64,000 nt of DNA. Source: Actinomycetota bacterium. Its GTDB lineage: Bacteria > Actinomycetota > Actinomycetes > Mycobacteriales > Pseudonocardiaceae. The notes under the pieces are model-generated. The model saw nothing but the letters and a program-made list of their open reading frames with translations, did no database searches and was not told the origin of the DNA. Positions 1-64,000 of this stretch are shown here, piece after piece. The stretch is from assembly GCA_021324675.1 (NCBI GenBank), contig JAJPIR010000278.1, forward strand, positions 1 to 64,000. The letters run 5' to 3'. The position numbers and the translations under genes are program-made. Position 1 is the first letter of the stretch. Each line of letters starts with the position of its first letter.

Positions 1-159
1 GGCGCTGCTCCAAACAACGGACACTGGTGGAAGGCTGGTGTTCGCCACCTCCTGCGGTCACCAGAAATGTCGCGGAAGGCGGATTAAGGTTGAGGGCAAC
101 CCTCTAGCACTGCTGTCGCGCAGCTGCACACACTGTCGGCCACCGACGGAGGGTGTGCC

Positions 160-1086
160 GTGACTGCGCTGACGACGGACAATGTCACCTGGGGGATCAC
201 CGGGCCGGAATTCCTGGCTGCCTACGGGCTACTCTTTCTGGTTTCCCTTTGTGGGATCATGGTCTTGCGCTGGTGGCTTGCCGCCGTACCGGCCGGGGTG
301 GCGACGGGTAAATTGTGCGAGCAGCCATACGACATCGCCTACCTCAACGGCGGCCCCGGGCTGGCAGTGCTCTCGGCGCTGACCTCTATGCGAGCCGCTG
401 GCACGATCGTGGCCGAGGGGCGCGGGCGAGTGCGCGCCGGCCGGCCGCTGGGTGACGGCGCTGACGAACTGGAGCGCGCCATTCACCTGGCGGCGGTCGA
501 GCCCATCACCCGGCATGACCTGGTGACCAACCGGCTTGTTCGCCTGGCGCTGGACAGCTCCCACCAGCGGTTGGAAAGTGCTGGGTTGTCGCTGAGCGCC
601 CGGCAGCGCCGCCGGATCAAGCTTGCCGGGTTGTGGATGGTGGCCGTGGCCGCATTCGGCTTGGTGCGATTAGTGGCCGGGGCGGCAAACGGGGCAGCGG
701 TCGGCTACCTCATCGAGGAGCTGATCGTGGTCGGCATTGTCGCCACAATCCTGCTCTGCACGGCGCCAAGAGCAAGCCGGCGCGGTAACGCGCACCTGAA
801 GAGCCTTCGGGTGAAGCATCCCGAACTGGCCCCGCGGATGCGGGCGGACTGGCGGGCCTACGGGCCGGCCGTCGCTGGACTCGGTGTAGGAATTTTCGGT
901 GCCAGCGCGTTGTGGGCATCAGATCCCAACCTCGCCGCGGATATGTCGGTACCGGGCGGGCCGGGGAAACTCCGTTACCGCGCCGCGGGATACGGCGGAT
1001 GGGGAGCTGGCTGTGGCGGCGGGGGATCAGCCGGAAGCTGTAGCGGTGGTGGCTGTGGCGGCGGTTGTGGCGGCGGGGGTTGCTGA
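160..1086 (+). CDS. TIGR04222-like membrane protein with Gly/Cys-rich C-terminal tail
   Basis: 308 aa, TM segments; C-terminus GGWGAGCGGGGSAGSCSGGGCGGGCGGGGC; TGATG overlap with the downstream DUF692 ORF. Confidence 0.8.
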   Translation: MTALTTDNVTWGITGPEFLAAYGLLFLVSLCGIMVLRWWLAAVPAGVATGKLCEQPYDIAYLNGGPGLAVLSALTSMRAAGTIVAEGRGRVRAGRPLGDGADELERAIHLAAVEPITRHDLVTNRLVRLALDSSHQRLESAGLSLSARQRRRIKLAGLWMVAVAAFGLVRLVAGAANGAAVGYLIEELIVVGIVATILLCTAPRASRRGNAHLKSLRVKHPELAPRMRADWRAYGPAVAGLGVGIFGASALWASDPNLAADMSVPGGPGKLRYRAAGYGGWGAGCGGGGSAGSCSGGGCGGGCGGGGC

Positions 1087-1910
1087 TGTCCCCGCTACCG
1101 TGGTCAGGCCTGGGTCTGGGCTGGCGAGCGGAGATTTCCGGGCTGGTCTCCATGCTGCCCGGACTGCAGTTCAGCGAGGTGATCGCCGAGTCGCTGCGCG
1201 GCGGCGCGCCGCCACCGGCACTGGCCATCCTGCGCGAACGCGGGGTGACGGTGATACCGCATGGGATCTCCCTTTCGCTCGGCGGAGCCGAACCGGTAGC
1301 CCGCAAGCGGGTCGCGCACCTGGCAGCATGCGCTCAGCGGCTGCGCTCACCACTGGTCAGTGAGCACATCGCTTTCGTTCGCGCTGGCGGGATGGAAGCT
1401 GGGCATCTGCTGCCGGTCCCGCGGTCCCGGGAAGCCTTGGACGTACTGGTCCGCAACGTCCGCCAGGCTCAGCATCTCCTTCCCGTGCCGCTGGCACTGG
1501 AGCCGATCGCTGCGTTGTTCGACTGGCCGGACGACGAGCTCTCCGAGGCGGACTTCCTCGCGGAACTGCTGTGGCGTACCGACGCCTGGCTGCTGCTAGA
1601 CATCGCCAACATCTATGCCAACGCGGTCAACCGTGGCAGCGATCCCATGGAGCTGCTGGAGAAGCTACCGCTGGAACGGGTGGCTTATGTGCACGTCGCT
1701 GGCGGGGCCGAGCACGACGGCTTGTACCACGACACGCACACCCACGCCACGTCCCCTGCGGTGCTGCAGCTGCTTGCCGAGCTGTGTGCCCGGCACCGAC
1801 CTCGGGCGATCATGTTGGAACGCGATGGCGCCTACCCACCAGCGGCCGAGCTGTACGCGGAGCTGGACCTGATCGCCGACGCTGCCCGTCTTACCCGGAT
1901 CACGACGTGA
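1086..1910 (+). CDS. DUF692 / MNIO family (MbnB/TglH-like) multinuclear iron oxygenase
   Basis: GLGWRAEI, SEHIAF, LLLDIANIYAN, VHVAGG...HDTHTHATS, MLERDG motifs typical of DUF692; ATG at 1086 overlaps the upstream stop. Confidence 0.85.
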   Translation: MSPLPWSGLGLGWRAEISGLVSMLPGLQFSEVIAESLRGGAPPPALAILRERGVTVIPHGISLSLGGAEPVARKRVAHLAACAQRLRSPLVSEHIAFVRAGGMEAGHLLPVPRSREALDVLVRNVRQAQHLLPVPLALEPIAALFDWPDDELSEADFLAELLWRTDAWLLLDIANIYANAVNRGSDPMELLEKLPLERVAYVHVAGGAEHDGLYHDTHTHATSPAVLQLLAELCARHRPRAIMLERDGAYPPAAELYAELDLIADAARLTRITT

Positions 1911-2251
1911 GGGCCGGGACAGTGACACCCGTGGCGGGCGATCTAGCAGCCCGGCAGGCCGCGCTGGTCACCGCGCTGGTTGGCGGTGGGGAACTGCCCG
2001 ACGGGTTTGACCACACCCGGGTAGCGGCCGCACGGCGGGCGCTGCTCGTCAAGCGGGCCGGTGACGTCACCAAAGCCTGGCCGCTGCTTGCCACCTCTCT
2101 CGGGGACGCCTGGCCAGAGTGCTTCATCACCTGGGCGGCATCTCATCCACCGCGGTGCGCGCAGCGCGACGGGAAGAACTTCATTCGCCAGTGCTGCCCA
2201 CGACTTGCTCGGTTTCGGAGCGGGCACCGCCGCTGGTTCGGTTTGCCGTGA
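1907..2251 (+). CDS. SCO6045-like partner protein of DUF692 operon
   Basis: GTG at 1907 overlaps the DUF692 stop (GTGA); LAARQAALVTALVGGGELPDGFDHTRVAAARRALLVKRAGDVTKAWPLLA resembles SCO6045-type C-terminal domains. Confidence 0.6.
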   Translation: MRAGTVTPVAGDLAARQAALVTALVGGGELPDGFDHTRVAAARRALLVKRAGDVTKAWPLLATSLGDAWPECFITWAASHPPRCAQRDGKNFIRQCCPRLARFRSGHRRWFGLP

Positions 2252-2465
2252 CACCGGCAGCACTCTCACCTCTTGCGCTGACCAGCGCGTCTGCTGGCCG
2301 TTGAGCGCATCGGCACTGTTCGGGCTCTGTCTCGACCTGCAGATCCAGTGATCTGGCCGGCAGTGTGACCATCGGTGCGCGCCATCGTTACCAGCTAGTA
2401 GCTGTCTCGGTCGTCGCCCCTGTCGCTGAGCGTGTGGTGACAGAGATCGTTGAAGAGGTTTAGCG

Positions 2466-2843
2466 ATGATAAAGAATCTTTTGATTGGGATAGGTATCCT
2501 TGCGGTTGCATTCCTATTATTTCCCCATTTGCCTATGGGGTCGAGGACTGGCGCCGAGCCTCACGGTGATGGCGCGTCGCGGGCGCCCTTCCCTTGCGAG
2601 TCGGACCACTCGATCCAGTGCACCTGGGGGCAGTATCAGCAAATAGCCGAGGAAAACTGCGCCAAAGATCACGCGCACGGCTGGCAGTGCGAGATAGTCA
2701 CCAATGGTCAGCCGCCGCACGCAGTTCGAATCCCGTCGGAGAGCGAACTTGCCGAGATGGGGCGGAAATTCGATGAGGCCACGAGGCGGTTATGCAGCGA
2801 CCTTGCCGACGCCGGATACGGATGCCACGCGAGCCACGACTGA
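2466..2843 (+). CDS. hypothetical exported/membrane-anchored protein with several Cys
   Basis: 125 aa; N-terminal hydrophobic segment MIKNLLIGIGILAVAFLLFPHLP. Confidence 0.5.
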   Translation: MIKNLLIGIGILAVAFLLFPHLPMGSRTGAEPHGDGASRAPFPCESDHSIQCTWGQYQQIAEENCAKDHAHGWQCEIVTNGQPPHAVRIPSESELAEMGRKFDEATRRLCSDLADAGYGCHASHD

Positions 2844-2908
2844 GCCGAAAGATCGGACCGCATCGACGTGAGCCACGACTGAGCCGAAAGATCGGACCGC
2901 ATCGACGT
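2831..2908. repeat. 39-bp perfect tandem duplication spanning a stop codon
   Basis: gagccacgactgagccgaaagatcggaccgcatcgacgt at 2831-2869 and 2870-2908. Confidence 0.95.
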
Positions 2909-3021
2909 TGCGATGTCCGGCCCGGGGATCGGGATACCGAAGGGGCAATCCGTGCAGGACCTGACTTGAGAGCCGGTCGGCTCTCCCGGAGATTTGTCGA
3001 TGTGCTGCTCGATGTCTCGGG

Positions 3022-4224
3022 TCATGGATGCGTGCTTGAGTTGGTGTGCCGGATGGCCTCAGCGAAGATGGGCAGGGATTGTTCCACCATGTCATCGGTG
3101 GCTGTGAGCGAGATGCGGAAGTATCCGGGCAGCTCGATGACGTGACCTGGAAGGACGGCGATGCCCTGCTGGGCCAGCCGTGCGCACCATGCCCGATCGT
3201 CGCCCCCTGGTGCCTGGGGTAGCAGGTAGAACGTGGCCTCTGGCAGCTGCACCCGGTATCCCTGCCTGCGTAATTCTGGGACCATGCGGTCGCGCCGACG
3301 TTGAATCGCTGCGACGTCAATGCACAAGCCGTCGATGTCGGGCAGGGCGTATTGCATGACCGCGTCCGGCATCGCCAGCCCCGACGATATAAGGACGTGC
3401 AACAGGGCTGTGCGCATGGCATCGGCCTGAGGTAAGCCCGGAGCCAAAGCGAGATAGCCCAGCCGTTGCCCCGGGGTGAGGGTGGTTTTGCTGTAGGTGT
3501 GGGCGAGCATTGAATAGGGGTGGAAAATGCCGGGGCTGACAAAGCGATGATCGTCGAACAGGATCCGGCTGTATGCTTCATCGGAGATCAACCAAATTGG
3601 TCGATCATGGCGGTCCGCTGTTTCGGCCAAACAGTCGGCGAGGCGCTGCAGGGCGGCGGCCGGATAGATTCGCCCACTGGGGTTGTGTGGCGTGTTCATG
3701 AGAATCGCTCGGGTCCGGGGCCCTATGACCGCGGCGATGGCGTCGACGTCCAAATCGAAGGTTGGGGGCCGGAGCCGAACACGAACCGGCGTGGCGCCGC
3801 TGGCCAGGATCATCGCCTCGTAGAAATACCATGGTGGGCTCAGGAAGACGACCTCATCGCCTGGATCGACCACGGCGTTGAGAGCTAGTGCGATGGCCCC
3901 GCCAGCAGCGCGGGTTAAAAAGATGTCCTCGGCGGCAAAGTCGGCGCCCAGCTCGGCGCTGAGCGCGGTCGCTGCCGCCTGCCGCGCTGGCTGGTGCTGG
4001 AAACGGTAGGCGAACCAGTCCGTGGCAGTGGGAACGCTGTATCGCTGTAACGCCTCGACGAAGCCGGGTGGGGGCAGCTCCTGTGGATCCCCGGTCATGA
4101 AATTGGCCACTGCGGGTGGCCTGCCGGCAGTCGGGTCCTGCAGCACCGTGTCAAAAAACGGACGCAGCGCCTGTTCTAGTGCCAGCACCCGTTGGGCGAA
4201 CAGCTGCTTGGCCATGGTGACCAT
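3022..4224 (-). CDS. class I/II PLP-dependent aminotransferase
   Basis: 400 aa; NTPHNPSGRIY, SDEAYSRILFD, SMLAHTYSKTTLTPGQRLGY motifs. Confidence 0.88.
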   Translation of the reverse strand: MVTMAKQLFAQRVLALEQALRPFFDTVLQDPTAGRPPAVANFMTGDPQELPPPGFVEALQRYSVPTATDWFAYRFQHQPARQAAATALSAELGADFAAEDIFLTRAAGGAIALALNAVVDPGDEVVFLSPPWYFYEAMILASGATPVRVRLRPPTFDLDVDAIAAVIGPRTRAILMNTPHNPSGRIYPAAALQRLADCLAETADRHDRPIWLISDEAYSRILFDDHRFVSPGIFHPYSMLAHTYSKTTLTPGQRLGYLALAPGLPQADAMRTALLHVLISSGLAMPDAVMQYALPDIDGLCIDVAAIQRRRDRMVPELRRQGYRVQLPEATFYLLPQAPGGDDRAWCARLAQQGIAVLPGHVIELPGYFRISLTATDDMVEQSLPIFAEAIRHTNSSTHP

Positions 4225-4454
4225 CCTTCCGGTGCAACTCGCAGTGCAGGGACGTCAAACCGGGATCGGTGATCGTGCTGCTTCCGGACTGCCATCCGCC
4301 CACGAGTGGGCTCATGCCGGACGACGCGCGTCGGGAAGGGATGGCGCGGCGTGGGCCGATGTGCGGGTCCATTCCCTCAACAACTGGTGGGGCAGCGGTC
4401 AAGGTGGTGACCGCTCGATGCCAGCCCCCTGTGCGGCCATCCGGCAAGGCCATC

Positions 4455-5174
4455 TCAAGCGGTCCGCGCACCAGCACGGGCTCGCTCTCGGTCAGCATGA
4501 CCCAGCGCCGATTTTGCCAAACATCCACGATGGGCTCTGATGATCACCAGTTCTTCCTCGCGCTGCCCGGATTCGACCAATCCTCGGGCTTCGAGCATGG
4601 TGGCCCGGGCGCGCATGACCGGGCCGAAAGGCACCGTGCACCGGGCGACAACCTCGGCCTGCAGCCCGGTGTCAGCAAAGCGCTTGAGGGTGATGTCCTC
4701 GTCGCACAGTGCGGAATGGACCACCAGGATCATCCCCTCTGGAGCGAGCAGATCGGGTCCTTCGGCGCAGAGGCGATCCACGATCAGTCGCCCGTCCAAG
4801 CCCCCGTCCCAGCAGCGGCTGATCCGGTGCCGCGGCAGCGCATCGTGGGCAGCCGGAACGTAGGGCGGGTTGGCCAGGATGAGATCGAACTGCTGGCCGG
4901 CTACCGGCCCACACAAGTCCCCCCAGCGCACTGTGCACGCCACCCGACGCAGACGGCTGTTAAGCCACGCCGCAGCAACCGAGCGCAGCGACAAATCCAC
5001 CGCAGTGACCGAAGCCGCGCCAGCCCGTGCGGCGGCCAACGCCAACGCCCCGGTGCCAGTGCCGACATCCAGCACACGGCGGCCAGCCGCATAGCCACCA
5101 GCGTGCAGAACCTCGATCAGGAACGTGGTGTCGCTGTCGACCGGGTACACCCCTGGAGGCCGTATCAAACACAC
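4455..5174 (-). CDS. HemK2/MTQ2-family methyltransferase
   Basis: VLDVGTGTGALALAAA and ILANPPYVP (NPPY) motifs. Confidence 0.85.
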   Translation of the reverse strand: MCLIRPPGVYPVDSDTTFLIEVLHAGGYAAGRRVLDVGTGTGALALAAARAGAASVTAVDLSLRSVAAAWLNSRLRRVACTVRWGDLCGPVAGQQFDLILANPPYVPAAHDALPRHRISRCWDGGLDGRLIVDRLCAEGPDLLAPEGMILVVHSALCDEDITLKRFADTGLQAEVVARCTVPFGPVMRARATMLEARGLVESGQREEELVIIRAHRGCLAKSALGHADRERARAGARTA

Positions 5175-5347
5175 GATTCTCTTCTACCCGCAACATGTGT
5201 TGGAAAAACGGCGGCCCTGCGTGTTTTGGAGCGATCTGGCTGAGGCGCCGCGGTGGGCAGGGTGGCCGATTAATTTGGGGCAGCCTGGCGGTCCTACTTC
5301 CCACAGCCCGGCGAGAGCACGCGGGCAGACGCTGAGAGGACGGACTC

Positions 5348-5830
5348 GTGCACATGCAGAAGATCACGCCATGCCTGTGGTTCGACACGCAGGGCGAAGA
5401 CGCGGCCAACTTCTACACCAGCATCTTCGACAATTCCAAGATCATCGACATTGCTCGCTACGGTGCTGCCGGTCCCGGGCCGGAAGGCGCGGTCATGACG
5501 GTTTTGTTCGAGTTGGACGGGCAGAGATTCGTCGCGTTGAACGGTGGACCGCAATTCACCTTCGATGAGGCCATCTCGTTTCAGGTGAGCTGCCAGACGC
5601 AGGAAGAGGTCGACTACTTCTGGAGCAAGCTGTCCGAAGGTGGGCAGGAAGGTCCGTGCGGCTGGCTGAAGGACCAATTCGGCGTCTCCTGGCAGATCGT
5701 CCCGACTGCATTGATGGAGCTGTTGAGCGATCCCGATCCGAGCAAGTCCCAAGCTGCGATGAAAGCAATGCTCGGCATGCAGAAGATCGATATCGAGGCC
5801 GTCCGGCGCGCGGCCGAGCAAGGTGTGTGA
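5348..5830 (+). CDS. VOC family protein (PhnB/3-demethylubiquinone methyltransferase-like)
   Basis: MQKITPCLWFDTQGEDAANFYTSIF...FVALNGGPQFTFDEAISF...FGVSWQIVP. Confidence 0.9.
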   Translation: MHMQKITPCLWFDTQGEDAANFYTSIFDNSKIIDIARYGAAGPGPEGAVMTVLFELDGQRFVALNGGPQFTFDEAISFQVSCQTQEEVDYFWSKLSEGGQEGPCGWLKDQFGVSWQIVPTALMELLSDPDPSKSQAAMKAMLGMQKIDIEAVRRAAEQGV

Positions 5831-5861
5831 CCCGGCACCATCGCGACTAGCCTGACGAGTC

Positions 5862-6797
5862 GTGGACTTCCGGATCTTCACCGAGCCCCAGCAAGGCGCC
5901 ACCTACCAGGATCAGCTGCGTGTCGCGCGCGCCGCGGAGGATGCCGGGTATGACGCGTTCTTCCGATCCGATCACTACCTGAGGATCGGCGAGGGCTCCG
6001 GTGAGCCCGGCCCCACCGATGCCTGGACAACGCTTTCCGGCTTGGCGCTGCAGACCAGCTCCATCCGCCTGGGCACGCTGGTGAGTCCGGCTACTTTCCG
6101 GCTCCCTGGACCGCTGGCGATCATCGTTGCGCAGGTGGACCAGATGTCCGGCGGCCGGGTCGAGCTGGGAATGGGCAGCGGCTGGTACGCCGACGAGCAC
6201 GCCGCCTACGGCATCCCGTTCCCACCGCTGCCCGAACGGTTCGACCGCTATGCCGAGCAGGTCGAGATCGTCACCGGGTTGTGGCGCACGCCATCAGGGC
6301 AGCGCTACTCCTTCACCGGGCGCCACTACCAGCTCACCGGCTCACCAGCGCTGCCCAAACCGGTGCAGCGGCCGCACCCGCCGCTGATCATCGGTGGCAC
6401 GGGGGCTCGCCGCACGCCGATGCTGGCCGCGCGGTTCGCCAACGAGTACAACGTCGCGTTCAGCTCGATCGAGACGACGAAAACCCAGTTCGACCGGGTC
6501 AGCGCGGCGTGCGCCGAGATCGGTCGCGACCCGGCGGAAGTCCGCCGCTCGGTTGCCCTTGTCGTCGCAGTGGCGCGCAACGAGGGCGAGCTGGCCCGCC
6601 GTGCCGAGGTGATTGGCCGGACGGTGGAGGATTTGCGCGCCCACGGTATCGCTGGACTACCGGCCGAGGCTGTCGATCGGGTGGGCACCTGGCGCGAGCG
6701 CACCGGGATCGACCGGATCTACCTGCAGCTGCTTGACCTGTCGGATCTGGATCACCTCGAGCTGGTTGCCGCGGAGGTCATGCCCGCGTTGCGCTGA
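5862..6797 (+). CDS. LLM class F420-dependent oxidoreductase
   Basis: MDFRIFTEPQQGATYQDQLRVARAAEDAGYDAFFRSDHYL; GRVELGMGSGWYADEH. Confidence 0.9.
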   Translation: MDFRIFTEPQQGATYQDQLRVARAAEDAGYDAFFRSDHYLRIGEGSGEPGPTDAWTTLSGLALQTSSIRLGTLVSPATFRLPGPLAIIVAQVDQMSGGRVELGMGSGWYADEHAAYGIPFPPLPERFDRYAEQVEIVTGLWRTPSGQRYSFTGRHYQLTGSPALPKPVQRPHPPLIIGGTGARRTPMLAARFANEYNVAFSSIETTKTQFDRVSAACAEIGRDPAEVRRSVALVVAVARNEGELARRAEVIGRTVEDLRAHGIAGLPAEAVDRVGTWRERTGIDRIYLQLLDLSDLDHLELVAAEVMPALR

Positions 6798-7656
6798 CCA
6801 GCCAAGCGATCGGTTCGTCCGCTTGATCTGGGCTGGGCCAGCAGGTCAGCTGGCGGCCGTAGCGGCCGGCGACGTCGAAAGGATTGTCGACACGCGCCTG
6901 CCAGCCAAGCTCGGCCAGCCATCCAGCCGGGTCGTCGACCCCGGATCGCCATGGTGCCCCGAATCCGGCCATCCGATCGGCGAGGTCGCTCAACGGTCCA
7001 TGGGACAGGGCCGACGCCCGGGTCACTTCCAGCGCCAGCGTGCTGCCCAACCCGGAAAGCCGCCCCGCCGTGCGTATCAGCGCGTCGTTGTCCTCGGGGC
7101 TGAGGTAGGCCAGCAGGCCCTCAGCGAGCCAGGCAGTCTGCTGGCCGGCCGCGAATCCAGCCGCCAGCAAGGCACCGGCCCAGCCAGCCGTCACGTCGGC
7201 GGTGACGGTATGGCGCTGGCAGCGTGCCCGGAGTCCTTCGCTCGCGATGACGTCCTCCTTGAGGGCTAGCACGTCAGATCGGTCAAGTTCGTACAGCTGG
7301 GTCCCAGTTGGCCAGAGCAGCCGGAATGCGCGGGCGTCCATGCCCGCGGCCAGGATCACCACCTGGCGGCACCCGGCGGCGCACGCCTCCAGCAGGCAAT
7401 CGTCGAAGTAGCGCGTGCGGACGGCGGCGTAATGGAGGAAGGCACGCGCGGTTTCCTCGTCAACAGGCCCGGAATGGGTAACACCGTGCGCGCCGCCGCG
7501 CAACGTTTGCGCCAGCTCGCGCCGAGCCCGCTGGGCAAGCTTTGCCGCGAGTGGGTCGTCGAACAGTCGGTCCGGCCGGTGACTTTCCACTGCCCGTGCC
7601 CAGGCCACTCCCAGCGCGGTGAGCCCGGCAGCGCTGAGCCCGTCGCTAGCTGCCAT
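6778..7656 (-). CDS. class I SAM-dependent methyltransferase (TIGR00027/LCM-like)
   Basis: RPDRLFDDPLAAKLA, AVRTRYFDDCL, QVVILAAGMDARAFRL motifs. Confidence 0.85.
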   Translation of the reverse strand: MAASDGLSAAGLTALGVAWARAVESHRPDRLFDDPLAAKLAQRARRELAQTLRGGAHGVTHSGPVDEETARAFLHYAAVRTRYFDDCLLEACAAGCRQVVILAAGMDARAFRLLWPTGTQLYELDRSDVLALKEDVIASEGLRARCQRHTVTADVTAGWAGALLAAGFAAGQQTAWLAEGLLAYLSPEDNDALIRTAGRLSGLGSTLALEVTRASALSHGPLSDLADRMAGFGAPWRSGVDDPAGWLAELGWQARVDNPFDVAGRYGRQLTCWPSPDQADEPIAWLVSATRA

Positions 7657-8674
7657 CCAGCACCGCCTTGACGGCGACCGTTGCGCGGTGCACGTCAGCG
7701 GTGTCGACGTCGTGGTGGGTCACGGCGCGGACCTGATCGGGCCCCAGCGCGCCCATCCGTACCCCATGCTCGTCCTCCAGCCGCTGGCAGAACGTCGGCG
7801 CATCGGCTACCTCGAACACCACGATGTTGGTGTCGACGGTATCGGGGTCGAGGCTGACAGCCGGCAGCCCGGCCAGCCCCTCGGCAAGGATCCGGGCATT
7901 GGTGTGATCGTCGGCCAGGCGGTCCACGTGGTGGTCGAGGGCCCACAGGCAGCCGGCCGCGACGATACCGGCCTGGCGCAGCGCCCCGCCCATCATCTGC
8001 TTGTATCGCCAAGCTTCCTCGATGAGCTCAGTGGAACCGGCCAGCACGGCGCCCACCGGCGCGCCCAGACCCTTGCTGAAGTCGATCCACGCGGTGTCGA
8101 ACCCGCGCGCCCACTCCGCAGCCGGCACGCCGGAGGCGACGACCGCGTTGAGCAGCCGTGCCCCGTCCAGGTGGGTGCGCAACCCGTGCCGCGCGGCGAC
8201 CTCCAGCAGCGCCCGCATGCGATCTAGCGGCCAGATCCGGCCACCGGCCAGGTTGGTGGTCTGCTCCACCGACACCAGGCGCGAGCGCGGTTGGTAGCGA
8301 TCTGCGGCCGGGAACAGCGCTGCTTCCAGCGCGGTGGCCGTGAACATGCCACCTTCGCCGGCCACCGGGGCGAGCACCGCGCCGGACAGCGCCGACGGCC
8401 CCCCACCCTCGGCGACCATCGGGTGCGACGTCGGGTGCAGGTGCACCGCGTCGCCGCCTGGCCGGATGTGCAGCCGGAAACCGATCGCATTGCACATCGT
8501 GCCCGACGGCAGGAACACCGCCGCGGGTTTGCCCAGCAGCGCGGCGACGCGCTCGCACAGCGTGTTGACGGTGGGGTCCTCACCCCGCTGCTCATCACCG
8601 ACCTCGGCGCGCGCCATCGCCTGGCGCATCTTCTCGACCGGCCGGGTCTGCGTATCCGAATACAGATTGATCAC
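7646..8674 (-). CDS. threonine aldolase family / beta-eliminating lyase
   Basis: INLYSDTQTRP, GDEQRGEDPTVNTLCERVAALLGKPAAVFLPSGTMCN; GTG start at 8674. Confidence 0.88.
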   Translation of the reverse strand: MINLYSDTQTRPVEKMRQAMARAEVGDEQRGEDPTVNTLCERVAALLGKPAAVFLPSGTMCNAIGFRLHIRPGGDAVHLHPTSHPMVAEGGGPSALSGAVLAPVAGEGGMFTATALEAALFPAADRYQPRSRLVSVEQTTNLAGGRIWPLDRMRALLEVAARHGLRTHLDGARLLNAVVASGVPAAEWARGFDTAWIDFSKGLGAPVGAVLAGSTELIEEAWRYKQMMGGALRQAGIVAAGCLWALDHHVDRLADDHTNARILAEGLAGLPAVSLDPDTVDTNIVVFEVADAPTFCQRLEDEHGVRMGALGPDQVRAVTHHDVDTADVHRATVAVKAVLDGS

Positions 8675-8695
8675 GTGTCTCCCGCTCCCCTCCCC

Positions 8696-8759
8696 CGCAG
8701 TCTGGATGCAGACTGCTGTTTTTCGGGCCTCGAAAACAGCAGTCTGCATCCAGACTGCG
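8696..8759. repeat. dispersed palindrome copy 1 (27-bp perfect arms)
   Basis: cgcagtctggatgcagactgctgtttt (8696-8722) / aaaacagcagtctgcatccagactgcg (8733-8759). Confidence 0.95.
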
Positions 8760-8775
8760 TTGGGTGGGTCACATG

Positions 8776-8809
8776 TGACAGTGGCACTGTCATGACAGGG
8801 GTACTGTCA
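8776..8809. promoter_or_regulatory. two adjacent dyads, probable MerR operator
   Basis: tgacagtg-g-cactgtca (8776-8792, perfect) followed directly by tgacaggggtactgtca (8793-8809); 5 bp before the merR GTG. Confidence 0.65.
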
Positions 8810-8814
8810 CGTAC

Positions 8815-9549
8815 GTGCTCACGATTGCCGAGCTGGCTGAGCGGACGGGGATCAGTGTGCGCACCATCCGGTTCTACGCGGGGATGGGACTGATCCCGCC
8901 GCCGACGGTGCGCGGCCGGCTGGGCCTGTATGGCGAGCGCCACATCGCTCGCCTCGAGCTGGTCCGCGATCTGCAGGGATTGGGTTTCACGCTGGCCGCG
9001 ATCGAGGGCTACCTCGCGCGGATCCCGCTGGACCGCTCGCCGGAGGACCTTGCGGTGCACCGGGCCCTGCTTGCCCCGTGGCTGCCCGAGGAGCCCGAGA
9101 CAGTAGACCGCGTCGAGCTCGAAAAGCGCTCCGGGCGCACTTTGGACGGCGAGGCCCTCGATCAGCTCGCTGCGCTGGGTGTGATCGAGCGCGATGGCCG
9201 CGACGAGACCGGCCGGTGGATCCTCACCAGCCCGGACAAGCTGGGTTACGGGCTGAGCCTGCTCGACACCGGGATGGATTTCGACGTCCAGCTGGCCGCC
9301 AAGAACCTCATCGAGCGCCACACCAGCGCGCTGGCCACCGAGCTGGTGGCGCTGTTCCACGACACCGTGCTGCGGGAATACCGCGAACGCGGCCGCCCGC
9401 CAGAGCTGCGCACGGCGCTGATCGCGCTGCTGGAGCGGCTCAAGCCGATCACCGTCGACGGGGTCGTCACCCACTTCCAACTCGCCGTCAACCGCGCGAT
9501 CCGGGAATCCGCGGTGCACTCCGAGATCAAGGCAGGAAGCTCGCCATGA
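8815..9549 (+). CDS. MerR family transcriptional regulator
   Basis: [30 protein letters not shown]-terminal MerR HTH. Confidence 0.9.
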
Positions 9550-10769
9550 CTGTGTCCGACCACGAAGCATTCATCTACGAGGCATTGCGCACCCCGCGGG
9601 GCAAGGGCAAGCCGACCGGCGCGCTGCACAGCGTCAAGCCGATCTCTCTGGTCACCGGGCTGATCGACGAGCTGCGCAACCGTCACCCCAACCTGGATCC
9701 CAAGCGGATCGACGACATCGTCCTCGGGGTGGTAGCCGCCATCGGCGACCAGGGCGGGGACCTGCCACGGGCCGCCGCGCTCACCGCCGGACTGCCGGAC
9801 ACCGTGGCCGGCCTGCAGATCAACCGGTTCTGCGCCTCGGGCCTGGAGGCGGTGAACCTCGGTGCGATGAAGGTCCGCTCCGGCTGGGAGGACCTGGTGC
9901 TGACCGGCGGCGTCGAGTCGATGTCCCGGGTACCGATGGGCTCCGACGGCGGCCCGTGGGCCATGGACCCCGAAACGGCTTACGCGACCCGTTTCGTCCC
10001 CCAGGGCATCAGCGCCGACCTGATCGCCACCATCGAGGGCTTCACCCGCCACGACGTCGATTCCTATGCCGTGGAATCGCAGCAGCGTGCGGCCAAGGCG
10101 TGGAGTAACGGGTACTTCCAGCGCTCGGTGGTGCCGGTGCGCGACCTGTCCGGCACGGTGATCCTGGACCGGGACGAGCACCTGCGGCCGGACACCACCC
10201 TGGAGGGCCTCAGCGCACTGAACCCGTCGTTCGAAGACATCGGCGACCAGGCGGGATTCGACGCTGTCGCCTTGCAGCGCTACCACTGGCTGGAGCGCAT
10301 CGAACATGTGCACCATGCCGGCAACTCCTCGGGCATCGTGGACGGTGCGGCGCTGGTGGTCGTCGGATCCGAGCAGGCCGGGCGGGAGCTCGGGCTGACC
10401 CCGCGGGCCCGGATCGTGGCCGGCGCGGTCACCGGTGAGGAGCCGACGATCATGCTGACCGGTCCGGCGCCGGCGACCCGCAAGGCGCTGGCCAAGGCCG
10501 GCATGACGATCGACCAGATCGACCTGATCGAGGTCAACGAGGCGTTCGCCGCGGTGGTGCTGCGCTTCATGCGCGAGATGGGCGTGCCGCACGACAAGGT
10601 CAATGTCAACGGTGGCGCCATCGCCATGGGCCACCCGCTGGGCGCCACCGGGGCGATGATCCTCGGCACGCTGATCGACGAGCTGGAGCGCCGCGACCTG
10701 CGCTACGGGCTGGCCACGCTGTGCGTCGGCGGCGGCATGGGCATCGCGACCATCATCGAGCGGATGTGA
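9546..10769 (+). CDS. acetyl-CoA C-acyltransferase (thiolase)
   Basis: [57 protein letters not shown] motifs; ATGA overlap with merR. Confidence 0.95.
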
Positions 10770-10774
10770 TCAGT

Positions 10775-12934
10775 ATGACGGACAGTATTCGATGGGATCT
10801 CGATGACCAGGGGATCGTCACGCTGACCCTGGACGACCCTGGCAAGTCGGCGAACACGATCAACGATCGCTACGTGACGTCGATGAATCAGACGCTCGAC
10901 CGGCTGGAAGCCGAGCGAGGCTCGATCACCGGCGTCATCTTCACCTCGGCGAAAAAGACGTTCTTCGCCGGCGCTGACCTCAACATGCTGCGCAACGTCA
11001 CGCCGGACAATGCCCGCGAGCTGGCCGCCTACATCACGGTGGTGAAAAGCCAGCTGCGGCGGCTGGAGAAGCTGGGCTGCCCGGTCGTCGCCGCGATCAA
11101 CGGCACCGCGCTGGGTGGTGGCCTGGAACTCGCGCTGGCCTGCCACCACCGCATCGCCTTGGATGCTCCAGGCATCAAGATCGGATTTCCCGAGGTGACC
11201 CTGGGAATCCTGCCGGGGCTGGGCGGGGTGACCCGCACGGTGCGGATGCTGGGCTTGATGGTCGCGTTGACGGAGCTGCTCACCAAGGGCCAGCAGCTGC
11301 GTCCCGCGCAGGCCGCCCAGCTGGGCATCGTCGAGGTCGCCGCCACCCCGGACGAGATGTTCACCAAGGCCCGCGAGTGGATCGCCGCCCACCCGCGCGC
11401 GCAGCAGCCCTGGGATACCCGGGGTTACAAGATCCCCGGCGGCACGCCGTCCACCCCGCAGCTGGCTCAGATGCTGCCCGCGTTCCCCGCCACGCTGCGC
11501 AAGCAGCTCAAGGGCGCGCCGATGCCGGCCCCGCACCACATCCTGTGCGCCGCGGTGGAAGGCACCCAGGTGGACTTCGACACCGCGCTGCAGATCGAGA
11601 CCCGCTACTTCATGGATCTGGTCACCGGCCAGGTCGCCAAGAACATGATCAAGGCGTTCTTCTTCGACCTGCAGCACATCAACAAGGGCGGCAGCCGGCC
11701 TGATGGCTATCCCCAGCGCACCTTCCGCAAGGTCGGCGTGCTGGGCGCCGGGATGATGGGCGCGGGCATCGCTTACAGCTGCGCCCGGGCCGGTATGGAC
11801 GTGGTACTCAAAGACGTGGACATCGCCGCTGCCGAGAAGGGCAAGGCCTACTCGGCCAAGCTGCTGGACAAGGCCGTATCCCGGGGTCGGTCGACGCCAG
11901 ACCAGCGCGACGAGCTGCTGGGCCGGATCGCCCCGACCGCCGATGTGGGCGACCTCAAGGGCTGTGACCTGGTCATCGAGGCGGTGTTCGAGGACCCGGC
12001 GCTGAAGAAGAAGGTCTTCGGCGAGATCCTCGACGTGGTGGAGCCTGACGCGCTGCTGTGCTCCAACACCTCCACGCTGCCGATCACTGACCTCGCCACG
12101 GGCGTTGACCGCCCGCAGGACTTCCTCGGCCTGCACTTCTTCTCCCCGGTGGACAAGATGCCGCTGGTGGAGATCGTCCGCGGCGCGCAGACCTCGGAAG
12201 CCGCCCTGGCCGCCGCGATCGACGTCGTGCAGCAGATCCGCAAGACCCCGATCGTGGTCAACGACAGCCGTGGCTTTTTCACCAGCCGGGTGATCGGCAC
12301 CTTCATCAACGAGGCAGTGGCGATGCTCGCCGAGGGCGCGGCCCCTGCGTCGATCGAGCAGGCCAGCTCGCAGGTCGGTTACCCGGCGCCGGTGTTGCAG
12401 CTGGTGGACGAGCTGACCCTGACACTGATGCGCAAGATCCGCGAGGAGACCCGGCGCGGTGTCGAGGCGGCTGGCGGCACCTGGACCGCGCATCCCGCCG
12501 ACGCCATCGTCGATGCCATGGTGCAGGACTATCGCCGTCCCGGACGTGCTGGAGGTGCCGGGTTCTACGACTACGAGGCCGGCCGGCGCACCCGGCTGTG
12601 GCCCGGCCTGGTCGAGCACTTCGGCCCGTTCCGCCCTGATGCGATCCCCTTCGACGACATGAAGGAGCGGATGCTGTTCGCCGAAGCTCTGGAGACAGTG
12701 AAATGCGTCGATGAGGGCGTGATCACCTCGGTGGCCGACGCCAACATCGGCTCCATCATGGGCATCGGGTTCCCACCGTGGACCGGCGGCGTGCTGCAGT
12801 ACATCAACGGCTACCCCGGCGGCCTGCCCGGTTTTGTCGCCCGGGCCCGGCAGCTCGCCGGCCGCTACGGCGGCCGGTTCACCCCGCCGCCGTCACTCGT
12901 CGCCAAAGCCGACGCCGGGGAGACCTTCGAGTAG
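10775..12934 (+). CDS. fatty oxidation multifunctional protein (enoyl-CoA hydratase/3-hydroxyacyl-CoA dehydrogenase, FadB/FadJ-like)
   Basis: N-terminal crotonase domain (GTALGGGLELALACHHRIA) plus GAGMMGAGIAYSCARAG dinucleotide-binding motif. Confidence 0.95.
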   Translation: MTDSIRWDLDDQGIVTLTLDDPGKSANTINDRYVTSMNQTLDRLEAERGSITGVIFTSAKKTFFAGADLNMLRNVTPDNARELAAYITVVKSQLRRLEKLGCPVVAAINGTALGGGLELALACHHRIALDAPGIKIGFPEVTLGILPGLGGVTRTVRMLGLMVALTELLTKGQQLRPAQAAQLGIVEVAATPDEMFTKAREWIAAHPRAQQPWDTRGYKIPGGTPSTPQLAQMLPAFPATLRKQLKGAPMPAPHHILCAAVEGTQVDFDTALQIETRYFMDLVTGQVAKNMIKAFFFDLQHINKGGSRPDGYPQRTFRKVGVLGAGMMGAGIAYSCARAGMDVVLKDVDIAAAEKGKAYSAKLLDKAVSRGRSTPDQRDELLGRIAPTADVGDLKGCDLVIEAVFEDPALKKKVFGEILDVVEPDALLCSNTSTLPITDLATGVDRPQDFLGLHFFSPVDKMPLVEIVRGAQTSEAALAAAIDVVQQIRKTPIVVNDSRGFFTSRVIGTFINEAVAMLAEGAAPASIEQASSQVGYPAPVLQLVDELTLTLMRKIREETRRGVEAAGGTWTAHPADAIVDAMVQDYRRPGRAGGAGFYDYEAGRRTRLWPGLVEHFGPFRPDAIPFDDMKERMLFAEALETVKCVDEGVITSVADANIGSIMGIGFPPWTGGVLQYINGYPGGLPGFVARARQLAGRYGGRFTPPPSLVAKADAGETFE

Positions 12935-12953
12935 CTAACTCGGAAGGTCTCCC
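12918..12953. terminator. bidirectional intrinsic-terminator-like hairpin between convergent genes
   Basis: gggagaccttc (12918-12928) / gaaggtctccc (12943-12953), 11-bp perfect stem. Confidence 0.7.
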
Positions 12954-12966
12954 GCTGGAGCAGGAT

Positions 12967-13060
12967 GTGCTCAGGCGGTGACGTCTCAGCCCAGTGGGTC
13001 TGTTTGGGCGGTGATGTCTCAGCCCAGTGGGGTGTGCTCAGGCGGGACCGTCTCATCTGG
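12967..13060. repeat. 33-34 bp tandem repeat spanning a stop codon
   Basis: ggcggtgacgtctcagcccagtggg (12974) and ggcggtgatgtctcagcccagtggg (13007), degenerate third unit near 13041. Confidence 0.85.
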
Positions 13061-14047
13061 CGGCGGTGGTCCGGGCGGGGTGCCGTCGCCGAAGGGCCGC
13101 CCGCCCAGCGCGTCCCGGCCGTGCGGGTACAGCCAACCGGACAGGTCCGGGCCGGCAGGCACGATGCCGCTGGGGTTGATGTCCCGGTGCACCTGGTAGT
13201 AGTGCCGCTTGATGTGGTCGAAGTCGATGGTGTCGCCAAAGCCCGGGGTGGTGAACAGATCCCGGGCGTAGGCCCACAGCACCGGCATCTCGGCCAGCTT
13301 GTGCCGGTTGCACTTGAAGTGACCGTGGTAGACGGCGTCGAAGCGCACCAGGGTGGTGAACAGCCGCACGTCTGCTTCGGTGATGGTGTCGCCGACGAGG
13401 TAGGGCCGGTGCTCCAGGCGTTCTGACAGCCAGTCCAGCCGATCGAAAAGGCGGTGGTAGGCCTTCTCGTAGGCCTGCTGGGTGCCGGCGAAGCCGCAGC
13501 GGTACACCCCGTTGTTGACATCGCGGAACACGATCTCGTTGACCTCGTCGATCTCAGCGCGGCGAGCTTCCGGATACAGGTCGGGAGCCCCGGGGCGGTG
13601 ATAGGGCCGCCACTGGGTGGACAGGTCCAGGGTGAGCTGCGCGAAATCATTGGTGACGACCTGACCGGTGGGGATGTCCACGATGGCGGGCACCGTGATG
13701 CCCCGGTCGTAGCCGGGGACCCGGGCGAAGTAGGCATCCTGGAGGCGTTCGATACCCAGGACAGGGTCGCGCCCGCCCGGATCGAGATCGAACGACCAGC
13801 TGCGCTCGTCATGGGTCGGCCCCGCCACCCCCATCGACAGCGCCTTCTCCAGCCCGAGCAGCCGGCGAACGATGATCGCTCGGTTCGCCCACGGGCACGC
13901 CCGGCTGACGACCAGGCGGTACCGGCCGGGTTCCACGGGGAAGCCGTCGCGCCCGTCAGCGGTGATGCGGGTGGTGAGGTAACGCTGGTCGCGGGTGTAC
14001 TCGCCGGTGCGGCTGAGATAGCTGCCGGTAGTTGCGGTGTCAGGCAT
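13019..14047 (-). CDS. glutathione S-transferase / glutathionyl-hydroquinone reductase-like (YqjG/ECM4)
   Basis: SRACPWANRAIIVRRLLGLE; STQWRPYHRPGAPDLYP; FDAVYHGHFKCN motifs. Confidence 0.88.
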   Translation of the reverse strand: MPDTATTGSYLSRTGEYTRDQRYLTTRITADGRDGFPVEPGRYRLVVSRACPWANRAIIVRRLLGLEKALSMGVAGPTHDERSWSFDLDPGGRDPVLGIERLQDAYFARVPGYDRGITVPAIVDIPTGQVVTNDFAQLTLDLSTQWRPYHRPGAPDLYPEARRAEIDEVNEIVFRDVNNGVYRCGFAGTQQAYEKAYHRLFDRLDWLSERLEHRPYLVGDTITEADVRLFTTLVRFDAVYHGHFKCNRHKLAEMPVLWAYARDLFTTPGFGDTIDFDHIKRHYYQVHRDINPSGIVPAGPDLSGWLYPHGRDALGGRPFGDGTPPGPPPPDETVPPEHTPLG

Positions 14048-14193
14048 CGCGACCTCCCATCTACATCCGCTGATGTTGCCCACCATGGGTAATGTCCCAG
14101 ACGCCGCCGGGGATGGCGAATCGTCGGTGTTGACGCTGGCGACGTGAACCGGCGCGCTGAGCGCGCCTGCGGCCTGGTGGATAGCGTGTCCTG

Positions 14194-15348
14194 GTGCGCT
14201 CCCGTCCGGCCCCCAACACGGCCAGCCGTGATGCAGAGGCGGCCGTGCCTTACCCGATACGGGTGGCGGCGGCGCTGTCGTGGCGCTTGCTGGCGATTTC
14301 CGGCATGCTCGTCGTCCTCGGCTACATTGTGATCACCCTTCGGGTGGTGGTGATTCCGGTCGCGGTGGCATTGCTGCTCACCGCGCTGCTGGGCCCGGTG
14401 GTGGATTGGTTGACCGAGCATCGGGTGCCTCGCGGGCTGGCCACGCTGGTAGTCCTCGTCGGCGGCCTGGCGCTGATCGGTGGGTTGCTCGTCTTCGTGA
14501 TCCGCGCGTTCGTCAGCGGGTTGCCCGACCTGCAAGCACAGGTGGTGAACAGCCTCAACACCGTCCGGGTGTGGTTGCAACGTCCTCCTTTCGGCCTGCC
14601 GTCGATCAACCTCCAGAATCCGGCCAATTCGCTGAGCCAGTGGTTGCAGGCCAACCGCAATGCGATCACCTCAGGGGCGCTGTCCACGGCGTTCACCGTG
14701 GGGCAGTACCTCACCGGTGCTGCCCTGACGCTGTTTACGTTGATCTATTTTCTCTACGGTGGCCGCTCTATCTGGCTTTTTCTGGTTCGTGGGGTGCCCC
14801 AGTCGGTGCGCAGCCGGGTGGACCTGGCAGGCTGCCGGGCGTTCGCGTCGTTGGGCGGGTTCATCCGGGCCACCGTGCTGGTCGCGGTGGTGGACGCGAT
14901 CGGCATCGGGATCGGATTGGTCGTGGTCGGTGCCCCGCTGGTGGTGCCGCTGGCTGCGCTGACGTTCCTGGCCGCATTCATCCCGGTGATCGGCGCGGTG
15001 GTCTCCGGTGTGCTCGCGGTGCTGATCGTGCTGGTGGCCAAGGGCCTGGTGCCGGCATTGATCGTGCTCGGCGTGGTGGTCGTCGTGCAGCAGCTCGAGG
15101 GTAACGTGTTGCAGCCGCTGCTGATGGGCCGCGCTGTGGAGCTCAGCGGGATAGCGGTCGTGCTGGCCGTCGCGATCGGTTCTGTGCTTGCCGGTATCGC
15201 CGGGGCATTGCTGTCCGTGCCGTTGCTCGCCGTGCTCAATGCCGGCATCCGCGCACTGCTCAGCGGCAGGGACGAACCGGATGACGGCAAGACCAGCGGT
15301 TCAGCGGTGCCCCTGGCCGATGTCCCCGTCGACCCGGAAACCCGCTGA
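14194..15348 (+). CDS. AI-2E family transporter
   Basis: multi-TM protein ending VVVQQLEGNVLQPLLMGRAVELSGIAVVLAVAIGSVLAGIAGALLSVPLLAVL. Confidence 0.88.
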   Translation: MRSRPAPNTASRDAEAAVPYPIRVAAALSWRLLAISGMLVVLGYIVITLRVVVIPVAVALLLTALLGPVVDWLTEHRVPRGLATLVVLVGGLALIGGLLVFVIRAFVSGLPDLQAQVVNSLNTVRVWLQRPPFGLPSINLQNPANSLSQWLQANRNAITSGALSTAFTVGQYLTGAALTLFTLIYFLYGGRSIWLFLVRGVPQSVRSRVDLAGCRAFASLGGFIRATVLVAVVDAIGIGIGLVVVGAPLVVPLAALTFLAAFIPVIGAVVSGVLAVLIVLVAKGLVPALIVLGVVVVVQQLEGNVLQPLLMGRAVELSGIAVVLAVAIGSVLAGIAGALLSVPLLAVLNAGIRALLSGRDEPDDGKTSGSAVPLADVPVDPETR

Positions 15349-15351
15349 ATC

Positions 15352-15424
15352 GCAGTCTGGATGCAGACTGCTGTTTTTGGGCCCTCTGCAACAGCAGTCT
15401 GCATCCAGACTGCTGTTGCAGAGG
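15352..15424. repeat. dispersed palindrome copy 2 with nested alternative hairpin
   Basis: arms 15352-15375 / 15390-15413; alternative 19-bp perfect stem 15383-15401 / 15406-15424 with 4-nt loop. Confidence 0.95.
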
Positions 15425-15437
15425 AGGTTGGGCGGAG

Positions 15438-15983
15438 GTGATGGTGGCGCGGGACGCGACGATCCCCGACGTGCTGCCCGGGCCGGGGGACCCGCCACTG
15501 CGGGTGCTGTTCTGCGGGATCAACCCGGGGTTGGTCTCGGCCGCTACCGGTCACCACTTCGCCAGGCCCGGCAACCGGTTCTGGCCGGCACTGCACGGCG
15601 CTGGTTTCACCCCGCGCCGGTTGCGGCCCGATGAGCAGCATCTGCTGCCCGCACTCGGGTTGGGCATCACCAACATCGTGGCCCGGGCCACCGCACGTGC
15701 TGACGAACTGAGCGGCGCCGAGCTGGTGGCCGGTGGCGCGCGGCTGCAGGAACTGGTGTGTACCTGGCGGCCAACGGCGGTGGGCATCGTGGGCATCACT
15801 GCTTACCGGGTGGCGTTCGCGTCGCCACGGGCGGTCATCGGTCGGCAGCCTGATTGGGGTCCGGTGCTGGTGTGGGCACTGCCCAATCCAAGTGGGCTCA
15901 ACGCGCACTGGTCGTTGCCGGCGATGGTGGACGAGTTCGCCCGCTTCAAGCTAGCCGCGGCGGCGGTGCCGGAGGATGCTTGA
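15438..15983 (+). CDS. mug: G/U mismatch-specific DNA glycosylase
   Basis: LRVLFCGINPGLVSAATGHHFARPGNRFWPALHGAGFTPRRL; LPNPSGLNAHW. Confidence 0.92.
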   Translation: MMVARDATIPDVLPGPGDPPLRVLFCGINPGLVSAATGHHFARPGNRFWPALHGAGFTPRRLRPDEQHLLPALGLGITNIVARATARADELSGAELVAGGARLQELVCTWRPTAVGIVGITAYRVAFASPRAVIGRQPDWGPVLVWALPNPSGLNAHWSLPAMVDEFARFKLAAAAVPEDA

Positions 15984-15986
15984 CGG

Positions 15987-16490
15987 GTGACCGTAACCGA
16001 GGTGCAGCGCGCTGAACTGGCCGAGCAGCGCGATGCAATCCGGGCCGAGCTGATGCCGGCCAAGGCCGACCGGCCAGCCACTACCGCGCGCGGTATCCAC
16101 CACACCGCGCTGATCTCCTCGGACGTGCGCCGGACCGTGGAGTTCTACCAGGGCCTGCTGGGCTTCCCACTGATCGACATGTTCGAGAACCGCGACCTGC
16201 CCGGCTCCACGCACTTCTTTTTCGATGTGGGCAACGGCAACACTCTCGCGTTCTTCGATTTGCCCGGGGTGGACGTCGGGCCGTACGCCGAGGTGTTTGG
16301 CGGCTTGCATCACCTGGCCATATCGGTGGAACCGCGGCGCTGGCAGGAAATCCGCACCAGAATGGACGCCCAGGGCATCGACTACCTCTTGGAGAGCGGC
16401 ACTTCTCTCTATTTCCGTGATTCCGACGGAGCGCGAGTCGAACTGATCGCCGACCCCCTCGGCGAGATGTACGGCCGCAGCATCTTCTGA
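15987..16490 (+). CDS. VOC family protein (glyoxalase/dioxygenase superfamily)
   Basis: GIHHTALISSDVRRTVEFYQGLLGFPLIDMFENRDLPGSTHFFFDVGNGNTLAFFD. Confidence 0.9.
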   Translation: MTVTEVQRAELAEQRDAIRAELMPAKADRPATTARGIHHTALISSDVRRTVEFYQGLLGFPLIDMFENRDLPGSTHFFFDVGNGNTLAFFDLPGVDVGPYAEVFGGLHHLAISVEPRRWQEIRTRMDAQGIDYLLESGTSLYFRDSDGARVELIADPLGEMYGRSIF

Positions 16491-16500
16491 CCCATCTGGC

Positions 16501-16612
16501 GTGTCGCGCCCTCGTGCTTGCTGTGTCGCGCCCTTGTGCTTGCTGTGTCGTGCCCTTGTGCTTGCCGTGTCGCGCCCTAGTGACCGCATACCCGCCCTAG
16601 TGACCGCATACC
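16501..16612. repeat. two consecutive tandem repeat blocks (22 bp x3, 20 bp x2)
   Basis: gtgtcgcgccctcgtgcttgct-type units at 16501, 16523, 16545; cgccctagtgaccgcatacc at 16573 and 16593. Confidence 0.9.
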
Positions 16613-16685
16613 AGGGATGAATGAGCTAGCAGTTGGCGGCGCGCGCTTGGCGCGCTGAGAGCAGCGGATATCAGGTCCCAGGGCC

Positions 16686-16736
16686 GCGCGGACACGCCGT
16701 GGCCTGGAGCTGCGCGGACACGCCGTGGCCTGGAGC
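16686..16736. repeat. tandem duplication, period 26 bp
   Basis: gcgcggacacgccgtggcctggagc at 16686-16710 and 16712-16736. Confidence 0.9.
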
Positions 16737-16773
16737 CGCACGGATTGCCCGGTGCCTGGAATGATCCGCAGCC

Positions 16774-17913
16774 ATGCCGGCCGCCACGGACATCATGACC
16801 CCGTTGTGGCGCGGCGTGGTGGTCTTGAGGATCATCACCGCAGTCTTCGCGGTCGGAGCCATTATCGTGCACCACGGTGGCTTCGACCGCCCCGATCTGG
16901 GCTGGGCCGCCCTTGCCGCGATCGTCATATGGACCGTACTGACCTGTCTGGCATACAGCGACGACCGTACCCGCTGCAGCCACGTCATCGTGGCGGACTT
17001 GCTGGTGACCTTGGCGTTGACGGCTTGCTCCGCATTCGTACTGTCACCCCAACAACTCACCGAGGTTGCGCAGCGCGCCCCGCTGCTACCTACCATCTGG
17101 GCCTGCGGGCCGGTGGTCGCCGCCGGGGTGCACGCTGGACGGCTTGCCGGCGCGCTGTTCGGCGCCATCACGGCCGCCCTGGAAATCTGGCTGCGAGGTG
17201 CCTTCACCACCGACCTCGCCTGCGACGCCCTGCTGCTGATCGGGACGGGCTTTGTGCTGGGTATGGCGGCGACCGCGGCCCGCCAGGCTACCGAGCAGCT
17301 GCGCCGCGCGGCCCGCGTCGAAGCCGCCACCGCCGAACGGGAACGGTTGGCCCGATCGATCCACGACAGCGTGGTGCAGGTGCTGGCTCGCGTGCGCAGT
17401 CGGGGCGGCCAGCTCGATGGGGAGGCCGCCGAGCTGGCGCGGCTGGCTGGGGAGCAGGAATTTGCCCTCCGGTCGCTGTTTTCCGCCCAGCCGCCAGGCG
17501 CGGCCGGTGAGCAGGACCTCGCAGACGCGATCCAGCTGCTGGCCAGCCCACGGGTCGAGGTGTCGATCCCGGCCACCCCGGTGCTGCTTCCCGCCAGCGA
17601 CGTCGACGAGCTGATCGCCGTCGTGCGCGAGGCGCTGTCCAACACAGCCCGGCACGGCGGTCCAGGAGCGAAATCGTGGGTGCTGGTCGAGGATCTTGAC
17701 ACAGAAGTGATGCTCACCGTTCGGGACAACGGCCCAGGGATCAACACCGAGCAGCTTGTCGACGCGGCAAGTGGCGGCCGGATGGGAGTATCGCGGTCGA
17801 TCCGCGGCCGGGTGGCCGACTTGGGCGGCACCGTCACTTTGGATACCGGTCCGGGACGTGGCACTCAATGGGAGGTGCGGCTCGGCCGAGTCAGGCAGGG
17901 CGCGCTGCGGTGA
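16774..17913 (+). CDS. sensor histidine kinase, MacS-like (DUF5931)
   Basis: TM N-terminus; ERERLARSIHDSVVQVLARV H-box; VREALSNTARHGG and DNGPGI ATPase motifs. Confidence 0.85.
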   Translation: MPAATDIMTPLWRGVVVLRIITAVFAVGAIIVHHGGFDRPDLGWAALAAIVIWTVLTCLAYSDDRTRCSHVIVADLLVTLALTACSAFVLSPQQLTEVAQRAPLLPTIWACGPVVAAGVHAGRLAGALFGAITAALEIWLRGAFTTDLACDALLLIGTGFVLGMAATAARQATEQLRRAARVEAATAERERLARSIHDSVVQVLARVRSRGGQLDGEAAELARLAGEQEFALRSLFSAQPPGAAGEQDLADAIQLLASPRVEVSIPATPVLLPASDVDELIAVVREALSNTARHGGPGAKSWVLVEDLDTEVMLTVRDNGPGINTEQLVDAASGGRMGVSRSIRGRVADLGGTVTLDTGPGRGTQWEVRLGRVRQGALR

Positions 17914-18572
17914 TGATCCGGGTGATGGTGGTCGACGACCACCCGATCTGGCGTGCTGGTGTGGCCCGCGACCTCGGCGAGCGGGGTTTTGACGTGGTGG
18001 CTACGGCGGTCGATGGCGCAGCAGCATTGCGGATCATCCCGGCCGCCCGTCCGGATGTGGTGCTCATGGACCTGCACTTCGGCTCCGGGGAGCCGGCCGG
18101 CCTGTCCAGCCCGTCTGGCGCCGAAACCACCGGGCGGATCATCGATGGCTGGCCGGATACCCGGGTACTGGTGCTGTCCGCTTCCGGCGCGCATGCCGAC
18201 GTGCTCGCGGCGGTGCAGGCCGGCGCCTCCGGTTACCTGGTCAAATCGGCCTCGGTGGAGGAACTGGTCGACGCCGTGCGCCGCACTGCCGAGGGCGATG
18301 CGGTATTCACCCCCGGTCTGGCCGGTCTCGTGCTCGGCGAGTACCGCCGGATGGCCCGGCAACCACGATCCGATGTGCCAACGCTCACTGAGCGGGAGAC
18401 CGAGGTACTACGCCAGGTGGCCACGGGGCGCACTGCCCGGCAGATCGCCGATGCGCTGGTCATCAGCCACCGGACCGTGGAAAACCACGTGCAGTCCGCG
18501 TTGCGCAAACTCCAGCTGCACAATCGCGTGGAACTTGCCCGCTACGCCATCGAGCACGGCCTCGCCGAGTAG
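17913..18572 (+). CDS. LuxR/NarL family response regulator
   Basis: IRVMVVDDHPIWRAGV receiver; LTERETEVLRQVATGRTARQIADALVISHRTVENHVQSALRKL HTH. Confidence 0.93.
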   Translation: MIRVMVVDDHPIWRAGVARDLGERGFDVVATAVDGAAALRIIPAARPDVVLMDLHFGSGEPAGLSSPSGAETTGRIIDGWPDTRVLVLSASGAHADVLAAVQAGASGYLVKSASVEELVDAVRRTAEGDAVFTPGLAGLVLGEYRRMARQPRSDVPTLTERETEVLRQVATGRTARQIADALVISHRTVENHVQSALRKLQLHNRVELARYAIEHGLAE

Positions 18573-18574
18573 GT

Positions 18575-18597
18575 GGCTCTTCAAGTACCGCCAACCC
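18575..18597 (+). repeat. left arm of 23-bp inverted repeat flanking the AIM24 gene
   Basis: ggctcttcaagtaccgccaaccc; exact reverse complement at 19423-19445. Confidence 0.95.
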
Positions 18598-18664
18598 CCA
18601 CCGCAGCTGCCGATAACCGCCACCAACCTCGCCCGGATGTCGCTCACCGCTAGGGTCGGCGGCC

Positions 18665-19354
18665 ATGAAGGTTGACATCCGGCACAACCCGTCGTTCACC
18701 GTCGCCCGTTGCCACCTCGCGCCGGGCGAACCAGTCCGGGTAGAAGGCGGCGCCATGATCGCACACAGCGCTGGCGTCCAACTCGAGTCCAAGACCCAGG
18801 GCGGCCTGTTGAAAGGCTTGTCTCGCAGCCTGCTCGGCGGCGGGTCGTTCTTCGTGACCACTTACACCGCACCGGCACAGGGCGGTTGGGTCGACGTGGC
18901 TGGGCTGCTCCCCGGCGACACCGTGCCGATCACCATCGTGCCGGAGCGGCCGTTTTTCCTGCGCCGCGGCAGCTGGATCGCCAACTCCTCCGAGGTCGAG
19001 ATCGACACCCAGTGGGGCGGCATGGCCAACCTGTTCGGTGGCGAAGGAGGCTTCGGCATCCGTGCGTCTGGGCAAGGGGAGGCGCTGGTGAGCGTCTATG
19101 GCGCCGTGGACGTCATCGACTTGCAGCCCCAGGAGATCGTCACGATCGACACCGGCCACGTCGTCGCCTATGACCTCAGCATCCAGTTCCAGATGCGCCG
19201 CGCCGTGGACGGGCGCACCATCCAGTCGGCGAAGAGCGGTGAGGGCTGGGTGTTCGACTTCGTTGGGCCCGGGCGTGTGCTGTTGCAGTCTCGCAATCCC
19301 GATGCATTCCTGGAGTGGATGGTGCATACGGTCGCCGCGCGCGTACAACGTTAG
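18665..19354 (+). CDS. AIM24/TIGR00266 family protein
   Basis: GEPVRVEGGAMIAHSAGVQLESKTQGGLLKGLSRSLLGGGSFFVTTYTAPAQGG. Confidence 0.9.
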   Translation: MKVDIRHNPSFTVARCHLAPGEPVRVEGGAMIAHSAGVQLESKTQGGLLKGLSRSLLGGGSFFVTTYTAPAQGGWVDVAGLLPGDTVPITIVPERPFFLRRGSWIANSSEVEIDTQWGGMANLFGGEGGFGIRASGQGEALVSVYGAVDVIDLQPQEIVTIDTGHVVAYDLSIQFQMRRAVDGRTIQSAKSGEGWVFDFVGPGRVLLQSRNPDAFLEWMVHTVAARVQR

Positions 19355-19422
19355 ACGACTCCTGGCTTCCTTTTAGTGGCGATCAGCCTGCGGTTGGTGG
19401 CTGTTTGAGATGATCCACACCC

Positions 19423-19445
19423 GGGTTGGCGGTACTTGAAGAGCC
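19423..19445 (-). repeat. right arm of 23-bp inverted repeat flanking the AIM24 gene
   Basis: gggttggcggtacttgaagagcc. Confidence 0.95.
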
Positions 19446-19861
19446 CTCAACCTAGGTGTCAGGGTTGCCTGACATGCCGTTTCACTCGAATGCCACGAGC
19501 CGTATCGTTTCGTGCTGGCAGCCCGTCACCGGCTCATGAGGGCATTCATTGGGGGAGGGACCGCCGACCGGGTATCAGGGGGGCGGGGTGGAACCCGGTC
19601 GGCGGCCTCGTACGCCCGCGGCTAGGGGGGAGCCGCTTGCGCAATCGGCGCACTGAGCATCGCGCTCACGCTCAGTAACCGTGAGGTCCGGCTGACGTCG
19701 TGTGGAACCGGGTCCTACGGCTAGTTCACCGACAGCTCCAAGTGTGCAGGGATGCGGTGCCCTCTGACAACCACCAGACGACCAACCAGATAACCACCGC
19801 GCCACCATCACTACCGCACCGGTACGCTGACGCACCCGGCGTAACGTCAGTACTCGCAGGG

Positions 19862-21016
19862 ATGGTGGGCAAGGTGGAGTTCGAACTAGAGCGCGACGCG
19901 TTCGCCGAGGCCATCGCGTGGACGGCGAGGGGCCTACCGACCCGTCCGGTCGTCCCGGTGACCGCGGGTGTCGTGCTCGAGGTGGTCGACGGTGTGCTGA
20001 TCGTCTCGGGTTTCGACTTCGAGGTTCTCAACCGGATCGAGGTTCCGGTCACCGAGAAGGCTGCGGGGCGGGTGCTGGTGTCCGGGCGGCTGCTCGCGGA
20101 GATCGCCCGCGCCCTGCCGCCCAAGGACGTCCGGGTCACCGTGGAGGCAAACCGGCTGGCGGTGCGATGCGGATCGGCGCGGTTCAACCTGCCGCTGCTG
20201 CATATCGAGGACTATCCGGCGGTGCCGGAGTTGCCGGCCACTTCGGGAAAAGTCCGCGGTGACGTTTTCGCCACCGCGATCGGGCAGGTCACCGTGGCGG
20301 CCAGCCGCGACGAGACACTGCCCATGCTCACCGGCGTGCGCATGGAAGTCGGCCCGGACGGCCTCAGTCTGGCCGCGACCGACCGCTACCGCCTGGCCGA
20401 GCGCCAGATCCCGTGGACCCCGACCGGCACGGTGCCTTCGGCCCCGCTGATCGTGCCCGCGAAGACGCTGGCCGACGTCGCCAAGTCACTGGGTTCGGCC
20501 AGTGAGGTGCTGCTGTCCATGGGCACCGCTGACAACGAAGGCTTTCTCGGTTTCTCTGCAAACGGCCGGCAGACGCTGACCCGGCTGCTGGACGGCGAGT
20601 TCGTCAAGTTTGCGTCGCTGTGGCCGACCGAGGTTGCGACCACCGTGGAGGTCGATGTCGCTGAGCTCATCGCCGCACTCAAACGGGTGTCGTTGGTGGC
20701 GCAGCGGTTCGCGCCGGTCCGCCTGGTCTTTGCCGACGGCATGGTGCAGCTGTCAGCGGAGGCGGACGACGAGTCCAGTGCCGAGGAGGAGCTCGAGGTG
20801 GGCCTCACCGGAGAGCCGCTGACTATCGGGTTCAACGCCGGTTATCTGCTTGACGGGCTTAGCGCGGTCACCACGCCCCGGGCGCGCCTGTCGTTCACCG
20901 AGTCCAGCAAACCAACCGTCATCACCCCGGTGACCGGGCTTGATGACGGCGCTGCAGATGACGCCAGGGACGGCTCCTACCGGTACCTGGTCATGTCGAT
21001 GCGGTTGCGCGGCTAG
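19862..21016 (+). CDS. dnaN: DNA polymerase III beta-subunit (sliding clamp) paralogue
   Basis: FNLPLLHIEDYPAVPELP, LPMLTGVRMEV, ATDRYRLAERQIPW, C-terminal YRYLVMSMRL. Confidence 0.88.
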   Translation: MVGKVEFELERDAFAEAIAWTARGLPTRPVVPVTAGVVLEVVDGVLIVSGFDFEVLNRIEVPVTEKAAGRVLVSGRLLAEIARALPPKDVRVTVEANRLAVRCGSARFNLPLLHIEDYPAVPELPATSGKVRGDVFATAIGQVTVAASRDETLPMLTGVRMEVGPDGLSLAATDRYRLAERQIPWTPTGTVPSAPLIVPAKTLADVAKSLGSASEVLLSMGTADNEGFLGFSANGRQTLTRLLDGEFVKFASLWPTEVATTVEVDVAELIAALKRVSLVAQRFAPVRLVFADGMVQLSAEADDESSAEEELEVGLTGEPLTIGFNAGYLLDGLSAVTTPRARLSFTESSKPTVITPVTGLDDGAADDARDGSYRYLVMSMRLRG

Positions 21017-21384
21017 CTCACGGGTCGGCGAAACGGCCAGGGCCTCCGGGCACTCGCCGTTGGCTGGCTCGACTCGCGGGGATTGCGCCACGTGGCGTAC
21101 TGGACCATCGCCTCGGCGGGTTCCATGACAGGGATGCCGAGCATGCCCGCGGCCCGCACGGTGGGGTGATCTGCGGGCACGGAGGAGTCGGCGACCACGA
21201 CGGTGACCGCTGGCGTAAGCCGGCTGCGAGTCACCGCTCCGTGTGCCTCCAGTAACCGGCGTAGTGCTCCAATGTCGGCCGAACTGCCGAGATACAGCAC
21301 GTGCACCGGATCTTGGGTGGCCGTATGACGACCCACCGTGTCTCCAGTCTCCCGACGGGTGTTCCTCAACGGAGGTGTGCTCAC
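21013..21384 (-). CDS. BRCT-domain protein resembling the C-terminus of DEDDh exonucleases
   Basis: LYLGSSADIGALRRLLEAHGAVTRSRLTPAVTVVVADSSVPADHPTVRAAGMLGIPVMEPAEAM. Confidence 0.55.
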   Translation of the reverse strand: MSTPPLRNTRRETGDTVGRHTATQDPVHVLYLGSSADIGALRRLLEAHGAVTRSRLTPAVTVVVADSSVPADHPTVRAAGMLGIPVMEPAEAMVQYATWRNPRESSQPTASARRPWPFRRPVS

Positions 21385-21467
21385 CCATGAGGGTTACTGC
21401 CTGCACACATCCTGGAAAGTCTGAGTATGGTACTCCGTTCGACCCACTAAATGGGTGCGCCACGCCA

Positions 21468-22793
21468 TCAAGAGGCAGTGATCCGAGACACTCTCGCGTG
21501 CAGAGCGGCATGCGCTTGCCCGGTGTCGATCCGGGTCGAGCGGCCGCCCTGCACCACCTGCTCTCCGGCAACCCATACATCCCGCACCGCCCGGGCTCCG
21601 GCCGTCCATACCAGGTTGGCCAGCAACTGGGCGTCCGGGACGCCCAACCCGGCTGCGAAGGCCGGATCGTCGGCGCCGATGTGCACCAGATCGGCCCACC
21701 CACCCGGGCGCAGGGTGCCGAGATCATCGCGACCCAGCGCGGCCGCACCGCCCCGGGTGGCGAGCAGGAGCGCCTGCGCGGCGGTCACCGCGGCAGCGTC
21801 CCCGGAGGTGAGCCGGGCCAGCAAGGCGGCTAGCCGGGCGTCGGTCCACAGATCCAGGTCATCGTGCGAGGCCGGGCCGTCGGTGCCCAGGCCGACGGCG
21901 ATCCCCGCGGCGCGCAGGTCCAGCAGCCGCGCGATCCCGGAGGCCAGCTTGCTGTTGGAGACCGGGCAGTGCGCCACGCCGACGCGGTGCCGGGACAGCA
22001 CGGCGATATCGCTGTCGGACAGCTGTACCGCGTGCGCGGCCAGCACCCGCGCTCCCGGGTTCAGTACGCCGAGATTTTCCAGCAGCAGCGGCACCGACCC
22101 GTGCGCCTCGCGGATCGCGGTGTCCTCACCGGTGGTCTCGGCGACGTGGATATGCAGCAGTGCACCGCGTTGCCGAGCGTCCGCGCCCGCCGCCGCCAGC
22201 GCCTCAGCGGGCAACGTGTAGGCGGCGTGCGGGCCGTAGCCCAGTTCGATGCGTTCACCGGGCCCGAAGCGGATGCCGTCGGCGTCGATCCACCGGTTGA
22301 TGCCGTCCAGCATCTGCCGCCAGCTGCCGAGCCGGTCCCAGCCCGGGGCCGCGATGATGCCGGGCGTTACCACCACCCGGCTACCCGCGGCGAGTACGGC
22401 ATCCACGACCGCTTCGTTGTAGAAGTACATCTCCACGCTGGTGGTGATCCCAGCGCGGAGCATCTCCACAACGCCGACCAGCATGCCGGCGCGCACGTCG
22501 TCGGCGTCCATCCGGGACTCGGCAGGCCAGATCACCTCGGTCAGCCAGCGCATCAGCGGCAGGTCCCCGCCCAGGCCACGCATACCGGTCATCGCCGTGT
22601 GCGCGTGCGCATTGACCAGCCCGGGCATCAGGATGCCGGTTAGCTGCAGGACGGTGCCCTGGAACGCCGGTGCCTGCGCCAAAGGACCGACATAAGCCAG
22701 CCGTCCGGCGTCGTCGACGTCCACCACGGCGTCGCGCAGCACCGTGCACTGCTCGTCGCAGGGCAGCACCACCGGGGCGCTCAGCCGCATCAT
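21468..22793 (-). CDS. amidohydrolase family (SAH/MTA deaminase or chlorohydrolase-like)
   Basis: LMPGLVNAHAHTAMTGMRGLGGDLPLMRWL; LHIHVAETTGE; VAHCPVSNSKLASGIARL; GLGTDGPASHDDLD. Confidence 0.9.
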   Translation of the reverse strand: MMRLSAPVVLPCDEQCTVLRDAVVDVDDAGRLAYVGPLAQAPAFQGTVLQLTGILMPGLVNAHAHTAMTGMRGLGGDLPLMRWLTEVIWPAESRMDADDVRAGMLVGVVEMLRAGITTSVEMYFYNEAVVDAVLAAGSRVVVTPGIIAAPGWDRLGSWRQMLDGINRWIDADGIRFGPGERIELGYGPHAAYTLPAEALAAAGADARQRGALLHIHVAETTGEDTAIREAHGSVPLLLENLGVLNPGARVLAAHAVQLSDSDIAVLSRHRVGVAHCPVSNSKLASGIARLLDLRAAGIAVGLGTDGPASHDDLDLWTDARLAALLARLTSGDAAAVTAAQALLLATRGGAAALGRDDLGTLRPGGWADLVHIGADDPAFAAGLGVPDAQLLANLVWTAGARAVRDVWVAGEQVVQGGRSTRIDTGQAHAALHARVSRITAS

Positions 22794-23425
22794 GGGATGG
22801 GCTCGGTCAGCGAGTGACGCAGCAAGGCCGACAGCGGCCGCAGCGGGGGAAGCCAGGCGCCTTCGGGCGGCAGCGTCTCCAGGGTGATCCGGGGCAGTGG
22901 TTGCAGGAACAGCTCCGGAATGTCCTCCAGGTCCTCGAACCCCAGCACGGCCGAGTTGACTGCGAACGAGGCGTGTTCCCGGAACCCGAGCACGGTGACC
23001 TCGACGCCGTGGGCGACCAGATCCTCGAGCGGCTCCCGGAAGGCACGGCTGTCCCCGGAGGCCACCAGCAACTGGCGCAGCACACCTTGCTCATGGCGGG
23101 ACCGGATATGCGTGAGCATGTCTTCATCGATGTCAGATTCGTCGATCTTCGGTTTGGCGAACACGGCGAACCCGGTGTTGCGCAATGCCTCCACCCAGGG
23201 CCGCACGAAATCGGTACTCCCCGGCGCGACGTTGGTGAACACCGTCGCCTCCGGCTCGGTGTCGGGCCCGGCACGGGTGATCAGCCAGCGACCCAGGGCG
23301 TCGAACCGCGGCCGTGACGCGGAGCTGGGACGTCCGCCAAGGATCGAGCCCAAACTCATGTCAATGTTGGGCGCATCCCAGACGAGCAGGGTGATCGGCC
23401 TGGTCGACGCGGAGTCCGGGTTCAT
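22790..23425 (-). CDS. NYN domain-containing protein
   Basis: ITLLVWDAPNIDMSLGSILG...VDEDMLTHIRS-like segment, LLVASGDSRAFREPLEDLVAHGVEVTVLGF. Confidence 0.82.
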   Translation of the reverse strand: MNPDSASTRPITLLVWDAPNIDMSLGSILGGRPSSASRPRFDALGRWLITRAGPDTEPEATVFTNVAPGSTDFVRPWVEALRNTGFAVFAKPKIDESDIDEDMLTHIRSRHEQGVLRQLLVASGDSRAFREPLEDLVAHGVEVTVLGFREHASFAVNSAVLGFEDLEDIPELFLQPLPRITLETLPPEGAWLPPLRPLSALLRHSLTEPIP

Positions 23426-23514
23426 GGTCACCGATCCTGCCGCATGACCGTGCACCGGCGGCAGGCACACTCGACACCAGCGCGCGACACGGGCCCGACC
23501 GCGGGGCTAGCGCT

Positions 23515-24177
23515 TCAGCGCTTGGTGAACAACAGGTCGCGGACGGCGCGGCCATCATCGCGGGCACGTTGTTCGAACTTGGTGACCGGTCGCCACAGCG
23601 GTCGGGTAGCGAAGCCGACCGCGGTGTTGCGCAGGGTGGGCTCGGCGGTGCAGGCGGCGAGCATCTCCAGCGCGTAGGCCTCCCAGTCGGTAGCCAGATG
23701 CAGCGTGCCACCCGGCGCCAGCCGGGACGCCACCAGGGCGACGAACTCGCCAGTGACCAGGCGACGTTTGTGGTGGCGGCGCTTGGGCCATGGGTCGGGG
23801 AAGTAAATCCGGACGGCGTGCAGGCTGCCTGCCGAGATGTGGTCGTGGAGCAATGCCTGCGCGTCACCGCGCAGCAGCCGCAGGTTGGTGATCTGCGCTT
23901 GCTCGATACGCAGCAGCAGCTGGGCCAGGCCCGGTTGGTAGACCTCGACGGCGAGATGGTCGATCTCCGGTGCGGCCAGTGCCATGGACGCGGTCGACTC
24001 GCCCATACCGGAGCCGATCTCCAGGACGACCGGGGCCGCGCGCCCGAACCATCCGGCCGTGTCCAGAGGCCCTTCGGGCAGGTCAAGGACATCGGCGCCC
24101 CACCGGTGCCAGCTGCGCTCCCAGGCGCGTTGCTGCCCGGTGGTCATCCGGGCTCGCTGCGGGTAGATCGTCTGCAC
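23515..24177 (-). CDS. trmB: tRNA (guanosine(46)-N7)-methyltransferase
   Basis: VVLEIGSGMGESTASMALAAPE; VRIYFPDPWPKRRHHKRRL. Confidence 0.93.
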   Translation of the reverse strand: MQTIYPQRARMTTGQQRAWERSWHRWGADVLDLPEGPLDTAGWFGRAAPVVLEIGSGMGESTASMALAAPEIDHLAVEVYQPGLAQLLLRIEQAQITNLRLLRGDAQALLHDHISAGSLHAVRIYFPDPWPKRRHHKRRLVTGEFVALVASRLAPGGTLHLATDWEAYALEMLAACTAEPTLRNTAVGFATRPLWRPVTKFEQRARDDGRAVRDLLFTKR

Positions 24178-24203
24178 GCCTACAGCCTGGCAGGATTACT
24201 GGC

Positions 24204-24482
24204 GTGAACACCCTTCAGGAGTGGGTCAACCTGGTATGCCAGGAACTGGATCTTGGCGATGCGGTCTCCCTAGCAGCGATGCAGTCGCGGGTGCTGGACC
24301 TGTCCCGAGACGTCGCGCACGGGGTGGCGCGGCCAGCCGCACCCCTCACCGCTTACCTGCTCGGACTGGCGGCCGGACGCAGCAGCGACCCGGAAACCAC
24401 CGCGGACGAACTAGCCCAGCGGATTTGCCTGTTGGCCCAGCGCTGGAGCGAAGACCAGGGTGCATCTTCAGAGCCCAGGTAA
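24204..24482 (+). CDS. DUF6457-like small protein
   Basis: VNTLQEWVNLVCQELDLGDAVSLAAMQSRVLDLSRDVAHGVARPAAPLTAYLLGLAAG. Confidence 0.65.
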   Translation: MNTLQEWVNLVCQELDLGDAVSLAAMQSRVLDLSRDVAHGVARPAAPLTAYLLGLAAGRSSDPETTADELAQRICLLAQRWSEDQGASSEPR

Positions 24483-24506
24483 GATTCTTGGCTGAAGGTG
24501 CATAAA

Positions 24507-24540
24507 GGCCCGGGTCGCCCCCCGAATGGCGACCCGGGCC
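24507..24540. terminator. intrinsic-terminator-like hairpin
   Basis: ggcccgggtcgcc / ggcgacccgggcc, 13-bp perfect stem, 8-nt loop. Confidence 0.75.
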
Positions 24541-24793
24541 CTTCCCCCTAGGGGGCCCGGCTGCGCACATCTGTACGCGCCGCGGCGTTTCGCTAGGCTG
24601 GCTGGGCGTTCCGGCGCTGCGCCCAGACGGTGCGGCCGGCCGCCCATATAGTCCCTATGGCGCCTTGACCGTACTGCCGAACACAGAGGGGATTCCCCCA
24701 CTACACCGGAATCAAACATCGGGACTGCGCCGGAATTCTCAGCCCCGATGCTCCCCGCCGCCAGCTGAGGACCTGCGGGATGACGAGTGAATG

Positions 24794-25012
24794 CTAGATG
24801 GAGATGAGGCCAGCCCCGCCGTACTTGCGGGTGCCGATAATTGCAGCAAGCCCATGAAGCCGAGACCGCGGGTCACAGTACTTGCGCTCGGGGTCGGATT
24901 CCCGGTGGCAGATGCCGTTCCGGTAGCAGGGATTCTCCTTGCCCCAATCAGTGTACCCCTCACCGCCGTGCCCGTAGCCGGCGCCCATGGTGAATACATC
25001 CGAGACCCTCAT
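24794..25012 (-). CDS. orphan Cys-containing small protein (72 aa)
   Basis: coding-like GC3 and purine-rich SD region (gagaggggaaagg) before ATG; MRVSDVFTMGAGYGHGGEGYTDWGKENPCYRNGICHRESDPERKYCDPRSRLHGLAAIIGTRKYGGAGLISI. Confidence 0.5.
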   Translation of the reverse strand: MRVSDVFTMGAGYGHGGEGYTDWGKENPCYRNGICHRESDPERKYCDPRSRLHGLAAIIGTRKYGGAGLISI

Positions 25013-25409
25013 AACGCCTTTCCCCTCTCCCAGTTGATGGAGTAGTCAAAGTCAGCAGGACCGAAGCGACGCCGGGAACTTGTGCCCCGAGGTTGGGCAC
25101 AGCCGCTCAATGGATCTGTTGCCGATGCTGGATATACCCGGAAAGAATGCCGCGACACGATCCCCCTATATCGCCGGCGCGCTCAAGCGCTTCGCGGACT
25201 CCGCCCGGTATTACTGCCCGGAGTGTGTAATGATTTGGCCCCCCAATGACCCAGCGGTCCCACTTACTTTCCGTGGTGATGCAGGCTCAAGCTATGGCAC
25301 GCCGGTCACTGATTGCAACAGGTACTTTTGTACCGCGGTCAGTGAAGAACACACCTTCCAGTCATCACTCTTCCGCACTCTTCCGCCGTTGCAGCTAGGG
25401 TCGGCGGGT

Positions 25410-26927
25410 GTGAGTACCGGAACCATCGACACCGATTTCCTCGCCTTGCCGTTGCGGTCGCTGGCTGATGCAGCTCTCGAACGAGCGCGCGAGCTCGGCG
25501 CCGAGCACGCTGACGTGCGGATCGAGCGGATCACTGGGCAGCTGCTGCGGCTGCGCGATGGGGCCGTGGCCACTATGCAGGACTCGACCACCATCGGGCT
25601 GGCTGTCCGGGTGATCGTTGAGGGCACCTGGGGGTTCGCCTCCCATCTCGAGCTGACCCCCACCTCCGCGGTGACCACCGCGCAGCGGGCCGTCGAGGTG
25701 GCCCGCACGCTGCGGCCGCTCAACGCCGAACGGGTAGAGCTGGCCGGGGAGCCCGTCCATGCTGGCGTGGTGTGGGCCGGCGGTCACGAGATCGACCCGT
25801 TTTCGGTGCCGTTGAGCGAGAAGGTGGCGTTGCTGTCGGAGTGGTCTCACCGGCTGCTGGCCACCGACGGTATCGACCACACCGACGTGATCTTCCGAGC
25901 AGGGAGGGAGACCAAGTTCTACGCCGACTCCGACGGCACCAGCACCACCCAGCAGCGGGTCCGCATGCACCCCTCGGTCACCGCGATCGCGGTGGACCAG
26001 GCGGCGGGATTGTTCGAGACTATGCGGACCTGCGCTCCGCCGACCGCCCGCGGCTGGGAATACCTGGCCGGCAACACCGTGTGGGACTGGGACAGCGAGC
26101 TGGCGCAGCTCCCGGAGTGGCTGGCTGAGAAGGTCAAGGCGCCCAGCGTGGCGCCCGGCCGGTACGACCTGGTGATCGACCCCACCAACCTGTGGCTGAC
26201 CATCCATGAGTCGATCGGGCACGCCACCGAGTACGACCGGGCAATCGGCTACGAAGCTGCCTACGCCGGGTCATCGTTCGCCACCCCGGACAAGCTGGGC
26301 ACCCTGCATTACGGCTCGCCGATCATGCATGTCACCGGCGATCGCACGTACCCGCACGGCCTGGCCACCATCGGCTACGACGACGACGGGGTGGCCACTT
26401 CACAATGGGACTTGGTACGCGACGGGACACTGGTGGGCTACCAGACCGATCGGGTGTTCGCCCGGCGCCTCGGGTTGGAGCGCTCGGCGGGGTGCGCGTA
26501 TGCCGACTCCCCGCACCACGTCCCCATCCAGCGCATGGCCAACGTATCGCTGCAGCCGGACTCGACGTCCGACACCTCCACTGCGGAGCTGATCTCCGGG
26601 GTGCAACGCGGCATCTATATCGTCGGCGACCGTTCGTGGTCGATCGACATGCAACGCTACAACTTCCAGTTCACCGGCCAGCGCTTCTACCGCATCGAGA
26701 ACGGCGCGCTGGCCGGACAGCTCCGCGATGTCGCCTACCAGTCCACCACGACTGATTTCTGGGGCGCCATGGAAGCGGTGGGTGGCCCCTCGACATGGGT
26801 GCTGGGCGGTGCGATCAACTGCGGCAAGGCGCAACCCGGCCAGGTCGCGGCGGTCAGCCACGGGTGCCCGTCGGCGCTGTTCCGCGACATCAACGTGCTC
26901 AACGCCCGCGAGGAGGCCGGCGAGTGA
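25410..26927 (+). CDS. tldD: TldD/PmbA family metalloprotease (TldD-like, HExxxH)
   Basis: WLTIHESIGHATEYDRAIGYE; GTSTTQQRVRMHPSVTAIA. Confidence 0.9.
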   Translation: MSTGTIDTDFLALPLRSLADAALERARELGAEHADVRIERITGQLLRLRDGAVATMQDSTTIGLAVRVIVEGTWGFASHLELTPTSAVTTAQRAVEVARTLRPLNAERVELAGEPVHAGVVWAGGHEIDPFSVPLSEKVALLSEWSHRLLATDGIDHTDVIFRAGRETKFYADSDGTSTTQQRVRMHPSVTAIAVDQAAGLFETMRTCAPPTARGWEYLAGNTVWDWDSELAQLPEWLAEKVKAPSVAPGRYDLVIDPTNLWLTIHESIGHATEYDRAIGYEAAYAGSSFATPDKLGTLHYGSPIMHVTGDRTYPHGLATIGYDDDGVATSQWDLVRDGTLVGYQTDRVFARRLGLERSAGCAYADSPHHVPIQRMANVSLQPDSTSDTSTAELISGVQRGIYIVGDRSWSIDMQRYNFQFTGQRFYRIENGALAGQLRDVAYQSTTTDFWGAMEAVGGPSTWVLGGAINCGKAQPGQVAAVSHGCPSALFRDINVLNAREEAGE

Positions 26928-28309
26928 TCAGTCCAGACGAGCTGACCACGACCGCGCTGGACGCGTCGAAAGCCGACGGCTGCACCGTGGTGCTCACCGA
27001 TACCAGCGAGGTGAACCTGCGCTGGGCGAACAGCACGATGACCACCAACGGGCACTCCACCACCCGTTCCTTCTCGGTGATCTCCGTGGTGGGCGACTCG
27101 GTCGGCGTGGTCAGCGGCAATGGCGCCGAGCTCGACGAGGTGCGCGCCGTCGTCGCGGCCAGCGAGCAGGCCGCCCGCGAGTCTGGTCCGGCACAGGACG
27201 TGGCACCGCTGGTGGAAGGCGAAGCTGACGGTGATTTCGGCGAACCCGGGGCGGCTACCGAGATCGGCGTGTTCGCCCGGTTGACCGGCGAGCTTGCTGC
27301 GACCTTCGATGGAGCCGGCGAGTCCGGTCGCGGAGAGCTGCTCTACGGCTTCGCCGACCACCGCGTCGAGACCACCTGGCTGGCGTCATCGACCGGGTTA
27401 CGCCGCCGTTGGGTGCAGCCCACCGGGACCATCGAGATCAATGCCAAGATCGCCGACAACCTCGGCCGCAGTGCCTGGGTCGGTGCGTACACTGCCGATT
27501 TCACTGATCTGGACTTCCCCGCTCTCGTCGCGGAGCTACGCCGCCGGCTGTGCTGGTCAAAGCGACAGGTTCAGCTGCCCGCCGGCCGGTACGAGACAAT
27601 CCTGCCGCCCTCTGCGGTCGCGGATCTGATGCTGTACATGGTGTGGTCGATGGACGGCCGCCCGGCGCACGAGGGCCGGTCCGCTTTCGCCGTGCCCGGC
27701 AAGGGACCCGGTGCCACCCGGCTCGGTGAGCAACTCACCGGGCTGCCGCTGACGCTGTCCAGTGATCCCTCGGTGCCCGGGCTGCAGACCGCGCCGTTCT
27801 TGGTGACCACTGCGTCGAGCGACTCGGCCAGCGTGTTCGACAACGGTGCCCCGGTGCATCGGGTGGATTGGCTGCGTAACGGCACGATCAACGCTCTGGC
27901 CTATCCCCGGGCAGCCGCGCAGGAATTCGGTGCCCAATTCACCTCACCAGCAGAGAACCTGATCTTGACCGGGGGCAGCACGGCGCGGACCGACGAGCTG
28001 GTAGCGCGTACCGACCGCGGCTTGTTGCTGACCTGCCTGTGGTACATCCGAGAGGTCGATCCAGTGTCGTTGTTGCTCACCGGGCTGACCCGGGATGGGG
28101 TGTACCTCGTCGAGAGTGGTGAGGTGGTTGGTCAGGTGAACAACTTCCGGTTCAACGAGAGTCCGATCGACCTGATCCGCAGGGTCAGCGAGGTCGGCGC
28201 CACCGAGAGCACCTTGTGCCGGGAATGGAAGGACTGGTTTTCCCGCACCGCGATGGCGCCTTTGCGGATCCCCGACTTCAACATGTCCTCGGTAAGCCAA
28301 GCCAGCTAG
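26924..28309 (+). CDS. TldE/PmbA-like non-catalytic partner
   Basis: GTGA overlap with tldD; YETILPPSAVADLMLYMVWSMDGRPAHEGRSAF; no HExxxH. Confidence 0.85.
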   Translation: MISPDELTTTALDASKADGCTVVLTDTSEVNLRWANSTMTTNGHSTTRSFSVISVVGDSVGVVSGNGAELDEVRAVVAASEQAARESGPAQDVAPLVEGEADGDFGEPGAATEIGVFARLTGELAATFDGAGESGRGELLYGFADHRVETTWLASSTGLRRRWVQPTGTIEINAKIADNLGRSAWVGAYTADFTDLDFPALVAELRRRLCWSKRQVQLPAGRYETILPPSAVADLMLYMVWSMDGRPAHEGRSAFAVPGKGPGATRLGEQLTGLPLTLSSDPSVPGLQTAPFLVTTASSDSASVFDNGAPVHRVDWLRNGTINALAYPRAAAQEFGAQFTSPAENLILTGGSTARTDELVARTDRGLLLTCLWYIREVDPVSLLLTGLTRDGVYLVESGEVVGQVNNFRFNESPIDLIRRVSEVGATESTLCREWKDWFSRTAMAPLRIPDFNMSSVSQAS

Positions 28310-28719
28310 CCATAGGCAGCCTTGTCACATTTGCCACATCTGTACCGCCGGGACTGCGTAGGGAGGTCTTGGTGGTAGACGAACTTCCGATGGCGAAGCT
28401 GATCAGCGTGCAACGCCAATTCGTATCGGACCGCACTGCTATCGACGTGCCGGTAATACCGTTGGCGGTGTTGCTGGAATCGAAAGCTCTCGGGGCGGCC
28501 GCCGCAGCGCTGGCACGGCACCTGCCCAAGTGAGCACCACCACAGGCAGTCTTTTGTGAGGAATTTCTCAAACAAGGGCGCGAGTTCACCTGCCGGACTA
28601 CCGTAGTTTTCGATCCCTTCGACGTCCACCGCCCGTGCCCAGCATGTGGCGGTCCTCGGCGTTCCCGGCGAACGTCGTCGGTCGGATGGGAGCCGGTTGG
28701 CTCACGAAGGAGACGAGCA

Positions 28720-30564
28720 GTGACTATCGCAACCATTCCAGGCCTCGATCAGACCCCTACCCGTCATGCCCAGTTGTGTCAGTGGGTGCGCGAGACCGCT
28801 GAGCTCACCCAGCCCGACCGTATTGAGTGGTGCGACGGATCCGAGCTGGAGTGGCGACGGCTTACCGCGCAGCTGGTCGAGGCCGGCACGTTCACCCGGC
28901 TGCACCGCAAACCGAACTCGTTCTGGGCTGTCTCCGACCCGTCCGACGTGGCCCGGGTGGAGGAGCGCACGTTCATCTGCTCGCGCACGGAGCGAGACTG
29001 CGGGCCCACCAACAACTGGATGCATCCCGACGAGATGAAGCAGATCATGACGGGGCTGTACCGGGGCTGCATGCGCGGCCGGACGATGTACGTGGTGCCC
29101 TTCTGCATGGGTCCGCTGGGCGACCCCGAGCCGAAACTGGGCGTGGAGATCACCGATTCCGCTTACGTGGTGTGCTCGATGCGAATCATGACCCGGATGG
29201 GCGCCGCGGCGCTGCGTAAATTCGTCCGGCCGGATGGCAGTGACGCACCGTTCGTGCCGTGCCTGCACTCGGTGGGATACCCGCTGGAACCCGGCCAGCC
29301 GGACGTGCCCTGGCCGTGCAACGAGACCAAGTACATCAGCCACTTCCCTGAGGAAAGGACGATCTGGAGCTACGGTTCCGGCTACGGCGGTAACTCGTTG
29401 CTGGGCAAGAAGTGCTACGCGTTGCGGATCGCCTCGGTGATGGCGCGCGACGAGGGCTGGCTCGCCGAGCACATGCTCATCCTCAAGCTGACCAGCCCGG
29501 AAGGATCCACTCACTACATCGCCGCCGCGTTCCCGTCGGCTTGTGGCAAGACCAACCTTGCGATGCTCGCGCCGACCATCCCCGGCTGGAAGGCGGAGAC
29601 TCTCGGTGACGACATCGCATGGATGCGGTTCGGGGCCGATGGGCGGCTGTACGCGGTCAATCCCGAAGCCGGGTTTTTCGGGGTGGCCCCGGGCACCAGC
29701 TGGCAGACCAACCCCAACGCCATGCGCACGCTGTCCTTGGGTAATTCGATCTTCACCAACGTCGCGCTCACCGATGACCGGGACATCTGGTGGGAGGGCA
29801 TGGAAGACCAGCCTGAGCACCTCACCTCCTGGCGGCTGGAGGACTGGACACCGGCCAAGGGCGCCGGCGGGCAGCGCGCCGCGCACCCGAACTCGCGGTA
29901 TTGCACGCCGATGGCGCAGTGCCCGATGCTCGCCGACGAGTGGGACGACCCGGCGGGCGTGCCGATCTCGGCGATCCTGTTCGGTGGTCGCCGGGCCAGT
30001 ACGCTTCCCCTGGTCAATGAGGCTTTCGACTGGCAGCACGGGGTGTTCTTGGGCGCCACGCTGTCCAGTGAGAAGACCGCGGCGGCCAGCGGGCCGGTCG
30101 GCCAGGTGCGCCGCGACCCGATGGCGATGCTGCCGTTCATCGGCTACCACGTCGGCGACTACTTCCAGCACTGGATCGACGTGGGCAAGGCGGCTGACGC
30201 CAGCAAGCTGCCGAAGATTTTTTACGTCAACTGGTTCCGCCGCGGTGCTGATGGTCGCTACCTGTGGCCGGGCTTTGGGGAGAACAGCCGGGTGCTCAAG
30301 TGGATCCTGGAGCGGGTCGAGGGCCGTTCCGGGGCGGTTGACACTGCGATCGGCCGGGTGCCCACTCCTGACCAGCTCGACCTGTCCGGCTTGGACATCG
30401 CGGTGGAAGACGTGCGCGCTGCCCTGGCAGTGGACACTGACGAGTGGCGTGCCGAACTGCCCCTTATCGAGCAATGGTTCGCCACGACCGGCGACGCGCT
30501 GCCCACCGCGCTGTGCGACGAACTGCACGCCCTCAAGGTGCGCCTATCCACCGCTACGCGTTGA
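28720..30564 (+). CDS. pckG: phosphoenolpyruvate carboxykinase (GTP)
   Basis: [51 protein letters not shown]. Confidence 0.97.
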
Positions 30565-32233
30565 GTGCAGCCAGCGCCGCCTTGCTGATCTCACGGCGTA
30601 GCTGCTGCTGGAACGCAGCACTGGCGGCCCGGTCCGTGCGGACCTCGAGGAGTCGGGTGCCGCCACCCTTGAGCGCGCCGGGCAGCTCGTCGGCGCTGGC
30701 CACCCGCTGGTAGTCCCACCCTGCGGCGGCCGCCATGTGGGCGAAGTCGACCCCGTGCGGGGTGCCGAACAGCTTCTCGAACTGGTCCATGCCTGCGTAA
30801 GGGAGGAAGGAGAAGATGCCCCCGCCATCGTTGTTGACGATCGCGATGGTCAGGTCAGGGCGCGGTTCGCCCGGCCCGATGATCAGCCCGTTCTGGTCGT
30901 GAATGGCTGCCAGGTCGCCGAGCATCGCGAAGGAGGGACCACCGCCGGCCGTCTGGTGCGCCAGGGCGGCGCCGATGGCAGTCGAGACACAGCCGTCGAT
31001 GCCACTGACGCCCCGGTTGGCCAGCACCCACGGCCCGGGCCCCGCGCGCATGATCAGGTCGAGGCAACGGATCGGCATGCTGGAGCCGACGAAAAACATC
31101 GCGTTAGGACCAGCCAGTTCAGCCATGTCCTGGGCCAGCCGCAGCTCGGTCAGTTCGGCTTCCTGGCCCAGGATCCGTTCCAATTCCGCGCGCCCGGCCG
31201 CCTCCATGCGCTGCCATGCCCCAAGCCACTCCGATGATTCCCGGACGCTTTTCAGGGCGGGCAAAGTGGGGACGACTTCTCGTGCGGTGCGCGTGGGATC
31301 TGCCCATTGCCCATTCGGATCGACCACAATGTGCCGGATCCGGGGGTAGAGGTTGAGCAGGAATTTGGCCAATCCCGGCTTGCCCACGGTGACCACCAAC
31401 TCGGGACGGTACCTGTCGACGATCTCTGGGGTCGCGACGAGCTGGCTGTATGTTGTGACCGCGTTGGGGCCGAGACGGGCCCCGCTCATCGGCTCGGCGA
31501 AAAGGGGCCAGCCGGCTGCTTGTGCGAAAGCAACTGCCCGATCGGGCTGCCCAGCACCGTCTCCCACCACAAGAATGCCTCGCTGTGGCGGGTTCACCAA
31601 TTCGTCCACCGTTTCGGCCACCGCGGAAACCGGGTGTAGCACTGTCCACGGTTGACCGTCGGGTCGCCCCTCCAACGGTTCTGGCCATTCCTCGTCGGCG
31701 AGATCGTGGACCAGCGGCTCCCGGAACGGCACGTTGAGATGGACGGGGCCGTTGCCGGTAGCGGCCGCGAGGGCACGGCAGATCACCGACCGCCAGTAGG
31801 CGACCGAACCGGGCCGGGCCTCGGCAACACCCAACTCCGTGAAAAAGCCAATGGCATCCCCGTACAGCTTGATCTGGTCGATGGTCTGGTTGGCGCCGGT
31901 ACCACGCAGCTCGGGCGGCCGGTCCGCGGTCAGCACGATGAGGCTGACCTTCGAGTGGGCGGCTTCGAGCACGGCGGGGTGGAAGTTGGCCGCGGCGGTA
32001 CCCGAGGTGCACACAACCGGCACCGGGGTGCCCGATGCCTTGGCCAAGCCGAGTGCCAGGAAGGCGGCTGAGCGCTCATCGATGCGCACATGGAGCCGGA
32101 TCCCCGGATGGTTGGCGAAGGAGATCGCCAACGGCGCCGACCGCGAACCCGGAGCGATCACCGCATCGGTCACCCCGCCCCGCGCCAGTTCGTCTACGAG
32201 CACGCGAGCCAGCGCCGTTCCTGGATTGAGCAA
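30554..32233 (-). CDS. menD: 2-succinyl-5-enolpyruvyl-6-hydroxy-3-cyclohexene-1-carboxylate synthase
   Basis: [62 protein letters not shown]-binding [13 protein letters not shown]. Confidence 0.95.
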
Positions 32234-32533
32234 GACTGATGCCTCCTTGACAGCGCGCGGTCACAGAAATGGACCTACCAAGGCTAACGAGAACTAATGG
32301 ATAGGGATCGGTGACGTACCTGTGGTATTCGAGTTTCTCGGACTCGCCCCACTGCCTGGCCGGCGGGCTACGTGCTGTGGTCGAAAGGTCACTGCTGGGT
32401 TGATCACCGATCGGGGTGCCTTCGTGGTTGTGCGGGACCGTTGCACGCTGGCGGCTCGCCTTCGCCGCAGGCCAGCAGGAAGTACACGAACGGCCCTGCG
32501 TGGCCGGTCAAGGGCATTGAGCATAATGTCGGG

Positions 32534-32743
32534 ATGCCGCCCCGCTCGCCGTCGCAGCGCTGGAGCAATTGGAATCTGTTGCTGCTCGTGCCGCTATTGA
32601 TGCTGATTACTCCGGTATACAACCGTATCGAACCGCGCGTACTGGGCTTTCCGTTCTTTTACTGGTATCAATTTATCTGGATTCCGATCGCGGTGTTGTG
32701 CACCATCGTCGTGTACCTGAAAACGCAAGGTGATCGACGATGA
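32534..32743 (+). CDS. DUF3311 domain-containing protein
   Basis: LLLLVPLLMLITPVYNRIEPRVLGFPFFYWYQFIWIPIAVLCTIVVYL; ATGA overlap with the symporter. Confidence 0.85.
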   Translation: MPPRSPSQRWSNWNLLLLVPLLMLITPVYNRIEPRVLGFPFFYWYQFIWIPIAVLCTIVVYLKTQGDRR

Positions 32744-34386
32744 ACCCACAGTGGACCGAGATTACCGTCTTCGCTGCGCTGTTTGGCCTCGTCACCGTGC
32801 TTGGTTTTATCGCGGTGCGGTGGGGGCAGCCGACCAGGCTGGACCATCTGGACGAATGGGGGCTCGCCGGCCGCAAGTTCGGCTCGTGGATCACCTGGTT
32901 CCTTATCGGCGGCGATCTTTACACCGCTTACACCTTCGTCGCCGTCCCGGCGCTGGTGTTCAGTGCAGGTGCGCTGGGTTTGTTCGCGCTGCCCTACACG
33001 GTCATTGCCTACCCGCTGGTGTTTCTGCCGTTGCTGCGAATGTGGTCGGTATCCCGGGTGCACGGGTACGTCACACCCGCTGACTTCGTGCAGGGCCGCT
33101 ACGGCTCGCCGACGCTCACCCTGGTCGTGGCGGTCACCGGGATCGTCGCGACGATGCCCTACATCGCGCTGCAGCTGGCCGGGCTGGAAGCGGTGCTGCG
33201 CACGATGGGGCTTAACGGCACCGGCCTCCTCGGGCACCTGCCGTTGATCGTGGCCTTCGTCATCCTCGCCGCCTATACCTACCGGTCCGGCTTGCGCGCT
33301 CCGGCGCTGATCGCCTTCGTCAAGGACGTACTCATCTACCTGGTGATCGCGGTGGCGGTGCTGTACCTGCCGGCCAGGCTCGGCGGCTGGGACAGCATCT
33401 TCAGCGCTGCGGACACGAAGTTCGCCAAAACGGCGACAACCGCTGACGGGCTGCTGCTCAACGCCAACAACCAGCTGCAATTCGCCACACTGGCATTCGG
33501 CTCCGCGCTGGCGCTGTTCTTGTACCCGCACTCGGTAACCGGGGTGCTGGCCTCCCGCAGCCGAGACGTCATCAAGCGCAACATGTCGGCGCTACCCGCG
33601 TACTCGCTGCTGCTCGGGCTGATCGCGCTGCTCGGGTACGTGGCGGTCGCCGCGAATACGCGGCCGATCGTCAACGGGGCCACCGGCCGGCCGGACTCCA
33701 ACACGATCGTCCCGGTCCTGTTCAACAGCCAGTTCCCGGACTGGTTCGCCGGCATTGCCTACGCTGCCATCGGGATCGGTGCGCTGGTGCCGGCGGCGAT
33801 CATGTCGATCGCCGCGGCCAACCTGTGGACCCGCAACATCTACAAGGCTTACCTGCGTCGCGATGCCGACTCCCGGGCCGAGGCGCAGCAGGCCAAGCTG
33901 GCCTCCCTGGTGGTGAAGTTCGGTGCGGTGCTGTTCATCGTCGTCATCGATCCCCAGTACGCGATCGACCTGCAGCTGATCGGCGGTGTGATCATCTTGC
34001 AGACACTGCCTATAGTGGCCATCGCGCTGTACACGCGCTGGTTCCATATCTGGGGATTGCTCGCCGGATGGGTAGCCGGTATGGGATGGGGGCTGGTCAT
34101 GCTCTACGGCATCCCCAATCCTGCGACCGGGAGGCAGCACTTCGGCGGCTCCGCACTCGCGCTGGGCAAGTTGTCGATCGCTGGGTGGCACCCCTTCGCC
34201 GGTTCGCTGACGCAGATCTACGTGGGGTTTGTTGCGCTCATCGGCAACCTCGTCGTGGCGGTGGTGGTGACGATCGTGGCGCGCCGGCTACGCCTGTTCA
34301 ACGGCACTGATGAGACCGACCTAGCCGACTACCACGAAGACGAAGGCTCTCCCCGCCTAGCCCCCATCGCCAACATGCTCCGCTGA
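32740..34386 (+). CDS. mctP: sodium:solute symporter family, monocarboxylate permease MctP-like
   Basis: multi-TM; EWGLAGRKFGSWITWFLIGGDLYTAYTFVAVPAL; DUF3311 partner upstream. Confidence 0.88.
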   Translation: MNPQWTEITVFAALFGLVTVLGFIAVRWGQPTRLDHLDEWGLAGRKFGSWITWFLIGGDLYTAYTFVAVPALVFSAGALGLFALPYTVIAYPLVFLPLLRMWSVSRVHGYVTPADFVQGRYGSPTLTLVVAVTGIVATMPYIALQLAGLEAVLRTMGLNGTGLLGHLPLIVAFVILAAYTYRSGLRAPALIAFVKDVLIYLVIAVAVLYLPARLGGWDSIFSAADTKFAKTATTADGLLLNANNQLQFATLAFGSALALFLYPHSVTGVLASRSRDVIKRNMSALPAYSLLLGLIALLGYVAVAANTRPIVNGATGRPDSNTIVPVLFNSQFPDWFAGIAYAAIGIGALVPAAIMSIAAANLWTRNIYKAYLRRDADSRAEAQQAKLASLVVKFGAVLFIVVIDPQYAIDLQLIGGVIILQTLPIVAIALYTRWFHIWGLLAGWVAGMGWGLVMLYGIPNPATGRQHFGGSALALGKLSIAGWHPFAGSLTQIYVGFVALIGNLVVAVVVTIVARRLRLFNGTDETDLADYHEDEGSPRLAPIANMLR

Positions 34387-34398
34387 GCCCTGCTTTCC

Positions 34399-34462
34399 CG
34401 CAGTCTGGATGCAGACTGCTGTTATCGAGCCCCTGGAAGCAGCAGTCTGCATCCAGACTGCG
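34399..34462. repeat. dispersed palindrome copy 3 (22-bp perfect arms)
   Basis: cgcagtctggatgcagactgct (34399-34420) / agcagtctgcatccagactgcg (34441-34462). Confidence 0.95.
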
Positions 34463-34518
34463 ATCGGTTGGCGTGGCGCGGCGCACCGGAGGCACAGGGA
34501 TGGCATGCTGCGCGAGGT

Positions 34519-34944
34519 ATGAGAGTGTGGACCGTCGTGGCCAGTGTCGGCATCGCCAGTGTGGGGATGCTGGCAGTGGCGTGCACAGGGACCCCCAGCC
34601 CGACCGACGTAAGGTCCTCGCCTGGCCGGACCGTCACGCCGCAGGTGCCGACGACGACTCCATCACCCGCTCTCGGGGAAAGCTGGCTGCGGCTGTCGCC
34701 GCAGGAAGGGTTGCGGAACGCGACGGTGAAGCTCGATGTGGCCTGCCTTGATGACCTTGGTGCGGTCCGCTCGCCGGTGCTTGATGTCGGTGCGCTGCAG
34801 CCAGACCCCAACGGTCACCAGCCATGGCACCTGTTCGGAACCGCCACCGTGCGCCCGGATGCGCCTGTGGGAGCCTTCCCCGTGTCCGCTACCTGCGGCG
34901 TGCGGCAGCTCACCGCCACGTTTACCGTCGTACCGCACCCCTAA
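34519..34944 (+). CDS. putative lipoprotein
   Basis: MRVWTVVASVGIASVGMLAVAC lipobox. Confidence 0.65.
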   Translation: MRVWTVVASVGIASVGMLAVACTGTPSPTDVRSSPGRTVTPQVPTTTPSPALGESWLRLSPQEGLRNATVKLDVACLDDLGAVRSPVLDVGALQPDPNGHQPWHLFGTATVRPDAPVGAFPVSATCGVRQLTATFTVVPHP

Positions 34945-34985
34945 TCAGCGTGTGCCCCGGGGCAGAACGCGGATAATGAGTACCG

Positions 34986-35651
34986 GTGGACAGAGGTAGT
35001 GAGGTCTTCGTCGATCGAGCTGACGCAGGCCGGCAGCTGGGTGAGCGGCTGCGGTACCTGAGGGACCCCGACGCGGCCGCAGACCTGGTGGTGCTGGGCC
35101 TGCCGCGCGGCGGCGTCCAGGTGGCGGCGGAGGTGGCAGCTGCCCTCGACGCCCCGTTGGACGTCATCCTCGTCCGCAAACTCGGTGTCCCGTCGATGCC
35201 CGAGCTGGCTATGGGCGCCATCGGTGAAGGTGGCGTGCGGATCGTGCTCCCCGAGACGGTCCGCCGGGCAGGTGTCACGCCGGAGGCGTTCGACGACGTG
35301 GAACGCCGGGAGCGAGCTGAGCTCCAGCGCCGTGCCGAGCGGTTCCGCGGTGATCGGCCCCGGATCCCGCTCGCCGGGCGTACCGCCATCGTGGTCGATG
35401 ACGGCATCGCGACCGGGTCAACCGCACGGGCTGCCTGCCAGGTTGCTCGGGCTCAGGGCGCGGCGCGAGTGGTGCTGGCTGTCCCAGTGGCACCTGCCGA
35501 TTGGGTCCGCGCGCTATCCGACGCCGCCGACGAGTTCGTTGCGTTGATCACACCACCGCAGCTGCAAGCGATCGGCATGTGGTATTCAGATTTCTCGCAG
35601 AGTTCCGACGACGAGGTCGTTACCACGTTGCGCAGTGCAATCCAGCGTTGA
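34986..35651 (+). CDS. phosphoribosyltransferase family protein
   Basis: FVDRADAGRQLGERLRYLRDP; VVLGLPRGGVQVAAEVA; AIVVDDGIATGSTARAA PRPP motif. Confidence 0.92.
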   Translation: MDRGSEVFVDRADAGRQLGERLRYLRDPDAAADLVVLGLPRGGVQVAAEVAAALDAPLDVILVRKLGVPSMPELAMGAIGEGGVRIVLPETVRRAGVTPEAFDDVERRERAELQRRAERFRGDRPRIPLAGRTAIVVDDGIATGSTARAACQVARAQGAARVVLAVPVAPADWVRALSDAADEFVALITPPQLQAIGMWYSDFSQSSDDEVVTTLRSAIQR

Positions 35652-35899
35652 GCCATTCTCTTTTCGATGTATTCGCAAGTAACCTCATCCGATACCGTTT
35701 TGTGTGTGCCGGGTTCGCGCCCATGCCGGGCTCGCCGCGCTCAACGCCGGTCGTTGCGCCGGATCTGGCGTCGCGAAAGGTCACCGTTCTGGTTACCCAT
35801 TGACCATTGGGCTGGTCATCGTGGAGACGCTGGCCCTCGGCGGTTTGCCGGTTGGTGGATGGGCTGGCATCTGTAGCGCATCCAGTTACGGTGGGCGTT

Positions 35900-36904
35900 A
35901 TGACGGCTACCGGAACCCGCCTGACCCAGTATGCGCACGGCGGTGGCTGTGCCTGCAAGATCCCTCCCGGTGAGCTCGAATCGGTCGTGGCCGGGCTTGT
36001 CGGTGCGGAGGTGGCCGACCCAGCCGGGGAGTTGGTCGTCGGCCTGGATGACGGCGACGACGCTGCGGTGGTGCAGGTCCGGCACGGGCTCGCGATCATC
36101 GCCACCGCGGACTTCTTTACCCCGGTGGTGGATGACCCGTACGACTGGGGCCGCATCGCGGCGGCCAACGCCCTGTCGGATGTGTACGCGATGGGCGGCC
36201 GGCCGGTGGTCGCGGTGAACCTGCTGGGCTGGCCACGTGACGTGCTGCCCTTCGAACTGGCTGCCGAGGTGCTGCGCGGCGGCCGAGACGTGTGCGCCAG
36301 CGCCGGCTGCCACCTGGCCGGCGGGCACAGCGTGGATGACCCGGAACCCAAATACGGCATGGCCGTCACCGGTGTCGCCGACCCGCAGCTGATCCTGCGC
36401 AACGATGCTGGGGCGGCCGGGCTGCCGCTGTCGCTGACCAAGCCCCTCGGCATCGGCGTGCTCAACACGAGGCACAAAGCCACCGGTGAGGTGTTCCCGC
36501 AGGCCGTGGCGACGATGACGGCGCTCAACCAAGCCGCCGCGGCGGCCGCGGTGGCGGCCGGCGCGCGGTGCGCCACCGACATCACCGGGTTCGGCTTGCT
36601 CGGGCATCTGCTGAAACTGGCGCGGGCCAGCGGAGTATCTGCTGTGGTCAACGCAGCTGCCGTGCCCTACCTGGACGGAGCTCGCCAGGCGGTGGCCGAC
36701 GGCTACGTCAGCGGGGGCACCCGGCGCAACTTGGACTGGGTGCGCCCGCACCTGTGCGCGTCCACCTCGGTGGGCGAGGACGAGTTGCTGCTGCTCGCCG
36801 ACGCGCAAACGTCCGGCGGCCTGCTGGTGGCCGGCGAAGTCCCGGGCGCCCCGGTGATCGGCGAGCTGACCCCGCCAGGAGAGCACCTCTTGGTCGTGTC
36901 GTGA
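35900..36904 (+). CDS. selD: selenide, water dikinase (Cys form)
   Basis: LTQYAHGGGCACKIPPGEL; DDAAVVQVRHGLAIIATADFFTPVVDDPYDWGRIAAANALSDVYAMGG. Confidence 0.95.
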   Translation: MTATGTRLTQYAHGGGCACKIPPGELESVVAGLVGAEVADPAGELVVGLDDGDDAAVVQVRHGLAIIATADFFTPVVDDPYDWGRIAAANALSDVYAMGGRPVVAVNLLGWPRDVLPFELAAEVLRGGRDVCASAGCHLAGGHSVDDPEPKYGMAVTGVADPQLILRNDAGAAGLPLSLTKPLGIGVLNTRHKATGEVFPQAVATMTALNQAAAAAAVAAGARCATDITGFGLLGHLLKLARASGVSAVVNAAAVPYLDGARQAVADGYVSGGTRRNLDWVRPHLCASTSVGEDELLLLADAQTSGGLLVAGEVPGAPVIGELTPPGEHLLVVS

Positions 36905-37078
36905 GGTGCCGCGCTCACCGGTGATCCAACAACAACCTGCGTGATCACGACGGGCAGGGTCTGGGCCACCGGGTCGAGCAGGGCCTACGTGCCAAGCAGT
37001 CCGAGAAGGACGAAGGCTGCGGGCAAGCCAACCCGGCGCGCTCGGGCGCACAGAGCAAGGCCTAACCTGTCAGCAGTC

Positions 37079-37113
37079 GAGGGCCCGGCAAGACTGGGGG
37101 TTGCCGGGCCCTC
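37079..37113. terminator. intrinsic-terminator-like hairpin
   Basis: gagggcccggcaa / ttgccgggccctc, 13-bp perfect stem. Confidence 0.75.
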
Positions 37114-37178
37114 GCCGTCTGTAAGCCGCCAGTGACTTTGTGGGGGCTCGTGAGATTCACCGCGTAAGGTTTGCCAGT

Positions 37179-37775
37179 ATGGGAATCACCGTGGTCGGCA
37201 TCGGTGGTTCGATCCGTGCGGATTCGCAGACCGAGCGTGCCCTGAGCGTCGTCCTGGACAGTGCCCGTCTCGTGGGGGCGGAGACCGTCGCGATCACCGG
37301 CACGGATCTGGTGCTGCCGTTTTACGACCCGATGGTGCTCGACCGCAGCGCGGTGGCGCTGCGGCTGGTGGAGACGTTGCGCGAGGCCGACGGGGTGGTG
37401 CTGGTCTCCCCGGGCTACCACGGCACAGTGTCCGGGTTGGTGAAAAACGCGCTGGACTACGTCGAGGACTTGCGCTCTGACACCCGGCCCTACCTGGATG
37501 GGCGGGCGATCGGCTGCGTGGCGATGGCGCTGGGCTGGCAGGCGGCAGTGACCACGCTGACCGCTCTGCGTTCGATCGTGCACGCGCTGCGTGGCTGGCC
37601 CACGCCGCTAGGCGCGGCGCTGAACTCCGGCGAGGTGACCTTCGATGCCCACGGCGTTCCCTCCGACCCCGCCGTCGATCGCACCCTGCGCACCATCGGG
37701 GAACAGGTGGTGGAATTCGCCCTCGACCACCGATCCGGAGGTACGCAGAGATATCGCGCTGGCAGTGCGCTATGA
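37179..37775 (+). CDS. NADPH-dependent FMN reductase family protein
   Basis: VVGIGGSIRADSQTERAL; DGVVLVSPGYHGTVSGLVKNALDYVEDL. Confidence 0.9.
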   Translation: MGITVVGIGGSIRADSQTERALSVVLDSARLVGAETVAITGTDLVLPFYDPMVLDRSAVALRLVETLREADGVVLVSPGYHGTVSGLVKNALDYVEDLRSDTRPYLDGRAIGCVAMALGWQAAVTTLTALRSIVHALRGWPTPLGAALNSGEVTFDAHGVPSDPAVDRTLRTIGEQVVEFALDHRSGGTQRYRAGSAL

Positions 37776-37815
37776 TTGTAAGCAGTTCTACCGGTGCGTG
37801 GCCGAGCGGTGTGCA

Positions 37816-38850
37816 TCAACAGATTTCGTTCTGTACTCCTGCTGGTCGGCTGAATTCCAGTCGAATTTTATCACTGCGCGGCAGCAGTATGGCCGTACCT
37901 TTTTCATGGGTCCAACCAGCTGGAAGGAAAAGGTACATGTTCCCGGACTGTGGTACCAGTTTAAGGTTATCGTAGCGGAATGGATAAGCCGAGTCGGCGC
38001 TTTGCCGGGTGCTTTCTCGGACGCTTGGTGTTTGAATATTCAAACTCTTCTCGCTGTAAATCGCCACATCTGTTTCGCAGGGCAGGTCAACCGCGAGGCC
38101 TCGGGCCTCTGCCTCTCCGGCATTAACCGCATAGCTTGACACCGCCCAGAACAGTCCCACGCTGACCAGAATAAAGACCGTGCCCCACTTGGCTATCACC
38201 ATACCTACCGGCACGCGCGGTGGTGTCCGCACGGATCGCCGTTTCGCGCTGAGCCTCCGGCGTAGCCGGGCGGCGTAGGCAAGCAGCAAGACTCCGATGG
38301 AAAGGCTGAGTCCACGCCCTTCCTGAGGGAAATTCATGCCGAGTACGGGATACCAGACGTCGACCATGGCCACACCGAGCAGGAACAACCCGGCAATGGC
38401 CGCCGATGGCAGCAACACCGCAAGCATGACCCGCTGGGCTCGGGTGGACAGCATGTCCAGCGGCAGCTGGTAGAGCCACAGGCCCAGCAGCATGACACCG
38501 GCGGCGTAGACCAGTGGAATGATCCCGCCGCTCGCGCTGAGAAGCAGATAGTCCTGGAGCGGAAGATTGAGGACTGTCCAATTGACGCCGAAGTACCGGA
38601 AGTACCCGATGGCGTACATCAATCCGAAGTAGAATAGTAAGGCAGTCAGCAGTGTTGTGGGGGCAACAATCGTGCCGGCGATCTTCAGCACCTGGGGCAG
38701 CACGGTTGCTGCTTCAAAATCGGTGCTTTGCGAATGATCGGGTTTAGAGGCCTCGGTATTGCTGGTTGGTTTGGGTGATCTCGCGTTGTCCGATATCGGC
38801 GCGGAGGACGACTCGACCGAACCTCCTTCGGGTGCCGCGAGGGTGGTCAC
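37816..38850 (-). CDS. hypothetical multi-pass membrane protein
   Basis: several hydrophobic segments; ATGA overlap with upstream lipoprotein ORF. Confidence 0.65.
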   Translation of the reverse strand: MTTLAAPEGGSVESSSAPISDNARSPKPTSNTEASKPDHSQSTDFEAATVLPQVLKIAGTIVAPTTLLTALLFYFGLMYAIGYFRYFGVNWTVLNLPLQDYLLLSASGGIIPLVYAAGVMLLGLWLYQLPLDMLSTRAQRVMLAVLLPSAAIAGLFLLGVAMVDVWYPVLGMNFPQEGRGLSLSIGVLLLAYAARLRRRLSAKRRSVRTPPRVPVGMVIAKWGTVFILVSVGLFWAVSSYAVNAGEAEARGLAVDLPCETDVAIYSEKSLNIQTPSVRESTRQSADSAYPFRYDNLKLVPQSGNMYLFLPAGWTHEKGTAILLPRSDKIRLEFSRPAGVQNEIC

Positions 38851-39623
38851 CCTCCGGACTGCCTTTCCTTATTGTGCCTGTCTTTCGTGGTTCCCTGGTC
38901 CTGATCGGAGGTGCTCTTTCCGTACTGTGTGTTTTCCTCGTCTTGGTTGCTACCCGGCTGGGGCTGATCCGATGGCTCCGTCTCTGGCGCGTAACAACCA
39001 ATCTTGATCGTGATCACCGTATGGGGTGGTACGGGATGGTCGCTCGGAGGATTGATATAGCGCACCGTACAAGACTCGTAGTTACGGTAATTTGGCGTCG
39101 GGTCACGGATCGGTTGCGCGGTGTTCAAATCGCCAGATTCATCTTCCTTGAACCATTGGTAGCGAAGCGTCACGCAGTTGTCATTGCCGGGTCCAAGAGC
39201 TTTTATGCATTCTTTGTGTTGGGACTTCTCCCAGGAGTCACGGTCCTGATAGTCACTCTGGTTCACGGCGGGGATGCTGTGTCCGACCCCGGGGGCATTG
39301 CCGGAGGGTCGCCACTGCCCTCCGGTGGACTGCTTCGGCGGCCTCTCGCTGTCGGGCGCCTGCACACTCCCATCGCTTCCCTGCGACGCGGGCCCCCGCT
39401 GCTGCTCAGCGGGTGGCGATTGTTGCTCAGGGGGTGGCGATTGTTCTTCAGCAGGCGGTTGTTGCTCGACCTCCCCTTGCTGGCCGCCGGTCTGTTGCTG
39501 AGCGTCCCGTGGTGCGGGTGGCGCTTGCCCGGATATTGGCGGCGCCCCGCACGAAATTGCCAGCGCGCCAAGCAGCGCTGAGCACATCAGCTGGGTCCGC
39601 CACCGAGCAGCCATCTCGACCAC
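38847..39623 (-). CDS. hypothetical lipoprotein with Pro/Gln/Glu low-complexity region
   Basis: LLGALAISC lipobox; GGQQGEVEQQPPAEEQSPPPEQQSPPAEQQ. Confidence 0.65.
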   Translation of the reverse strand: MVEMAARWRTQLMCSALLGALAISCGAPPISGQAPPAPRDAQQQTGGQQGEVEQQPPAEEQSPPPEQQSPPAEQQRGPASQGSDGSVQAPDSERPPKQSTGGQWRPSGNAPGVGHSIPAVNQSDYQDRDSWEKSQHKECIKALGPGNDNCVTLRYQWFKEDESGDLNTAQPIRDPTPNYRNYESCTVRYINPPSDHPVPPHTVITIKIGCYAPETEPSDQPQPGSNQDEENTQYGKSTSDQDQGTTKDRHNKERQSGG

Positions 39624-39761
39624 GTCCTCACCCTTAGTGGTCCTCTCAGAGACTAGATCACACGCCGACCGTTCTGATACGGATTTCTCGTCAGGCCAGC
39701 GGCTTGGTCAGACCAGCGCCGCTACCCCGACATGGAGACATATCGGGGGCAGAAGGCTGCT

Positions 39762-39799
39762 TTTTACCTCGATAAGCCATTTTTACCCCGATAAGCCAT
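39762..39799. repeat. 19-bp tandem duplication
   Basis: ttttacctcgataagccat / ttttaccccgataagccat. Confidence 0.9.
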
Positions 39800-39840
39800 G
39801 CCGGGGACGGAGATTCGTGCCGCCGGGGCTTGGCGCCGCG

Positions 39841-40914
39841 CTAGGCGAGGCTGGCGTGGGTGGGTGCGCTGGCGAGAGGTTCGTCGGGTTGCAGGCTGGC
39901 GCGGACGCGCAGAGCGCCTCCCTCTAACCGGCCGCGTGGGCGTAACCCGGCGCGGCGCAGCACCCGCGTCAGCGCGCTGTTGCCCACTTGCGACAGCGCG
40001 ACGATCTCGGTGACTCCCTCACCCCGGGCTAGCTCGACCAGGTTGCGGGCCAGTGCGGTGCCCACTCCCCGGCCCTGCCAGGCGTCCTCCACCAGCAGCG
40101 CGATCTCTGCGGTGTCAGGTGCGGAGCCGACCAGATTTCCCAAGCCGATCGCGGCCCCGCCATCAGGGGTCACTGCAAGCAGGCTGGTAGAGCCGTCGGC
40201 ACCGATGAGCTGGTGTAGCACAGCGGCGGTCAACACCGGCCTGGTAGGCAGTGAACGCAGCGATCGGGTCTGGGGTGAGCAGCGCGCATGCAGAGCAGCG
40301 ACCAGGGGTGCATCAGCGGCGGTCGCGGGCCGCAGCAGGACCTGCGCCCCATCCGTCAGCTGCACGCTGACCCGGGTCGGCCCTGGCCGCCGCCCATCGG
40401 AGCTGCTGGCCAGCTCAAGCAGGGCCGCAGCCCGGGAAATCTCGGTGGCGGTGAACGGCCAGCCGCGACGTAACCGCACCCGGCTCGCGCCGGTGCCGAC
40501 CTCGGCGTGATGGGCCGCTGGCGGAGCGCCATCCCCGGCCAGCTCAGCACGCAGCAGGGCGGCCACAGCCTGCGCGGCGCTACCGGGGTCGACGGCCACG
40601 CAGTGCGCCAGGGCCAGCGCGGTGCTCACCGGATCGGCCAGCGCCTGTGCGTCGGCTTGCACCACCACAGTGACCCGGAACCCGCTGGCCTCCACTGTTT
40701 CCACCAGATCGGGCACCGCAAGCTGTGGCGGCACCCGGACGAGTAGCTCGTCGGTGACCGCACCATCCTGGGCTGGCTCACCGACGACATGCAAAGAAAC
40801 GATGTTCGCCCCGCAACCACCGATCGCGGCGGCGAGCGCACCCAGCTGGCCTGGCTGATCGGCAACGTCGACGTGCAGCCGCCATAGGGTCACAGTGACC
40901 ACCTCCCGGCCCAT
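39841..40914 (-). CDS. ACT domain-GNAT N-acetyltransferase fusion
   Basis: N-terminal ACT (LHVDVADQPGQLGALAAAIGGCGANIVSLHVV); C-terminal GNAT (IALLVEDAWQGRGVGTALARNLVELAR). Confidence 0.82.
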   Translation of the reverse strand: MGREVVTVTLWRLHVDVADQPGQLGALAAAIGGCGANIVSLHVVGEPAQDGAVTDELLVRVPPQLAVPDLVETVEASGFRVTVVVQADAQALADPVSTALALAHCVAVDPGSAAQAVAALLRAELAGDGAPPAAHHAEVGTGASRVRLRRGWPFTATEISRAAALLELASSSDGRRPGPTRVSVQLTDGAQVLLRPATAADAPLVAALHARCSPQTRSLRSLPTRPVLTAAVLHQLIGADGSTSLLAVTPDGGAAIGLGNLVGSAPDTAEIALLVEDAWQGRGVGTALARNLVELARGEGVTEIVALSQVGNSALTRVLRRAGLRPRGRLEGGALRVRASLQPDEPLASAPTHASLA

Positions 40915-40956
40915 CTTGCTCCATTGGCATTACGGCCACGTTGACCAAGGGTTAAG

Positions 40957-42813
40957 TCAAACGTGTCGCAGTACCTCGCGAACGAAGGCAACCTCAACGG
41001 CAGCCTGCCGCAGGTTCTCGGCAACCACCAGCGATCCGTGCCCGGCGTCGTAGCGGTAACAGCGGTAGGGCTTGCCCAGCTCGTCAAGCCGGGCCAGGTA
41101 GTTGTCAATCTGGCGGATCGGGCAATGTGGATCGTTGTCCCCCGCCAGCACCAGCACCGGGGCACGCAGCTGCGCGGCGTAGCTGATCGGCGACGATCTG
41201 GCGTACTGCTCGGGCAGTTCGTCGGGCGCGCCGCCGAACAGGGCGCGGTCGAAGGCCCGCAGCGGCTCCATCTCATCGGCGTAGGCGGTGACGTAGTCGG
41301 CCACCGGCGCCCCAGCCACCCCGGCCGCCCACCGCTGCGGCTGGGTGCCCAGGGCAAGCAGGGTCAAGTAGCCGCCCCACGACCAGCCCTCCACCACGCA
41401 CCGAGCCGCGTCGGCAAACCCGCTGGAGACGGCCCAGTCGTGCACCGCGGCAACGTCTTCCAGCTCACACAGCCCGGGGCGGCCCTCGATGGCATCACGC
41501 CAGGCGGAACCGTAGCCAGTCGATCCGCGGTAGTTGACGTGCACCACAGCGAAACCGGCGTCCAGCCACAAGGCCCGGTGGGCGGAGAAGCGGTCCTCGT
41601 CTGCGGCATGCGGGCCGCCATGAAGCAGGAACACCGTGGGAAGGGCCCGGCCAGCGGGAACATGTGGTGGCCGGGCCACCAGAGCATGGACCGAGCCGCA
41701 CGGGGCCGGCACGAAATGATCGGCGAGCGGTTGCGAGCCCGGTGCCGGCCCACCCTGGGGTTGCAGCAGCGGGCGGTCGGTGCCGTCCGGGTGCAGCGCC
41801 CGGACGGTGGGTGGTTCGGCCGCGCACGACCAGGCGTACTCGACGGTGCCATCAGGCCGCACCGCTGCACCGCCCACCGTTCCGCGGGGAATCGGCAGTG
41901 CGCTCAGTGCACCGGAGGCCAGTTCGTAGTGATACAGCGCGGACCGGGCCGCGTGCTGGTCTTCAACGAGCAGTGCCGTGCCGTCGGGATACCAGTCGGC
42001 GGTGAGCTCGCCGGTAAGCGGCAACGCGAGCTGCGTCTCGGTGTTCGTGGCGATGTCCCAGACCAGCAGTTCCTGGCGGCCGCGCCGCTCGTGAGCCAGC
42101 AGCAGCCTGGTATCGCCGTCCACCGGAGCAAACCCCAGGACCTCCAGTCCCTTGCCGGGGCCGTCCCACTTCTCGGCGATGGTCTCGACGGGGCCGTCCG
42201 GACCGACGCGCAGTACCCGCACCGCAGGATGCCGGGAGTCACCGTGCTCAGAATGCATGATCGCAAGCAGTTGCTCGTCGCGGGACAGCGAACCCACCCC
42301 AGCGTCGTAGGCGCTGTGGTAGACGACCTGGGCATCGCCGTTGCGGGAGATCCATACTGTGGTGCCCTCGTCGGTGGAGAAGCCAACCGCCGCGGTGCAC
42401 CGGCCCAGATCCAACCCAGCCGGGTAGCCCGGTGGGGTGCCGGGCAGGGCTGGCAGAGGCGGCTGGTCCTCCTTGGCCCGCCCGGCGAAAGGTTCGGTCA
42501 CCCAGTTGCCGAACTCGTCGCCATCGACGTCGGCGAACCACCACACCTGCGCACCGTCGGGTGTCAGGGTCGCGATATGGGTACCGTGCGGCCGGTCGGT
42601 GACTTGCCGGTGGATCCCGGTGGACCGATCCCAGGCGTAGACCTCCCACGTGCCCGAGGCATTGGAGGTGTACAGGCAGCGATCCGGGGTGTCGCGGGCC
42701 CATCGGGGCAGGCTGACCCGGGGTGCGGTGAACCGAGCGCGCCAGCGGCCCTCCGTTTCCGAATCGTCGAACAAGACGTCAGGGACGGTTGTGGTATGGG
42801 GCGCTGCGGTCAC
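40957..42813 (-). CDS. S9 family peptidase / acylaminoacyl peptidase
   Basis: VFLLHGGPHAADEDRFSAHRALWLDAGFAVVHVNYRGSTGYGSAWRDAIEG; VVEGWSWGGYLTLLAL (GWSWGG). Confidence 0.92.
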   Translation of the reverse strand: MTAAPHTTTVPDVLFDDSETEGRWRARFTAPRVSLPRWARDTPDRCLYTSNASGTWEVYAWDRSTGIHRQVTDRPHGTHIATLTPDGAQVWWFADVDGDEFGNWVTEPFAGRAKEDQPPLPALPGTPPGYPAGLDLGRCTAAVGFSTDEGTTVWISRNGDAQVVYHSAYDAGVGSLSRDEQLLAIMHSEHGDSRHPAVRVLRVGPDGPVETIAEKWDGPGKGLEVLGFAPVDGDTRLLLAHERRGRQELLVWDIATNTETQLALPLTGELTADWYPDGTALLVEDQHAARSALYHYELASGALSALPIPRGTVGGAAVRPDGTVEYAWSCAAEPPTVRALHPDGTDRPLLQPQGGPAPGSQPLADHFVPAPCGSVHALVARPPHVPAGRALPTVFLLHGGPHAADEDRFSAHRALWLDAGFAVVHVNYRGSTGYGSAWRDAIEGRPGLCELEDVAAVHDWAVSSGFADAARCVVEGWSWGGYLTLLALGTQPQRWAAGVAGAPVADYVTAYADEMEPLRAFDRALFGGAPDELPEQYARSSPISYAAQLRAPVLVLAGDNDPHCPIRQIDNYLARLDELGKPYRCYRYDAGHGSLVVAENLRQAAVEVAFVREVLRHV

Positions 42814-42854
42814 TCCCTGATAGTGCCGTATCGACTCCAGATTGGGGTTGCGTG

Positions 42855-43050
42855 CTAGCGGGCCAGGCGCCGCGCAGTGTCTTTGAGGACTGCGGTGAGG
42901 ACCCGCTGGGCCGCCGCACCCATGGTGGTCGGCACCGATTGCATGCGGTGGGCGGTGTCCGGGTCGGCGTCAGAGCGCCGGCGCAGGACTTCGAAATCGT
43001 GCAGAATCAGTCGCTGTGCCGGCGCGATTTCCGTTGGACAATTCGCTGCA
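42855..43050 (-). pseudogene. C-terminal remnant of a third MarR paralogue
   Basis: minus-strand reading SDADPDTAHRMQSVPTTMGAAAQRVLTAVLKDTARRLAR* aligns with DPATAARLQRALNNMSPAATQCLTEVLRQVAGQFAR* of the upstream fused MarR; no N-terminal HTH. Confidence 0.5.
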
Positions 43051-43058
43051 CTACGAAG

Positions 43059-43574
43059 TTATAGCGGCACTGCTGGTGGACGGTATCCCGGATCCTCGGC
43101 GCACTGCCGTACAGTGTCTCTCAATATGTCAAGCAGGTGGCGGCGATTCTGTGTGCTCATGCTGTTCAGTACCGCTTGTAAACGCGTCGCGGTGTCGAGA
43201 CTGATATCTCCGATGATCGGAGTAGCGGTGGTTGCAATGGTCAGGTGAACACGTCGACGGTCCTGTGGATCCGGCGTACTGCAGACGAGGCCGGCTTGGA
43301 TTAACCGATCAACCATTGCGGAGGTGGCCGGTGGTTTTGTACCTAGCGCCGCAGCTACTTCGGTGAGGGTGATCGGTGCCAACGCGCCGATGATGTGCAA
43401 CATGGTGAGTTGTGACAGCGTCATCCCGCGGCCCGCCCACACGGCGGGGCTCGAGGCGACTACTGCGCGCAGGTGGGCAATGAGCCAGTCGACATCCTGG
43501 GGTGCCAGCGCGTGAGCGGTTGTCACCGCGCGTCGACGGCCGGGCCGGCGACGTCGACGGCTACCATCGTCCAC
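43059..43574 (-). CDS. MarR family transcriptional regulator
   Basis: LTEVAAALGTKPPATSAMVDRLIQAGLVCSTPDPQDRRRVHLTI winged-HTH. Confidence 0.85.
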   Translation of the reverse strand: MDDGSRRRRRPGRRRAVTTAHALAPQDVDWLIAHLRAVVASSPAVWAGRGMTLSQLTMLHIIGALAPITLTEVAAALGTKPPATSAMVDRLIQAGLVCSTPDPQDRRRVHLTIATTATPIIGDISLDTATRLQAVLNSMSTQNRRHLLDILRDTVRQCAEDPGYRPPAVPL

Positions 43575-43757
43575 GTCGCAGATTTAACCACTGACGAAGC
43601 CACTAGGCGTATAGGCTACGTCCATCTGGTTACGTTCAGTGACGAAGCTGGCACTGAACTATGACATCGGGCTGCCACCACTGTCGCCCGCACGGTAGTG
43701 GCCGGTGCAACGGCCGATCGCTGTGGCTGGGGCTGTGCCTGTGGTGCGCTCTTTTCG

Positions 43758-45020
43758 CTACCGGGCGAACTGTCCAGCAACCTGTCTGAGAACCTCGGTC
43801 AGGCACTGTGTGGCCGCCGGGCTCATGTTGTTCAGCGCCCGCTGCAGGCGGGCGGCGGTGGCCGGATCGGTTTCACCAATCATCCTTTCGCCGTTGCGCG
43901 TAAGGCTCAGCAGAACCCGTCGGCGATCCTGCTGATCGCGGATGCGGGAGACGAGCCCGGCGCGGATCAGTCGTTCGACCATCGCGCTGGTGGCGGGCGC
44001 CTTGGTGCCCAACAGCTCAGCAAGGCAGGCCAGTGTGACTGGTGCATGTGAGCTGATCAGATGCATTGCGCACAACTGCTGCAGGGTCACGTCGCTGCCC
44101 ACCCAGGCGGAAGGTCTGGCGGCGACCAGTGACCGTAGGTGGGCAGCGAGCCAGTCGGCATCGTTGGCTACCGCGGTATGGCGACGCCGACCGCTGCGTC
44201 CGGCATGCGGGTGGGCCAGTTCGCTCGCCGGCTCTGGAAGCGCGCAAGAGGGTGCTAACCGGCGGTTGGTGGCCTCGATCTGGTTAAGCGTCGTTGCCCG
44301 GAGTGTGGCAACTTGTTGGTCGGACAACCGGTCGCAGGCCCAGTCCCAGTGCATCGACACCCGATCCCCGGGCCCAACGTCGGGCAGGAAGCTTTGCCCG
44401 TTCACGGCATGGGCCACCTTCTCTGATTGCGGTTGCGACAGCCCGAGTCGGTGTCCATTCCAGGTCAGATGCCGGGAGCGCACGATGAGAAAATCGCCGT
44501 GCCTGGCCAGCACCGTCCCCCACCGGATCCGGCAGTTGTTCAGCACGTGCAGCGGCTGCTCGTAGTGGTCAGGACCCAGTAGCCGCGACCACGGGTACAC
44601 GGCGAACACGTGAAAGCAGTGGTCGGCCGCGGCGCCGTCGAGGGTGTCCGGGGTGAGATGTGCCCAATAGTGGCCGGCCCGCTGGGTGATCCGGGCCAGC
44701 AAGGCCTTGCCCAGGGTATTGGCATCGATGCCTTGGGACAGGTCACCGCCGAGCCAGTAGGACTCGACGATGCGGCGGTCTAACGGGTCGTCCAGGCCGG
44801 TTAGTTCCGCCATGGTTTCCATGTAGGTCCATGCGCCGTGGAACTCCCGGGCCAAGGCACGCAGATCGGTGTCGATGGTGCCGGTTGCCCCGTAGCGCAG
44901 CAGTTGCCGGGCGCGCGTCGGTCCGCAGTAGCCGAGCTTGTTGGGGGCATAGGCATACCGGGCGAACAACAAGGCGCCGATGCTGTCAGTAATGACCGGT
45001 CCATCGCTGGTGCGCATCAC
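43758..45020 (-). CDS. DUF6390-like hydrogenase-associated protein fused to C-terminal MarR winged-HTH
   Basis: N-term LLFARYAYAPNKLGYCGPTRARQLLRYG; C-term LAELLGTKAPATSAMVERLIRAGLVSRIRDQQDRRRVLLSL in one ORF. Confidence 0.75.
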   Translation of the reverse strand: MMRTSDGPVITDSIGALLFARYAYAPNKLGYCGPTRARQLLRYGATGTIDTDLRALAREFHGAWTYMETMAELTGLDDPLDRRIVESYWLGGDLSQGIDANTLGKALLARITQRAGHYWAHLTPDTLDGAAADHCFHVFAVYPWSRLLGPDHYEQPLHVLNNCRIRWGTVLARHGDFLIVRSRHLTWNGHRLGLSQPQSEKVAHAVNGQSFLPDVGPGDRVSMHWDWACDRLSDQQVATLRATTLNQIEATNRRLAPSCALPEPASELAHPHAGRSGRRRHTAVANDADWLAAHLRSLVAARPSAWVGSDVTLQQLCAMHLISSHAPVTLACLAELLGTKAPATSAMVERLIRAGLVSRIRDQQDRRRVLLSLTRNGERMIGETDPATAARLQRALNNMSPAATQCLTEVLRQVAGQFAR

Positions 45021-45304
45021 GACCGCCCCCCTGCATCGTCAGTGATCACCGCGAATTCGCGCATCATCGCCAAGGTGGCCAGCGCCGCCTCCTCGTCCAA
45101 CCGGTTCAGGGCGAAACCGGCGTGCACCACGGTGTAGTCACCCACTGCGAGATCGGGTAGGTAGGCGAGGCATACCCGGCGGATCTCGCCGACTGCATCC
45201 ACGTGCGCCATCCGAGTACCACCTTCATCCCAGATCTCGGTGATCCTGCTGGGGATGCCAAAGCACATTTGGTTTGCCCTCCTCTCCGGTGTGCACTGGG
45301 GCAC
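45017..45304 (-). CDS. hypC: HypC/HybG/HupF family hydrogenase assembly chaperone
   Basis: MCFGIPSRITEIW (Met-Cys start of the mature chaperone); LAYLPDLAVGDYTVVHAGFALNRLDEEAA; likely start internal to the listed ORF. Confidence 0.9.
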   Translation of the reverse strand: MPQCTPERRANQMCFGIPSRITEIWDEGGTRMAHVDAVGEIRRVCLAYLPDLAVGDYTVVHAGFALNRLDEEAALATLAMMREFAVITDDAGGRS

Positions 45305-45307
45305 GGG

Positions 45308-46453
45308 TCAACGCCGCCGCCAGACGGTGACTCGGTTGTTTCCGGTATCGGCCACGGCTAGCCGATCACCGTGTAGTGACACTCCGTACGGCCAGCACAG
45401 CGTGTCGGGCGCAACGCTCGACCAGCGGTTCTCGCCGTTGGCCTGTAACGTCGGTTGGCCGAGCACAGCGTCGGCCTCGCAACGTGCAGTGGGCACGCCG
45501 TCCCACATCAACACCCGGTTGTTGCCGGTATCCGCGATGGCCAGCCGGCTCCCATCCATGGCGGCCGAGTACGGGAAGTGGAACCGGTCGCCTCGTCGCG
45601 GACCGTAGGGTGAGTCCACAGTGGAGTGGAAGTCCTGCTGCCCGAGCAGCAAGTCCGCCCCGCAATCCGCATCTGGTGGGGGCCGCCAGCCCAGCACGCG
45701 GTGGTTACCCGGGTCGGCCACCAGGAGCACATCGGCATCGCCGGTTAGGGCGTGCGGCCAGCGGAAGCTGTCTGCACCGAGCCGACCACCCCGGTTCTCC
45801 CCCCGGTGAATCGCGTCCTGTTGGCCGAGAATCAGATCCGCAGGGACGTCGGCCGACGCAGGCACCCCGCCTGACCAGCCGAGTACCCGCCGGTTGCCGG
45901 TGTCCGCCACGTAGAACGACCCTGCAACGACACTGATGCCGAACGGCCAGTACATCGAGCAGGCGCTTGGTTGTCCGCCCCGGTTCGGTTCGACCGAGGA
46001 GACATCGGGTTGGCCGAGTACCCGGTCTGGCGGCTGGTCACCGCGCTGCGGAACCTCATCCCAGATCAGGATTCGGTGATGCCAGGCATCGGCGACGAGC
46101 AAGGCACTGTCGTGCACCAGTACCCCGGTGGGCAGGTGCATCCCGCGCTCAGGCCCGCGGCCGCCAGCTGCTGGACCTTCACTGACCGGATCGGGTTGAC
46201 CGAGCACCAGGTGAGCGGGCTGCTCGTCGCGCTGGGGCACCCCATGCCAGACCAACACACGGTGGTTGCCTGAGTCCGCCACCACCAGGTGGTCGCTGTC
46301 GAGGCACACACCGCGCGGTCCATACAGCCAGGACAGCGTTGGCCTGGCAGCAGGCAACGCCAACCCGCCCGGTGCAGGTGCACCGAGCCAGCACTCCGGT
46401 GCCCAGCCGCCCGCGACGTCGGCTGGCTGGGCCATGAGCTGGATCCGGGTCAT
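45308..46453 (-). CDS. NHL repeat protein (hydrogenase-cluster)
   Basis: repeats such as LVVADSGNHRVLVW, LVADPGNHRVLGW, LAIADTGNNRVLMW. Confidence 0.9.
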   Translation of the reverse strand: MTRIQLMAQPADVAGGWAPECWLGAPAPGGLALPAARPTLSWLYGPRGVCLDSDHLVVADSGNHRVLVWHGVPQRDEQPAHLVLGQPDPVSEGPAAGGRGPERGMHLPTGVLVHDSALLVADAWHHRILIWDEVPQRGDQPPDRVLGQPDVSSVEPNRGGQPSACSMYWPFGISVVAGSFYVADTGNRRVLGWSGGVPASADVPADLILGQQDAIHRGENRGGRLGADSFRWPHALTGDADVLLVADPGNHRVLGWRPPPDADCGADLLLGQQDFHSTVDSPYGPRRGDRFHFPYSAAMDGSRLAIADTGNNRVLMWDGVPTARCEADAVLGQPTLQANGENRWSSVAPDTLCWPYGVSLHGDRLAVADTGNNRVTVWRRR

Positions 46454-47355
46454 GTGCTGACCCTGATCCAGACGTGGCCATGCTCGATCCGCAACGGCAG
46501 CTGCTCCAGCTCCATGCCGGGCGAGCTGAGGCACTCCCCGGAGATGGCGTCAAAGCAGAACCCATGCCACTGGCAGGTCAGGGTGTGCGCCTCGGTGTCG
46601 AGTAAGGCCGCTTCGAGTGGCAGGCCCTGGTGGGCGCAAGCGTTCAAGTAAGCGGTCAGCTGGTCGCCCAGCCGCACGACGATCACTTCGGTTTCCCGGC
46701 CGCTGCTTGCGACCAGCTCCATCATCGTGATTTCGCCGTCCGGGATCTCCTCGACCGGGTGTGTCCGTACCCAGCCCGGGCCGAGCTGACCTGGTGCGGT
46801 CCCCACGGCGTCGAGCGGGATGAGCGTTGTGGCGGGCTCGCGGGGGACTACCTCGACAGAGGTAATTGCCGGGACCTTGCTGATCAGCGCTTCCTCGACG
46901 CTCTTGCGCATCGTCGCCGCCGCATTCGAGCAACCCTCGCAAGCGCCCAGCAGGCGCACGTAGGCGACGCCGTCGTCAACCAGCACCAACTTGACGTCAC
47001 CACCATGGGATCGCAACGAGGGTCGCACACCGTCCAGGACGCGCTTCGCCTCGGTGATCACCCCCGGCCTGATGATCCCGTGTAGCGACAGCAGCAGGTG
47101 GACCACCGGATCATCGACCAGCTCGAAGAGCAATTCCTTGGCCCGCTCGTCTTGGCGCATCCGGCGCACGATCATCATCAGACCGGCCCGGTGGATCGCC
47201 TCGATGGCGTTCTTGACCTCCTCGGCGGCCTCCTTCGATGGGCCGGTGAGCGTCGCGATACGGCGCACCGCCTCGTCCACCCGCTTGGCGAGCTCTTCAA
47301 AGACGGGTTCACGTCCGGGGCTTGCCCTGCTGGTCCGCCGCTTTGTGGTGGTCAT
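46450..47355 (-). CDS. NifU C-terminal domain-Rieske ferredoxin fusion
   Basis: GGDVKLVLVDDGVAYVRLLGACEGCSNAAATM (NifU); CAHQGLPLEAALLDTEAHTLTCQWHGFCFD (Rieske CxH/CxxH). Confidence 0.9.
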   Translation of the reverse strand: MTTTKRRTSRASPGREPVFEELAKRVDEAVRRIATLTGPSKEAAEEVKNAIEAIHRAGLMMIVRRMRQDERAKELLFELVDDPVVHLLLSLHGIIRPGVITEAKRVLDGVRPSLRSHGGDVKLVLVDDGVAYVRLLGACEGCSNAAATMRKSVEEALISKVPAITSVEVVPREPATTLIPLDAVGTAPGQLGPGWVRTHPVEEIPDGEITMMELVASSGRETEVIVVRLGDQLTAYLNACAHQGLPLEAALLDTEAHTLTCQWHGFCFDAISGECLSSPGMELEQLPLRIEHGHVWIRVST

Positions 47356-47365
47356 ATCAGGCTCC

Positions 47366-47725
47366 TCATCCGTACCGCTCGCCCCGGGCCAGCGCCTCGA
47401 CGACCTTCGTCAGGAGCAGCGCGGCGAAGACGTCCTTGGCAAGGGACTGGAGAATGTCGGTCACGGTTGCCTCGCAATGGATGCTGACGCTGTGTTTCGG
47501 CGCGGCCTGCAGCACGAAGCATGCCCCCGCCGCATCGTCGAGGCAGAAGTCGGTAAAGACGGCATCGACGAACTCGGACAGCCAGCTCCCCGGCCCGTCA
47601 GGGTCGCTCTGCAGTTGCTGCTGCGCATTGTGGTAGCCACCGCAGCGTTGAATGATTCGCTCGGTGAAACGATCTGCGGCGGTGAGCAGCAGAACGTCGA
47701 ACTGTTGGCGAAGGTAGGCATCCAC
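47366..47725 (-). CDS. hypothetical hydrogenase-cluster protein (119 aa)
   Basis: co-directional, short intergenic gaps within the operon. Confidence 0.65.
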   Translation of the reverse strand: MDAYLRQQFDVLLLTAADRFTERIIQRCGGYHNAQQQLQSDPDGPGSWLSEFVDAVFTDFCLDDAAGACFVLQAAPKHSVSIHCEATVTDILQSLAKDVFAALLLTKVVEALARGERYG

Positions 47726-47730
47726 GTCTC

Positions 47731-49008
47731 TTACTGTTCTGTCATTTCTTTTTGCTTCTCTGTATTATCAAGCGTGCTTTGCCGGGCTATCTCGTCGAGT
47801 ACATTCCGGACCGTTCGTACCGCGTCGATCTCCTGGAATTCTTCGAACAGGAACCGTGCTTCATGCAGCTTGGCTTTCGCGTGGTCGAAGATTCCGAGAT
47901 GGGCCAGCGCGTTACCTTGGTTCGCCAGTACGCGCGCCCGCCCGAGCGGGTCGGTCTGCCGGTCGCGAACGTCGAGCACCTTCTCGTACAGCTCGATTGC
48001 TTCCACGAGGTTGTCGTCCTGGTGCTTGGACGGCATGTAGACCAGTGCATTAGCGAGATTGAGCTGCGCGCTCGCCCAATGCTGCGGGTGCGTTTCCGGG
48101 CGGTAGACGGTCAGGGCCGCGCGCAGCGACTGCACCGCGACAGCCCTGCGGAGCTGGTCAGAAGCCTGCACCATCGGCATGGCGAGATACGCGGCAGCGA
48201 GGTTGGCGTGCGCAGCGGCGAACAGCTCGGGAGCCTGCTTTGAACTGATCAGCTGCAGTGCGCTGTGGTAGTGCTTGACGGCAGCTGTGAGCAGATCCCC
48301 ACTGTCGCTAGCCAGCTCGTGCAGTGTCGACGCGAGGGTGAGGTGCAATTCTGCTTTCGCAACGTGGAGGTCGGTGTCCCCGAGCAGGCTCAGGGCGCGT
48401 TCCAGCGTGCCGATTACCTCACGCGTGGGCCCTTCCGCGTCCTTGCGTATCGATGCGGCAGCCCCGAGGAGAAGTCCGGCCAGTGGCTTGGCGACGCTGA
48501 TCGCGTGCTCGACAGCCTCGGCGAGCAGCTCCAAGGCCTTGCGGGTATCCCGAGCGCTGACCGCATGGGTTGCTTGCGCGGCCAGCACGAGTGCGGCCAG
48601 CTCACCGTCGGAAGAGCCCAGCTCGGGTGGGTCATCACTGCGACCGACCACGAAGCAGACCAGATCCACCAGCACAGCGAGATCCGGCCCCAGCCCACGC
48701 CGCAATGCGGTGGGCTGCTCGGTGCCGGGGTCGATGACGAAGCGGTTGTAGCGCGCCACCGCGTCGGTGCCGGGTAGTGCCGCTACCGCTGCGCTCAGCT
48801 CGCCGGCCAGCGCCAACTGGTGAGCCCGGAGCGCCGGCGGCCACTGATCAGGAAGGTGTCCGGAGAGCAGGGCACGCCGGGCGGATTCGGTGTCCTCCCC
48901 GCCGGGAATGAGCAGATACCCAGCCGGAAGTGGCAGGACCCCGATGGGTTGGGGTCGTGCGGGTGGTATCACGCCTGCCCGGGCGTCCGCGGTCATGACG
49001 TCAGCCAT
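47731..49008 (-). CDS. tetratricopeptide-repeat protein (hydrogenase-cluster)
   Basis: TPR-like helices: HWASAQLNLANALVYMPSKHQDDNLVEAIELYEKVLDV...ARVLANQGNALAHLG. Confidence 0.8.
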   Translation of the reverse strand: MADVMTADARAGVIPPARPQPIGVLPLPAGYLLIPGGEDTESARRALLSGHLPDQWPPALRAHQLALAGELSAAVAALPGTDAVARYNRFVIDPGTEQPTALRRGLGPDLAVLVDLVCFVVGRSDDPPELGSSDGELAALVLAAQATHAVSARDTRKALELLAEAVEHAISVAKPLAGLLLGAAASIRKDAEGPTREVIGTLERALSLLGDTDLHVAKAELHLTLASTLHELASDSGDLLTAAVKHYHSALQLISSKQAPELFAAAHANLAAAYLAMPMVQASDQLRRAVAVQSLRAALTVYRPETHPQHWASAQLNLANALVYMPSKHQDDNLVEAIELYEKVLDVRDRQTDPLGRARVLANQGNALAHLGIFDHAKAKLHEARFLFEEFQEIDAVRTVRNVLDEIARQSTLDNTEKQKEMTEQ

Positions 49009-49282
49009 GCATCGGTCCCCGCAAATCACGTTCTGCGGCACGTTTGATAAGCCGGGCACTGATTTCGGCACGTTTCTTGGTCGGGTACGTCTCAATCCGG
49101 TGGCGCACCACGCCGTCACGGAACAGGACACAGATGTCGACGGCCCACCGACCGTTTTCGGGGTAGATAAAGGTCTCGACGCCGAGCGCGTTATCTGCGA
49201 CACCAGCGGGTTGGTTCGGTACGGAGTCGTCAGCCCCGTTGTGGTCGAGTCGTCCGATCACGTCGTCAGTCACGGTGAACAC
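49001..49282 (-). CDS. hypothetical hydrogenase-cluster protein (93 aa)
   Basis: overlaps the TPR start and the protease stop; co-directional. Confidence 0.6.
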   Translation of the reverse strand: MFTVTDDVIGRLDHNGADDSVPNQPAGVADNALGVETFIYPENGRWAVDICVLFRDGVVRHRIETYPTKKRAEISARLIKRAAERDLRGPMHG

Positions 49283-49830
49283 ATCCCCGAACGGAGCGGA
49301 GCCAGCCAGCCGGCCTCGATTCGGGAGATCACCCTGTCCATACCAGCCCGAACCCGGGGGGTGATCTCAGAGCCGAGATCTGTGTCCTGCGCCTCAATCA
49401 GAAAGATGGTGACATCGTCGGGGTATTCATCCTTAAGCAGCCAACGCGCCAGCGCCAGCGCGTGGTCCCAGCGGAAAGAATGCGAATACATACCTCTCAG
49501 TGGAGGTAACTTCTCAAGCTCAGGACCGGGTACACGGTAGACCGTGCCCGGTGCCGCGCCGGTGTGGCTGGCGTCAATGAGGACGACCCGATGGGCGCCT
49601 CGCATTTGAAACGCCACCTCCATCCCCGCGGTGCCACCGTCGACCAGGCGAACGGCATCTGGTAGGGGCATGTCCCACAGCTGGCGGATCAGGACCGGCC
49701 CCGCCCCGTCGTCACCACGGAGTAGGTTGCCGCAGCCGACGATGAGCACCTCGCACCCCAGGTCCCGGGGTTGGTCAACCTGATCTTCGTGCTGGGCGGC
49801 CACGCGCAATCCCTCCCCCGTGCTGCTCAC
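49270..49830 (-). CDS. hupD: hydrogenase maturation protease (HupD/HyaD family)
   Basis: VLIVGCGNLLRGDDGAGPVLIRQL; VDGGTAGMEVAFQM; VVLIDASHTGAAPGTVYR. Confidence 0.92.
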   Translation of the reverse strand: MSSTGEGLRVAAQHEDQVDQPRDLGCEVLIVGCGNLLRGDDGAGPVLIRQLWDMPLPDAVRLVDGGTAGMEVAFQMRGAHRVVLIDASHTGAAPGTVYRVPGPELEKLPPLRGMYSHSFRWDHALALARWLLKDEYPDDVTIFLIEAQDTDLGSEITPRVRAGMDRVISRIEAGWLAPLRSGMCSP

Positions 49831-51434
49831 ACTGCTCCGTTGACGACGAACTTGCTGAGTTCACGGCCGGTTTTGCCGTCGTATGCGTGCACGGTGCACA
49901 CCAGGCAGGAGTCGAAGCTGCGCGCAACATGTCCGACTTCCACCGGGTCCTCCGGGTCGAGGACTGGCGAACCGACCAGCGCCTGCTCGATCGGCCCCAG
50001 CAGCTGGGCGCCGTCACGCGGGCCGATATTCCACGCCGTCGGAGTGACCACCTGGTAGTTCGCGATCTTGCCATCCTCGATCACAATCCAGTCGGACAGC
50101 GAGCCGCGAGCAGCCTCTGTCGAACCGAATCCGCGACCCGATTCGTGTTCAACCGGTTTGACGTAGAAGGTTTCATGCAGGTCGAGCTGATCCAGCCAGC
50201 CACGCGTCCAGGTGTAGTACTTCGAAGCCTCGTGCATCCGGGCGAGCTGCCGGACCATCACCGAAGAGCCGATCTTTTCCACCATATCGACGAAAAGCGG
50301 ATCGTAATCCTGGAAGGGAGCCGCGTTCGGCGCGCCGGCCGCGATCCGGCGAGCCAGCGGACCCGCTTCCAGGGGTATATAGCCGAGCCCTGGAACTTCG
50401 TAACGGGGAGATTTGGCCCAGCTGTACTTACCCTGGCGTCGCCCGGCCTCCGGGTCAATAGGCCTGGTTTCGCCCTCGAACGGATGCCGAGCCTTGGTAC
50501 CCCGGTAGAAGGAGTGTGTCACATCCTCGCGGACGCGCGCTTGGTCGAATTCCCACCATCGCCCGTCGACGTACACCCCTGAGCGGCAGATGAGTGCGGA
50601 ATTGCGACCGTCGATCGTCGGATGTTCATACATCGAGGGTTCGAAATAGGTGCCGGTCGCCAGGTAGTTGCCTACCCCGGCTCCGTAGGAGTCGAGACCG
50701 ATGTCCATGCAGTATCGTATAAAAAACCCACAATCGCTGTTGTACTGCGACTCGTTCTCATTAACCCAGGTCAGCACATCGGCCCATGTGCGGTTATCCA
50801 GCCAGCGCTCCACCGAGCAGCCCAGCCACTGTTTCTCCAGCCAGTTGTTTCTCCAGTTCTCCAGGACCGCGATCGAGCGGGTCACGTCTGAGAGCGTGGG
50901 TGCGCACATGACGCCACCGGGCACCATGAAGCTGGAATGTGGCCACTGGCCGCCGAAAATCGCATAGATTTCCACCGGCTTGCTGGACAGCACCACCGCT
51001 GGGGCGTAGCTGGTTCCCACGTAGGGGGCAAAGCGACGGACTGCTTCGTCATAGAGTGGCGAGCGAGCATAGTTCTTATTGGTGAGGTCAATAGCGAACA
51101 GCGCGTAGAAATACCGCGGAATGCTCTGCATCGTCTCGCAGGCCTGGCCGATGTTGCGGATCAACGTGGCGTTAGGCGGTACCTGGGTCCGCCAGGCGAC
51201 GTCGAGTGCGTAGGCAGCCTTGTACAGGTGGCTGCCGCCGCAGATGCCACAGATGCGCGGTGTCACGATGAGGCCGGCCTGGGGGTCCTTGCCCTTCAGG
51301 ATCATCTCGAAACCCCGGAACATGGCGGCCTCGGTCCACGCAGAGGTCACGATCCCGTCCTCGACGGTGACTCGCACGTCAAGGTCACCCTCGACCCGCC
51401 CCAGGGGGCTGACGAACAGGTCGATCGCGGGCAT
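49827..51434 (-). CDS. hupL: [NiFe] hydrogenase large subunit, group 2a-like
   Basis: L1 motif RICGICGGSHLYKAAYALD; L2 motif SFDSCLVCTVHAYD; ends ~20 aa after L2 as a processed tail. Confidence 0.93.
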   Translation of the reverse strand: MPAIDLFVSPLGRVEGDLDVRVTVEDGIVTSAWTEAAMFRGFEMILKGKDPQAGLIVTPRICGICGGSHLYKAAYALDVAWRTQVPPNATLIRNIGQACETMQSIPRYFYALFAIDLTNKNYARSPLYDEAVRRFAPYVGTSYAPAVVLSSKPVEIYAIFGGQWPHSSFMVPGGVMCAPTLSDVTRSIAVLENWRNNWLEKQWLGCSVERWLDNRTWADVLTWVNENESQYNSDCGFFIRYCMDIGLDSYGAGVGNYLATGTYFEPSMYEHPTIDGRNSALICRSGVYVDGRWWEFDQARVREDVTHSFYRGTKARHPFEGETRPIDPEAGRRQGKYSWAKSPRYEVPGLGYIPLEAGPLARRIAAGAPNAAPFQDYDPLFVDMVEKIGSSVMVRQLARMHEASKYYTWTRGWLDQLDLHETFYVKPVEHESGRGFGSTEAARGSLSDWIVIEDGKIANYQVVTPTAWNIGPRDGAQLLGPIEQALVGSPVLDPEDPVEVGHVARSFDSCLVCTVHAYDGKTGRELSKFVVNGAV

Positions 51435-51484
51435 GTGGCCGTCCTTTCTGCCGTGGTGCCATCCCGTGGTGTCAGACCACGGTG

Positions 51485-52456
51485 TCAGACCACGAACATG
51501 TCCTCCTTGGACCACTGGGGTGCAGCAATCCGGGCAGCTGCGGCGTGCGCCATGTAGGTGAGATGGTCGTTGCCTTCTGGGACCTCCTTGGGCACCACAC
51601 CGCTGACCTTCTGTGTCTTGAACACGGTCCCCGGCGCAAGGTCAAAAAATGGATACTCAGGCTCAGTGCAGCCGGTGCATGGCATTCCGGCCCGGGTCTT
51701 GGAGGATTGCCGGTTCCAGAGGATCCGGTTGCACGGGGAATGGGTCATTGGGCCGCGGCAGCCGAATTCATAGAACAGGCAGCCTTTGCGGGTCCCCTCG
51801 CCAAAAGACGCGGTTCCCTGCTTGTATTCGAAGTATTGTACCCGGGTGCAACCGGTCTGGGTAAACGTCTTGAAAAACGTTTGCGGACGGTGCAATTCGT
51901 CGAGCGCGATATCTCCGGCGCGGCCGGTGGCCAAGGCGACGATAATCTGTGTAATCCAGTCCGGATGCGCTGGGCAACCGGGGATATTGATCACGGGAAG
52001 TCCCATCTTGGACCGGAAGTTCGCGCCAAGGAATCCGCCCCGTTCCCGTTTGTGGAATTGCAGACCCGTGGAATCCGACGGGTTCGGTGCTGTTGCGGGA
52101 ATTCCTCCCCAGCTGGCACAATCACCGATTGCCACCACGATCTGCGCGGCTGTGGCGAGGTCAGCGACCCAGTCCTTCATCGGTCGATCGGCGAACATGT
52201 CGAACCGGCCACTGCCGTATGGGCCCTTGATGACAGTTCCCTCGAGAATGAAGATGTCCAACGGGCGGACACCGTGTACGCAATCCCAGAACAGCTTCTG
52301 GGCATTGTGGCCCAGTTCAAGACCTAGCGAGGGATGCCACAACAGGTCAAGCCCGAAATCCGTAATGAGGTCGACAACGTTGGGTTCAGTGGCGTTCAGG
52401 AATGACATCGTGTTGCCACTGCATGCTCCCCCTTGGAACCACAGCACCGACGCCAT
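51485..52456 (-). CDS. hupS: [NiFe] hydrogenase small subunit, group 2a-like (no Tat signal)
   Basis: ASVLWFQGGACSGNTMSFLNATEPNVVDLITDFGLDLLWHPSLGLELG; GDCASWGG; FeS ligands CLFYEFGCRGP, GMPCTGCTEPEYPF. Confidence 0.93.
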   Translation of the reverse strand: MASVLWFQGGACSGNTMSFLNATEPNVVDLITDFGLDLLWHPSLGLELGHNAQKLFWDCVHGVRPLDIFILEGTVIKGPYGSGRFDMFADRPMKDWVADLATAAQIVVAIGDCASWGGIPATAPNPSDSTGLQFHKRERGGFLGANFRSKMGLPVINIPGCPAHPDWITQIIVALATGRAGDIALDELHRPQTFFKTFTQTGCTRVQYFEYKQGTASFGEGTRKGCLFYEFGCRGPMTHSPCNRILWNRQSSKTRAGMPCTGCTEPEYPFFDLAPGTVFKTQKVSGVVPKEVPEGNDHLTYMAHAAAARIAAPQWSKEDMFVV

Positions 52457-52869
52457 CGGGTCTCCTCTCAGGGGCGGGACCGTCTGATCGCACCCGGAGT
52501 CAACGCGAGAATTTGACCATGGCTGGGTCGGCCGGTGACTACGGGAAAACTCCCTGCCTGCTGTGCACCGCGGTACCCAGTGAAGACGGTATGACAAGCG
52601 AACCGTCTGTGATCACAAAACCTCCTCCTGGTGAGAGTCCGCAAAGTAAGCTAGCTCACAGGCTAGACCGCATAGCGTCGCCTGCCTATCTTCCAGGCGC
52701 ACGCACTGTCAGGATCGCGCACAGCGCTGACGCTGCGGCGCAGCGATACGAAGGGTTGCGTGAATATGGGAGCGGAGGATGGGTCGGCGCCAGCCGGTAG
52801 AGGCGGTCGGATGACCGGTCGTGGCCGTCGGGGACGCACGTCTGGTGGCGCTGAGAGTGGTCGCTGAGC

Positions 52870-53937
52870 ATGTCCCGACTGGCCAACCGCGGTTTTATCG
52901 ACGCCCGCCGGACTATGAGCCCGGTACGACGACGGGTGCGGTCTCGGGGCGTGCCTCCAGCGCTAGAGGGCCACGAGATTTTCTACACCGAGGACCCCGT
53001 CGAGGCCGCAGACCTCATCGGTAAGGCGCTGTCGCCAGGTCGGCTAACCCTCGGCAAGCTCGATGCTCAACGCTTCGCGGCCAGCCTGCACGGCGTCCGG
53101 ATGCGTGAAGTGAGCATGCTGTATCTGGACCTCAACATCGCGGCGGTGCTGGAGATCCCCCGCACCGAACCGCATTTCGCCGTGCACATGCCCACCAATG
53201 GCCGCGCGGTGTGCACTCTCGATGGTCAGGAACACGAGGGCAACCCGACCCGGGCCTTGATCACGAGCCCCGGTCAACGGTTGATCATGCGCGTTGACCA
53301 CGACTCGCCACAACTGGTCATCAGGATCGAGCAGGACGCCCTGGAACGTCACGTGACCCGCCTGCTCGGCCGCGCGCTGTCCCGGCCGATTGTGTTCGAG
53401 CCTGAGATGGACCTGCTCAGCGATATCGCGGTCCGCTGGCATGCGGCGGTCCAACTGGTGCACACCGAGGTGTTCCACCAGGGGTCGCTGCTGCAGCGCG
53501 GCCAGGGCATCGGCCCACTCGAGGAACTGATCATGAGCAGCCTCGCGCTGGTCCAGCCTTCCAACTACCAGCAGCAGCTGTCCCGGACCGCCATGCTCGC
53601 GCAGGATCCAGGGAGGCGGGTAATCCGTGCCTGCCTCAACTACATCGAGCACCATCTCAGCGAGCCGATCACGCTGCAGGACATTGCCCGCAACGCGGCG
53701 ATGAGTGTTCGCGCCATCCAGAAGGGTTTCCGCGACGAGTTGGGCACCACGCCGATGGAGTATTTGCGCAACCGGCGCCTGGAGCGCGCTCGCGAGGAAC
53801 TTATCGACGCGGTCCCGGTGGATGGTGTCACCGTCACCGAAGTTGCCTACCGTTGGGGGTTCAAGCACCTCAGCAATTTTGCGGTGCTGTACCGCCAGCG
53901 CTGGGGTGAGTCGCCTTCAGACACGCTGCGCCGCTGA
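52870..53937 (+). CDS. AraC family transcriptional regulator
   Basis: LNYIEHHLSEPITLQDIARNAAMSVRAIQKGFRDELGTTPMEYLRNRRLERAREEL. Confidence 0.88.
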   Translation: MSRLANRGFIDARRTMSPVRRRVRSRGVPPALEGHEIFYTEDPVEAADLIGKALSPGRLTLGKLDAQRFAASLHGVRMREVSMLYLDLNIAAVLEIPRTEPHFAVHMPTNGRAVCTLDGQEHEGNPTRALITSPGQRLIMRVDHDSPQLVIRIEQDALERHVTRLLGRALSRPIVFEPEMDLLSDIAVRWHAAVQLVHTEVFHQGSLLQRGQGIGPLEELIMSSLALVQPSNYQQQLSRTAMLAQDPGRRVIRACLNYIEHHLSEPITLQDIARNAAMSVRAIQKGFRDELGTTPMEYLRNRRLERAREELIDAVPVDGVTVTEVAYRWGFKHLSNFAVLYRQRWGESPSDTLRR

Positions 53938-53982
53938 TTCCAGATGTCGGGCGTACAGTCCGGGCTGAGAGGTGCGGCCACC

Positions 53983-54321
53983 ATGCATGAGCTGTCGATC
54001 TGTCAATCCATCGCCGATATTGTCGCCCGGTACGCAGAAGGTCGTGAAGTACGTACAGTGCACGTACGGGTCGGGCAATTGCGCCAGATCATTCCGGAGA
54101 CCCTTGTCCATTGCTGGTCCATGGTCAGCGCCCAAACCCCATTCGCTGGCTCGGTCATGCAGATCGAGACCATCCCTGCAGCGATCCGGTGCACGGTATG
54201 CGGATACCGCGAGACGATCACCGCGCCGGTCCTGCGGTGTGGCCGATGTGGGGCTCACGAGGTATCCATCGTGGCAGGTGAGGAATTTCTGATCACCTCG
54301 TTGGAACTCGCGGAAGCGTGA
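53983..54321 (+). CDS. hypA: hydrogenase nickel incorporation protein HypA
   Basis: MHELSICQSIADIV; CTVCGYRETITAPVLRCGRCGA Zn motif. Confidence 0.93.
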   Translation: MHELSICQSIADIVARYAEGREVRTVHVRVGQLRQIIPETLVHCWSMVSAQTPFAGSVMQIETIPAAIRCTVCGYRETITAPVLRCGRCGAHEVSIVAGEEFLITSLELAEA

Positions 54322-54602
54322 GACGGGACCGCCGATCGGCTGGCCACAGCTGGGTCCTAGCTGGCAGTGGGGTGTTCGTGTCACAACCGGACTACCCGTG
54401 CTGGGTCGCTGGGGACGTGCCGATGGAACGGGCCGGCGGGAAGGACCAGTTGCACGAGGAACAGCAGGGCAGCTGCACGTGCATCAGAAGATCCGCGATC
54501 GCGGTGACTCTCCACCACCGATTACGCGTTAGCGGGTAAATGTCAGATTATCTAACGCATTTGCGCCTTGACTGGTCAGCTTGATGATGCGACAGTCGAC
54601 GG

Positions 54603-54780
54603 GTGCCTGCGTTCGATTGTCTCGGTGACCCGGTCCGGCGGCGGATATTGGGAGCGCGCGCTGCTGGGCAAGCCACTGAACAGGTTGATGTCTGTGGGCC
54701 GCACCGCGTCTCGCGGTCGGGGGGGTCGCGCAGCGCCTGCGGGTGCTGCGCGACCATGGCCCAAGAGCGGCCCTTGTTTG
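54603..54780 (+). pseudogene. frameshifted ArsR-type HTH regulator remnant
   Basis: FDCLGDPVRRRILG in one frame, then AQRLRVLRDHG recovered in another frame. Confidence 0.5.
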
Positions 54781-54898
54781 CGGATGAATCTGCGTTCGAT
54801 TCACTGCAAATAAGGAAGCTGATTGGTTGACTGGCGTAGTTTCCTGGTGAGGCTGCTGCCACGGGCCTCGACCAGGTGTGCTCCGGGGAGAAACGACC

Positions 54899-55258
54899 GT
54901 GATCGTGCCCACGCCCCACCCGCCGGAGTTCCGCCGGCGTGCTGTAGAGCTGGCTCGTCGCGGCGATCGACCGATCGCCATGGTGGCCCAGCGGTTGCAG
55001 ATCAGCGAGTCGTGCCTGCGCCGGTGGGTACTTCAGGCCGATGTCGATGACAACGGTAGCGATTCGCGGCTCACCAGTGTGGAGAAGCGCGAGCTCGCGC
55101 AGTTGCGCAGGGACAAGCGGCGCCTGGAGCGGGAAAACAAGCTCCTTAAGCGGGTGATCGCGCACTTGGCCGAAGAGAACATTCTCGGCGGCCCCGCCCA
55201 ACCTTGCGATGCCGCCCGAGCTGGCGATGCCGAGATCGACACCGCCTGCACCGCGTAA
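54899..55258 (+). mobile_element. IS3-family OrfA-like transposase remnant (no OrfB)
   Basis: PPEFRRRAVELARRGDRPIAMVAQRLQISESCLRRWVLQADVD...LRRDKRRLERENKLLKRVIAHLAEEN; no OrfB/DDE ORF follows. Confidence 0.8.
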
Positions 55259-55259
55259 G

Positions 55260-57431
55260 TCAGCTGGCCTGCGTGGCGAGCAGTGCCTCGATGCTCTGCG
55301 GTGATCCCGGTGCGCCGAACAGCACGCCGACCGCCCAGTTGGCCCCGATGGATCGGCAGTATGCAGCCTGCTCGTCGCTGTCTGCCGGGCAGGCGATCAC
55401 GTTGGCGCCAGCGGCTCGGACCAGGCTGACCGAGGTCTGGGCCGCCCCGGACAAGACCGGACACAAGCCATGCTTGGCCACCATCAGCGTGGCAAGACGC
55501 ACGGTGAGCGGCGACAGGTCCGCTACGCAGCGCAACGCTCCGATGTCCCCCGCGAAGTCGTGAAGGCCGGTGCGGATGCCAAGTTCACGCAACACTCGGA
55601 CGTTGTCCTCGGCCTGCATACCACTTTCGCCGGCACTGCTACCAGCCAATTCCCCGGTGTCAGTGCGGATCGCGGCAACTGGCACGCGCAGCTCGAGTTG
55701 GGCTGGAGGCAGGCCGCTCTCGGCGAGGACTGTGGTGACCGTGGCGACCAGATCTGGATCCTGAGCCTGTGCCGGGGACAGGTTCACCGCGACCGGCGGC
55801 ACGGTTGCCCTCTGCTGCCGCCAGGTGGCTGCCTGCTGTGCCGCGGTCCCGAGCAGCCACCGGCCGAGTGCGTGGCTGGCCCCGGTCCGCTCGGCGGCGC
55901 GGGCGCAACGCTCGTGAGCTAGCCGTCCAAGCTGCGGATGGTCCCAACTCACCGCTGCTTCAACAGCCACCAGGTGGTGATCGGCCAAGGTGACCACTGG
56001 CTGGTAGGTGATCTGGAGCTGGCCGTTCTCCAGCGCGCCGGGCAGCGCCGCGGCCAGCTGGAGCTCCACGCGTTCTGCGCGATCGGTACCGGGGTCATAA
56101 CTGGCCCATTGCCGGCTGCCCTGGTTGCGCAGCCGGCGCAGCGTGACTCCGGCGGCGCGCATCAGCTCCTCGGGCCGGCACTTGCCGACCGGCAGCTGCG
56201 CGATACCGATGGTCGCGGTCAGCGCAATCCCCATGTCGTCGATGTAGTGCGGCTCGGCCAGTTCGGTATTGATCATTTCGGCGAGGACTTGGGGGTCAAA
56301 GGGGACGTCGGGTGTGGAGGCGCTGTCTTTCGGGGAGGGTTCCAGCAAGATTGCGTACTCGTCCGCGCCGAGCCGGGCCACCATCCCAGGGCAGTCGGCG
56401 ATCACGCCTTCCAGCCGGCGCGCGACGACATCAAGCAGCTCATCGCCTGCGCCGTAACCCAGGCCATCGTTGATCGTCGAAAAGCCGTCCAGGTCCAGGT
56501 GCAGCAGCGTCACGATGGCCGACGGCTCGTACCGGGCGAGCACCGTTTCCAGGTGGGTAAGTAAGAACTGCCGGTTCGGCAGGCCAGTCTGCAGGTCATA
56601 CAGCGTCTGGTGCTGCAATCGCTGCTCGAGTAACTGCAAGTCGGTGATGTCATCGACCATTGTCACGACGTACCTGGGCTCGGCCTGGTCATCGGGTAAC
56701 ACCGACGTGTCCAGATTGGCCCAGACCGGCTCACCGTCGACCCGGCGCAACGGGAAGCGACCCCGTAACCGCGGAATCCGTCCGGTGATCAGGTCGAGGA
56801 ATCGCTCGTGCATGGCAGACCGATCACCCGGGGAGAACAGCTCGCTCAGGTCGCGGCCCACCAGTTCACCCGGGGCGTAGTCGAGGATGTCTTCCAGTGA
56901 CCGGTTGCACTGGATGATCTCTCCACCTGGCTCGCTGATCGCGACGCCCACCGGAGAGGAATAGAACACCTGCCGGAACCGAGCCTCGCTGGATGCCAGC
57001 GCCTGTTCGGCTTGCCTGCGCGCGCGCAGCGCCGCGCGGTAGATCTCGTCCTGCTCGTCGAGACTGCGCTCACGCAGCGTGCTGGCGTAACCCGCGGCGA
57101 CGTCACCGGCCAGCCGGGCGATGCGGGCGCCGATCCCGGTATCTGGGATCGGTGGTGATGCGCCGCGCAGCAGATCGGGTAACCCGTCGATGATCAGCGC
57201 GAGCGTCTTGCCGAGTGTGTCGGTAGTCGTGAAGTGCGCGGCGACAAGTCCAGCACCGATCCGGCTGCCGGCGCTGGGATCGGGCTCGCGGGCCAGCGCT
57301 GCCGCGATCAGGTGGTCGACCAGGCCGGCGAGGTGAGCGACGAGCTCATCGCGTTCCAGCGACACATAGCTCGTGCCGGTGATCGCGTCGGCCCATCGCC
57401 GGGCGAACGCTTGCCGATCTGGGCGGGTCAT
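55260..57431 (-). CDS. PAS-GGDEF-EAL protein with degenerate catalytic motifs
   Basis: PAS segment FRQVFYSSPVGVAISEPGGEIIQCNRSLEDIL; GGDEF position reads GADEY; EAL position reads EAAVSW. Confidence 0.85.
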   Translation of the reverse strand: MTRPDRQAFARRWADAITGTSYVSLERDELVAHLAGLVDHLIAAALAREPDPSAGSRIGAGLVAAHFTTTDTLGKTLALIIDGLPDLLRGASPPIPDTGIGARIARLAGDVAAGYASTLRERSLDEQDEIYRAALRARRQAEQALASSEARFRQVFYSSPVGVAISEPGGEIIQCNRSLEDILDYAPGELVGRDLSELFSPGDRSAMHERFLDLITGRIPRLRGRFPLRRVDGEPVWANLDTSVLPDDQAEPRYVVTMVDDITDLQLLEQRLQHQTLYDLQTGLPNRQFLLTHLETVLARYEPSAIVTLLHLDLDGFSTINDGLGYGAGDELLDVVARRLEGVIADCPGMVARLGADEYAILLEPSPKDSASTPDVPFDPQVLAEMINTELAEPHYIDDMGIALTATIGIAQLPVGKCRPEELMRAAGVTLRRLRNQGSRQWASYDPGTDRAERVELQLAAALPGALENGQLQITYQPVVTLADHHLVAVEAAVSWDHPQLGRLAHERCARAAERTGASHALGRWLLGTAAQQAATWRQQRATVPPVAVNLSPAQAQDPDLVATVTTVLAESGLPPAQLELRVPVAAIRTDTGELAGSSAGESGMQAEDNVRVLRELGIRTGLHDFAGDIGALRCVADLSPLTVRLATLMVAKHGLCPVLSGAAQTSVSLVRAAGANVIACPADSDEQAAYCRSIGANWAVGVLFGAPGSPQSIEALLATQAS

Positions 57432-57761
57432 CGTGGCTGGTCTACCTCGACCTTGCCGGTGCACGCTCGACGGATTCTTTTAGCGCCTGCACCGCCGCAC
57501 CTTACCCGCCAGCGTGGCTCATGGTGAGTCCACCCGTTGATCACGTATCGTGATGAAACGTTACGGGGCGTGTTAGCGACAAGCACAGTGCCGAGCCGAC
57601 CCGATCGGCACCGCTGCCACGCACTGGGGGTTGGAGTATGAGATCAACTCGCGCGCGCTGCGCAACGCTGACGTTGTGCCCTCCTATGGTTTACCTGATT
57701 TGACGGCATTGTGCGCATGCAGACAAAAAGCTAATCGCAAGTCAATCCCCCGGAGCCCCCA

Positions 57762-59351
57762 ATGTCCAGATCAGGTAATGAATTGGTAGATCGGCGCGGA
57801 ATCGGCAGGCGTCGATTCCTTGCCGGGCTCGGTGTCAGCGCGGCCGGCGCGCTGATGTTGAATAACGTAGAAGCGCACGCCGAGAAGGTGGAGGGGCCGG
57901 TTCCCACGGCGGCTCCGGATCCCCGGTTCAGCCGGCTGTTCCAGCTTCCAGCTTTTGCTGATCCACGATCTTCGGCGGTCCGCGATGCAATGATCGATAT
58001 CGGCAAGCCCGGTGGGTTGTTGGATGCCGCAGATCCGTTGAACCAAGGCCCGGTACGGCTTATCACCAACCCGGAACTCAGCCCGAGAAATCGTGACCAG
58101 GACGTCCACCACATGACCGCGGGCACCACATTTCTCGGGCAATTCCTCGACCACGACATCACCTTCGACAACACCTCGCGGTTGGGCGTGGTCACCGATC
58201 CTGCCGCGACGCCGAACACCCGGGTCCCCACGTTCGATCTCGACTCGATCTACGGTGGCGGGCCGTCGGTCAGCCCGCACCTGTACGAGGCGCGCGACCG
58301 CGCCAAGCTGCGGGTGGAAAGTGGTGGGCTGTTCGAAGACCTCCCCCGCAATCCTGATATGACCGCGATCATCGCTGACCCGCGCAACGACGAGAACCTC
58401 ATCGTCGCGGGCCTGCATGCAGCATTCCTGCTGGCCCACAACCGCGCCGTCGATGCCCACCGGGCCGACCACCGGCCCGGTGACGCCTTCGCTGACAGCC
58501 GGCGGCTGATCACGCTGCACTGGCAGTGGATCGTGGTGAACCAGTTCCTGCCGCAGGTCGTCGGGCAGCCGCTGGTGGATGACATCCTGCGCAACGGCCG
58601 GCGCTGGTACCGCTTCACCAAGCCCAGCATGCCGGTGGAATTCCAGACCGGCGCCTACCGGTTCGGGCACAGCATCGTCCGGCCCTCCTACCGCGTGAAC
58701 CTGCACGGCGATCCCGGCGGCAATCCGGCCACCGGCGCTCCGGCGTTTTTCGGGTTCATCTTCGACCCGGCGGGCGAGCACCAGGCCGACCCGGTCGACC
58801 TGCGCGGTGGCGCGCGGGCCCGGCGCCGGTTCGTCGGCTGGCAGACCTTCTTCGACTTCGGGGGTGACCAGACCCAGCATGTCCGGCCGAACAAGCTGAT
58901 CGATACCAATATCTCCTCACCGTTGTTCCGCTTGCCCCTAGCCGCAATTCCCAGCCACGACGGGCCGACTGCGCTGCCGCAACGCACCCTGCTGCGGCAC
59001 CTGACCTGGTCGATGCCGTCAGGCCAGCGCATCGCCGCCTCGACGGGGTCACCGGTGCTTGGTTCGGAACACTTCCCCGAGCTGCGCAAATACAACCTCG
59101 GCCTGGATGCGAGCACCCCACTGTGGTACTACGTCCTGCGCGAGGCCACCGTGTTCCACGGTGGCGCGCAGCTGGGTCCCGTGGGCGGCAGGATCGTCGC
59201 GGAAACGATCATCGGGCTGCTCCAGCTCGATGCGTCTTCCTACCTCGATACCGGCTTCCGGCCGTCGCTACCCAGGCAGTCCCCTGGCACGTTCACGATC
59301 ACTGACCTGCTCCGCTGGGCCGGGGTGGATCCGGCAAGCCGTGGCCAGTAG
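57762..59351 (+). CDS. Tat-exported heme peroxidase family protein
   Basis: RRFLAGLGVSAAGAL twin-Arg-like signal; GQFLDHDITFDNTS; AFLLAHNRAVDAHR; FRFGHSIVRPSY-like segment. Confidence 0.88.
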   Translation: MSRSGNELVDRRGIGRRRFLAGLGVSAAGALMLNNVEAHAEKVEGPVPTAAPDPRFSRLFQLPAFADPRSSAVRDAMIDIGKPGGLLDAADPLNQGPVRLITNPELSPRNRDQDVHHMTAGTTFLGQFLDHDITFDNTSRLGVVTDPAATPNTRVPTFDLDSIYGGGPSVSPHLYEARDRAKLRVESGGLFEDLPRNPDMTAIIADPRNDENLIVAGLHAAFLLAHNRAVDAHRADHRPGDAFADSRRLITLHWQWIVVNQFLPQVVGQPLVDDILRNGRRWYRFTKPSMPVEFQTGAYRFGHSIVRPSYRVNLHGDPGGNPATGAPAFFGFIFDPAGEHQADPVDLRGGARARRRFVGWQTFFDFGGDQTQHVRPNKLIDTNISSPLFRLPLAAIPSHDGPTALPQRTLLRHLTWSMPSGQRIAASTGSPVLGSEHFPELRKYNLGLDASTPLWYYVLREATVFHGGAQLGPVGGRIVAETIIGLLQLDASSYLDTGFRPSLPRQSPGTFTITDLLRWAGVDPASRGQ

Positions 59352-59467
59352 TGGCCACTTCCTGGATGCTTCGTGCCTGCTTCATGTCCGCTTCGTGTTG
59401 GGAAGTACGAGGTAAGCCTGACGCCAGGCAAAGTGGCGGTAACAACAGTCGCCTAGCGTGACCAGCC

Positions 59468-62014
59468 ATGGGCAGCCTCGCGATTCCGCGCATCGGTGTC
59501 GAGGAAGAGTTTCACATCGTCGACCTCCAGACCTGCAAAGCGACGCCGGCTGTCGATGCCATGCTCGCGCAGCTGGAAGGCGACTCGTTTTTTCCTGAGC
59601 TGCAGCGGTCGCTGGTTGAGGCCAATACATTGCCGTGCGAGAGCCTCGACGAGCTGCGCGCTCAGTTATGCCGCCTGCGCCGCCGCCTGACCGAAGTGGC
59701 CGATCCACTCGGGCTGGGCGTGGTGGCAGCCGGCACCGTTCCGCTGGTCGACCTGACCGGCATCAACATCAGCGCGGGCGCCCGCTATGAGCGGATGCAG
59801 CATGAGTACCAGATGCTGGTCAGGGAACAGCACATCTGCGGGGCCCAGGTGCACGTTGACGTGCCCGACCGGGACGTCGCCGTGTCCGTGGTACAGCACG
59901 TGTCGCCTTACCTGCCGATCTTTCTGGCGCTGTCGGCCAGCTCGCCGTACTGGCGGGGGATCGACAGCGGGTACGCCAGCTACCGCTGCATGGTGTGGCA
60001 GCGCTGGCCGACTGCCGGGCCGCCGGGGCCCGTGCGTACCGCCGCCGACTACGACGCCATGGTGGCCGACCTGGTCGCTTCCGGCACGATCAGCGACCCC
60101 GGCATGGTGTATTTCGACATCCGCCCGTCGTCGCACCTGCCCACCGTCGAATTGCGGATCTGCGATGCCTGCCCGATGGTGGACGACGTCGTGCTCATTG
60201 CCGGATTGTTCCGGGCACTGGTGCAGCGGGCCCGCGGATGGGTCGCCGACGGCAAGCCGCTTCCCCAGATCCGTCACGAGCTGCTGCGGGCGGCGACCTG
60301 GCGGGCCGCCCGGTCGGGGTTGGAGGGGGACCTTGTTGACCTTGCCGGTGCCGGCAGGCCGGCTCTCGTTGCGCCGTCGCTGCTGGTCGAACGCCTGGTC
60401 AGCGAGTTACGCCCGGAGCTGGATGCCTTCGGCGACTGGAAGCAGGTCTGCGAGCTGTCCCAGCGCGCTCTTGCAGCGGGCAGCTCGGCAGCCCGCCAGC
60501 GCCGGACGTTCGGCCGGCGCGGTGAGCTCACCGACGTGGTGCGAGACTTGCTGGCGCAGACCCGCGGAGAATCGCTCCCGCGTACCCCACCCACCACGGT
60601 GCCTGCGACACCGGCTCTGCTCAATGGCTACCGATGTGCGGGTTATGACGAGGCAGTTGACGCAGGCGGCCGCGTTGTGCCGCACTACGGGTGGCTGTTC
60701 CGGGCGCTCGACCGGCTGGGGGCACCGGGCATGAAGGCGGCGGTCGCCGCGATGCACACCGAGCAGCGGGCTCGGGGTGTGACGTTCCGGGTGTCCGACG
60801 ATGAGCCGGATCGGCTGTTCCCCCTGGACCTGGTGCCGCGCATCGTGACCGCCGAGGACTGGGCGATGCTGACCCCGGGCCTCATCCAGCGGGTATGCGC
60901 GCTAGAGGCTTTCCTGCACGACGCCTACGGCCGGCGGGAGGCCATCCGGGATGGCGTGCTGCCGGCGTCGGTGGTGGACGGTTCGCCTGGCTGGAGCCGC
61001 TTGGGGGCGCTGGCGGGTCCAGGCACGGTACGGGCCGCCGTCAGCGGGATCGATCTGGTGCGCGACAGCGCGCATCGCTGGCTGGTCCTGGAAGACAATC
61101 TGCGGGTGCCTTCGGGCATCGGGTACGCGATGACCAGCCGGCGGCTGGTGCGCAGCGTGTTACCGGCTTTGGAGCCGCCCGCGGGTGTCGTTCCGCTGGA
61201 AGGGGTGCCTGAACTGCTGCGCAAGACGCTGCTGGCCGCGGTTCCCGACGGCGTCTGTGACGACACGATCGCGCTGCTCAGCACCGGCCCCATTGATGCC
61301 GCCTTCTACGAGCATCAGCTGCTGGCCGATCAGATGGCGCTGCGGCTGGTGACCCCGGCAGAACTGACCGTTACCGATAGCGGGGTTTATGCCGGGGATC
61401 AGCGGCTGTGCGTGCTCTACCGGCGGCTCGACGAGCAGACCCTGCTCCAGGCGGCCGGGGCGGACGGCCAGCGCATCGGGCCCGCGATCTGCGCCGCCCT
61501 GGCTGATGGCCGGGTGAGCTTGCTCAACGCGCTGGGCAACGGTCTCGGTGACGACAAGCGCGTCTATGCCTACGTGCCCGACATGATCACCTACTACCTG
61601 GGCGAGCAACCGATACTCCCCCAGGTGCCCACCTATCCGTGCGCTGACCCGCTGCATCTCACCCACGTGCTCGACCGGCTCGGCGAGCTGGTGCTCAAGC
61701 CAGTGGACGGCTCCGGCGGTCACGGCGTCGTCATCGGACCCGCTGCCGACCGGCCCCAACTGGCCGAACTGGCCACCGCTGTCCGGGCACATCCGGAGAA
61801 CTGGGTCGCCCAGGACCTGGTGTCCCTGTCCACGCATCCCACCTTTGCCGGCACGCACCTGGAGCCGCGCGCGATCGACCTGCGCGCGTTCGTCCTGCTC
61901 GGTGAACGGGCTGAAGTGCCGCCCGCTGCTCTGACCCGGGTTGCCTCCCGCGGCAGCATGATCGTCAATTCGTCGCGCGGCGGCGGCGCGAAGGACACCT
62001 GGATCCTGCGGTGA
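59468..62014 (+). CDS. YbdK-type glutamate-cysteine ligase (GCS2) fused to circularly permuted type 2 ATP-grasp
   Basis: IGVEEEFHIVD, AGARYERMQHEYQMLVREQHICGAQVHVDV; then ATP-grasp half VLEDNLRVPSGIGYAMTSRR, ELVLKPVDGSGGHGVVIG, SRGGGAKDTWIL. Confidence 0.88.
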   Translation: MGSLAIPRIGVEEEFHIVDLQTCKATPAVDAMLAQLEGDSFFPELQRSLVEANTLPCESLDELRAQLCRLRRRLTEVADPLGLGVVAAGTVPLVDLTGINISAGARYERMQHEYQMLVREQHICGAQVHVDVPDRDVAVSVVQHVSPYLPIFLALSASSPYWRGIDSGYASYRCMVWQRWPTAGPPGPVRTAADYDAMVADLVASGTISDPGMVYFDIRPSSHLPTVELRICDACPMVDDVVLIAGLFRALVQRARGWVADGKPLPQIRHELLRAATWRAARSGLEGDLVDLAGAGRPALVAPSLLVERLVSELRPELDAFGDWKQVCELSQRALAAGSSAARQRRTFGRRGELTDVVRDLLAQTRGESLPRTPPTTVPATPALLNGYRCAGYDEAVDAGGRVVPHYGWLFRALDRLGAPGMKAAVAAMHTEQRARGVTFRVSDDEPDRLFPLDLVPRIVTAEDWAMLTPGLIQRVCALEAFLHDAYGRREAIRDGVLPASVVDGSPGWSRLGALAGPGTVRAAVSGIDLVRDSAHRWLVLEDNLRVPSGIGYAMTSRRLVRSVLPALEPPAGVVPLEGVPELLRKTLLAAVPDGVCDDTIALLSTGPIDAAFYEHQLLADQMALRLVTPAELTVTDSGVYAGDQRLCVLYRRLDEQTLLQAAGADGQRIGPAICAALADGRVSLLNALGNGLGDDKRVYAYVPDMITYYLGEQPILPQVPTYPCADPLHLTHVLDRLGELVLKPVDGSGGHGVVIGPAADRPQLAELATAVRAHPENWVAQDLVSLSTHPTFAGTHLEPRAIDLRAFVLLGERAEVPPAALTRVASRGSMIVNSSRGGGAKDTWILR

Positions 62015-62071
62015 GCGAAGGACACCCGGATCCTGCGGTGAGCGAAGGACACCTGGATCCTGCTGCGGTGA
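61988..62071. repeat. 27-bp tandem triplication spanning the stop codon
   Basis: gcgaaggacacctggatcctgcggtga at 61988, 62015, and 30-bp variant at 62042. Confidence 0.95.
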
Positions 62072-62084
62072 AAGGAGCTTGCTG

Positions 62085-63866
62085 ATGTGCGGTATCGCCG
62101 GAGAGATCAGGTTCGACGACGTTCCGGCCGACGTCGATGCGGTTACCACCATGACGGCCGCGCTGCACCGCCGCGGCCCGGATGCCTGGGGCATCCATGC
62201 GGGTGGGCGCACCGCGCTCGGTCACCGGAGGCTGAAGATCATCGACCTGTCCGATCGGGCGGTGCAGCCCATGGTCGACCCAGAGCTTGGGCTGACCGTG
62301 GTGTTCAACGGCTTGATCTACAACTATCGCCAGCTGCGTGCCGAGCTGCTCGCCGACGGCTACCGCTTTTTCTCGGATTCCGACAGCGAGGTACTGCTCA
62401 AGGCCTACCACCGGTGGGGCACTCACTGCGTGGATCGCTTCCTCGGCATGTTCGCCTTCGCGGTACTCGAACGTGACAGCGGGCGCCTGGTGCTGGGCCG
62501 GGACCGGCTCGGTATCAAACCGCTGTACCTGGCCCGGACCGGACACCGGTTGCGCTTCGCTTCCACGCTGCCCGCGCTGCTCGCCGCCGGCGGGGTGGAC
62601 ACCTCGATCGATCCGGTGGCCTTGCACCACTACCTGAGCTTCCACTCCGTCGTGCCCGCCCCCCGCACGATCCTCGCCGGAGTGGAGAAGCTGCCACCGG
62701 CCACGGTCCGCACCGTGCACCCCGACGGCCGCTCCGAGGACCGCTACTACTGGCGTCCGGCGTTCTCCCGCCATGCCGATCTACCCCGGCACCCCGATAT
62801 CACCGACTGGCCGGCAGCGGTGCTGGCTGCGCTGCGGTTGGCAGTGGAGCGTCGTATGGTGGCCGACGTCCCGGTGGGCATCCTGCTTTCCGGCGGGATC
62901 GACTCCAGCCTGGTGGTGGCACTGCTGGCGGAGGGCGGCCAGCAGCTGCGCACGTTCAGCGTCGGGTTCGAGGCTGCCGGTGGGGAGTCGGGGGACGAAT
63001 TCCAGTACTCCGACCTGGTCGCGGCGCATTTCGGCACCGATCACCAGAAGATCATGATCCCGTCAGATCGTCTCCTGCCGGCGGTGGACGCGGCCATCGA
63101 GGCGATGAGCGAACCGATGGTCAGCCATGACTGTGTCGCTTTTTACCTGCTGGCCGAGGAGGTTTCCCGCTCGGTGACCGTGGTGCAGTCCGGGCAGGGA
63201 GCCGACGAGGTGTTCGCCGGCTACGACTGGTACCCACCGCTGGCCAACGTGCCGCGAGACCGGGCCGCCGCAGCGTACGCGGCGGTGTTTGTCGACCGAC
63301 CGCACACCTCGATGAGCGACTTGCTGGAGCCCGAGTGGCTGGCCGAAAGTGACCACAGCCAGATGTTCATCGACGACCACTTTGCCGCTCCCGGGGCCGA
63401 CACAGCGCTGGATGCGGCGTTACGGCTGGATACGACGATCATGTTGGTCGATGACCCGGTCAAGCGGCTAGACAACATGACCATGGCGTGGGCACTCGAA
63501 GCGCGGGTCCCATTCCTCGATCACGAGCTGGTCGAACTCGCGGCCGCCTGCCCGCCGGAGCTCAAGCTCGCCAGCGGGGGCAAGGGCGTGCTGAAAGCAG
63601 CCAGCCGCGGGGTGGTCCCGGATACGATCATCGATCGGCCCAAGGGGTACTTCCCGGTACCGGCCATCCGTCACCTGTCAGGTTCGTTCCTGGACCGGGT
63701 CCGTGACGCCGTGACCGATCCTGTGGCCAAGGATCGGGGTCTATTCCGCTCGGACTGGTTGCATCGCATGCTTGCCAGTCCCAACACTGAGCGGACAACG
63801 CTGGGATCCAACGCCTTGTGGCAGGTCGCCCTGCTGGAAATGTGGTTGCAGGAAAGGAAGATCTAG
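62085..63866 (+). CDS. asparagine synthetase-like N-acetylglutaminylglutamine amidotransferase
   Basis: MCGIAGEIRF class II Gln amidotransferase; ILLSGGIDSSLVVALL synthetase motif; adjacent to GCS2/ATP-grasp fusion. Confidence 0.85.
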   Translation: MCGIAGEIRFDDVPADVDAVTTMTAALHRRGPDAWGIHAGGRTALGHRRLKIIDLSDRAVQPMVDPELGLTVVFNGLIYNYRQLRAELLADGYRFFSDSDSEVLLKAYHRWGTHCVDRFLGMFAFAVLERDSGRLVLGRDRLGIKPLYLARTGHRLRFASTLPALLAAGGVDTSIDPVALHHYLSFHSVVPAPRTILAGVEKLPPATVRTVHPDGRSEDRYYWRPAFSRHADLPRHPDITDWPAAVLAALRLAVERRMVADVPVGILLSGGIDSSLVVALLAEGGQQLRTFSVGFEAAGGESGDEFQYSDLVAAHFGTDHQKIMIPSDRLLPAVDAAIEAMSEPMVSHDCVAFYLLAEEVSRSVTVVQSGQGADEVFAGYDWYPPLANVPRDRAAAAYAAVFVDRPHTSMSDLLEPEWLAESDHSQMFIDDHFAAPGADTALDAALRLDTTIMLVDDPVKRLDNMTMAWALEARVPFLDHELVELAAACPPELKLASGGKGVLKAASRGVVPDTIIDRPKGYFPVPAIRHLSGSFLDRVRDAVTDPVAKDRGLFRSDWLHRMLASPNTERTTLGSNALWQVALLEMWLQERKI

Positions 63867-64000
63867 GTGGATGCGAGCTCGGAGAGAGCCAGTGACCTTG
63901 CGCGTCGCCGGCGAGACCGGCTCGCTGCTGCGTCACCGGGTCTTGACTGGCTCGCTGCTGCGTCGCCGGGTCTTGACTGGCTCGCTGCCGAGACCTGTAT
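63867..64000 (+). CDS. partial CDS running off the window, starts with 10-aa tandem repeat
   Basis: GTG directly after the stop; VDASSERASDLARRRRDRLAAASPGLDWLAAASPGLDWLAAET. Confidence 0.5.
   Translation, partial: MDASSERASDLARRRRDRLAAASPGLDWLAAASPGLDWLAAETC

Follow-up and report, generated by a model that had tools for sequence, protein, structure and literature searches.

The MNIO enzymes of the HvfBC and FonBC pairs form 5-thiooxazoles on Cys-Gly motifs and require their partner proteins to do so (PMC13419390, PMC13097082). In oxazolin biosynthesis it is the active iron state that requires the partner, and an engineered MNIO–partner fusion is highly active (PMC13419390). Here we describe a locus within a 64,000-nucleotide stretch of DNA (the window) from a member of the Pseudonocardiaceae (contig JAJPIR010000278.1 of assembly GCA_021324675.1). 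It resembles the captophorin, bufferin and oxazolin systems (HvfABC, FonABC, BufABC) in setting an MNIO and a putative partner beside repeated Cys-Gly motifs. It differs from them in having no Sec-type short precursor, no DUF2282 and no EGKCG repeats; its putative substrate is a 308-aa membrane protein, whose N-terminal helix we read as the first transmembrane (TM) helix of a multi-helix protein rather than as a Sec signal. The DUF2063-RRE partner (PME-type 1) of captophorins and bufferins has no counterpart either, as a genome-wide search returned no match to PF09836 and the third ORF of the locus is too short for an RRE. Methanobactin MbnABC shares the enzyme superfamily and the partner logic, whereas its precursor is a short free peptide.

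The nearest described relatives are the TIGR04222–MNIO clusters of Antoine et al. 2025 (PMC12452194). There, Cys-tailed TIGR04222 proteins are predicted to be MNIO substrates with a periplasmic tail, and short DUF2063-like partners (PME-type 2) are reported in at least 10% of clusters, many clusters being without one. The substrate idea is therefore already published, and the window holds a further member of the predicted class, ordinary within it except for the bare Cys at the end of its tail. What we add is the constancy of the partner and its fusion to the MNIO, the tracking of tail and MNIO across genomes, the probable cytosolic placement of the tail and a second protein that carries it.

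A three-gene cassette at the start of the contig

The first base of the window is also the first base of the contig (G000:C8), and sequence further upstream lies outside our coverage. The three genes (Table 1) overlap at both junctions, as the sequence-only reading had claimed: the TIGR04222 stop and the MNIO start share 1 bp (TGATG), and the MNIO stop and the start of the third ORF share 4 bp (GTGA). TTG 1065 was rejected as the MNIO start in favour of ATG 1086, being merely the mechanical first start of the ORF listing.

Table 1. Features of the cassette in the window. dG values are on a membrane-insertion scale checked on glycophorin A and poly-Ala/Leu only.
Feature	Positions	Strand	Extent	Basis
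Likely ribosome-binding site GGAGGG	148..153	+	6 bases 5' of GTG 160	reading of the sequence
Membrane protein of 308 aa with a TIGR04222 domain, candidate substrate of the MNIO	160..1086	+	GTG start 160, TGA end 1086	
TM helix 1	202..282	+	residues 15-41	AF2; dG -4.3
Soluble domain, helices and beta pair	325..579	+	residues 56-140	AF2 secondary structure
TM helices 2 and 3	598..759	+	residues 147-176, 182-200	AF2; dG -1.5, -1.0
Short broken helices, marginal fourth TM segment	850..942	+	residues 231-261	AF2 breaks; dG +0.85
Disordered Gly/Cys tail, putative modification site	982..1083	+	34 residues, 5 Cys	pLDDT mostly <50
MNIO (DUF692) enzyme, 274 aa	1086..1910	+	ATG start 1086, TGA end 1910	
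Third ORF, helical protein of 114 aa, candidate partner of the MNIO (PME-type 2)	1907..2251	+	GTG start 1907	

HMM searches bore out two of the three family assignments that had been proposed. The membrane protein matches NCBIfam TIGR04222 with 128.4 bits against a curated cut-off of 43 (E=3.2e-37; residues 22-252 on model positions 2-229 of 229), and the enzyme matches Pfam PF05114 (MbnB_TglH_ChrH) over nearly its full length with 269.7 bits against 25 (E=3e-80), while the third ORF, assigned to a SCO6045-like domain in that reading, found no credible match in Pfam or NCBIfam, Pfam DUF2063 included. At the family threshold, the genome of the window holds one TIGR04222 protein, together with one MNIO. 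The best NCBIfam models for this MNIO are BufB and HvfB, and it falls below every equivalog cut-off; the MbnB model gives 28.6 bits against a cut-off of 325. Residues H59, H94, E139, D172, N175, H203, D216, H218 and E245 align with conserved His, Asp, Asn and Glu residues of 3BWW and TglH and, by that alignment, are its putative metal ligands. H59, H94, D172, N175, H203 and E245 are invariant across 29 sequences, three Hvf/Buf-like ones among them, in a pattern that fits 3BWW.

Beyond the TIGR04222 domain lies a low-complexity region, the 34-residue Gly/Cys tail, which ends in ...AAGYGGWGAGCGGGGSAGSCSGGGCGGGCGGGGC before the stop codon; the five Cys that had been pointed out in it are all seen in the translation. 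Four of these five are encoded by TGT. Slowing of translation by rare codons was set aside, as the family-wide excess of TGT (20% of tail Cys codons against about 11% in the remainder of the protein and in the MNIO) is too small to build on.

Elsewhere in the window, a stretch of about 39 bases (gagccacgactgagccgaaagatcggaccgcatcgacgt) is repeated almost perfectly in tandem at 2830-2905, across the end of an ORF of 125 aa (2466-2843) that matches no family.

Tail, MNIO and third gene recur together

A contig scan with the membrane protein of the window as query returned no relatives, and a scan anchored on the MNIO was used instead. It yielded 80 named loci, gathered through the MNIO alone and without regard to the tail, of which 68 are complete. 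A TIGR04222 gene stands upstream of the MNIO in 65 of the complete loci and is Cys-tailed in 64; at the 65th (L282), read as lacking Cys, a Cys tail is visible in the neighbouring frame. All three loci without TIGR04222 directly upstream belong to Rhodococcus. Reading out two of these revealed Cys-tailed TIGR04222 genes at a distance of about 6.5 kb upstream of the MNIO; in the third, a TIGR04222 cluster showing this tail pattern lies about as far away.

The tails are regular. An exact CGG end is found in 115 of 146 distinct homologous tails and the bare-Cys end of the window protein in three (its own included), the modal Cys–Cys spacing is 6, and Gly occupies the +1 position of 525 out of 641 tail Cys (82%). 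Given that gene order and tail recur in 64/68 loci, with these ends and this spacing, the cassette is not a product of chance. The sequence-only reading had staked its proposal on a conserved association of Cys tail and DUF692, and tail, MNIO and third gene do co-occur across many Actinomycetota. A conserved fourth gene was sought and rejected: conserved neighbours are almost wholly confined to the named loci, which are mostly from Micromonosporaceae, and resemble ordinary synteny. Around the cassette we found no further conserved gene common to different families.

A tally of 249 genomes of the order found both families in 93, TIGR04222 only in 15, the MNIO only in 4 and neither in 137. The TIGR04222 protein is Cys-tailed in 66 of 81 MNIO-adjacent cases versus 2 of 15 in MNIO-less genomes, a difference for which the raw Fisher value of 1.8e-9 is inflated by pseudo-replication and not readable as a probability. 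A tree of 117 domains provided four supported independent pairs, of which about 1.3 agree with the association and 0.3 oppose it; with shared ancestry removed, the association of tail and MNIO is not significant, four pairs being too few. Within Micromonosporaceae-type genomes (f15; this label, like 'Streptomyces-like' for f18 below, was given from resemblance to named loci) a Cys tail is present on 29 of 29 MNIO-adjacent copies and on none of 11 distant paralogues. Every one of 12 orphan Cys-tailed TIGR04222 copies sits in a genome with an MNIO elsewhere, and several MNIO-adjacent TIGR04222 paralogues have no Cys tail. Exceptions to the rule are L210 and L211 from MNIO-less genomes (family f16), soluble TIGR04222 homologues whose Gly-rich tails hold two Cys.

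Two further loci appear degraded. In a congener (G006, L093:4008-5638) a deletion relic retains an MNIO without its first residues, a partner split into two frames and a TIGR04222 frame from which the C-terminal half and tail are gone; nine other congeners checked gave no TIGR04222 match. In G484 (L237:3701-6193) the MNIO is spread over three frames and the TIGR04222 tail has one Cys. Both fit a joint loss of enzyme and tail, and draft-assembly or sequencing error could also account for them.

The third gene as a plausible MNIO partner

The third gene lies directly 3' of the MNIO in all 80 MNIO-anchored named loci. That it might be a truncated gene was rejected, versions of 105-125 aa being usual among relatives. 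Its AF2 model is all-helical (pLDDT 87). In each of the seven MNIO-bearing Streptomyces-like genomes (L230-L236), the corresponding domain is fused to the C-terminus of the MNIO through a low-complexity linker, a natural fusion that provides a Rosetta-stone link between the two. When the partner profile was aligned with four DUF2063 proteins (hhalign), it scored 23.8 against a maximum of 21.5 in 150 column shuffles, a weak resemblance, and the alignment covers the motif P..L..LG...F......P. Against the PDB, Foldseek returned four hits for the third ORF, none of them significant, with the methanobactin MNIO partner MbnC second (E=8.6), and the partner profile found nothing credible among PDB sequences. 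Taken together, the natural fusions and the weak DUF2063 resemblance make the third ORF a plausible MNIO partner.

It also corresponds to the partner type of Antoine et al., to judge from the example that they cite: their Micromonospora matsumotoense protein WP_091237309 has 158 residues, and the homologue directly after the MNIO at the M. matsumotoense locus (L274) has 158 aa when read from MSTPHP.

Membrane topology of the TIGR04222 protein

The AF2 model of the TIGR04222 protein has a mean pLDDT of 85.6, and Foldseek with the whole model returned chance matches only. By the order of its elements, the modelled soluble domain appears winged-helix-like; charge and the paralogues lacking TM1 suggest that it faces the cytosol. 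Across homologues, median dG values favour insertion of TM1 (-2.6), TM2 (-1.5) and TM3 (-2.3) but not of the fourth segment (+1.0), for which dG is below zero in only 12%. The region of this segment (residues 231-261) contains Gly247, invariant among homologues, and the near-invariant Asp255.

The N-terminus has a slightly negative net charge, the TM2 flank is near zero and the flank after TM3 averages +2.45, which taken alone is a moderate argument for the side on which the tail lies. A stronger one comes from paralogues that begin at the soluble domain or have no TM segment. Three Cys-tailed paralogues within the same MNIO operons (L062, L067, L071) and one orphan (L088) start at the soluble domain, and a hairpin of two helices is all that they have in the membrane. 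One Cys-tailed homologue (L092) has zero TM segments; the start codons of all five were chosen by us. On hydropathy, charge, these paralogues and the Arg-rich stretch of the Streptomyces-like anchor described below, we place the Gly/Cys tail on what is probably the cytosolic side, contrary to the periplasmic placement given by Antoine et al.

The DUF2207 membrane proteins offer a partial likeness, in that the C-terminal membrane domain of one matches the TIGR04222 model weakly. They differ in being longer and having an additional N-terminal domain, and the one example checked (L101) has neither a Cys tail nor a nearby MNIO.

Streptomyces-like genomes bear the tail on another protein

Beside the MNIO fusion of Streptomyces-like genomes, the TIGR04222 neighbour is Cys-less in four of five cases and absent in two genomes. 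A pattern search there identified an unannotated protein of about 75-110 aa with an uncharged N-terminus, a single TM segment, an Arg-rich stretch directly after it, a WW(A/D)GG motif and the same Ser/Gly/Cys tail, ...SSCGGGSSCGGGGGCGGGS. Above cut-off, neither Pfam nor NCBIfam offers a family of its own for this protein. We found it in 7 of 7 MNIO-bearing Streptomyces-like genomes (L363, L364, L365, L366, L367, L368, L369) and in 0 of 12 others, these being 11 in which no MNIO was found plus the genome of the window, which bears an MNIO and a TIGR04222 carrier; just one of these twelve genomes belongs to the same genus. The WW(A/D)GG protein is a candidate for a second putative substrate family, and if it is the substrate in these genomes, what the MNIO follows is the tail rather than the body of the TIGR04222 protein.

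Two short, apparently soluble proteins of Streptomyces-like genomes (L359:2658-2897 and L360:2269-2499) have a CxxC near the start and a Cys/Gly end, CCGGGCCG; we take their CxxC part to be an FmdB-like zinc ribbon.

Discussion

We consider it likely that the three genes form a modification cassette in which the tail of the TIGR04222 protein is the putative MNIO substrate. The third ORF would serve as the partner protein, and MNIO and partner would together oxidise Cys of the flexible Gly/Cys tail. Thiooxazole-type groups are probably the product, by analogy with the precedent of Cys-Gly substrates. With the three TM helices probably leaving the tail on the cytosolic face, it would be accessible to the cytosolic enzyme whether or not the protein has already been inserted into the membrane. 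The result would be a brush of modified Cys, tethered to the membrane and facing the cytosol, that may bind a soft metal such as copper.

It is conceivable, although we think it unlikely, that the tail is an MNIO substrate that ends up extracytoplasmic, its modification taking place in the cytosol and preceding its passage outward with the last helix, as bufferins are modified before Sec export. This would agree with the AF2-based topology of PMC12452194, and the marginal fourth segment (residues 231-254), with a dG of +0.85 for the window protein and under 1.5 for 65% of homologues, could span the membrane; that segment is, however, far from the hydrophobicity of TM1-3, and the AF2 model breaks it. 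The positive flank after TM3 opposite a slightly negative N-terminus, the Cys-tailed paralogues with a two-helix hairpin, the homologue with no TM segment and the Arg-rich stretch just past the single TM of the Streptomyces-like anchor all argue against an outside tail as well.

The Cys tails that persist in the MNIO-less L210 and L211, and the Cys-less paralogues in some MNIO operons, would suit an unmodified Cys-rich tail with a metal-binding or redox role, the MNIO and its partner acting on another target. We hold this to be improbable: the surroundings of the cassette offer no other gene conserved across families, the genes overlap translationally and the tail tracks the MNIO even on an unrelated anchor. 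Functionless low-complexity drift at a GC-rich gene end, already disfavoured, is barely credible, since the Cys content of the tail follows the MNIO, CGG ends and the regular six-residue spacing prevail, and the same end occurs on an unrelated protein family; its low complexity, and the Gly-rich ends of MNIO-less homologues (L091, L209), are what such drift would have in its favour.

Returning to the modified, cytosolic tail, we advance tentatively a broader proposal, which may or may not hold: that the Ser/Gly/Cys tail serves as a portable tag on the cytosolic side, modified by an MNIO and a DUF2063-like partner (in some genomes a single fused protein) whichever anchor bears it, mostly TIGR04222 and, in Streptomyces-like genomes, the WWAGG protein. 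The outcome would be a tethered intracellular metal-binding brush and not an exported RiPP.

The TIGR04222–MNIO clusters of Antoine et al. (PMC12452194) agree with our locus in families, gene order, Cys tail, substrate proposal and short PME-type 2 partner. The two accounts differ in partner frequency (at least 10% of their clusters versus 80/80 within the MNIO clade sampled here) and in the side of the tail (periplasm versus the cytosol that we favour). In the passages of that article that we searched, neither natural MNIO–partner fusions nor the Streptomyces-like alternative anchor came up.

If this account is correct, MNIO enzymes modify the ends of resident membrane proteins at the inner face of the membrane, and not only small exported precursors. 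Modified membrane proteins would then be a class open to testing, made up of a large actinobacterial family whose function is unknown, and an apparently simple experimental system for identifying the chemistry would be the fusion enzyme of Streptomyces-like genomes together with the short Cys-tailed protein that has a single TM segment.
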